IMG/VR virus record: IMGVR_UViG_3300035184_000715
Coordinates: 1-38,096 of that record
Length of the DNA: 38,096 bases
Direction: 5' to 3' (one strand)
From: a virus
The translations under genes and the position numbers were made by a program. The notes below the pieces were generated by a model, which worked only from the letters and a program-made list of their open reading frames with translations, did no database searches and had not been told where the DNA came from. The number at the start of each line of letters is the position of its first letter. The first letter of the stretch is position 1. Below are positions 1 through 38,096 of the stretch, one piece after another.

Positions 1-2
1 AC

Positions 3-50
3 CAAGCTCCTTCGGAAGTTAAAAAGAGAAACATTAAACACAAAAAGTAA
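3..50 (+). CDS. Possible C-terminal tail of an upstream gene (partial)
   Basis: One frame is open from the left edge and ends in TAA at 48-50, six bases before the capsid gene. It would give a lysine-rich tail (QAPSEVKKRNIKHKK). The tight spacing matches the rest of the operon. A second frame ends at 20-22 and could equally be the real one, and the fragment is too short to show coding character. In crAss-like phages this position is usually occupied by a head-morphogenesis gene, but nothing here identifies it. Confidence 0.3.
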   Translation, partial: QAPSEVKKRNIKHKK

Positions 51-56
51 GATAAA

Positions 57-1556
57 ATGGCAAACGGAAGATTATCACCACTCCAGATGACAGATGCATC
101 TTCGTGGAAAGGACTAACAACAGAGAACCATTTAGGTGCTATCTGGCAACAGTCTCCACAGAAAGTATCTGACATGATCATGAACATCCAGCAAAATTAC
201 TTTGGTAACAACATTGATTCCGTATTGGCTCAATTTCCTACCTTAGAATTTGAAGATGACCGTGACTTTACATGGGATTTACAATCACAAGGACTTGACA
301 ACGTTGAGTTAGTTGAGTGTAGAGTAGATGGTACTGCAATAACTGCAGTAGACCAACCAGGTAAAAATTATACAGAATTTGAACTAGTATTTGCAAAAAA
401 CTGGTTTTCTGATACCGAAAGAATTGTCGGTGAACTAAATGAGACTTATCCTGTACTTATAGTTGAGGAGCCTTATAATGAAGGCACCAACTGGGTTTAC
501 AGGTGTAAGATGGATACAGGAGATGCTAACCTATTCTTGCCTTATGAAGAGGCAGTAGCAGGAAAGAGATTCTCTGGTGAATTTGCTCCAGTGGAAAGAA
601 CTATGTCTAAAAAAGGACGTGAGTTAAAGTACAAGGGGTTAATCACTATGAGACAAGCATTCTCTCAAATAAGAATCCAGAAGAAAACTCCGGGTAACTT
701 GTCTAAGAAAAAGATGGGTGGATACTTTAAGGATCCTTCAGGTAAGGCAGTTAAATTCTGGCAACAGTATGAATCATTTATGTTTGATAATGCTTTTAGA
801 GAAGACATTAACAAATTAATGATGTTTGGTACGTCTAACAGATCTGCTGATGGAAAGTATAAAATCTCTGGTAAGTCTGGGTATAAGATTACAGAAGGAG
901 CTGGTATACGTCAGCAAATGGAAGCAGCTAATACTAGTTATTACAATGCTTTCTCAATTGAAGAATTGACTACTAGATTACTTGACCTTTCAGAAGGAAA
1001 GTTAAATACTGATCAAAGAGAATTTGTTCTTAGAACAGGTGAAAGAGGTGCTTATGAGTTCCACAAAGCTCTAGAGAACCACTCTCAATTATTTACTCCT
1101 CTGTTTAACCAAGACAGAATGTATAAGTCAAGTCAAACAGGGTTCCAAATGGGATTAGGTTATGGTGGACAGTTCTTAGAGTATCTAGGGCCTAACAACA
1201 TCAAAGTAAACCTTTCTGTAGATTCTATGTATGATGATAGAAACAGAAACAAGTTAGAAGATGCTAACGGTGGAGTTACTGAGTCTTACAGATATGATAT
1301 CTTTGACATTGGTACTACTGAAGGTGCTCCAAACATCCAAAGATGTGGAGTTGCAGACCAGCCTATTATACATAAGTATATTCCAGGTCTAAGAAATCCT
1401 TTTGATCCAGATAGTTCTTTTAGCGCTATTGGAACTGCAGAAGATGCTTGGGAAGAGCATAAATACTACTGTGGAGCTGCTATTGTAAGAGATCCTTCAA
1501 GGACAGCGGCTTTTATAAAGAATACGCAGGCAGGGTACAACAGTTTTGTAGCCTAG
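57..1556 (+). CDS. Major capsid protein, crAss-like
   Basis: This 499-residue protein is most likely the major capsid protein, which self-assembles into the icosahedral shell. The length is typical of the crAss-like capsid family (about 490-510). Recognisable family features are in the C-terminal half: an RTGERGAYEFH segment near residue 327, a GGQFLEYLGPNN segment, and a GGVTESYRYDIFDIGTT segment near residue 402, followed by a C-terminal DPSRTAAF motif. The start is preceded by an A-rich leader without a Shine-Dalgarno sequence, as is normal for Bacteroidota. The frame ends with three consecutive stops (TAG TAA TAA, 1554-1562) and an intrinsic terminator follows immediately, consistent with a very highly expressed gene set apart from its neighbours. 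Assignment is by sequence recognition, not by search. Confidence 0.9.
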   Translation: MANGRLSPLQMTDASSWKGLTTENHLGAIWQQSPQKVSDMIMNIQQNYFGNNIDSVLAQFPTLEFEDDRDFTWDLQSQGLDNVELVECRVDGTAITAVDQPGKNYTEFELVFAKNWFSDTERIVGELNETYPVLIVEEPYNEGTNWVYRCKMDTGDANLFLPYEEAVAGKRFSGEFAPVERTMSKKGRELKYKGLITMRQAFSQIRIQKKTPGNLSKKKMGGYFKDPSGKAVKFWQQYESFMFDNAFREDINKLMMFGTSNRSADGKYKISGKSGYKITEGAGIRQQMEAANTSYYNAFSIEELTTRLLDLSEGKLNTDQREFVLRTGERGAYEFHKALENHSQLFTPLFNQDRMYKSSQTGFQMGLGYGGQFLEYLGPNNIKVNLSVDSMYDDRNRNKLEDANGGVTESYRYDIFDIGTTEGAPNIQRCGVADQPIIHKYIPGLRNPFDPDSSFSAIGTAEDAWEEHKYYCGAAIVRDPSRTAAFIKNTQAGYNSFVA

Positions 1557-1572
1557 TAATAAGATAAACCGT

Positions 1573-1606
1573 AGGGGAGGAAGTAACACCTTCTTCCCCT
1601 TATTTT
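1573..1606 (+). terminator. Intrinsic terminator or attenuator after the capsid gene
   Basis: An 11-bp stem (1573-1583 paired with 1590-1600, one G-U wobble) closes a 6-nt loop and is followed by a T-rich tract (TATTTT). It lies between the capsid gene and the next gene, with no promoter visible after it. It probably lets only part of the transcripts continue, raising capsid mRNA relative to downstream genes. Confidence 0.8.
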
Positions 1607-1617
1607 AAAAAGAGAAG

Positions 1618-2475
1618 ATGGGAAAGGAAGAAATGAAGTTTACTCCTTCTACTGATACAGTAGTAGTAGAGCCAATAATGAAAGCGAGAAATCCATTAGT
1701 GGATGATCCAAACCATGAAGCATACTTTTTGTTTCATACAGCAAAGATAGAATACTCACTACCTTTAGATAAAATGGGGAATTTAACTAATCCTTTTGCC
1801 AATAAGGCTGAGCAAGAGTGGTTAGAAAAGGAACTAGATTTAGATTTAAATATTCATAGGAAGAAAGATAATGAGTGGTTTAAGCATAAAGTACGCCTTG
1901 ACAAAAACCCTAGGAAACTTGTACTGGGTAATCCAAAGGATTATATGGATTATTTGGTTTTAAGGGCTAATACGAGATTTATAGCGGCCAGTGCGGAAAC
2001 AATGAATGATAGAGCTACATATAGATATGCGCTTGTTCAGGAAGGTTATAAGATAGCACAAAAAGCCAGAACTGCAGGAAGCAAAAAAGATGCTTACAAA
2101 GCAGCAGCTAAACTAGAAACACAGGGACGTGAAGCAATGATTGATTTCCTTAAAGTATACGGAAAGAAAGTATCAGAAGCGTCTAAAATAGATTTTCTAG
2201 TCGGGCAAATAGATGACTTAGTAGAAAGTGATTTAGCAGGATTTTTATCTATTGTAGAAGATAAAGACAACTATGAGATTAAGTTACTACTTGAAAGAGC
2301 AATTGAGTCAGGAGCAGTTAACAGAAACGGACGTAAGTACTACTTACCAGGTGGAGATCCATTATGCGGATCAGGAGACTCTCCAACAATTGGTAATGTA
2401 CTTATATACCTAAAGTCACCAGCAAACGGAGATATTTTAGATATGATTGCAGCAAGAGTAGATAACGCTAAATAA
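1618..2475 (+). CDS. Conserved crAss-like protein following the capsid gene
   Basis: The 285-residue product belongs to a family found directly downstream of the capsid gene in crAss-like phages. It is recognised from the N-terminal pattern (KFTPSTDTVVVEPI), the segment LPLDKMGNLTNPF, the central LVLGNPKDYMDYLVLRANTRFIA, a helical middle, and the C-terminal GRKYYLPGGDPL. No catalytic motif or membrane segment is visible, so an accessory virion or assembly role is inferred from position only. The start at 1618 has an A-rich leader; the methionine six residues in (MKFTPS) matches the family start better by memory and cannot be excluded. The GDPLCGSGDSP segment has a Cys that I do not recall as conserved. 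Confidence 0.8.
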   Translation: MGKEEMKFTPSTDTVVVEPIMKARNPLVDDPNHEAYFLFHTAKIEYSLPLDKMGNLTNPFANKAEQEWLEKELDLDLNIHRKKDNEWFKHKVRLDKNPRKLVLGNPKDYMDYLVLRANTRFIAASAETMNDRATYRYALVQEGYKIAQKARTAGSKKDAYKAAAKLETQGREAMIDFLKVYGKKVSEASKIDFLVGQIDDLVESDLAGFLSIVEDKDNYEIKLLLERAIESGAVNRNGRKYYLPGGDPLCGSGDSPTIGNVLIYLKSPANGDILDMIAARVDNAK

Positions 2476-2485
2476 AATATAAAGT

Positions 2486-3193
2486 ATGACAGCTACGGAG
2501 ATGGAGGAGTTATTCCTCATAGAATATGACAGAGTTACTAGCTTTGACGCTCCAGGTTATACTGCAAATGAGATAAGTGAAATACTATCATCTGCGCAAG
2601 AGCAACTAATTTTTCATACATATAATCCATTAGGTAACAAGTACCAAAAAGGATTAGAAGAAGTAGAGCTTACAACAGCAGACTTGCAAGAGCTAGTGTC
2701 AGAAAGTAATCTGACCAGTTCTGCCAGTCAGATAGGAGTATTAACTAATGGACGGTTCTTTGATTTACCGGTTAATCACTGGCTTACTTTAATGGAGGAA
2801 GTAACGATAGCTACAGACAGCTGCTTTAATGGGGCTAAGGGGATAGTTAAACCCATCACACATGATGAGTATACTATAAATAGAAACAACCCTTTTAAGA
2901 AACCAGCAGTAAATGAGGTGACTTGGAGATTAACTAATAGCGGTAGAAGGTTTGAGTTAGTAACAGACGGTAATTATACTATTACTACTTACAATATGAG
3001 GTATTTAATTAAGCCTCAGCCTATCATTACTGCCACAGGTATTACAGTAGATGGTGTGGCAGGACCGTTAAATTGCCAGCTTAAAAGTACAACCCATAGA
3101 AGAATAGTAAAATACGCAGTTAGAATAGCTGCAGGCATAACGGATGCGCAGATGTATCAAGTTAAAACAATAGAGCAAAATTCAGGTAACTAA
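2486..3193 (+). CDS. Conserved crAss-like structural (connector-type) protein
   Basis: A 235-residue protein of a family conserved in crAss-like phages. Diagnostic segments are the N-terminal EYDRVTSFDAPGYTANEISEILSSAQEQ (near residues 13-40), the central PITHDEYTINRNNPFKKP, and the C-terminal YLIKPQPIITA followed by a His/Arg-rich LKSTTHRRIVKYAV. The pattern 'PGYxxxEIS...AQE' resembles head-completion and adaptor proteins that sit at the portal vertex; I infer a portal-proximal ring or neck role. It starts 10 bases after the preceding stop. No signal peptide or transmembrane segment is present. Confidence 0.75.
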   Translation: MTATEMEELFLIEYDRVTSFDAPGYTANEISEILSSAQEQLIFHTYNPLGNKYQKGLEEVELTTADLQELVSESNLTSSASQIGVLTNGRFFDLPVNHWLTLMEEVTIATDSCFNGAKGIVKPITHDEYTINRNNPFKKPAVNEVTWRLTNSGRRFELVTDGNYTITTYNMRYLIKPQPIITATGITVDGVAGPLNCQLKSTTHRRIVKYAVRIAAGITDAQMYQVKTIEQNSGN

Positions 3194-3208
3194 TATAATT
3201 TAAAAAAA

Positions 3209-4495
3209 ATGGCAACATTAAATCAAAGAGACATACAAGAACTCTTTATTGGAGCAGACGCTTCCAAATCAACAGGTGGAATTGAAACTCTCAATGATGG
3301 AGAGGTTGGGATATTCACACCAGCAGGAACAAGGCTTACAGAAGCTTTAGCTGCAACAACAGAAAGATTTATCCTTGTAAAAGGAAGAGATGGTTCTACA
3401 GCAGAGCCAGTACTATTGTCTAGCTCAATTGTAAAAAGTACAATTGTATCAGCTAATGCAAACAGAGCGTTATGGACAGCAACCGCTGAACAAGTAGACG
3501 TAATTGGTTATGATGGTACTTCAGGAGCTATTGAAGTAATTAATAGTAACTTGTATCATGTAAGAGTTAATTTAAAGCAGTCATGTACTTCAAACATTGG
3601 AGGAGTTTCTGTAAAGCACGGTATTCATGAGTCAGCAGCAGCAGCGGCACAGTGGGAAATAGCTAAAGGACTTGCTTTATCTTTAGTAAATGATTTCTCT
3701 AAAGAAACAGACAGACAACTAAGCCCTACAAGACTTTGTGATGAAGCAGGTGTAGCTCTTGGAACTGGTGTTGGTACTATTACAGTAACTAACGGATCTA
3801 AGTACTTTTTAGCTGGAACAGATATTGATGACGCAACAACTAACGCTGCAATAGTAGTTAATGGTTTTGTTAGATTTGGTACTGCAACTACTGATCCTGT
3901 TTACCAGGTAGTAGCAATCAATACTACTACTAACGTTGGAACATTAGATACTGCTTATGAAGGAGCATCTGAAGTAATAGCAGAGGTAGCGGTTGAAAAC
4001 ATCCCTAATGCTGCAGGTATAGCTGCTGAATGGGGAGTTAGACTGACAGGATTAGCTCTTCCTTACAGTGTAGGTAAAATTAACTTTGCTGTTACAGGTT
4101 GGGTTACTACATTAGAAAATATGGGAGCTTCTTCTTTATTATCTGCAGGCGCTGTTCCAGGTACTGGAAACACAAACCAGGTAAAAGACATGGAATTCTT
4201 TGTTCAAGGTAATGAAGGAGACTATATGAGAATGGGAGAACCATCCCTATATCCTTCACGTAAAGAAGTTTTAACAGGAGTAAACTACCACTCTATTGAC
4301 TTTTCAACTGAAGAGATATATACAGGTTCTATTATTGCTGGCCCAACAAGAAAAGCCTTTACGGTAGTTCTTCCAGCTGCAGACGCAACTGACACGTCAG
4401 CGGTATACGCATTAACTGCGACTACTGATGACATCACTGATGTATTAGAAGTGCTAGTATTTGGTGCTGCAGGAGGTGAGTTTGCTGTAGGATAG
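3209..4495 (+). CDS. Putative virion structural protein, function unknown
   Basis: I do not recognise the family with certainty. The 428-residue product is rich in Ala, Thr, Gly and Val with predicted beta structure, few Cys, and no signal peptide or membrane helix, which suits a capsid decoration, vertex or tube-type protein. The N-terminus (residues 1-65) has a segment ending in an FILVKGRDGS turn that recurs in Bacteroidota phage structural proteins. The position between connector and fibre-like genes and the strong terminator directly after it suggest an abundant structural protein. It ends with TAG; read-through would add only seven residues before TAA. Confidence 0.6.
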   Translation: MATLNQRDIQELFIGADASKSTGGIETLNDGEVGIFTPAGTRLTEALAATTERFILVKGRDGSTAEPVLLSSSIVKSTIVSANANRALWTATAEQVDVIGYDGTSGAIEVINSNLYHVRVNLKQSCTSNIGGVSVKHGIHESAAAAAQWEIAKGLALSLVNDFSKETDRQLSPTRLCDEAGVALGTGVGTITVTNGSKYFLAGTDIDDATTNAAIVVNGFVRFGTATTDPVYQVVAINTTTNVGTLDTAYEGASEVIAEVAVENIPNAAGIAAEWGVRLTGLALPYSVGKINFAVTGWVTTLENMGASSLLSAGAVPGTGNTNQVKDMEFFVQGNEGDYMRMGEPSLYPSRKEVLTGVNYHSIDFSTEEIYTGSIIAGPTRKAFTVVLPAADATDTSAVYALTATTDDITDVLEVLVFGAAGGEFAVG

Positions 4496-4521
4496 ACAAC
4501 TAAGATTAATCAATATTAAAG

Positions 4522-4551
4522 AGAGGAGGGCGCTTTGTTCTCCTCTTTTTT
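4522..4551 (+). terminator. Intrinsic terminator between structural and fibre-like genes
   Basis: A 7-bp perfect stem (AGAGGAG, 4522-4528, with CTCCTCT, 4540-4546), extendable by two G-U pairs, is followed by a run of six T. It sits alone in a 71-bp gap. No promoter is visible between it and the next start, so it probably acts as a partial terminator within the operon. Confidence 0.8.
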
Positions 4552-4566
4552 ACTTAAAAAATTAAA

Positions 4567-5154
4567 ATGGCATTCGTACCAACTATATCAACGTGCATAA
4601 AAAAGAACTGCGGGTTCATTTCAGTAACAGATAATACTGGTGTATATGATGCTAGTACTAATACAATAGGATGGGAAGACGCAAGTACACTACTTGCTTC
4701 CGCTGTTACTGCTTTAACTTTAGAAGTCTCTCAAAACGGTAGCGTAATAGTAACAGAAAACTTACTGACCCAGTTACCTGGCGCTGTATCTGAATCATTT
4801 ACGTATTCAGACATATCAGTTTCAGGATTAATTGACGGGGATTTTACCGTTACATATACCGTAACTACTGCTTCTGATGTTTATATTGCTTCTATAGTAA
4901 GCTTCCACGCGTGTGCTGTAAGGTGTTGTATTGATGCAAAATGGACACAGATCACTCTTAATGGAGATACTACAACTGCAGGTAATACTAGCCTTGTAGA
5001 TAGCGCTCTAGAACTTGAAGGGCTTTACGCTAGTATGATAAACGCAGCGGCAAGCGGATACACCACAATAAGAAACAATTATTTAACCAAGCTACAACGA
5101 GTATGTAACATTACCACAGGCTGTGGATGTGCTACATGTGACGGATGTAGTTAA
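4567..5154 (+). CDS. Cysteine-rich putative virion surface protein
   Basis: The 195-residue product has an Ig-like, beta-rich N-terminal two thirds (Thr/Ser/Val rich, residues 1-115), then a helical C-terminal third. Cysteines are concentrated: two near the N-terminus (CIKKNC), a central CAVRCC cluster near residues 116-121, and a final CGCATCDGC cluster. Proteins with a comparable layout recur in flavobacterial phages near fibre genes, in my recollection, but I cannot name a family. The C-terminal cluster lies only about 20 bases before the start of the next gene, whose N-terminus is also Cys-rich, suggesting that the two products may be joined through metal or disulfide links. No signal peptide. 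Confidence 0.55.
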   Translation: MAFVPTISTCIKKNCGFISVTDNTGVYDASTNTIGWEDASTLLASAVTALTLEVSQNGSVIVTENLLTQLPGAVSESFTYSDISVSGLIDGDFTVTYTVTTASDVYIASIVSFHACAVRCCIDAKWTQITLNGDTTTAGNTSLVDSALELEGLYASMINAAASGYTTIRNNYLTKLQRVCNITTGCGCATCDGCS

Positions 5155-5167
5155 AAACATAAATACA

Positions 5168-6217
5168 ATGGGTTGTTCATGCGGAACATCATGTGACTGT
5201 TTAGGTACAGCCACTATTACTATACCTTCTGGAGCTAACGGGTCTGATGGTGCTGCTGGTGCAGCCGGTGCAGATGGAGCTGATGGCGCTAATGGCGCTG
5301 CTGGAGTTTTTGGAGGCTATTCAGGAAATTGGTTATATAATACCTCTACTGCTACGGGACCTGCTGCAACGTTCTTAAGGTTTGATAACGCCACTTTAGC
5401 AAGCGCTACATTACTACACGTAAATGACGTTAACGCAGATTCTATTGATTACACTAATTTTCTAGCTAGTTTTGCTAATATAATTAATTCAGTTAGTCAA
5501 TTTGGAATACTCCGTATTTGGAAACGGTATGATTCCACTCAGTTCTGGATGGGCTCAATAACTGCTGTAACGGATAACACTACTGACTACACTTTTGCAG
5601 TTACATATATTGAAGATAACGGAACATTCTCTGATAATGATGAACTAGTTGTTTCATTTACTCCTAATGGGGAAATAGCAGGTCTTGGAGGTACTTCAAT
5701 AGTGTCTTTTGATAATGAAAATGTTGTTGTGTCAGGACTTACTTCTAATACTGGTCTAGTTAGTTACCCTATACCTTTAGATAGTCTGTCTACAAAAGGG
5801 GACACTATAGAAATAGAAGCGTATATTATAACAGACGCTTTTTCAAGACCTACTAAACAAGATAACTATTCTATATCTTTAGGAGAACAGGGAATTGCGT
5901 TAGATTATAGTGAGCTTACGTTTAATATGAAAGGGAATAAAGCGCAAGGTATACTTATAAAGCAGCGGATAATGAGATCTGGCTTAAATGAAGCTTGGAT
6001 TACTACTACTGTATTTTACGCTTATACATCTAGCGGAAACGTTATTTCAGGAGTTAATGCGAGCGCTACATTCATGAACTCAATTAAACATGTAATTGAC
6101 TGGTCAGCAATTAATTTATTTCAAATTACTGTAAACGCTAGTGTCGGATTCCCAACTGAATTAACAAATGAATTACTAACATTTAGCGCTAAATATTTAC
6201 CGTTTAAATCATTATAA
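5168..6217 (+). CDS. Collagen-like fibre protein with Cys-rich N-terminus
   Basis: I choose the ATG at 5168 (349 residues) over an in-frame ATG at 5123, because the earlier start overlaps the preceding gene and 5168 has a typical A-rich leader. The protein opens with a Cys cluster (MGCSCGTSCDCLG), then a Thr/Ile strand, then nine Gly-X-Y triplets (5231-5311), and a long beta-rich C-terminal region from about residue 50 to the end. Gly-X-Y repeats in phage proteins usually form a trimeric stalk, and the C-terminal part would be the distal domain. A head-fibre or tail-fibre role is inferred. It is followed after two bases by another fibre-like gene. Confidence 0.6.
   Translation: MGCSCGTSCDCLGTATITIPSGANGSDGAAGAAGADGADGANGAAGVFGGYSGNWLYNTSTATGPAATFLRFDNATLASATLLHVNDVNADSIDYTNFLASFANIINSVSQFGILRIWKRYDSTQFWMGSITAVTDNTTDYTFAVTYIEDNGTFSDNDELVVSFTPNGEIAGLGGTSIVSFDNENVVVSGLTSNTGLVSYPIPLDSLSTKGDTIEIEAYIITDAFSRPTKQDNYSISLGEQGIALDYSELTFNMKGNKAQGILIKQRIMRSGLNEAWITTTVFYAYTSSGNVISGVNASATFMNSIKHVIDWSAINLFQITVNASVGFPTELTNELLTFSAKYLPFKSL
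5231..5311 (+). repeat. Collagen-like Gly-X-Y repeat (coding)
   Basis: Nine consecutive Gly-X-Y triplets are encoded (GAN GSD GAA GAA GAD GAD GAN GAA GVF). The DNA is a degenerate repeat of GGx-GCx-GAy codons. Proline is absent, as is common in phage collagen-like stalks. Confidence 0.85.
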
Positions 6218-6219
6218 TT

Positions 6220-7017
6220 ATGGCTATAAAAAAAATAAGAGAAGAATATTCTGTAGTAGCCGCAGGTGGTACTATAAGATTAGATGTAGATAATTGGGTA
6301 GATGTATATGTAATTTCCTCTGCTTCAGCGATAACTTTAACCTCAAGCCTTACGGTAACTACCACAGGTACCCCGCAAGAAGGAATGGAGATTTTAATTT
6401 ACTATGCTGCAAGTATAACCCCTAACGGTAATTCAATTACCGTACTTAGTAATGATTTACCTGTATCATTAGCTTCTTCTAATGTATGGATAAGAAATTA
6501 CTTTGACGGTACAAAATGGCAGTCAACTATGATGCCTAATTTTAGTGGTCCAGGCTCTGTAGACTCTACAATGTTATCTGATGATGCAGTCATTACAGAT
6601 AAGCTAGTAGACGAAAACGTGACAGGAAATAAACTAGCACCAAATGCTGTTTCTGTAACCAAAAGAGGAGGGACGCTAAATACAGAAATAGTTACACTAC
6701 CTGTTAGTTTTGAGACAGGAGAAATGAGTAGTAACGCTATAATTATACCTTTTAACTGCACTATAAACTCTGTATCCTATACCGTAGTAAAAGAAATAGC
6801 TGCTAGCAGTAACGCTATAATAACTATGGGCATTAACGGAGTAGCTACTAATCCTGCTACTATACTTATTCCACCAACAACACTTATAAATACTACAGGT
6901 AAAGTTATATTATCTTCTAGCGCTAACGTAATTCCAGAGCAAAAAGTAAGCTTTACTACAAGTAAGGTGGATGCTGGAGGAAAATTAATTCTAACCCTAA
7001 TTCTTACTAGAACATAA
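6220..7017 (+). CDS. Fibre-like virion protein
   Basis: The 265-residue product is beta-rich. Its N-terminal domain (about 1-105) contains an 'FDGTKWQS' turn typical of small fibre-head domains. A short stalk-like segment follows at about residues 112-148 (LSDDAVITDKLVDENVTGNKLAPNAV), a 'xxAVxxxKLxxxxV' pattern common in trimeric phage fibre shafts. The C-terminal domain (150-265) is a hydrophobic beta sandwich without Cys. It starts two bases after the preceding gene and overlaps the next by one base. A head- or tail-fibre subunit is likely; which one is not decided by the sequence. Confidence 0.55.
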   Translation: MAIKKIREEYSVVAAGGTIRLDVDNWVDVYVISSASAITLTSSLTVTTTGTPQEGMEILIYYAASITPNGNSITVLSNDLPVSLASSNVWIRNYFDGTKWQSTMMPNFSGPGSVDSTMLSDDAVITDKLVDENVTGNKLAPNAVSVTKRGGTLNTEIVTLPVSFETGEMSSNAIIIPFNCTINSVSYTVVKEIAASSNAIITMGINGVATNPATILIPPTTLINTTGKVILSSSANVIPEQKVSFTTSKVDAGGKLILTLILTRT

Positions 7018-7598
7018 TGACAAATGCGCAGAGAAATAACCATATACAAGACCTACAGTTACGTCACGTTACTCCTTACTCTAGTGCTTTATATAACCGT
7101 TTAATAACGGGAGGATGCTCAGACTTAAAGGAGAATAGTCAAATTGCGTACATGATTAAAATATGGTATAGGTACTGGGCGTTACCTAATACACTTAGCA
7201 GTTATCAGTATACTACTGTAGACAGTGTGAGTGACAGTGTAGAATTTACAGTATCCCTTAACGGAGTTGACCTATCTACCGTAACATCTACAACTGGAAG
7301 CATGTCTGAAGTAGTGACTGCATTAGTAGAAGGCATTCAGTACACTTCAGGAGCTACTGGGGTGTACGCCTTTGAATATGACACAGGTTTTATAACTTGG
7401 TCAAGTAGTACTGCTTATAGCCTTAATAATGTGATTACAGTAACAGATAGTACAGGAGTAACAGCAGTTACAACTGTAGATGTAGACCCAACAAATTCAG
7501 ATAACGTAGCTGTAATTCTTGATAGAAATAACTGCATTAGTTTTTGTGAACTAGCAGGAATAAAAAAATACTTACTTAATCTTCTAGCTTCGTGTTAA
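7017..7598 (+). CDS. Hypothetical protein in the fibre gene cluster
   Basis: The start overlaps the stop of the previous gene by one base (TAATG), indicating translational coupling. The 193-residue product has a helical N-terminus rich in Tyr, Leu and Arg (to about residue 60), a Thr/Ser/Val-rich beta middle, and a C-terminal helix with three cysteines (NNCISFCELAG and the final LLASC). I do not recognise the family. The combination of a helical anchor, a beta domain and terminal Cys resembles the other Cys-bearing products of this cluster, so a minor virion component is inferred. Confidence 0.5.
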   Translation: MTNAQRNNHIQDLQLRHVTPYSSALYNRLITGGCSDLKENSQIAYMIKIWYRYWALPNTLSSYQYTTVDSVSDSVEFTVSLNGVDLSTVTSTTGSMSEVVTALVEGIQYTSGATGVYAFEYDTGFITWSSSTAYSLNNVITVTDSTGVTAVTTVDVDPTNSDNVAVILDRNNCISFCELAGIKKYLLNLLASC

Positions 7599-7623
7599 AG
7601 AAAGTAAATAACAACAAAACCTA

Positions 7624-7863
7624 ATGAACGATTTATACAATGCAACAGGAACAATAACGTGGGTAATCTCTACATCAATAGGGATATTAGAATGGTTTGG
7701 AGGAATAGAAGTAAATAGTGTTTTAACAAGCGGTTCTTTGTTATTAGCTCTTGTTTACGGAGTATACCGCATAAAAACACAGCGTCTTGACCTTAAGCTT
7801 AAACAGAACGAGTACGCGCAGATTGAAAACAAAGAAGATGGAGATGAAAAGAACAAGAATTAA
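7624..7863 (+). CDS. Putative holin-like membrane protein 1
   Basis: A 79-residue protein with two short hydrophobic segments (about residues 10-27 and 33-49) and a highly charged C-terminal tail (KLKQNEYAQIENKEDGDEKNKN). Small size, two membrane segments, a charged cytoplasmic tail and immediate proximity to an amidase and a spanin fit a holin. The next membrane protein gene overlaps its 3' end, suggesting a holin/antiholin or two-component pair. Sequence alone does not show which one forms the lethal hole. Confidence 0.6.
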   Translation: MNDLYNATGTITWVISTSIGILEWFGGIEVNSVLTSGSLLLALVYGVYRIKTQRLDLKLKQNEYAQIENKEDGDEKNKN

Positions 7864-8122
7864 AATAACAATAGCTATAGGGGTGTTAATTACTCTTATG
7901 TCTATTTTACCTGCTTATGTTATCATTAAAGCTACTACGTTAGGTAAGTACGACCTCGCTAGTACTTGGATGTCTTTAGCTACAATGGTTACTGCTATAG
8001 CTACTGTTTCTGGGTATTACTTGTCTAGAGAAACAAGTAGGCCTTCTTTTGTTAATAATACAACTGTGGACGTAGGAGGGCTTTTAGAAGATGAGTCAGA
8101 TCCGGAAGAAATACCATTATAA
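7844..8122 (+). CDS. Putative holin-like membrane protein 2
   Basis: Two membrane segments are present (about residues 7-26 and 35-58), followed by a polar, acidic tail ending EDESDPEEIPL. The frame is open from an ATG at 7787, but that start would bury 19 extra basic residues inside the upstream gene. The ATGs at 7838 and 7844 give products of 94 and 92 residues beginning with a basic patch directly before the first helix; I choose 7844. It overlaps the preceding holin-like gene and abuts the amidase gene with no spacing, so the lysis genes are translationally coupled. Confidence 0.6.
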   Translation: MKRTRIKITIAIGVLITLMSILPAYVIIKATTLGKYDLASTWMSLATMVTAIATVSGYYLSRETSRPSFVNNTTVDVGGLLEDESDPEEIPL

Positions 8123-8638
8123 ATGATGAATTTATTTAAAGCTTTTTTCAATAGAGCTACAAAAAAAGCGTTAACTATGACCTCCCCTAGAAACTTTGGT
8201 AGGCCAATTAACCATATTACTATCCATTGTACCGCATCCAGTGTAAACGCAAAAGTATCTGATATTAAAAAGTATTGGAAAAATACCCTTAGATGGAAAT
8301 CAGTAGGGTACCATTACATAATAGGTAGAAAAGGAGAGCGACACATACTTGCTTCTTTATCTAGCGTTGTTAATGGCGTTAGAGGACATAACTGGGATGG
8401 CGTTCATATCTCTTACATAGGAGGTAAAGGAGGTAAGGATAACAGGACGGAAGCTCAAAAAGAGGAAATGTTTAGACTGCTTGAGGAATTAACAGCTCCT
8501 GATTTATTAGGGAATGTACAAGTACTTGGTCATAGAGATTGGTCTCCTGATTTAAATGGAGACGGTAAAATTTCCCCTAACGAGTATATAAAACTATGTC
8601 CTAGCTTTGATGTAGGTAAATGGTATAAAAATAAGTAA
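8123..8638 (+). CDS. N-acetylmuramoyl-L-alanine amidase (endolysin, T7-lysozyme type)
   Basis: This 171-residue enzyme should cleave the amide bond between N-acetylmuramic acid and L-Ala in peptidoglycan, releasing progeny at the end of infection. The Amidase_2 zinc ligands are visible: His35 (ITIHCTAS), His137 (LGHRDW) and Cys159 (KLCPSFDV). Lys157 two residues before the Cys and Tyr63 in GYHY match the catalytic Lys and Tyr of T7 lysozyme. Between His137 and Cys159 is a canonical EF-hand-like loop (D143-N145-D147-G148-I150-E154), which could bind calcium. No signal peptide is present, so export would need a holin, two candidates for which lie just upstream. The start follows the previous stop without a gap; ATG at 8126 is an alternative. 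Confidence 0.9.
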   Translation: MMNLFKAFFNRATKKALTMTSPRNFGRPINHITIHCTASSVNAKVSDIKKYWKNTLRWKSVGYHYIIGRKGERHILASLSSVVNGVRGHNWDGVHISYIGGKGGKDNRTEAQKEEMFRLLEELTAPDLLGNVQVLGHRDWSPDLNGDGKISPNEYIKLCPSFDVGKWYKNK

Positions 8639-8639
8639 A

Positions 8640-9176
8640 ATGAAATCAAAAATATTACTGTACGTTTTAGCGTTAATAGGGATAATTTCAATGCTAGGGG
8701 GCTGCATGTCTGCTGAAGACTTAGTTAATAAAGCATTAAAAAAAGACCCTGAAGTATTAAAGAGAAGAATGACTGCTGAAATAATATACGTAACAGATAC
8801 AGTACCTATATATATAGACGGAGAAATAATAGAAGTTCCTGTTAACGTACCCGTAGAGACTACTGTAATTAAATGGGTAAAAGAAAGAACTAATAAAGAA
8901 GAGCGTATAGACGCTAGATTAGAGAAAGCAGAATTAATACGGTATAAAATAGTTACAGATAGCTTAGCGTTAAATAATAAGAGGATAAAAGCGGAAGTTA
9001 AACTTTTAGGCCAAGAAAACAAACTCTTAAAAGAAAAAGTAAAAGCAGCAAAAAAAGAGAACAACTCTGATACGTTTAATTGGATTAAAGAAAACTGGCT
9101 GTTTATATTACTAGCCATAGTCTTTGTGTTATTTCTACCTACTATTATCAGCCTTATAAGAAAAAGTAGTATTTAA
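8640..9176 (+). CDS. Putative unimolecular spanin (lipoprotein with C-terminal membrane anchor)
   Basis: The 178-residue product has an N-terminal lipoprotein signal: basic KSK, a hydrophobic core, then LGGC with Cys22 as the lipidation site. The middle is a long charged helical or coiled-coil stretch (about residues 80-148), and the C-terminus has a single membrane helix (about 153-174) ending in a basic RKSSI tail. An outer-membrane lipid anchor plus an inner-membrane helix in one chain is the defining layout of unimolecular spanins such as T1 gp11, which fuse inner and outer membranes in the last lysis step. Its position directly after the amidase supports this. The lipobox -2 Gly is acceptable but not optimal. 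Confidence 0.75.
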   Translation: MKSKILLYVLALIGIISMLGGCMSAEDLVNKALKKDPEVLKRRMTAEIIYVTDTVPIYIDGEIIEVPVNVPVETTVIKWVKERTNKEERIDARLEKAELIRYKIVTDSLALNNKRIKAEVKLLGQENKLLKEKVKAAKKENNSDTFNWIKENWLFILLAIVFVLFLPTIISLIRKSSI

Positions 9177-9227
9177 TTGGCTTAAAGAAATATTTACGTT
9201 AATTTTACCTACAAACTATTATATAAG

Positions 9228-9689
9228 ATGGAAAGTAAAAAATACAGGTTTAATGAGATGACTGCTATGCAGCTAAGTCAAGCTTTGAGGGGAGCTCTTA
9301 GAGAGCCTTCACCGCTTAAGCTGACAGTAGCAAAATGCGCTAAAGTAATGGAGAACGCTGTTAGCCATTATCTTGAAGCAAAAGATGCAGTTATGGAAAA
9401 GATAGCAGTAAAAAAAGAAGACGGAACGTTTGCCTTACGAGAAGGAAAAGAAGGCCCTCCTGAAATTATCACAGACTTTAAATTGTCTATTTCTGATGAG
9501 GAAGCTATAAAAGAGTTTGAACAAATTAGCGATAGTGAAATAGAAGTAACGTTGCCTACTATCTCTGCAGAAACAGAAGTAATGCTTGGAGAAAAAGTAG
9601 TAACCTTAGAGAAATTTTTAGATATGGATCCTACAGCATCAGGAAATCTAGCTTACGTTTATTTAGTATTAACTGAAAATGGGCAATAG
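9228..9689 (+). CDS. Small conserved-looking phage protein, unknown function
   Basis: The 153-residue product is soluble, helical at the N-terminus and acidic in the middle. It has the layout of DUF1617-like phage proteins (basic N-terminal helix, a 'KxxxxENAxxHYLEAKDAVMEKI' central helix, an extended acidic loop, and a short beta/helix end), but this resemblance is from memory and tentative. It ends with TAG. It sits between the lysis cassette and the ring proteins, which suggests a structural or assembly role. No catalytic motif is visible. Confidence 0.5.
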   Translation: MESKKYRFNEMTAMQLSQALRGALREPSPLKLTVAKCAKVMENAVSHYLEAKDAVMEKIAVKKEDGTFALREGKEGPPEIITDFKLSISDEEAIKEFEQISDSEIEVTLPTISAETEVMLGEKVVTLEKFLDMDPTASGNLAYVYLVLTENGQ

Positions 9690-9726
9690 CAAGTACAAGA
9701 AAATATACGTCTAACAAAACAATAAG

Positions 9727-10434
9727 ATGACTGAAGCACAAATTACGTTTGACATAATGGAGATACTTAGAGGGAATCAAATATCAGATGATACTGATAT
9801 AGATTCAAGACAGGTAATTTTCCAGATTAATAATCAAAGAGCTTTATATATTAGGAATGAGTATAACAAGCCTGGTAGAAAAGTAGATCCTTTTATAGAG
9901 CAAGATCTTGGGTGTGTTAAACTAGTAGCTGTTGATGGGGCAGATTGCTGTGACGTAGAAATTTCCGTAGACTGTACTTTATTAAGAACAGAACATAAGA
10001 TACCTAATACAATAGACTTACATAATGGGCCAGCTATAACGAGAGTTGGTCCTATTATGAAAACAAAGACACCGTTTTCTTTTATACCGTATAACAGAGC
10101 AATATACGCTACTGATGAGAAGTACGCTAAAAGAGTAATACAGGCTTTTTTACTTAATGGTTATATATATGTAACAATCCCAACTGCAGGTAATATGTTT
10201 TTGGAATACATTAACGTAAGAGGAATATTTGAAACGCCTTCAGACGCAGCTACTTTTTGTACTAGTGATGGCGCTACTTGTTATGATAAGACAACAAGTG
10301 AATACCCAATATCAGGATGGATGTATACTTACTTAAAGCAGCAAGTACTACAGCATTTCTCTATGGCTTTGCAGATACCTAAAGATAAGCAAGGAGATAG
10401 TCAAGAATCAATAACAGGACCAGCAACAAAATAA
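9727..10434 (+). CDS. Ring/connector structural protein, crAss-like
   Basis: A 235-residue protein of a family conserved in crAss-like phages. The helical N-terminus (AQITFDIMEILRGNQISDDTDIDSRQVIFQINNQRALYIRNEYNK, residues about 4-48) resembles the N-terminal helices of phage head-to-tail adaptors. A beta-rich middle with several Cys (DGADCCDVEISVDC) and a C-terminal helix ending in a polar tail follow. Homologues form one of the stacked rings between portal and tail barrel in the solved crAss-like virion; which ring this gene makes I cannot decide. The next gene starts directly after its stop, suggesting coordinated production of two ring proteins. Confidence 0.75.
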   Translation: MTEAQITFDIMEILRGNQISDDTDIDSRQVIFQINNQRALYIRNEYNKPGRKVDPFIEQDLGCVKLVAVDGADCCDVEISVDCTLLRTEHKIPNTIDLHNGPAITRVGPIMKTKTPFSFIPYNRAIYATDEKYAKRVIQAFLLNGYIYVTIPTAGNMFLEYINVRGIFETPSDAATFCTSDGATCYDKTTSEYPISGWMYTYLKQQVLQHFSMALQIPKDKQGDSQESITGPATK

Positions 10435-11004
10435 ATGAGAGGTACTAGAGGGAAGCAGACAGAAAAATACGCTACCCATGTAGCTACTAAAGAATTTTAT
10501 ACTTATTACGCTAACAAGCATTTTAGAGAGGTGAGAGAAGGTAAAAGCCGAGGGAAGCTACATAAAGACAGTAAATACTATGTCAAGGCTTCTTTGTACT
10601 CTAAAGTAGTAGACGCTTTTAATTTTGGAGTTAGGGCGCTTATATTAGAGAATGACCTTGATTTTGCAATGCCTGCAAGTATGGGAGTTCTTTGCATACG
10701 TAAAAAGAAGCTTACTCCTTATATAGATAAGGACGGAGTATTTAAGAATCCGTTACCGGTTGACTGGCAATCTACATATGAGTTATGGGAAGATAATCCA
10801 AAATCTCATATGGCTAAGACATTAGTAAGGTTTAAAAATAAACATTCTGGGGGATATATTGCAGAGTGGGTATTAAAAAAAACAAGGGCTACATTTACAA
10901 ATAAATCAGCTTATACGTTTAAATCATCCAGAACAGGCAAAGAGTTACTGGGTGCTATAATGCTAGATTTTGAAAATAACAGTATTGATTACCAATTAAA
11001 ATAA
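10435..11004 (+). CDS. Conserved crAss-like virion protein (ring/neck component)
   Basis: The 189-residue, strongly basic product is recognised from a pattern conserved across crAss-like phages: a YYVKASLYSKVVDAFN segment, LDFAMPASMGVLCIRK, then DWQSTYELWEDNP, a GGYIAEWVLKK strand and a C-terminal YTFKSSRTGKELLGAIM. The gene begins at the base after the previous stop. Abundant Lys and Arg suggest contact with DNA or with acidic partners. A ring or neck role is inferred from conservation of gene order beside the other ring protein and the tubular connector. No enzymatic motif is present. Confidence 0.75.
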   Translation: MRGTRGKQTEKYATHVATKEFYTYYANKHFREVREGKSRGKLHKDSKYYVKASLYSKVVDAFNFGVRALILENDLDFAMPASMGVLCIRKKKLTPYIDKDGVFKNPLPVDWQSTYELWEDNPKSHMAKTLVRFKNKHSGGYIAEWVLKKTRATFTNKSAYTFKSSRTGKELLGAIMLDFENNSIDYQLK

Positions 11005-11008
11005 CCAC

Positions 11009-13522
11009 ATGAGTATTTGGAACGGAAAGTACGTCTCTATAAATAACATAATATCTAAAGTATATAGAGAGATGGGTCTAGCTGACCAGATCAACATCAA
11101 TGATGCTGTAGAGTGGTGTGGAGAAGCCTTAGAGTTAATAGGTAGTCCTGGTACTCTTTTAGAGAAAGTAGTCACCATTGAAGTAAAGGAAACAAGAGCT
11201 ATTATACCTAATGACGTACATCAGATACAAACTATCTGGGGATATAGCGGTTATGTACAATCAGAGGATCCAAATGACGATACATTTATTGATTGTGTAA
11301 CAGGGTTTAGTGCTATGCAGTACTCTTCAGATACTATGCATTTTTACATGGAAGGATGTAATGATAATAGATGTGCCTCTTCTTTAACCTACATGGTTAA
11401 CGATAATTATGTTTGGCCTAACTTTAGTTGTGGAGCAATTAGAATGAGTTACTGGGCTATTCCTACAGATGAAAACGGATATCCTAAGATACCAGATCAG
11501 ATTAAATTTAGAGAAGCGGTAGCAGGACACCTAGCCTGGAAACTAGCAAGAACTATGTTGATTGCTGGAAAAATGCCGGCACAATTATACCAGGAGTTTA
11601 AAACTGAAAGAGATTGGTATATTGGAGCTGCTCAAACTGCAGGGCAAATGCCTGGTTTAGATATGATGGAATCTCTTAAGAATAATTGGATACGTCTTAT
11701 ACCAAAAATAAATCAGCATAGAGACGCTTTTTCTAGTTCAGGTACTCAAGAGCAAAGAACTACACGAGGTAATAACGCTCCTACAGTAGGGGTAGGTACA
11801 TCAAATAATAGTAGCGAAGTATGTCCTCCAGAAACTACTACGGAAGCAGCAGCAACGGTGTTATCTGTGTCTCCTACAGTTTCTGAGGAAGCTCAATACG
11901 CTAACAACAACTCTACTGCTCATTTATATATTATGCCAGATTTTGGGTTAAGTATAATAGGTACAGATTCTACGACTAAAACACTAACTCTTTATTCTAA
12001 TACTTTAGACGTACAGTTATTTACAGCTACTTGGAGTATAGACGCTGACATTTTAGCGGATACTCCTATAAGTAATACTGATTGGACTACTTTTTGGCCT
12101 TCTTACGCCTCTTCTCCAGATGATAATTATGAGGTAGGTTTTGATTTAGCGCAATGGGCAATAAACAACGGGGGAATTAATGATGACATTTTTTCTTATA
12201 CTTTCAGCTCTAGTGTTAGTGACGGTACCTATAACAGTGTACTAGTAACTTCAACTACAGAACAAACAATATTTTTATTTCCTAGTACTCCTTTAAACTT
12301 AGCGGCTACTTCTCAATATGAAGAAGTTGGTCTTGTATGGGATGTTGTTCTTGGGGCTTCTAGCTACGTAGTAGCGTATAAGTTAGCTACTGACCCTACA
12401 TTTATTGAGGTTTCAGTAGTGTCTGCTACTCATGCTGTAGAGGGATTAACTAATGGATTACTGTATGATTTTAAAGTTAAAGCTGTAAACTCAGCAGGAG
12501 AGTCTAGCTACACGGCTGTAATCCAAGAAACACCTAATAACACAGTAATACCTAACGTACCTACTGGCCTTTCTTTAGTACCTAGTGACTCTCAGATAAT
12601 TGCTTCGTGGAATGCGGCATCAGGCGCTGACTCTTATCTACTATATTATAAGCTAAGTTCAGATTCCGGGTACACCCTTACTAGTTTAAGCGGTCTAACC
12701 TATACTGTTACAGGGTTAATTAACGACTCTGAGTATGACTTTAAAGTAGTAGCAGTAAATAATATAGGTAATTCCGCTAGTAGCGCTATAGTAAGCAGTA
12801 CACCGTTTGCTGTACCAGAGTTTAACTTCTCTGTTAAATCTGATAACTCTGGAGTAAGTAATGATGACCAGTACCTTATAACGGTAGGAACAGGAACGTT
12901 TTTATATGACGTTACTACAGATGATGGATATAGCGCCACAGGATTAACGGGAGCGCACACTATAACCTTCCCAACAGGCGCAGGAACTCATAACGTAACT
13001 ATTACGGGTGATTTTCCTAGCATGAAGAACTCCCACGGTAATGACGACCAGAAGCTAATGACGATTGATAGCCTTGGTGATTATGGTAGTGGTTCTACTT
13101 CTCAAAAAGAAGCATTTGAAGGGTGTAGTAACCTTGTATGGAACGCTACAGATGCAGGTGATTTTAGTGCAGTTGTAGAGTTTACGGATTTTCTTTTTGG
13201 AACATCAAGTATGCTTACAATTTCTTCTTTTATAATAGATTTATCCGCCTCTACTGGCTTTTTAAGAATGTTTATAGGTTCGGGGATAACTAACTTTCCT
13301 CCAAACGTCTTTGATAATGTTACATCGGGTGCTTTTGGTAGGGCTTTTGAACTAACAAACTTAACTACACAATCAATAGATAACATTTTTGTTTCTCTTG
13401 TGGCTTCGGGAGTTTCAAACGGTGTATTCAAACAAAGCGGAGGACAAGCACCAAGCGCGACAGGATTAGCGGCTAAAGATACACTTGTAGCTGATGGTTG
13501 GACAATAGTATATACATCTTAA
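11009..13522 (+). CDS. Tail tubular protein with FN3 and BspA-like receptor modules
   Basis: An 837-residue composite protein. Residues 1-235 resemble the P22 gp4-like tail tubular/connector family of crAss-like phages (ISKVYREMGLADQININDAVEWCGEAL). A Thr/Ser/Asn-rich linker and a beta region follow (about 240-425). Two fibronectin type III repeats lie at about 428-508 and 518-598, each with the 'LxWxxxxGAxSYxxxYK...VxGLxxxxxYDFKVxAVNxxG' pattern. The C-terminal region (about 605-837) has an AFEGCSNL element and a final 'LTxxSIDNIFVSLxxSGxSNG...DTLxxDGWTI' stretch like BspA-type surface repeats found at distal ends of Bacteroidota phage fibres. The fusion would place a probable receptor- or glycan-binding module directly on the tail connector. 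Confidence 0.7.
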   Translation: MSIWNGKYVSINNIISKVYREMGLADQININDAVEWCGEALELIGSPGTLLEKVVTIEVKETRAIIPNDVHQIQTIWGYSGYVQSEDPNDDTFIDCVTGFSAMQYSSDTMHFYMEGCNDNRCASSLTYMVNDNYVWPNFSCGAIRMSYWAIPTDENGYPKIPDQIKFREAVAGHLAWKLARTMLIAGKMPAQLYQEFKTERDWYIGAAQTAGQMPGLDMMESLKNNWIRLIPKINQHRDAFSSSGTQEQRTTRGNNAPTVGVGTSNNSSEVCPPETTTEAAATVLSVSPTVSEEAQYANNNSTAHLYIMPDFGLSIIGTDSTTKTLTLYSNTLDVQLFTATWSIDADILADTPISNTDWTTFWPSYASSPDDNYEVGFDLAQWAINNGGINDDIFSYTFSSSVSDGTYNSVLVTSTTEQTIFLFPSTPLNLAATSQYEEVGLVWDVVLGASSYVVAYKLATDPTFIEVSVVSATHAVEGLTNGLLYDFKVKAVNSAGESSYTAVIQETPNNTVIPNVPTGLSLVPSDSQIIASWNAASGADSYLLYYKLSSDSGYTLTSLSGLTYTVTGLINDSEYDFKVVAVNNIGNSASSAIVSSTPFAVPEFNFSVKSDNSGVSNDDQYLITVGTGTFLYDVTTDDGYSATGLTGAHTITFPTGAGTHNVTITGDFPSMKNSHGNDDQKLMTIDSLGDYGSGSTSQKEAFEGCSNLVWNATDAGDFSAVVEFTDFLFGTSSMLTISSFIIDLSASTGFLRMFIGSGITNFPPNVFDNVTSGAFGRAFELTNLTTQSIDNIFVSLVASGVSNGVFKQSGGQAPSATGLAAKDTLVADGWTIVYTS

Positions 13523-13526
13523 AAAA

Positions 13527-13742
13527 ATGGGAAAAAACGCAATAAGTGTCATAAAATTAGAGAAGCCAAGTGTAAATACATGGTTTATTGGTTGGGATGA
13601 TTCCAAGTCAAGAATAGAAGCATACTCCTTAGTATCACCTGCCGAATCCATGTTTACCGCTTTAAAGATAGTAGATTATTACACCACCGAAAAGTCATGG
13701 CTTGCTATTTTAACAAAAAACGGAATAGACCCAACAGTATAA
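13527..13742 (+). CDS. Small fibre-associated protein
   Basis: A 71-residue acidic protein starting four bases after the tail protein that carries the BspA-like end. The pattern 'WFIGWDDSKSRIEAYSLVSP...YYTTEKSWLAILTKNGIDP' resembles short proteins found next to fibre genes in flavobacterial phages, in my recollection. Position and size suggest a fibre-assembly chaperone or a small subunit capping the receptor-binding end. Function is inferred from context only. Confidence 0.5.
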   Translation: MGKNAISVIKLEKPSVNTWFIGWDDSKSRIEAYSLVSPAESMFTALKIVDYYTTEKSWLAILTKNGIDPTV

Positions 13743-13744
13743 AA

Positions 13745-13759
13745 ATGACTAAAGAATGA
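13745..13759 (+). other. Four-codon minicistron overlapping the next start
   Basis: ATG ACT AAA GAA TGA is preceded by an A-rich leader three bases after the previous stop. Its TGA overlaps the ATG of the stabilization gene (ATGA arrangement). It could help ribosomes reload at the long downstream gene, or it could be chance. Confidence 0.3.
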
Positions 13760-16700
13760 AAGCACGTAAAGGGTACACTAAAGGGATGAACAGAGATATA
13801 ACCTCTGACAAACAAGATCCTGGATCATATTACAACCTTGAGAATTTCAGAATGGTTACAGAAGACGGCCATACTACAGGATCATTAACTAATGAGTCTA
13901 GTAATACTGTAAAATTCACTATTCCTGATTTACAGGAAATGACTTTAGCTAATGGAATTACTATACCTGCTCAACCAGACCTAAAGATAATTGGTTGGAC
14001 TACAATCATTGATGCTATTATAGTGTTTACTACTAACAATGAAGATGAAAATCCAATTGGGTACGGTCAAATATGGTCATGTAAGTTTAACGAAGCCCTT
14101 GGTACAATAGAAGGGTTAGATGCCGGTGCTTTAGATCCTGATGTTCATTTACTATATAATCAAGCTTTAAACTTCTCTACTTACCATAGAATAGGTAGAG
14201 CAATAGGTAGGTATGAAAATTCAAATATAGCAAGAGTATATTGGACGGATAACAACAATCCTGTAAGCGCTTTTAACACCTTTGCAGAAGACCCTCTTAA
14301 CGTACCTCTTAATACTTTACCTTTAGCTGCATACGTATCTATGGCCCAACCCGTTATAACAGGACTAGGTGTAGGTAGTTTACGTACTACCGCAATGATA
14401 CAATTTGCGTATAGATTAAAAACAATAGGAGGAGCTACAACAATATTCTCTCCTTCATCTACTTTATATCCATTACCTGCTGCTGCAGCAAATGGTGTTA
14501 CCTGGGCAGAGTGGGCAGTAGGGATGTACAATGACCCTGGAGGAGCAGACGTTGAGAACAAGTCTGTTACTTATGACATTATAGGTATTGATACTACATG
14601 GGATGTAATAGAGCATTTTGCTATACTATACTCTGAAAGAGATGTATTTACTGTGTATTCTTTTAGAGAAGAAAATATACCTGATTCAGGAAATTTAATA
14701 GGTATAGAATGTAGTAGTTTATCAGATGCAATACCTCTGACTACTGTTGAGTTTAATATACTTAGCTCAGGGTTTGATGTAGCTAAAGATATTGAAGTAA
14801 AAGGAAACAGGTTAATTGCCGCTAACACTAAAACTACTTCTTTCGTTATAAATTTTGACGCGAGAGCTTATAGGTTTAATAACACACAATCTTCTTTACT
14901 AAGGGATGAAGATGCAGGGGATATAGTACTTAACGGAGATACTCCAGATTACGTAGCTGTTCCTTTAACTCATAACGCTATTAACCCCTACAATGATGAG
15001 TCAGAATTAGATTGGGATACCCTTAACCAATATGCTTACCAAAGTAACGGAAACACTATGGGGGGAAGTGGAGTTAACGTATCATATGAATTTACTACCG
15101 TAGGTACGTTTGCTAACTTTTTTGGTTCAGAAACTGTGACAAGCGCCCCTTCACATTTTGATATGGGAAGTTTATCAGAAAACAGTGAGCCTACAACTAC
15201 AGGAGTTCTAGACGCTAATGGAGACTTGGTTGAATTTACTAAAGCAGGGCAGTTACAGAACATGGCCGGACCTCATTTAACATCCATATTTACAGGATAT
15301 ACTAGAGGAGAAGTATATAGGTACGGTATTGTTTTTTATAATGCTTCTGGCTCTACTTCTTACGTTAACTGGATTGGAGATATTAGATTTCCTGAGCCTT
15401 TAGATGGAGATGAGTACGCAGTAGCTACTGGTGGAGGCGCAGGAATAAAAATGAACTCTATGGGTATTAAGTTTACAGTAGACACTTCTTCTATACAAGA
15501 CCAGATAACCGGATATTCTATTGTAAGAGTAGTCAGAGAAGAGCAAGATAGATCTAGACTTGGTACAGGAATGCTAATGTGGTTTGAAAAATATGTTTTT
15601 AATAACGAGTCTATAATACATGAATGGGAAGTTGCTAATGCTGACGGTGGCCCCGGTGAAGATAATCCTTGGCCTATGGAGAGTACGGTTACTGTTGGGG
15701 CTATTGATGAAGACGGGTTTCATTTACCTACTAATCCAGGATATCATCCTACACAGGCTGATTTTCAAAGTGTAAGAGACGTAGCTTTTTTACTTAGCCC
15801 TCACGGTAAAAATATACAGTATGACTTTAAAGAAGAGGATTATTTAAAGACTTACGGGTATTACGGTGCAAGAGCTACTCAGTATGGTACGCAAGCTGAC
15901 AGTGGCCCAGACTCAGATAAAAGTTACGCTTTTTACTACAAAACAAATATATTTTTCCCTGCAGGACTTTCACACCCTACAGAAAGAATACAGATAGATA
16001 AATCAGTACGGTTACGTACTGGTGAATTCCTTTACTCTAGTAACGCCTATCTAGATGGGAGAGAAAGCATAGGTAGTTTACGTAATACCTCAGCTTCCAG
16101 AGATAGTTATGGAGTAGGAGGAGGAGGTACAGATGACGTACCTTTAGGTATAGGTAATCCAAAAATAGCTGTAATGTTAAAAAATGACCCTACAATTAAC
16201 AATGCTATCAGTCACCGTACTGAAATGGGGTATATAAACGATGATTTTTATCAGAATTCTGTTTTTTTAGAAGATAGCGATGTAGCTTGGTATGATTCTT
16301 ATTTTAAAGAGGTAGCTTTATGTAGACATATAATTAACCAGTATGGAGGAGATACTAATGAGGCTAGAAGTAATAACCAGTATATATCTACAGGACACTA
16401 TCAAATAATAAATGAGAATATTGGTACTTCTTTAACGTTTAAAGTGTTTGGAGGAGATACTTATGTAAACTATCTTGATGATGAATATTGTGAGCAGTAC
16501 TTTAGCCCTTCTAGTGTATTTGGAGAAGTCTATGAAACTGATACAGTTAATAAACTTTCTGTAGTAGCTTGTTACCCCACTGAAGGAATAGTTAACCAGG
16601 ACTTTACAAGAGGTAAAAAATGGTTTGCTTATAGAGATGCTGATGATATGGGATTGCATGGCCCAGATTCTTTTACTTACGCACCAGTATGGTCACAAGA

Positions 16701-18039
16701 AGATACAGCTAAAGATATATACTTTGCTGAAAACTTTTTATCTAATACTGTAGAAGAGCATCCCCACCAGTTATGGGCAAGCCAGCCTAAAATAGACGGG
16801 GAGTTTTCTGACAGTTGGAGATCCTTTCTAGTAAATAATAGTATTGAAGTAACAGGAGTATACGGGCCTATTAATAGAATTATTGCACATAACGAAAAAA
16901 TATATTATTATCAAAATTCTGCAGTAGGCGTAACAACTGTAGATGAAAGGGTAGTTATTAATGATGTTTCCGGACAAGCGCTAACTCTTGGTACAGGAGG
17001 AATATTTCCTGACTACAGATATATATCATTACTTACAGGGTCTACACACCAGTTCTCAGTAGTATCTACACAAAGTAGTATATACCACTGGGATTCTCGC
17101 GTAAGAAAAATGTTTAGGACTTCCGGAATGCAGACTACTCCACTTAGTGATTTAAAAGGCATGAGTAGCTTTTTCCATAAGCTTTCTGGCCAACAACTAG
17201 TAGATGATTATACTTTACGTTCGCTTAGCCTAGGAGGGCCTGTAGGTGTCCATGGCACTCCTGATTACAGATACAATAGAGCCTTGTTTACTTTTCAGGG
17301 AATCCTTAACGTATATAATAACGTTAGTGAATTATATAATGCAAGTAACTCAACGTATGAATTTATAGAAAACACTATTGTATTACAAGACGGTGTATCT
17401 TATTACATCTTATTTAATTCTGATTATTATTCTACATCAAAGATAGACATACCAAGGTTAAGTGATCCTTTATCAAGATGGGCTAGAGTATCAGAACCAT
17501 CTGATACCGCATTTACTGTTTCGTATAATGAAATGTTTGATGCTTTTGAAGCGTTTTATAGCTTTGTACCTTCAATGTATTTACAGTATGGTAGAAGACT
17601 AATGAGTACAACTCCTACTACCTTAAACGGAGCTTGGGAACATAATACCTCAGAAAGTAGATGTAACTTTTACGGTACCACATACCCATCTGTGTTAGAG
17701 ACAGTGCTAGGATCTGCAGGAGGGCCAACATCATCTTTTGATACTTTACAGTGGCAAGGTACAGTTACTGATGATACTGGTAATGACGTACAAGAGTCTT
17801 TTAGCTCTATAAGAGTGTACAATGAATACCAAGATTCACTAGAAATTGCACTATCAGTAGGAGACAATATAAAAAGAAAGCTCAGGTTATGGAGAACGTT
17901 AATACCTAGAGACAATGCTCCTAATGACCCACGTATAAGAGCGCCATGGACTAGTGTAGTACTTACGTACAGTAACAGTAATAACTATAAGCATACAGTT
18001 AAAGACTTAGAATATAGTTTTAGGCCCTCTAAGAATTAG
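13756..18039 (+). CDS. Tail stabilization ('muzzle') protein, crAss-like
   Basis: A 1427-residue protein. The N-terminus (MKARKGYTKGMNRDITSDKQ, then YYNLENFRMVTEDGHTTGSLTNE) is diagnostic of the large tail stabilization family of crAss-like phages, which in the solved crAss-like virion forms the tail end cap below the tubular connector. The rest is beta-rich, with many aromatic and Asp/Asn turns, consistent with a propeller or large barrel. There is no membrane segment, and the length is in the usual 1000-1500 range. It follows the small fibre-associated gene with a 13-base gap holding a minicistron, and ends with TAG. A promoter region follows, so this gene closes the shell-and-tail operon. 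Confidence 0.85.
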   Translation: MKARKGYTKGMNRDITSDKQDPGSYYNLENFRMVTEDGHTTGSLTNESSNTVKFTIPDLQEMTLANGITIPAQPDLKIIGWTTIIDAIIVFTTNNEDENPIGYGQIWSCKFNEALGTIEGLDAGALDPDVHLLYNQALNFSTYHRIGRAIGRYENSNIARVYWTDNNNPVSAFNTFAEDPLNVPLNTLPLAAYVSMAQPVITGLGVGSLRTTAMIQFAYRLKTIGGATTIFSPSSTLYPLPAAAANGVTWAEWAVGMYNDPGGADVENKSVTYDIIGIDTTWDVIEHFAILYSERDVFTVYSFREENIPDSGNLIGIECSSLSDAIPLTTVEFNILSSGFDVAKDIEVKGNRLIAANTKTTSFVINFDARAYRFNNTQSSLLRDEDAGDIVLNGDTPDYVAVPLTHNAINPYNDESELDWDTLNQYAYQSNGNTMGGSGVNVSYEFTTVGTFANFFGSETVTSAPSHFDMGSLSENSEPTTTGVLDANGDLVEFTKAGQLQNMAGPHLTSIFTGYTRGEVYRYGIVFYNASGSTSYVNWIGDIRFPEPLDGDEYAVATGGGAGIKMNSMGIKFTVDTSSIQDQITGYSIVRVVREEQDRSRLGTGMLMWFEKYVFNNESIIHEWEVANADGGPGEDNPWPMESTVTVGAIDEDGFHLPTNPGYHPTQADFQSVRDVAFLLSPHGKNIQYDFKEEDYLKTYGYYGARATQYGTQADSGPDSDKSYAFYYKTNIFFPAGLSHPTERIQIDKSVRLRTGEFLYSSNAYLDGRESIGSLRNTSASRDSYGVGGGGTDDVPLGIGNPKIAVMLKNDPTINNAISHRTEMGYINDDFYQNSVFLEDSDVAWYDSYFKEVALCRHIINQYGGDTNEARSNNQYISTGHYQIINENIGTSLTFKVFGGDTYVNYLDDEYCEQYFSPSSVFGEVYETDTVNKLSVVACYPTEGIVNQDFTRGKKWFAYRDADDMGLHGPDSFTYAPVWSQEDTAKDIYFAENFLSNTVEEHPHQLWASQPKIDGEFSDSWRSFLVNNSIEVTGVYGPINRIIAHNEKIYYYQNSAVGVTTVDERVVINDVSGQALTLGTGGIFPDYRYISLLTGSTHQFSVVSTQSSIYHWDSRVRKMFRTSGMQTTPLSDLKGMSSFFHKLSGQQLVDDYTLRSLSLGGPVGVHGTPDYRYNRALFTFQGILNVYNNVSELYNASNSTYEFIENTIVLQDGVSYYILFNSDYYSTSKIDIPRLSDPLSRWARVSEPSDTAFTVSYNEMFDAFEAFYSFVPSMYLQYGRRLMSTTPTTLNGAWEHNTSESRCNFYGTTYPSVLETVLGSAGGPTSSFDTLQWQGTVTDDTGNDVQESFSSIRVYNEYQDSLEIALSVGDNIKRKLRLWRTLIPRDNAPNDPRIRAPWTSVVLTYSNSNNYKHTVKDLEYSFRPSKN

Positions 18040-18069
18040 ACACACAACATAATAGAATCTGTTACAAAA

Positions 18070-18079
18070 TAACATGTTA
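18070..18079. promoter_or_regulatory. Perfect 10-bp palindrome upstream of the promoter
   Basis: TAACATGTTA lies four bases before the -33 element of the cargo-operon promoter. A symmetrical site here could bind a dimeric regulator or contribute to termination of the upstream transcript. It lacks a following T-run, so it is not a typical terminator. A chance occurrence in AT-rich DNA is possible. Confidence 0.35.
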
Positions 18080-18083
18080 AAGG

Positions 18084-18115
18084 TTTGGGTGTTTAATTGG
18101 GCGCTCTTACCTTTG
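18084..18115 (+). promoter_or_regulatory. Bacteroidota-type promoter for the cargo/RNA polymerase operon
   Basis: TTTG (18084-18087) is separated by 20 bases from TACCTTTG (18108-18115). This is a perfect fit to the Bacteroidota housekeeping consensus TTTG-N19-21-TAnnTTTG. Transcription would begin near 18121, leaving a leader of about 40 bases with a small inverted repeat (ATGAT/ATCAT, 18127-18142). It lies in the only intergenic gap above 100 bases in the window. The implication is that the host polymerase, not the phage virion polymerase, reads the genes for the capsid contents. Confidence 0.8.
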
Positions 18116-18162
18116 CATAATCATTAATGATCTGACCATCATATAACAATTCTTATTACACT

Positions 18163-19320
18163 ATGCCACGACTTAGAATACTACCTAGCCGCAGGGCTAA
18201 GAAATCACAACCAACGCAAGTAGCCTCCTATGCTACAGGAGGAAACCTTCCTTCAAACCCGTTAAATAAATTTATGTCTTCTGATCCCCCTAAAACAGAA
18301 TGGTCAGGAACATATAAAGCAGACGGGACAAAAGAAACGCATGATACTCTTCTTCCTATGCCTGGTGGTGATGGGTCAGGTGATTTAACTCAAGCTCAAC
18401 TTAGGGTAAAATTCCAAAACCAATCAACTGTAGGAGTTTCTGCTGGAGTAATTACAAATTATCACAAAGGAAACAATAGCGCTACTTTAGCAGCCCCTAT
18501 AGATAATAAATGGAGGATGAAAGGGTTTCACAAACAAAGCGGTCAAGAAATAAATGAAGGTAATATAAGAAAAGAAATAGATGCTAACGCTAAAAGAAAT
18601 GGAGGTAACATAACTAAGTATCTTGAAGGAGGTGGTCTTGAATCTATGGATATAAAGACTACAGAGCTAGATTACGAAAAAAAGCTTGCAGGAGGAGGTA
18701 GAGAAGCTTCTGAGATACCTAATGACGTTACGGAAGAAATAGATGGCGCTGCAGGTAAAACCTTACCTAAAGGAGTAAATTCTTTAATAGACGTAGGAGA
18801 AGCCGGAGGACTAGCTATAATTGAAGGTGTGTCTAACGACCCTAAACACGGAGTAAACAATTCTGAAGAAGCAGCTAAGGGAGCTGTTAAAGGAGCCTCT
18901 ACTGGACTTAAAGTAGGTATGAATCCAGTGTTGATGGCAGCTACTGGAGGATTAAGTGCTCCAATAGGAGCTGCATTAGGTTTGACTACTGGATTAATTG
19001 GAGGAGCTACGGGTGCTACTAAAGCAGATGAAAAATACAATAAAGGATTTAAAGAAGATTATAAAATAACTCAAGGTAAGGAACACCAACAGCTATACGC
19101 TGAAAATGGTGGTCTTATACCTGTAGAATATGGTGGTGGTGGTCAACTTCCTAATGATGACGGTAATTTACCTGGGACTTTTAATGAGTTCCATGGTAAT
19201 ACCCATGAACAAGGAGGGATACAAGTAGGCCCAAACGCTGAAGTAGAAACAGGTGAGGTACGTTGGGAAGATTATATTTTCTCAGATGCGTTATCTCCTT
19301 CTAACTCTTATACAATATAA
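18163..19320 (+). CDS. Cargo (ejection) protein 1
   Basis: A 385-residue, Gly-rich protein. The N-terminus is basic (PRLRILPSRRAKK). Residues 247-286 form a hydrophobic segment with a perfect GxxxGxxxGxxxG zipper at Gly269-273-277-281, suited to helix packing in a membrane. The C-terminus carries FNEFHGNTHEQGGI followed by AEVETGEVRWEDYIFSD, a motif recurring in crAss-like virion cargo proteins. Several GGxL/GGNL turns are scattered through the chain. I infer an internal protein that leaves the capsid with the DNA and helps cross the host envelope. It shares a 25-residue element (about 130-155) with the next protein. The start follows the promoter leader. Confidence 0.7.
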   Translation: MPRLRILPSRRAKKSQPTQVASYATGGNLPSNPLNKFMSSDPPKTEWSGTYKADGTKETHDTLLPMPGGDGSGDLTQAQLRVKFQNQSTVGVSAGVITNYHKGNNSATLAAPIDNKWRMKGFHKQSGQEINEGNIRKEIDANAKRNGGNITKYLEGGGLESMDIKTTELDYEKKLAGGGREASEIPNDVTEEIDGAAGKTLPKGVNSLIDVGEAGGLAIIEGVSNDPKHGVNNSEEAAKGAVKGASTGLKVGMNPVLMAATGGLSAPIGAALGLTTGLIGGATGATKADEKYNKGFKEDYKITQGKEHQQLYAENGGLIPVEYGGGGQLPNDDGNLPGTFNEFHGNTHEQGGIQVGPNAEVETGEVRWEDYIFSDALSPSNSYTI

Positions 19321-19324
19321 TACT

Positions 19325-21889
19325 ATGGGAAAAACATATGCAGACATAGCCAAGCAGATACGTAAAAGATTTGAGGGTAGAGAGAATGATGACGCAGCGC
19401 AAAGAACTATGAAGTCCCAGCTTACAAAGTTAATGGCGGCAAACGAAAACTCTAAAGCGGAAGCAGAGGACAAAGAGAATAGAATGCATGAAGCTGCTAT
19501 GCGTTTTGGAGGCAATCTTAAGTACGGTAAAGGAGGAAGGCTTACTATAGACGGCTCTATTAAAAAAGAGTTAACAGATGAAGCAAGAAAAGAAGGCCTT
19601 GGTACAATGTCTTACCTTAAAGAATTAGATAGAGTTTCAGAAATGAGGTGCGGTGGAAAAATGTTAAGGGATGGCGGTACCTTATCTGAAAAATATTTAT
19701 TTGGTGGAGGTAATGTAGACAATAAAAATGATTACTCCAACACTGATATTGAGATGAGTAATATAAATAAAGGACAGTTAATTAATGCTGCTCCTAATTT
19801 ATATGATTTAGCTGTAGCTAATACTCCAGACCAAACACACCTTAAAAAAGTAGATTTAGAAGAAGTAAGTTTAGACAAATCTAGAGCCTTAACACATAGA
19901 AATACTGCTATGGGTAGAGCTATAGCAAGACAAAACGTTTTAGGTACTGCTAACAGCTCAGGCCAAGCGTTGTCAGCTCTTGCCTCACAGAATGCAGCTA
20001 TAACTGAAAGTACAATACAGTCTGACCTCCAGAGCTATATAACGGAAGACGCTCAAAATAACGCAATAAGAAACCAGGAAGAGCAATTAAACACTAACCT
20101 GATTAATAAAGAGACTGAGCTTAATGAAATGAATGACGCTAATAGTAAGAGCGTTACTTCTACTGCATTACACAGAATAGCTCAAGGAGCTCAAGGAGCG
20201 TTAAAAGACCAGAACCTTACTATAGAGAATGCAAGGTCTAATGAACAGTCAATGAACGTCCTTAACGCAATGTACCCAGACTTTGAGTGGGGAGTAGATC
20301 CAGAAGATGATAAACTTAAACTAAAGTTTCTACAGAACGTAATGGATTTAACAGGTACTGAAGAAGGAGATAACCCTAAAGAAGATAAAGGCGTTATAGA
20401 AGAAGAAAAAGATATTACAGATTTTATTAATGATGGGTCAGAAGTAAAGGAGAGTAGTAATAAGAAATCTGAGATAATTACTCCCGAAGCAAAAACAGTA
20501 GAAACAGCTGAAGATGTAGTACAAAAAGAACTATCGCTAGATACTACAGTAGCTGAAAAAGAGCAAGAGATAGTACAACAGAATGAGAGTGCGTTAGAAG
20601 AAGAGGCTCTTTCAAATACTCAGAAAAAAGAAGATTCTACAGAGACTTTACAGGAAAGAAAGCAAGCGTTATTTAAAAAGCAAGCTGAGGAGATTGAAGC
20701 AGAGGCTATGAAAGATGAAGATAACCAAGGAGCACATGAGCGTAGAGAAGCAGAGAAGCTTATAGGCCAGACAGAGAAAGAGACAATAACAGAGAAAGAG
20801 ATAGAGTTACTCAAAGAAGTCGCGTTGAAAATGAGAAAGCGAAAGGCAGAGAGAGAGACAGAAGAAAAAGAGACAGAAGTAAAAGACCTTAAAAACCTCC
20901 TAGGATTATTTGGACAAGACGTAGATGAAACTAGCGAAGAGTCAGATAAAGCAATTACCCCGCCTATCACAGAAGGAGCTTGGTACTTTACAGATGACGG
21001 AGACTTAAAGCAGTATTTTAAAAGCGAGGATGTAGTAAAACAAGACGTAGAGCAAGATGAGGTTAAGGAATTACTTCCTGAACAGAATCTATTACCTGCG
21101 CAGCCTACTATTACAGTACCTGCTTCTAAAAAAGAATCTAAAGAAACCGCTAATGGAGGAGCAGAGAGTTCTCCTAAAGAAGCAAGTATTGAAGTAGTAA
21201 AAGAAAAAGTAAAAGAGGTAGTTTCTTCAAGTACATCTAAAAAACAAACAGAAAAAGCCAAAGGAGATATTACCACTCTATTAGATCTTCACGGAAAAAG
21301 CGTTGTAGATGAAATAATAAAAGAGGATAAAGAAGTATCTAACAATCCTTTAAAGTTAGCTTCTAAATACTTAGGTATTGATGAGAATAATGTAGAGCAG
21401 CAAGCTACAATAAAAGGGTTCTTAAATAATGCTGTACCAGGCTACATTAAAAATAAAGGAGAGGTAACTAAAAATACTAATGCCTGGTGTGCGGCATTTG
21501 TAAATGAAATACTTTCTCAAGGAGAGTATGGAGCATTAGACCCCGGTAAAGATAAGTATAACCTTATTAGGGCTAAAAAATACGCAGAGATAGGAAGTCC
21601 TGTAAGCGGTATAGATGAAGCTATGCCTGGAGATGTAATTGTAACTAAGTCATTAAGAAATAATAAGTGGGCGTATCATACTGGATTTTACTCAGGGCAG
21701 AAAGGAGATAAATACACCATGCTTGGAGGAAATCAGGGCGACAGGGTAAGCGTAAAAGAAGTTGCAAAAGATAGCGTCTATGCCGTAAGAAGAATAAAAG
21801 GTGTTGCTGATATGAAAGCCGCTGATTTAAAAGGGATACAAGACACCGCTTTCTATGATAAATCTGGAGGTAAAAATAAAACAAAATAA
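19325..21889 (+). CDS. Cargo protein 2 with C-terminal cell-wall hydrolase domain
   Basis: The frame opens at 19253, but that start lies inside the previous gene; ATG 19325, four bases after its stop, is preferred (854 residues). The N-terminal 120 residues carry GGNL/GGxL turns and an element shared with cargo protein 1. Residues about 150-640 are a long, charged, Glu/Lys-rich helical region. The C-terminus (about 660-850) is a papain-like peptidase domain of the TIGR02594/CHAP kind: NAWCAAFVN with Cys722, a PGDVIV strand, YHTGFYS with His785 and LGGNQGD with Asn803. Such domains cut peptide cross-links in peptidoglycan. Placement on a packaged protein suggests local wall opening at entry, distinct from the lysis amidase. 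Confidence 0.75.
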   Translation: MGKTYADIAKQIRKRFEGRENDDAAQRTMKSQLTKLMAANENSKAEAEDKENRMHEAAMRFGGNLKYGKGGRLTIDGSIKKELTDEARKEGLGTMSYLKELDRVSEMRCGGKMLRDGGTLSEKYLFGGGNVDNKNDYSNTDIEMSNINKGQLINAAPNLYDLAVANTPDQTHLKKVDLEEVSLDKSRALTHRNTAMGRAIARQNVLGTANSSGQALSALASQNAAITESTIQSDLQSYITEDAQNNAIRNQEEQLNTNLINKETELNEMNDANSKSVTSTALHRIAQGAQGALKDQNLTIENARSNEQSMNVLNAMYPDFEWGVDPEDDKLKLKFLQNVMDLTGTEEGDNPKEDKGVIEEEKDITDFINDGSEVKESSNKKSEIITPEAKTVETAEDVVQKELSLDTTVAEKEQEIVQQNESALEEEALSNTQKKEDSTETLQERKQALFKKQAEEIEAEAMKDEDNQGAHERREAEKLIGQTEKETITEKEIELLKEVALKMRKRKAERETEEKETEVKDLKNLLGLFGQDVDETSEESDKAITPPITEGAWYFTDDGDLKQYFKSEDVVKQDVEQDEVKELLPEQNLLPAQPTITVPASKKESKETANGGAESSPKEASIEVVKEKVKEVVSSSTSKKQTEKAKGDITTLLDLHGKSVVDEIIKEDKEVSNNPLKLASKYLGIDENNVEQQATIKGFLNNAVPGYIKNKGEVTKNTNAWCAAFVNEILSQGEYGALDPGKDKYNLIRAKKYAEIGSPVSGIDEAMPGDVIVTKSLRNNKWAYHTGFYSGQKGDKYTMLGGNQGDRVSVKEVAKDSVYAVRRIKGVADMKAADLKGIQDTAFYDKSGGKNKTK

Positions 21890-21894
21890 TAACT

Positions 21895-24582
21895 ATGGCG
21901 AATAGATTTTTTAAACCAGGGCAAAGCCAGTACCAATCTCAGTTTGTACCAAAGACTCTTCCGTTAGCTATGATGGAAAAAGGGCTTGCTCGTAAGCAGG
22001 CTACACAGGATGCTACAAGAAAAGATATAGATACCCAAAGAGCTAACTTTAATAAAGAGAGAGCATACGGTACGTCCCACAAAGCGAAGCTTTCTGAAAT
22101 AGAAGGTAAGTTTGATAAGTTTGTAGATTCCAATTACAATCAAGATTTAACTTCTCCTGAGTTTACTAGAAAATATAATGATTTTACAGCTGAGTTTAAG
22201 AATAACTCAGACCTTTCTACCATTAGAGCCAGGCAAGCTAACGTAGATGCTTTAACTGCAGAAGAACGTACGCTACGTGAATCAGGGGATCTTAATAGCG
22301 CTAGGTATGGTAGAGTTAAAGTAATGCTAGATAGAGCCAATAGTGATGAAGATGACTTTAATGATTTATTAAGCGGGGCTATAATTGGTGAAACTCAAGA
22401 TGTAAGAACAACAAAAGAGCAGTATTTTAAACCGTTAAAATCAGAAGACATAGTAGCTTTAGATGCTGCTACTAATGAGTTTAAAAGAACAGGATATAAA
22501 GGAGTAGGGGAGCTAAAGGTCGCGCAAACTGTAATGAGACATTTTGAAGAGTATATGCAGACTTCTGCTGGAGAGCAAGAAGGAATGCAGTATGATGAAG
22601 ATGTAAGGCTTGGTAGAGTAGATGGAGAAGAGGTAACAAAAGAAGACTTTATCATGGGTAGATTTCTAGCTACAGGTGAGGATTTTCAGTACTCAAACGC
22701 TTCTAAAGACTTTAATCCCGCTTCAAGCGCAGTAAAACAAATCTTAGAAGGAGATCCTATTATAGTATCCGGAAGTAAAGCCACCCATGGAGGCCTTAGT
22801 TTTCAAGAGCAACACGGAATAGCAGGAAAATCAATAGGTAACCTTGATGACTTAGAAAGTAACTTAGAGGAACTAGAGCACCAACTGACACAGTATGCAG
22901 ATGTTATAGAGCTAACTGTTACGGAAGATAATAGAAATATGATTGAGACTCAAGGAGCTGAAGGACGTAAGTTACTTGATATATATGACGCGCAACAAGA
23001 GGGGTTAGATCCTGAAATGCTAACTGCAGACGAAGTAACTAAATTTAAAGAGTCCTTTAAAGATGAACGCGATGCAATACAAAAACTAGCAGACAAAGGT
23101 ACGGACCGGTTAAACCAAGAATCAGTAAGAGTAGCTAAAATTATAGATGTGCATACAGCAGTTTTAGATAACACTTCCTGGTATGAAGGCAGTATTACTG
23201 GAGATATGGAGCTAGATGGGCAGAAACCTTCTAAAGTATTAGAAGCTTATTACGGGAAGCAAGCGTATATACCTGAAGAAGAGCAGATACAAGCGGTAGA
23301 ATTTATGGATGCGCTTAAAAGATTAGGTACACTTAACTCTGCGTGGGAAATAGACGCAGATGCTGCAGGTGTTAATATGGCAGTACATAATGTAGAAAGT
23401 AAGGTGTCTTCAACTATAAAACAGTTTGTGGAACGTCAAAAAGGGACATATACAAACCAACTTGATAATGGAAAAATAACCCAAGCAGAATACAAGCAAG
23501 CACAAGAAGAACTAATAAACTTTAAAACAGTAGCTTATGCTTATGAAGCTCAGATGCAAGTAAATCAAGTAATTGATGACGCTAAAGCTCTCCCTGCAGA
23601 TAATAAGTTTGTTGAACAATACAATCAAACTAGGATACAAGACACTGAAGGTACTGCTGCAACAATGAAACCTAATAAAAGTACGTACACTTCTTATGAG
23701 TCTGATGGTACTTCTGGTGGGGCTAAGACGGAACCTGCGTATACTCTAGAAAATAATGTTAGACTTAACCCCACAGCGTATACTTTTAGAGATGTAGATG
23801 GTGTAGAGATTGATGTAAGTAAGAACTACGCTTTAAACAATGCTTCCGTAGTATCTATAGACGTACAAAACCCAGACCCTAATAGTGATCTTGTTTCTTT
23901 TTCTTTATCTGTGAACCAAAGTGTAATAGATTTAGATCCTACCTCAATAGAAAACCTTAAAACGCAAGGTGTTATAACAGATGATGACTTTATTACAGAC
24001 GGTAATGGAGACCCTACAAGTAAATTAAACTTAGAAGGGTTGAATGAAGAGACATTAGCATCACTTAAAAATAAAGTAACGCTTGAAACAAAGACTCTTA
24101 ATGTTACTATCAAAGATGAGTTTATGGATAATAGCATTAAAAAAGCTATCCAAGAAAAAGAAATGAGTCTATATCACCAAAGCCCTAACAGTGAGGCTGG
24201 CCAATCAGCTTACTTAAGAGCTGAAGTATATGCAGACCCTAAATTTCACGCAGACTTAAAACAAATTAACGTATTAAGAACAGAAGAAAGTTATGAAATG
24301 GAGCGTGTTATGCCTTATATTGCGGAAGGAAAAAAGGTAGCTAATGAAACCTTCACATACAAGGTAACAAAACTACCTGGAACTGGTGCAAATGCTGGGT
24401 TTTTACAGATAGAGATGACAGGGCCAGAAGGAGTAATAGCTAAAGGATCAGTGAGGAATATAGGAGAAGTATCTTCTTTTGTTAAACAACTGGAAAGCGA
24501 AGCAGCTATACAGTTAGAGACGTTAAATTTAGGGGATGTTTATAATCCTACAGCAGCAAACCAAACAGAAAAAAACAACTAA
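21895..24582 (+). CDS. Cargo protein 3 (large helical virion protein)
   Basis: An 895-residue, acidic, mostly helical protein. The N-terminus (MANRFFKPGQSQYQSQFVPKTLPLAMMEKGLARKQ) resembles a conserved opening of internal virion proteins in crAss-like and other Bacteroidota phages. Residues 30-250 and 320-580 look coiled-coil rich; residues about 590-780 are more beta-like. There is no signal peptide, membrane helix or catalytic motif. It lies between the hydrolase-bearing cargo protein and the giant polymerase protein with gaps of five and three bases, so co-translation and co-packaging are likely. A scaffold for packing the capsid cargo is inferred. Confidence 0.65.
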   Translation: MANRFFKPGQSQYQSQFVPKTLPLAMMEKGLARKQATQDATRKDIDTQRANFNKERAYGTSHKAKLSEIEGKFDKFVDSNYNQDLTSPEFTRKYNDFTAEFKNNSDLSTIRARQANVDALTAEERTLRESGDLNSARYGRVKVMLDRANSDEDDFNDLLSGAIIGETQDVRTTKEQYFKPLKSEDIVALDAATNEFKRTGYKGVGELKVAQTVMRHFEEYMQTSAGEQEGMQYDEDVRLGRVDGEEVTKEDFIMGRFLATGEDFQYSNASKDFNPASSAVKQILEGDPIIVSGSKATHGGLSFQEQHGIAGKSIGNLDDLESNLEELEHQLTQYADVIELTVTEDNRNMIETQGAEGRKLLDIYDAQQEGLDPEMLTADEVTKFKESFKDERDAIQKLADKGTDRLNQESVRVAKIIDVHTAVLDNTSWYEGSITGDMELDGQKPSKVLEAYYGKQAYIPEEEQIQAVEFMDALKRLGTLNSAWEIDADAAGVNMAVHNVESKVSSTIKQFVERQKGTYTNQLDNGKITQAEYKQAQEELINFKTVAYAYEAQMQVNQVIDDAKALPADNKFVEQYNQTRIQDTEGTAATMKPNKSTYTSYESDGTSGGAKTEPAYTLENNVRLNPTAYTFRDVDGVEIDVSKNYALNNASVVSIDVQNPDPNSDLVSFSLSVNQSVIDLDPTSIENLKTQGVITDDDFITDGNGDPTSKLNLEGLNEETLASLKNKVTLETKTLNVTIKDEFMDNSIKKAIQEKEMSLYHQSPNSEAGQSAYLRAEVYADPKFHADLKQINVLRTEESYEMERVMPYIAEGKKVANETFTYKVTKLPGTGANAGFLQIEMTGPEGVIAKGSVRNIGEVSSFVKQLESEAAIQLETLNLGDVYNPTAANQTEKNN

Positions 24583-24585
24583 GTA

Positions 24586-27500
24586 ATGGGAGTAGAAGTT
24601 AAGCTTGACGCAAACAACCAGCCGGAGAAAGTAAGTAAAAATACAGTTGAAGAAATAAAGGTACCTGCTCCTAGAATAACGGCAGAGGCTACTAATGACA
24701 CTCCTCCGCCTTCTGATCCAGTAACTACAGATAAAGTTAAAAAAGAAGCTCCTGTAAAGCCTTTAGTTTCAACAGCTAGTGTAGCTAATAATATGTTTAA
24801 TACTAGAGAGTTTAAAGCAAACTCAGCGGTAACAACTATACATAGAGAAGGGCTTGACTTAAAAGAAACTGTAGGTAGTATTGGTGACTTTAACATTACT
24901 GATACTGATGTACAAAAAAAATACATAAACTCTTTAGAGAAAGGAGCATATGATGCTGCTATGGCTACCTACCAAAATCAAGGTATTGGCTCTAAAGTTG
25001 GAGGATTCTTAGCTCAAGCAGCTGTAGGAGAAATTGTGCTTGGTACTCTTGAAGCAGCTGGCTATTTGGTAGATATGCAGCAATGGATACCTAGACTACT
25101 GGGGGAAGAAACTGAAGAAGTAGGTAACTTCTTTTCTGACTTAATGGTTGAAGCTAAAGGAGCTGTAAGAGAAGCTGCTCCTATACATATGAATCCATAC
25201 AAGGAAGGCGAAATGGATCCTGGAAGTCTTTCTTGGTGGTTATCTAATGGTGTATCTGTAGCTTCTACTCTTTCCATTTTGATACCTGTAGCAGGTTGGG
25301 CAAGAGGAGCAGCTTTATTAGGTAAAGCAACAAAAATAGCTTCTACTACAGTTAAGGCTACTAAACTAGGAGGTAAATTAAGTAAAGGTAAAGGTAAATT
25401 AACTGCTGGATTATGGCAAGTAACTGGAGCAAAGAAAAGGTTTAACTGGGTAGATGAATTAGTTAAAGAAAAAGGAATTAATACTAAAGCTTTTGGAGCA
25501 GTAAAAGATGCGGTACATAAAGGTATCATATCTAGACACATAGAAGGTATGATGGAGGCTTCTGGTGTTTACCGGGATAAGAAAGCTGAGCTACTAGATA
25601 TGAAAGGAGAAAATGGCTCTCCTTTATATACTGAAGAGGCGGCAGGAATAATGGCTTCTAAAGGAGCTAGTTTAACTTACGCTGCTGACTGGGTTATGTT
25701 ACTACAAGATATAGGGCAATACGCTGCGTTAGGTAGAACTAAAGGATTTATTAAAGCTGCTAAAGACCCAAAGTTAGTTGCTGCAGTTGCCTCAGCTACA
25801 GGTCAAACAATACCTAACCAGTTTCTAAAAAAACTTGCGTACGGTACTTCAAGTTACTCTAAGCAGATGGCAGGGGAAGGGTTTGAGGAAATGTATCAGT
25901 ATATGGCAGCAGAAGAAGGTTCTCATTATGTGGATGTTCTTTCAGGACATTCAGATAAAAGTAACTTCAGTTCTCGTGTAGGTGATTATATGCAAGATTC
26001 AGAGATGTGGACATCTGCATTGTTTGGTGCTTTAGGTGGAGGTGTATTCCAGGCTTTAGGGCCTTCTGTAAGTGCTCTAGCTGGAAAAGTTATGGGTAAG
26101 ACAGAAACTAGATTTACTGAAGAGCAAGCAAGAGTAAACGCAATTATAAAGAGACAGGAGATTTTAAAAAGTCTTGATGTGAGACTAGCGGAAGCAGCTG
26201 AGATGGATAATGATTCTGCTGTTGAAATAGTGCAGCAAGATGTAGCTTTTGAGTTAGCTGTAAATGGGGCTCTTAACGGTAACATGCAAATAGATTTAGA
26301 TGCTTTTGATTCTTTTGCAGCCATGACTCCAGAGGAAGCACAAAAACACGGTATAGGGCCAGAAGCTAAACAAAAGTTAGAGTTTTTCAAAGAATCTTAT
26401 TTAAAAGCAGCTGAAATACTTAAGAAAAACGGGACTGAATTTGCTCCTAATACTGTAGCTGGGATTAGCCATAGTGAATTTATGATTGATGTGCTGGCTA
26501 GTAAAATACCAGGAATAAGAGAAAAAACTAGAGAAGCTATTGAAAAACTAGGGATACTTCATGCTTTAAGTACTGACGGTAAAGCACTAGTAAAATCTGC
26601 TGTAGATATTGCGGGAGGTAGAAGAGCAGTTAAAGGAATGCAGCAGCGAATAAAAGTAGATAAAAATCTTTCAAAAGAAGAGGTAGCTGATATGAAAGCT
26701 AAAATTATTACTGTAGAAGCTGCTTTAGACGCTCAAACAACTGTACTTAATAATACAATTGCGGAGTCTACTACGTTAAATGCAGTAGATAAAGTAGCGC
26801 TAAAAGAAAATTCTCAATACATTAAAACCTTAGAAGGACATTCAGCAGAGTTATACCATGTAAACAACTCAATAGAGAGGCACATGAAAAATATCACTAG
26901 GTTAACTAGTGAAAAAGGACAAGAGGCGGCAGCTAAAACACTAAGAGATCAAATAAACGCTTCTATAGCCCACCTTGACGCGGAAGAAGCAAAGAAAAAA
27001 GAAGAAAGAACTACTAGAGGAGGAGCTAAGCCTGGAGGATTAAGCGGATTTCAATTAGAAAAAGCAATAACAGAAGGAGCAATAGAAGAGTCTAAATTAA
27101 ACGTTGATGAAAAAACAAGGTTAGAGAATCATAGAAATGGGTTACCTGATGATTCTTCTTTAAACGAGGAAACTGGAGAGGTATCTCCGGTAATTACTAT
27201 AAAAAACGTAGCTGAAAAAGTTTCTGAGGGTACAGAATTAAGTGAGGAAGAGTATACTTTCTGGGAGGAAAATGAAGAAGCAATAGATGCGTTAAGTACA
27301 GTTATTGACGGAAACCCTGAGAGCTCTACTGAAGGAGTTGAAACAATACCTACTGCAGAAGAAGGTACAGGACCAAAAAATGTAGCGAAAGCAATTACAC
27401 ATGACGTAGCAGAAACTCCTGAAAACACTCCTCCTAAAACGGAAAGAATAGGAGGTGAGTTTGTTGTGAGAGCAGAAACAGTGGTAATAGGTAAAATGGT

Positions 27501-30500
27501 TCCTAAACTAGCTTGGGCAAGTACAAGTAATAACAGAACTCCTGTAGACCCAGGGGAAGAAGGTGAATTAACTAAACACGACAAAGAAAGAGCAGCTCTA
27601 ACTGAGTTTTTAGAAGGTGACCAGTCCATGGAAGGTATTTACTTCGTTATAGAGATAGATACAGAAAGTGATGCTTGGGGCCAAAAAGCAAATAAAAGCT
27701 GGAAGAGAAAAAAGAAAGATTTTGAAGCAGGGAAACTTCCAGATGATCATGGTAAGATCCCTATGAAAGCTGTGATGTATAGAGATGGAAAACCTCTAGA
27801 GCACCATGGAGAAGCTTTATACATGTTTATACATGATGATAATTTTGCAGGAGGTAGTGCAGAACTAAATGAAGCAAGAGCATTAGAGACTTTAGCGCTC
27901 AAGGAAAAAGCAATTAAAGCAATACAGAAAGGAGAGAATTTAAGATTAGACTTTGATATTAAAACAAGAGGTAACCTTAAAATTGCTACGAATGAAGACG
28001 GTAGTTGGATTAACAGTAATCCAGATGATGTAATTGTAGGTGCCTCAGATTCTGATTGGGTGTATGGCCACAACAGTTATTATCTTGATAGAGTAGACGG
28101 TAAAGGATCTCCAAACGGAGGGTTATCAGCATTCAGTGGTTCAACTGATGGAGGAATATATATTTCAACTAAAGGAGCTAACGGAACCTCTTTTCCTTTA
28201 CGTTTAAGTGTGGATAATATCAGTCCTTCTGAAGCTAATCTAGCATTTGCACTATTAAAAGAAGTGGCGACTAATAACGCATATACTTCAGATGTATCTA
28301 AAGAGGTACTCAAGAAAATGAAGGAGAGTAAAGACCCTAGGATTTCAGAGCTATATAGAGTAATGAAGCTAGATACTGAGGCTATTACAAATAGCGAATT
28401 ACTAAATATGATAGTGTTTGCCGGTAAAAACGCTACACAAGGTAAAGGAAGTTCTCAGCTATGGGTGGATAAAGGTACTTTACATATTGGAGATAAGACA
28501 TACAGTATAGCTGCTTTAGGTACTAAGGAAGCTCAAGTAGAAATAACAACTCATCTAATAGAATTCAGAAAACGTCAAGTTAATGTAGAGATGCTTTCTA
28601 ATAAGGAGTACAAGCAGTATTTAATGGCTACAGGTGTAGTAACCACTAATGCTGCAATTACTCCTACAAAGAGACCGTTTATACAGCCTTCTATTACGTA
28701 CAAAAATCCTATTACTGCTTCTAGTAAACCGGCTGCAGCTAGTAGTAATAACCAATTTAGAGATAATCAAGTTATTCTAAAGGAAGAAACATTTACTCTA
28801 ACTGATGAGGATGGTGGTAAACAGGTAATAACTATACAAACAAATTTAGATGGCTCTTTAAATCCTGCAGAAGTTGAAAATTTTGATGTAGATGGAAATA
28901 GTTTAGGTAGAGGGAAAAGAATTAAACTTGGAGACAATAGTATCATTGTCAGAGATGGCTTAACTGCTGAACAACTAGCAGAGAGTACTTTTGCAGGGGA
29001 TGGGTATGTGATGAGAAAGACAGGGGAGAGAAGTGGAACTGAAGTAAACAACCCTAAAAAAATAGCAGGTCTAACACTTGATCAAAAAAAGAAGTTAGGG
29101 ATAAAGCCAACACACCCTAGTAATGTTGACGCAATCCTTAAAGAAGGGGAGTTAACCGAGCTTAAAGCTCAAAGAGATTGGGCGATAAGTAGATACAAAG
29201 AAGACCTTGCTAGTGGAGATATTACTGAAGCTCAAGCTAATAAACAATTTGCAAGGATAAGAGTAGACTTTGTAGATAACGTTAATAGATTAAATAAAAA
29301 GTATGCGGCTAAACCAGCAACACAACAAACTAGTGATGTCGAGGTAAAAAGAAGTAGAAAAGAGGATTTGAATAATGCTGATTTATTTCATGGTACAGCT
29401 ACTTCAGAGAATGTTTTATCAGGTAAATATGATATTAATTCAGCTTTCACAACAGCAGGGCAAGCAGCAGGTGCAGGTCTTTATTTAACTAATGATAAAA
29501 AGTTAGGAGAAAGGTATTCAGAACAAGCTTTAGAACAGAGAAAAGCAAAAAAATTAGAAGGGGGGAAACCTGAAGTATTGTATTTTAACAGCAAAGATTT
29601 TAACATTGTAAAAAAAGGCAGAATAGGAGAAGAATTATTTAATAAGATTAAAGAAAAATACCCCGAAAATACTAGCATAACTGCTGATACTTTAGCGACA
29701 GATTTATTCAGAGAGTTGGTAAAAATAGATTATGGAATACCTTTTAGTTCATCTTTAGACACTTCTGACATGATACCTGTTATGTTAGAGTTGGGTATAG
29801 ACGGTATAGAAATAGGCCCTCAAACAGTATTGTACAATTTTGAAAAAATTAAAAGTAAAGAAATCAACGCTAAATACGATGCTAAGTTAGCTGCTTTACA
29901 ACCAACACAACAAACTACTGAGGTTGAAAAAGCTGAAATAGCTAAGTTAGAGGGGAGAAGGAAAGAAGAATTAAAAGACTTCAAAGTTGGAAGTACTTTA
30001 AATTTATATGGTTCAACCGGTGTTTTAGAGGATACAGCTGTCATTATTAAAGACAACGGTACAACTTGGAGATTGAAGTATACCTCTGATGGTCACGAAA
30101 TGAACACTGGGAAAACCACTGACCAAGGTATGAACAGCGGGGAAAAAACGCATGGTGTGCGATATACAGTACTGTCGAATGAAGCAGGAATCAACGATAA
30201 ATATGACAAGCTTATAGCTGAAGTAAAAGGAAAGACAGCACAACAAAGTGGTAAAAATGACAATCAATCAGCTATAGACCCTATTACTGTAGCTGAGCAA
30301 GCAGAGATTGATGCTATAATTACCAATGAAGAAGGATCACTGTTTTTCCCTTCAGCTAAAGGATACGCTTTTGACCTGGCTTATGATAATAAAGAAGATC
30401 TAATTGCTCACATTAAAGAAAAGTACGCTATTATACGTGCAGCTGCACCTAAAGCTCCTGTAACTACTTCTGTAAGTGCTTCTAATGTTAGTACCTCTAC

Positions 30501-33500
30501 TAAAGGAACTAAAGTAAAATACAAGCCTAAAGGAAGCAAGCTACCTGCTCAAGAATATAATGTAGCAGGTAAAAAGATAACCAATAGTAAAGGTGTAGAA
30601 GTATACGCTACTGATTCAGTAGATAGAAATAAGATATTTATTGAAGATGCTTTAGCTAACGGAAGAGCAGAGAAAATTGTTCTTACTTCTAAAAATAAAA
30701 ATACAGGTAATACTACAACTAAGACATACTATATTAACAAGAAAGGAAAGGTACTTTCAGAAGTTTCAGGAAAAGAGATTGTACATAAAGCTATAATAGC
30801 TGCGGTTATAGAGAAAGCTACTATTTATAGTTCTCCTTTACCAGCAGCGAAGATTATTAATAGCGAGAAGAAAACGGCATTAAAAGCTAAACGGGATAAG
30901 GATTTAAATAACGTAAAAGACATAGTTACCACTACTGGCGGAAATGAATCTGCTGAACGTGATGCTATGGGTGTATTTGCTCAAGCTACTGATATAGATG
31001 ATTTTAAACAATACATTGAAGAACTAGGTATTGATGAAATGCAAGAAATCATAGAAAAAAGATTAACTGGATATCATCTTACAGATTTTGAAGCAATACG
31101 AGAAAACAGCGTAAGAAAAACTTTAGAGGAAATTAGAGATGGAAGCACGCAATCTATCACTACTACTGTTAAAAATACAGCTGAAATAGACAGGATTAAT
31201 GAGCAATACAGAAAAGAATTAGCTGCTCTAGGGCCAGCACCTGCATTTACTGAAGTAAAAGACCAGACTTTACCTGTAGAAGAAGAAGGAGCTACTACAA
31301 CTTATATACCTGACACATCACTTCCTGTAGCTGAAGATTCTACAGAACTTACAGGAGAAGCTAAAATAAAAGCAGACTTAGCTAAAAGTAAAGGAGAACA
31401 TGGGGCCAGCGCATCTGATTCTGGATTATTTAGTATTGGGAAAGAAACTGAAGGAAATGACTACGCTTCATCTGAAGCAGAGCATTTAAAGTCTCTATTA
31501 CCGGATGATGTAGCTATTGAACTAGTAGACGGGTACGTTAAAATACTAGAAGGAGGATGGTCTGCTGTTGGATTATTCCAACACGGTATGGTTAGACTAT
31601 CTAAAAAAGCTCCAAAAGGTACAGGTTACCATGAGGCTTTCCACGCTGTTTACAGGACTATGACTACAGCGGATGAAAGAATACAGTTACAAAAAGACGC
31701 TAGAAGAATATTCCCTCTAGCAAGCCAAAAGCAATTAGCAGCTCTTGCCAGCCAACATCCTGACATGAGTAAAGAAGACATAGCTGATCTTTATTATGAA
31801 GAGCAGATGGCTGATGAGTTTGGTAGTTATATGTATGGCACAAGTACTCAGGTACTACCTAAACAATTCCCTAAAGGAATTAAAGGGTTCTTTAATAAAT
31901 TATTTAGTTGGATTAATAACGTATTCAGTAATCCTAGGACTGTTAATAGTATTTTCCAGGACATTAAAATGGGTAAGTATAAAAACTCTCCAGTTAATGT
32001 AACAAGAAAAGTGGTTTTTAAAGCTCACAGAAATTACCAGTCAGCAGATGTTCTAGAGATAACTAGAAGTCTGGCTTCTTTTGCAATGAGAGATGTTGAT
32101 GTAATTGAGGATATTGAAAATATTGATTTTGCTAATATTAAAACAAGTTTATCTCAAGCTATTGGACATTATAACTCTATACAAGAAGATATTTTAACTA
32201 GAATAGACGCTACAAACCCAGATGATCAACGGCAATTAGAATACTTAAGAGGTAAAATAGAAGACGCTGCAGAAACAGCAAGTAGGTTAACTAGATTGTA
32301 CGATGAAATATATAAGGAGAATGATATGTTCTTCATAGAAAAAGTTAGAGACTACCTTAGTGAATTTGGAATATCTCCTAAGAAGTTAGCAATAGACGGA
32401 AAAACTAAGGAAGAAAAAGAAGATGAAGACTCAGAGCTTGATGAAGAAACAGGAGGTAATAGCTTACTTAAATTAAGCTCATATGAAGTATCAGGTAAAA
32501 GTACAGCTACTGCTAATATAAAACTACTGATAGCTTTAACTAACAAGGTAGTATATGATGACCAAGGTGACATAGTTAACGAAAGAACAGGGTATTTAAA
32601 ACTACCTACTAAAGCTGATTTCTCTCAGTTATGGAATAAGCTAGAGCAGAATTTACATGGTATTATTGGACACTATGATGCAGGTACTGGTGAGTACATT
32701 GATCCTTATACTTTAATGATAGGTAAATTAAGTCTTATGACTTCAAAGCATCCAGAGTTAGCTCAGATTGTAACTAACTTAGAGAAGTCCTCTGAAATAA
32801 TTCAAACGCAATTTGTAGTTAAGTTCTCTGCTGTAAAAGGAGATTATATTGATCACCTTATTTCAGGTACTGGTTCTGCCCCTATATCTAAAATAACGTC
32901 TGCAGATAACTTTGCTAAAGAAGCAATGCTTATAAGCAAATGGTCAGATAAGTTTGTTAAAATATACAGAACAACAAACCCTACTACAAAAGAACCTATA
33001 TATGATACTGAAAAAATAAAAGCTATTGGCCAACTTATAGCAGCAAGTAAAAAAGCAACAGCAGAGTTTAACAGAGCTTCATTAACTACATCATTTGCTT
33101 CAGAAAAAGCAACTGCTATTAAAGCTAGGAGAGTACTTTTAAACAGTTTGGGTATATATATGCACCCTCAAGCTATAGCTAAGGTTATAGAGAGCTTCCC
33201 TGGAGACGGGTCAGGGTCAGAAGCAACGTATCAAGCAACGCAAATGGCTAAGTTTGATTATAGATTAGATGTTGCTCTTACTGGAATAAAAGCTTTATCT
33301 GGACCTATAGATTTTGATTCTAGTCCTTTAGAAGATGAAACATTTGTAAAAGCATTAGCTGAAGCAGAGGCAGAATTTACTCATGTTATGGGTGAGAATA
33401 TGAAAATCATTGCTGGAGGTAAAAAGGCATGGATATTCCAAAATAATAATTCCGTTACCAAAGCTATACAAAGAATTAAAAATAACGATACTACTTTTAT

Positions 33501-36500
33501 TGATGCGTTATTAGCTACTCCAAACGGTACTAATTCTGTATGGGCAAACGCTTTATCTAATAACCCTAAGCTAAGAGAAGAGCTTGCTACTGGATTATAC
33601 GGTAATTATAGAGATCAAGATTCAGCAGATAAGGGAGATAAAGCAGGAGACCTTAAGACTCCTGATCAGTTTAATGATGTGCTTAACAAATATTTAAATG
33701 GATTTAAAAGTAAAAGCGGTACTGGTTTATACGTAGGTCTAGCTGAAGCTGATAAAGGACAGCAGTGGTACATAAGGGGACCTAAAGTAATAAAGTCTAA
33801 AGTTATTGGAGATAATAAAGGTTCAATGATAGTAGTTGATCCTGGTTCTTTACCGGTTGAAATACTTGCAGGATACTTAGCTGATGAACTTAATAGATGG
33901 CATGCTGCTTATGAGCAAAGATACGGAGAAAATAAAATAGCTGAAGATAAGCAGTTGTTGTATTATCACTATAATGAAAGGGTAAATAAAGAAACTGGAG
34001 AAACAGAAAGAACTGAAGGTAATGCTATGGGTAGTTACTTGTTTCCTAACCTAGACTTTAAAGCTCTTGGGCTTATGGGAGGCGAACGCCCAAATAAGAT
34101 TACTAAAGAAGAATTATTTAAAAACAAAAATGTAGCTGCTGCTTTAGCTGAAATACTCAAGGAAAGAGTAACAGAGGATATAGCTGCTTCTTTAAAGTAC
34201 GGGGTTATAAAGAAGGACGCAAAAACAGGAGCTCTAGCTAATGTTTCTATTGATAAAGATGTTTTACACGGAGAAGCTATACAAGGAACTGATGAAGGTT
34301 CCCGTATTGTTAACGCAGTAGCTAATTATACTGTAAACTCTATAATCGCAAACGTAGAGAATACAAAGATGTTTACTGGTGACCCTGCTTTATACAAGAA
34401 AGGTAAAGGAGACGGGTTTGAGGATTTCCGTAAAAGAATCCCAATGGCTACTTCTTCAGGTAGAGATGCTAGAGTGTTTAAAAACCCAGACGGTACTTGG
34501 GCGGTACGTAGAAAGTATTCTTCTGCGACTACAAAGGACGTAAATAATATGCCTTCTACAGCTTTAAACACAAAAGATAATGAAGACGGTAAACCTAACG
34601 AAAATGTGTCTCTTATAGCAGAAGCTACAGGTATAGATGTTAACACCGTAAAAGAAGTACTTTCTCCTTATAATGAGGTTAACCGTACAGATGCGCAAGC
34701 TTGGATCTCTTTATATGCTTATAAAGAAAGAATGCGGGCTTTTGGTAAATGGACAGGTAAGCATGATATAGCTTATGATAATGTAATGGCAGGAAAACTA
34801 CTACCTGATGAAGTTAAATTATTGGCTATGCCTCTTAAAACAGTCCATTCAGGATTAGAGTTACTGCCTGGAGGTATAATGTCTATGCAGATTAACAAAC
34901 AATCTGAAGCTCCTCTTATACCAGGTATTCATGATGAGACTCCGTTAAAGGCGTTAATGGACTCAATGAAAAAAAACAAAGTAGACCATGTTATTGTTCT
35001 TGACGGTAAGAAAGCAGGAGCCATTGGAACTACAGATATGACTAACGGTAATCACCAACCTGGAACAGCAATAGAACTTAATCCAATAGACTTAGATTAC
35101 TCAAATCTGTACTTACAGCAAGACTTAAGTACTAAAGGAGTAAAGAATACATTGGTAGGTACGCAAATGACTAAAAACCTAATGGGTATAGTTTACCCTG
35201 AGCGTATATATGGAGAAGGAGTAGACGGAATAGCGTTATTAGAAGACTTTAACAGTACTATATCTAAACTTTCTAATATTGGATTAAAAGAGTATCAGAA
35301 AAAGATAGGATTTAATCCTGACACTGGAGAATTAGATCAAAAGAAGTTCCGGGAAGCGTTAGCGAGAGAACTTAAAGATGAGTTTTCAGATAACGTAATT
35401 GATGCAATTCTTGGAGGAGCTGCTTTAGACTCTTTACCTATAAACATAGAGTCCAGGTTAACTTCAATGATAACTAAAGAGGCAGTTAAACTTAAGCAGT
35501 CAGGTGGAGCGTTTGTTCAAATGTCTGACTTTGGCATCATGGGTGCGGAAGTTAATTTAAATGGCCCCGTTAAAGACGGAATTATTTTCTTTGGCGATCC
35601 TACTAAAGAGTTACAGCCAATGACTCTTACTAAAGATAATGGCGGTAAGATAGCTGCTAAAAGAGCCCAGATATTAATACCCCATGGTCCTATATTAAAG
35701 CAGCTTCAAAAAGCTATTGATAAGAAATATGGTAAAGGAACACACTATAAAGATTTAAGCCATAAAGAAATAAATTCTCTTATAGATAAGAAAGCTTTGG
35801 CCGGGCTTATATATAGAATACCAAATCAAGCTCCCGGTTCTAATGATGCTATTGAGATAGCTGGAATACTTCCTCCTGAAATGGGAGATACTATAATAGC
35901 TTACTCTGAAATTACAACTAAAACAGGATCAGATTTTGATATTGATAAAGCATTTGCTATATTCCCTAACCTAAAGTTTGATTCAGTTACTGGGTTAGTT
36001 ACTACAATAAGCGTAAACAACACAAGCAAAGAAGGGTTACAGAACAGAAGAGCAGATTTAATGTCTCAAATGTTACTACATCCTGAAGCATATCTTCAGG
36101 TAATGGCCCCTATAGATTCAGAATGGTTAAAGGAAATGGCCTATGAATTACATCCAGCTGAGACTAAAAAGAAAGACTTAAAGTTTTTTACTGCTACTGA
36201 CCAACTTGAAGCTAAAGCAAGATTTGATAACGCTAAGTCACTAGTTGGAGTTATTGCAGATCAGAGTTCAAATTACATGCTTACACTAAATGAGGTAATA
36301 GCTTTTGAAGGTGTTAATTTAGGGGTAGGAGTAACAAATAGTTACGGGTATTCAGTTATTTCAACAAGAACAGACGAAGAAAATAACCAAATATCAGAAA
36401 CATTAGGGGCATTTATGAATGCAATTGTAGATGCTGCTAAAGATCCTTTCATAACTAGAGCAAACATTAACCAGACAACAGCAGGAGTAGCCTTTATGTT

Positions 36501-38096
36501 AGCTAGAACTGGAGCTAGTAGAGAGTTTATAATGGCTTTCATGGGTTCTCCAGTACTTAAGAAGTATGTGGAAATGTCCCAACTAAGTGAAGGAAGAATA
36601 TCACAGCCTGAACGAGATCCTTTAACAGGTAAAAAACTTACTGTTTTAGATAAAATGGTTAGAGATCTTGATAACGCTGGAGTATATACATCAGGAGCTC
36701 ACTTTAAGAGTAATGCTATTTCTGGGTCTTTTTTAAATCATTTAAGTCCTCCAGCAGGATTAGCTCCAATAAATCAAAATATAGACGTTACAGCAGCTCA
36801 ATTACGTGAATTAATTGAAGATCCTACAGCATCACTAGTAGGACAAGAAAGAAGTGAATCAGATTTAGATATACTAGCTCAATTTATAAGATGGCAAGAA
36901 AGCGCTAAAAAGCTTAACACTTTTATTAGAGTAACTAAAGCAGATGTTAACGGAGCAAGTAGAAGTTTAGTAGCCGCAGGTATAGCTGAAAGAGCAATGA
37001 CTGATATGATACTTGATAATTCATTTACTAACCTAGCTTCTTTTTTAGGGTATGATATAGTAGGCATCTCTAATCAAGCTAATGAGGATTTAGATTCTTC
37101 ACCTCAACAACCTAACTTAACGCCTGCTTTTACAGGTAATGTGTCACAGGAAATGTTTGGAGAAAATGATGTTATGGTATTTGGAGCCAATTCTATTGGA
37201 GGACATGGCCAAGGAGTAGCAGCATTAGCTTATGCTAATACAACAGATAATTACAGAAAATGGAATCCTAATTTAGTTTCTGATATTGAAAGTAAAGTAG
37301 TGGGTGATTTTGCTATTGCAGGTGAAGTAGGTCTTACTACAGGTACTAAAGGTACGGGTTATGGTATAGTTACAAAAAATGCATCTATACAAAACGGAAG
37401 GTTAAAGATAGGTTCTCCTTTAGATTATGTTGAATTAGGATCCCAAGTAGAAGATTTATATGAGACTGCTAGAAAAAACCCTACTAAAACTTTCATAATA
37501 CCTTATAACTCTGATAATAATTTAAATAAGAGCAGTTTAAATCAACTAGCTAATACATTTGGAGGAAGGCAGATTCCATCTAACGTAGTGTTTGGAGATA
37601 AAATGTTAGCTGAAATTAAAAGGATAAAAGGAACTAAAATATTTGAATCTCAACAACTTAATGAAGTTAAATTAGAAGCTACAGACAGAGTAGTTTTTGG
37701 CCACCCTACAATTGGTAAAAGTTACTTAAAAGATAGCGGTAGAAATGATTTTATTTCTTTAGATGATGACTATAGTTCAGAGATTAATGCAGAAGTAGAA
37801 GCTATATCTAAAAAACATAAAGTCACAACTTCTCAAGTTAAAGATGGAGGTAAGGAGGCTTGGAATAAAGCGTATAACGCTAAAATGCAAGCGTTATTTA
37901 ATATAGCTAAAGCTAAAGCTACCAAAGAAGGTAAAACCTTGTTTACTTCTAATACTAATCTACTAAAAACTAATTCTGGAGCTTTTGACAAGGTGATAAA
38001 TCTTTCAGATGTAGAATTTGGGAAAAGAATAGCGGAAAGAGGCGCTAAGTACGACACAAAAGAATGGAAACAGCAGATTAATGAAGCTATATCTAC
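24586..38096 (+). CDS. Giant polyvalent virion RNA polymerase protein (partial, 3' end outside window)
   Basis: One frame stays open from ATG 24586 to the window end, at least 4503 codons, with no internal stop found on reading. Order of parts: a Pro/Lys-rich start; hydrophobic segments at about 138-163 and 214-250; a GEGFEEMYQYM helix (430-440); long helical regions; beta-rich parts at about 960-1450; an ADP-ribosyltransferase-like domain (about 1598-1765); linkers and a small beta domain; a HEAFH zincin (2349-2353); the RNA polymerase core with VDHVIVLDGKKAG (3466), GTQMTK (3525), GGAFVQ (3640) and DFDID (3783-3787); an A1S_2505-like domain (about 4185-4345); and a P-loop domain (Walker A 4372-4379). 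Crassvirales virion polymerases are packaged in the capsid and transcribe early genes after injection. Whether it is processed by proteolysis is unknown. Confidence 0.88.
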   Translation, partial: MGVEVKLDANNQPEKVSKNTVEEIKVPAPRITAEATNDTPPPSDPVTTDKVKKEAPVKPLVSTASVANNMFNTREFKANSAVTTIHREGLDLKETVGSIGDFNITDTDVQKKYINSLEKGAYDAAMATYQNQGIGSKVGGFLAQAAVGEIVLGTLEAAGYLVDMQQWIPRLLGEETEEVGNFFSDLMVEAKGAVREAAPIHMNPYKEGEMDPGSLSWWLSNGVSVASTLSILIPVAGWARGAALLGKATKIASTTVKATKLGGKLSKGKGKLTAGLWQVTGAKKRFNWVDELVKEKGINTKAFGAVKDAVHKGIISRHIEGMMEASGVYRDKKAELLDMKGENGSPLYTEEAAGIMASKGASLTYAADWVMLLQDIGQYAALGRTKGFIKAAKDPKLVAAVASATGQTIPNQFLKKLAYGTSSYSKQMAGEGFEEMYQYMAAEEGSHYVDVLSGHSDKSNFSSRVGDYMQDSEMWTSALFGALGGGVFQALGPSVSALAGKVMGKTETRFTEEQARVNAIIKRQEILKSLDVRLAEAAEMDNDSAVEIVQQDVAFELAVNGALNGNMQIDLDAFDSFAAMTPEEAQKHGIGPEAKQKLEFFKESYLKAAEILKKNGTEFAPNTVAGISHSEFMIDVLASKIPGIREKTREAIEKLGILHALSTDGKALVKSAVDIAGGRRAVKGMQQRIKVDKNLSKEEVADMKAKIITVEAALDAQTTVLNNTIAESTTLNAVDKVALKENSQYIKTLEGHSAELYHVNNSIERHMKNITRLTSEKGQEAAAKTLRDQINASIAHLDAEEAKKKEERTTRGGAKPGGLSGFQLEKAITEGAIEESKLNVDEKTRLENHRNGLPDDSSLNEETGEVSPVITIKNVAEKVSEGTELSEEEYTFWEENEEAIDALSTVIDGNPESSTEGVETIPTAEEGTGPKNVAKAITHDVAETPENTPPKTERIGGEFVVRAETVVIGKMVPKLAWASTSNNRTPVDPGEEGELTKHDKERAALTEFLEGDQSMEGIYFVIEIDTESDAWGQKANKSWKRKKKDFEAGKLPDDHGKIPMKAVMYRDGKPLEHHGEALYMFIHDDNFAGGSAELNEARALETLALKEKAIKAIQKGENLRLDFDIKTRGNLKIATNEDGSWINSNPDDVIVGASDSDWVYGHNSYYLDRVDGKGSPNGGLSAFSGSTDGGIYISTKGANGTSFPLRLSVDNISPSEANLAFALLKEVATNNAYTSDVSKEVLKKMKESKDPRISELYRVMKLDTEAITNSELLNMIVFAGKNATQGKGSSQLWVDKGTLHIGDKTYSIAALGTKEAQVEITTHLIEFRKRQVNVEMLSNKEYKQYLMATGVVTTNAAITPTKRPFIQPSITYKNPITASSKPAAASSNNQFRDNQVILKEETFTLTDEDGGKQVITIQTNLDGSLNPAEVENFDVDGNSLGRGKRIKLGDNSIIVRDGLTAEQLAESTFAGDGYVMRKTGERSGTEVNNPKKIAGLTLDQKKKLGIKPTHPSNVDAILKEGELTELKAQRDWAISRYKEDLASGDITEAQANKQFARIRVDFVDNVNRLNKKYAAKPATQQTSDVEVKRSRKEDLNNADLFHGTATSENVLSGKYDINSAFTTAGQAAGAGLYLTNDKKLGERYSEQALEQRKAKKLEGGKPEVLYFNSKDFNIVKKGRIGEELFNKIKEKYPENTSITADTLATDLFRELVKIDYGIPFSSSLDTSDMIPVMLELGIDGIEIGPQTVLYNFEKIKSKEINAKYDAKLAALQPTQQTTEVEKAEIAKLEGRRKEELKDFKVGSTLNLYGSTGVLEDTAVIIKDNGTTWRLKYTSDGHEMNTGKTTDQGMNSGEKTHGVRYTVLSNEAGINDKYDKLIAEVKGKTAQQSGKNDNQSAIDPITVAEQAEIDAIITNEEGSLFFPSAKGYAFDLAYDNKEDLIAHIKEKYAIIRAAAPKAPVTTSVSASNVSTSTKGTKVKYKPKGSKLPAQEYNVAGKKITNSKGVEVYATDSVDRNKIFIEDALANGRAEKIVLTSKNKNTGNTTTKTYYINKKGKVLSEVSGKEIVHKAIIAAVIEKATIYSSPLPAAKIINSEKKTALKAKRDKDLNNVKDIVTTTGGNESAERDAMGVFAQATDIDDFKQYIEELGIDEMQEIIEKRLTGYHLTDFEAIRENSVRKTLEEIRDGSTQSITTTVKNTAEIDRINEQYRKELAALGPAPAFTEVKDQTLPVEEEGATTTYIPDTSLPVAEDSTELTGEAKIKADLAKSKGEHGASASDSGLFSIGKETEGNDYASSEAEHLKSLLPDDVAIELVDGYVKILEGGWSAVGLFQHGMVRLSKKAPKGTGYHEAFHAVYRTMTTADERIQLQKDARRIFPLASQKQLAALASQHPDMSKEDIADLYYEEQMADEFGSYMYGTSTQVLPKQFPKGIKGFFNKLFSWINNVFSNPRTVNSIFQDIKMGKYKNSPVNVTRKVVFKAHRNYQSADVLEITRSLASFAMRDVDVIEDIENIDFANIKTSLSQAIGHYNSIQEDILTRIDATNPDDQRQLEYLRGKIEDAAETASRLTRLYDEIYKENDMFFIEKVRDYLSEFGISPKKLAIDGKTKEEKEDEDSELDEETGGNSLLKLSSYEVSGKSTATANIKLLIALTNKVVYDDQGDIVNERTGYLKLPTKADFSQLWNKLEQNLHGIIGHYDAGTGEYIDPYTLMIGKLSLMTSKHPELAQIVTNLEKSSEIIQTQFVVKFSAVKGDYIDHLISGTGSAPISKITSADNFAKEAMLISKWSDKFVKIYRTTNPTTKEPIYDTEKIKAIGQLIAASKKATAEFNRASLTTSFASEKATAIKARRVLLNSLGIYMHPQAIAKVIESFPGDGSGSEATYQATQMAKFDYRLDVALTGIKALSGPIDFDSSPLEDETFVKALAEAEAEFTHVMGENMKIIAGGKKAWIFQNNNSVTKAIQRIKNNDTTFIDALLATPNGTNSVWANALSNNPKLREELATGLYGNYRDQDSADKGDKAGDLKTPDQFNDVLNKYLNGFKSKSGTGLYVGLAEADKGQQWYIRGPKVIKSKVIGDNKGSMIVVDPGSLPVEILAGYLADELNRWHAAYEQRYGENKIAEDKQLLYYHYNERVNKETGETERTEGNAMGSYLFPNLDFKALGLMGGERPNKITKEELFKNKNVAAALAEILKERVTEDIAASLKYGVIKKDAKTGALANVSIDKDVLHGEAIQGTDEGSRIVNAVANYTVNSIIANVENTKMFTGDPALYKKGKGDGFEDFRKRIPMATSSGRDARVFKNPDGTWAVRRKYSSATTKDVNNMPSTALNTKDNEDGKPNENVSLIAEATGIDVNTVKEVLSPYNEVNRTDAQAWISLYAYKERMRAFGKWTGKHDIAYDNVMAGKLLPDEVKLLAMPLKTVHSGLELLPGGIMSMQINKQSEAPLIPGIHDETPLKALMDSMKKNKVDHVIVLDGKKAGAIGTTDMTNGNHQPGTAIELNPIDLDYSNLYLQQDLSTKGVKNTLVGTQMTKNLMGIVYPERIYGEGVDGIALLEDFNSTISKLSNIGLKEYQKKIGFNPDTGELDQKKFREALARELKDEFSDNVIDAILGGAALDSLPINIESRLTSMITKEAVKLKQSGGAFVQMSDFGIMGAEVNLNGPVKDGIIFFGDPTKELQPMTLTKDNGGKIAAKRAQILIPHGPILKQLQKAIDKKYGKGTHYKDLSHKEINSLIDKKALAGLIYRIPNQAPGSNDAIEIAGILPPEMGDTIIAYSEITTKTGSDFDIDKAFAIFPNLKFDSVTGLVTTISVNNTSKEGLQNRRADLMSQMLLHPEAYLQVMAPIDSEWLKEMAYELHPAETKKKDLKFFTATDQLEAKARFDNAKSLVGVIADQSSNYMLTLNEVIAFEGVNLGVGVTNSYGYSVISTRTDEENNQISETLGAFMNAIVDAAKDPFITRANINQTTAGVAFMLARTGASREFIMAFMGSPVLKKYVEMSQLSEGRISQPERDPLTGKKLTVLDKMVRDLDNAGVYTSGAHFKSNAISGSFLNHLSPPAGLAPINQNIDVTAAQLRELIEDPTASLVGQERSESDLDILAQFIRWQESAKKLNTFIRVTKADVNGASRSLVAAGIAERAMTDMILDNSFTNLASFLGYDIVGISNQANEDLDSSPQQPNLTPAFTGNVSQEMFGENDVMVFGANSIGGHGQGVAALAYANTTDNYRKWNPNLVSDIESKVVGDFAIAGEVGLTTGTKGTGYGIVTKNASIQNGRLKIGSPLDYVELGSQVEDLYETARKNPTKTFIIPYNSDNNLNKSSLNQLANTFGGRQIPSNVVFGDKMLAEIKRIKGTKIFESQQLNEVKLEATDRVVFGHPTIGKSYLKDSGRNDFISLDDDYSSEINAEVEAISKKHKVTTSQVKDGGKEAWNKAYNAKMQALFNIAKAKATKEGKTLFTSNTNLLKTNSGAFDKVINLSDVEFGKRIAERGAKYDTKEWKQQINEAIS
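29318..29332 (+). repeat. 15-bp direct repeat, left copy
   Basis: CAACACAACAAACTA, encoding part of an ATQQTS linker, lies just before the ADP-ribosyltransferase-like domain. An identical copy follows it exactly 585 bases (195 codons) later in the same frame. Confidence 0.85.
29377..29880 (+). other. ADP-ribosyltransferase-like domain within the giant protein
   Basis: Residues about 1598-1765. The order of motifs matches ART domains of phage polyvalent proteins: DLFHGTA with His1602, AGLYLTND with Tyr1633 after a GAG turn, a following Tyr (ERYSEQ), then LGIDGIEI and a closing TVLYNFEKIKS strand. These are the NAD-binding His and Tyr of the H-Y-E/Q class. Gln1746 sits where I would expect the catalytic Glu in the usual 'EYVVFDPxxIKS' ending, so activity may be altered. 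The target would be a host protein or nucleic acid, unknown. Confidence 0.65.
29903..29917 (+). repeat. 15-bp direct repeat, right copy
   Basis: Identical to 29318-29332 and in the same reading frame (PTQQTT). The surrounding linker (INAKYDAKLAALQPTQQTTEVE) is also similar to that at the left copy (LNKKYAAKPATQQTSDVEV), so about 20 residues are duplicated around the domain. Confidence 0.85.
31513..31845 (+). other. Zincin metallopeptidase domain within the giant protein
   Basis: Residues about 2310-2420. HEAFH (2349-2353) provides two zinc-binding His and the general-base Glu; YEEQMADEFGSY (from about 2404) offers the downstream Glu ligand in the gluzincin style. The preceding strands (GMVRLSKKAPKGTGY) match the usual approach to the active-site helix. 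It lies directly before the polymerase core, so processing of the polyprotein or attack on host proteins are both possible. Confidence 0.8.
32000..37060 (+). other. Virion RNA polymerase core within the giant protein
   Basis: Residues about 2470-4158; boundaries are approximate. The catalytic metal-binding motif is GSDFDIDK, with Asp3783, 3785 and 3787 (35932-35946), the DxDxD loop of the second double-psi beta-barrel in crAss-like and YonO-type single-chain polymerases. Upstream conserved segments are VDHVIVLDGKKAG, YLQQDLSTKG, VGTQMTKN and GGAFVQMSDFG. The enzyme should make early phage RNA from injected DNA without the host polymerase. Confidence 0.88.
37138..37620 (+). other. A1S_2505-like domain within the giant protein
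   Basis: Residues about 4185-4345. The signature is VMVFGANSIGGHGQGVAALA (4196-4215), then GTGYGIVTKNASI, a VEDLYETARKNPTKTFIIPYN segment and a closing PSNVVF strand. This order matches the phage-associated family typified by A1S_2505 ('FGSNxxGxHGxGAA ... YAIPTK ... FxxxAxxxPxxxFxVT'). Its biochemical role is not established; a nucleotide- or ADP-ribose-type ligand is a guess from the Gly-rich loop. Confidence 0.6.
37669..38096 (+). other. P-loop kinase-like domain (cut by window end)
   Basis: From about residue 4362. RVVFGHPTIGKSYL gives a Walker A motif (Gly4372, Gly4377, Lys4378, Ser4379). FISLDDDY about 20 residues on suits an acidic Mg-binding or substrate position, and KTLFTSNTNLLK is a later core strand as in small nucleotide-kinase-like folds. 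Comparable P-loop domains terminate other crAss-like giant proteins, in my recollection. Substrate unknown; the C-terminal end is outside the window. Confidence 0.65.

Follow-up and report, generated by a model that had tools for sequence, protein, structure and literature searches.

In-frame linker DNA delimits domain cassettes in giant virion RNA polymerase proteins of crAss-like phages and probably serves their exchange

Results

The giant polyprotein of the window

The DNA analyzed, referred to here as the window, is a 38,096-nt virus record of IMG/VR and derives from a crAss-like phage. It carries one giant open reading frame (ORF), the main parts of which are listed below.

24586-38094, + strand: giant ORF of 4503 codons running off the contig end, encoding a crAss-like virion RNA polymerase polyprotein
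27508-28710, + strand: conserved region (aa 975-1375), directly upstream of the variable cargo region, 33% identical to L009 and present in L010, L012 and L039
28711-31119, + strand: variable cargo region (aa 1376-2178), delimited by tblastn anchors
31453-31995, + strand: zincin-like metallopeptidase region with the motif GYHEAFHAVYR, kept in relatives
33352-37065, + strand: crAss-like virion RNA polymerase, homologous to Cellulophaga phage phi14:2 g066

An N-terminal RNAP-associated region, which resembles crAssphage proteins annotated 'RNAP associated protein fused to zincin protease', is followed in the giant ORF by the conserved region, the variable cargo region, the zincin and the polymerase. 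The polymerase is 30% identical to phi14:2 g066 over ~1,200 aa (E 1e-90) and contains the catalytic DFDID motif at 35932-35946 (aa 3783); the window protein has both features by which a Crassvirales virion RNA polymerase is recognized, namely homology to phi14:2 g066 and DFDID. Judged by its homology to the phi14:2 polymerase the gene may be essential, and the g066 homology and proteomics annotation, together with the cargo described for crassviruses (PMC10172136), suggest that the protein is carried in the virion and ejected. A zincin motif, a polymerase, an ART-like block and a phrog_2072 module are combined in this one protein, as in polyvalent proteins. A Pfam scan of the giant protein gave no match and a megablast search of the window against phages gave no DNA match; the best viral relatives are 30-40% identical in amino acid sequence in the polymerase.

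The size of the variable region differs widely among relatives, from ~26 aa in L009 to ~454 in L012, ~1093 in L010 and ~2136 in L039 (the last three slots taken as far as the zincin), compared with ~800 aa in the window.

Other differences were seen along the protein. In L012 and L010 the slot before the zincin contains, by eye, PD-(D/E)XK-nuclease-like sequence (GTLDLAAIDKKGELHIIDFK; GEVDLLSVDKEGYVRIYDVK) at the place taken by the ART-like block in the window. The alignments of L011, L012 and L039 to the window have large gaps in the polymerase region, which suggests inserts of ~0.5-1.5 kb in these relatives. Near the C-terminal end of the window protein lies a phrog_2072 domain (VFGANSIGGHGQG), whose DNA at 37123-37623 is ~75% identical to 11033-11533 of L039; the L039 copy sits elsewhere, inside the polymerase region and without the hinge or tags described below, suggesting a transfer of the domain to a different site. 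In L070, a separate ORF of 1122 aa (at 19042) contains a segment matching the final ~142 residues of the giant ORF (37672-38094; E ~1e-50).

The 15-bp repeat and the two hinge copies

A preliminary description of this DNA had reported identical 15-bp direct repeats, 585 bases apart and in frame on both sides of an ART-like domain, inside a duplicated linker. The positions proved exact. The sequence CAACACAACAAACTA occurs on the + strand at 29318-29332 and 29903-29917, its sole two matches in the window at up to two mismatches, with 585 nt (195 codons) between the copies and both in the same frame of the giant ORF. The duplicated linker was also found, as a 44-nt, 77%-identical repeat in which the copies are embedded.

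The bare 15-mer repeat is not beyond chance. An in-frame 15-mer repeat arose in 118 of 300 codon shuffles of the giant ORF, and a second one, evidently by chance, is present in the ORF itself (AGAAGAATTATTTAA, at 29628/34107). Given the two peptides, the copies stayed identical in 24 of 2000 synonymous permutations. The repeat is significant because its copies match a 27-nt consensus derived from other phages, CCAACACAACAAACTAGTGAGGTTGAA, which encodes PTQQTSEVE and is referred to here as the hinge. The mismatches number 4/27 for the first copy and 1/27 for the second, and the next-best match in the window has 9. A target-site duplication was considered and rejected, since both copies match this external consensus, and the repeat is better explained by two linkers belonging to a shared family than by a single duplicating event.

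Cassettes of related giant proteins are also enclosed by a second pair of delimiters, the start tag IEAKKADIERRRQEEL and the end tag INAKYDAELAALE; the window contains this pair as well. The features of the variable region that concern hinges, tags and modules are as follows.

28726-29100, + strand: module M1, phmmer domain E 4e-8 to 2e-7 to a module near a PTQQTSEV hinge in L218/L226
29272-29376, + strand: linker 1, made of a degenerate end tag (VNRLNKKYAAKP), a hinge and a degenerate start tag (SDVEVKRSRKEDL)
29317-29343, + strand: hinge copy 1, GCAACACAACAAACTAGTGATGTCGAG, holding the 15-mer at 29318-29332
29318-29902, + strand: cassette of 585 nt (195 codons), hinge to hinge, with the ART-like domain, delimited by the repeat spacing and by the cassette logic of relatives
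29347-29595, + strand: core of the ART-like domain (LFHGT ... AGLYLT ... RYSEQ), matching phrog_4700
29863-29898, + strand: end tag INAKYDAKLAAL (ATCAACGCTAAATACGATGCTAAGTTAGCTGCTTTA), terminating the ART cassette, 37.9 bits (scored at 29845-29904)
29902-29928, + strand: hinge copy 2, CCAACACAACAAACTACTGAGGTTGAA, holding the 15-mer at 29903-29917
29920-29979, + strand: start tag EVEKAEIAKLEGRRKEELKD of the following cassette, 13.7 bits
30172-30231, + strand: further end tag (GINDKYDKLIAEVKG), followed by TAQQSG, 22.4 bits
30484-30774, + strand: module M6, phmmer E 5e-14 to 5e-10, with homologues in L057, L061, L086 and L215/L224
31177-31236, + strand: further end tag (RINEQYRKELAALGP), 25.2 bits

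No reversed sequence scored above 14 bits for the end tag, and the start tag at 29920-29979 is the top position in the ORF. The degenerate tags of linker 1 score 4.8 bits (end tag) and -1.9 bits (start tag) and rank 5th and 3rd, respectively, among all ORF positions. With an in-frame hinge on both sides of the domain, the block has the layout of a hinge-delimited cassette. The M6 homologues of L215/L224 stand directly after a PTQQTSEVE hinge.

The label 'ART-like' given in the preliminary description is plausible but weak. The block matches the PHROG family phrog_4700 (E = 1.8e-5), members of which in the giant proteins of related phages match Pfam ART-PolyVal, and residues H23, G24, G52 and Y54 are conserved, the third catalytic residue not being assignable. 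On the other hand, neither PF18760 (ART-PolyVal, up to E 10) nor the other Pfam ART models matched the window block directly, and an AlphaFold model of the block alone reached a pLDDT of 41, too poor for a fold search. A PDB sequence search of the block led to designed PPR repeat proteins; these matches were judged spurious, many weak repeat matches having been summed. Relatives of the window region and of the ART block were also sought with single-protein searches, which gave either no match or one to a linker.

Hinges and tags in other crAss-like phages

A scan of the whole viral collection of IMG/VR with the pattern CAACACAACAAACTASTGR gave 45 stretches, and the codon frame was identical in 45/45. 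These stretches read (P/S/T/A)TQQT(S/T) and lie in ORFs of 338-4101 aa. When the peptide PTQQT(S/T)EV was scanned with any codons, 29 stretches were found. In 16 contexts sharing neither flank, the exact coding ACACAACAAACT occurred 15 times, against 2.3 expected from their own codon usage; CCA was used in 16/16 (5.8 expected) and AGT in 15/16 (4.6 expected). Among 650 long ORFs, in which a match was defined as at most 7/27 mismatches, there were 102 in-frame hinges compared with 2, 0 and 0 in the other two sense frames and the antisense. At least two hinges were present in 32 of these ORFs, typically 70-190 codons apart and forming arrays of two to four. A crAss-like polymerase was encoded in 34 of the 40 hinge-bearing records tested. 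The hinge is not universal in Crassvirales, since it was present in only 8 of 79 polymerase-picked loci; some linker was found in 16 of the 79.

A scan of viral contigs with INAKYDA gave matches in many giant ORFs, and the end tag had 147 matches compared with 1 in reversed ORFs, the start tag 86 compared with 0 in the reversed control. These loci were gathered by the end tag, which biases counts of co-occurrence but affects neither the reversed controls nor the chimeras. The codons of the end tag were fixed by position in 46 clusters of unrelated ORFs: ATC was used in 27 (4.3 expected) and CTA in 19 (3.8 expected), and of the alanines the first was GCT in 42 (25 expected) and the second GCA in 32 (15.6 expected). 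The start tag usually stands ahead of a module; of 12 start tags that follow an end tag, 10 do so at a distance of 1-11 residues. The tag-bounded modules are mostly 36-290 residues long. A crAss-like polymerase was encoded in 25 of 30 tag records, and the end tag is present in the isolate genome phi14:2. A combined tag query against named phages gave no match, possibly as a result of the low-complexity filter.

In L161, L184 and L203 a single ORF carries an array of two or three end tags together with start tags, and one pair in L161 is spaced 131 codons apart. In GTDB genomes, end-tag DNA was found in only three contigs (L253-L255), assigned to Cloacimonadota, Bacteroidia and a Polynucleobacter MAG; these are perhaps phage contigs binned with hosts.

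Chimeric junctions and shared cassettes

The sequence TYAYLKQ...GVVSK precedes PTQQTSEVE in L215, L224, L243 and L234, and the hinge is followed by TITYTPGG in the first three and by YPVDTNPAA in L234. The same YPVDTNPAA follows the hinge in L212, L217 and L237, where the upstream sequence is QSYLDFK...PKVIK, and L231 has nearly the same upstream sequence as these three and different sequence after the hinge. Flank sharing was scored from DNA identity in the 210 nt to either side of the hinge, and 37 pairs of hinges had a common flank: 11 shared both flanks, 12 the upstream flank only and 14 the downstream flank only. In L215/L224 the identity is 98-100% in 60-nt bins up to the hinge and the sequences are unrelated beyond it.

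Four distinct cassettes of 81-171 codons are common from hinge to hinge to otherwise unrelated neighbours: those of L212/L231 (171 codons, 90% identity), L234/L224 (137 codons, 84%), L242/L061 (160 codons, 96%) and L241/L244 (81 codons, 79%). Cassettes found elsewhere correspond to single domains, DUF7831 and phrog_2072 being examples. Of 221 homology boundaries, 25 lay at a hinge in both partners, compared with a mean of 3.9 and a maximum of 16 in 500 random placements; most of the remaining boundaries resemble gradual divergence in conserved regions.

Breaks at the tags were identified from windowed identity and anchored alignments and are given as individual cases only, as counts include other protein families; plain protein alignments were too weak for testing homology boundaries at end tags. 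L183 and L198 have in common a cassette bounded by a start tag and an end tag, and their sequences are unrelated on both sides of it. The pairs L155/L181, L147/L182 and L173/L203 diverge directly after the end tag, and L016/L184 also breaks at the tag.

The preliminary description had proposed modular exchange at the repeated in-frame linkers and named presence, absence or replacement of the block among relatives as support for it. Replacement of a cassette is seen in the pair L057/L061: the 600 nt upstream are 93-100% identical and the downstream flanks 97%, and between the hinges the two carry different cassettes (151 and 269 codons, respectively). The window itself is without a close relative. 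Retention of the block by all close relatives with diverged flanks, the outcome said to speak against exchange, was not seen in the collections, where the nearest relatives (30-40% identical in the polymerase) lack the ART-like block and one of them lacks nearly the whole ~800-aa region. The relatives carry a family of linkers alike at the DNA level and kept in a single frame, with chimeric junctions and with cassettes shared from hinge to hinge, and so give the proposed exchange strong support.

Discussion

These results are best explained if the 195-codon block is a domain cassette of a crAss-like virion-polymerase polyprotein and the shared linker DNA supplies the in-frame homology for exchange, a reading to which we assign a probability of about 0.8. 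A linker consists of an end tag (a INAKYDAELAALE-like helix), a hinge (CCAACACAACAAACTAGTGAGGTTGAA) or both, often with a IEAKKADIERRRQEEL-like start tag after it. General homologous or annealing recombination, of phage or host, could act between linkers of co-infecting phages or within one gene, and would swap, add or remove whole domains with the reading frame kept. Because the linkers are nearly identical in DNA and always in the same frame, domains could be exchanged without a frame break, and exchange would in turn homogenize the linkers. The products would be virion-carried proteins delivered with the DNA, so that a cassette swap would alter the set of injected domains, among which the ART-like domain may be an effector. 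No homologue of the ART cassette of the window was found elsewhere in the collections, and its own movement by linker exchange is inferred. General recombination between shared linkers is the simplest account of the data, and the enzyme is probably one of general recombination; ERF was found in 1 of 20 mostly incomplete records (that of L009), and searches of the related records, most of them fragments, for RecT and Rad52 found none.

The linkers might be alike purely from selection on the protein, as a flexible hinge or a zincin cleavage site, or from low-complexity convergence, recombination having no special role. They are T/Q/P-rich and helical, the polyprotein has a zincin motif, and proteolytic release of domains has been proposed for polyvalent proteins (PMC5512222). 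However, codons are fixed by position far beyond usage, as illustrated by the GCT and GCA alanines within a single tag, and relatives have chimeric flanks at the hinge and share cassettes without sharing the neighbouring sequence. This explanation is therefore improbable, and in its pure form it is ruled out by the position-specific codons; a processing role at the linkers may coexist with exchange, yet it leaves the DNA identity unexplained. It is hardly credible that the 15-bp repeat arose by chance or as a target-site-type duplication and has no wider meaning: bare in-frame 15-mer repeats are indeed common in the shuffles, and the ORF has a second one, but the two copies agree with a consensus taken from outside the window and adjoin tags of the same linker family.

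Misassembly at a repeated 27-nt sequence has to be considered as a source of the junctions, since the records are mostly metagenomic contigs and the breaks lie in a sequence that phages have in common. Against it, identical junctions recur across datasets (L212/L217/L237, L215/L224/L243 and L209/L211/L227), and the identity between most shared cassettes has fallen to 79-96%, in contrast to identical reads that were wrongly joined. Typical reads are also longer than a 27-nt repeat, a single contig holds both copies of the window, and an isolate genome, that of phi14:2, contains the end tag, all of which makes misassembly very improbable. The short conserved 27-nt core, the strict frame and the presence of two to four hinges per ORF could instead point to a dedicated site-specific system, a recombinase or homing-like enzyme acting on the hinge. 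We consider this quite improbable, as the very different IEAKKADIERRRQEEL/INAKYDAELAALE pair is equally chimeric, hinges tolerate several mismatches and the searches for RecT, Rad52 and ERF revealed no linked recombinase. A broader proposal, that linker DNA is maintained and spread for promoting in-frame swaps of injected domains as a dedicated cassette-exchange system, possibly with a specific enzyme, is unlikely but can be put forward tentatively; if true, the hinge would be a mobile delimiter with an integron-site-like role inside one open reading frame.

The proteins described here resemble polyvalent proteins (Iyer et al. 2017, PMC5512222) in being large, multidomain and co-delivered with DNA, in their ART, peptidase and nuclease domains and in domain accretion. 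Cassette recombination was raised there as a possibility, but that article describes no shared delimiter DNA (the word 'linker' is absent), whereas here the exchange points are located in the sequence. With the virion RNA polymerase and cargo of crAss-like phages (phi14:2 g066; PMC10172136) they share a homologous polymerase, the DFDID motif and the nature of giant virion-carried, ejected proteins. In phi14:2, however, g066 is a separate 2180-aa protein, while in the window a long variable cargo region and the zincin precede the polymerase in one fused protein, and cassette exchange is not described in PMC10172136. Recent domain shuffling inside phage proteins is also known from the domain mosaicism reported by Smug et al. 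2023 (PMC10684548), whose cases are tail proteins, lysins and replication proteins and who report no recurrent linker DNA, neither 'linker' nor 'crAss' occurring in their article. In polymorphic toxins (PMC3482391) toxin domains are likewise varied through cassette recombination; there, variation mainly concerns the C-terminal toxin, whereas here the cassettes are internal and delimited on both sides.

A related concept is that of conserved boundary sequences, short shared border DNA serving homologous recombination, which is cited in PMC3029335. There the idea applies to borders of genome modules and such sequences are not identifiable at most mosaic boundaries, whereas the hinge is coding, in frame, inside one gene and repeated. 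No description of a recurrent DNA-level coding linker within giant phage genes was found in the literature searched, which mostly leaves out subscription journals.

Conclusions

Boundary sequences occur within the genes for giant proteins of crAss-like phages, where they are invariably in frame and recur as delimiters of single domains. The linker DNA offers a concrete mark for finding injected domains and predicts the boundaries of cassettes. Its reuse suggests how crAss-like phages reshuffle the proteins that they carry into bacteria, and through the linkers the diversification of injected phage proteins becomes a directly testable question.
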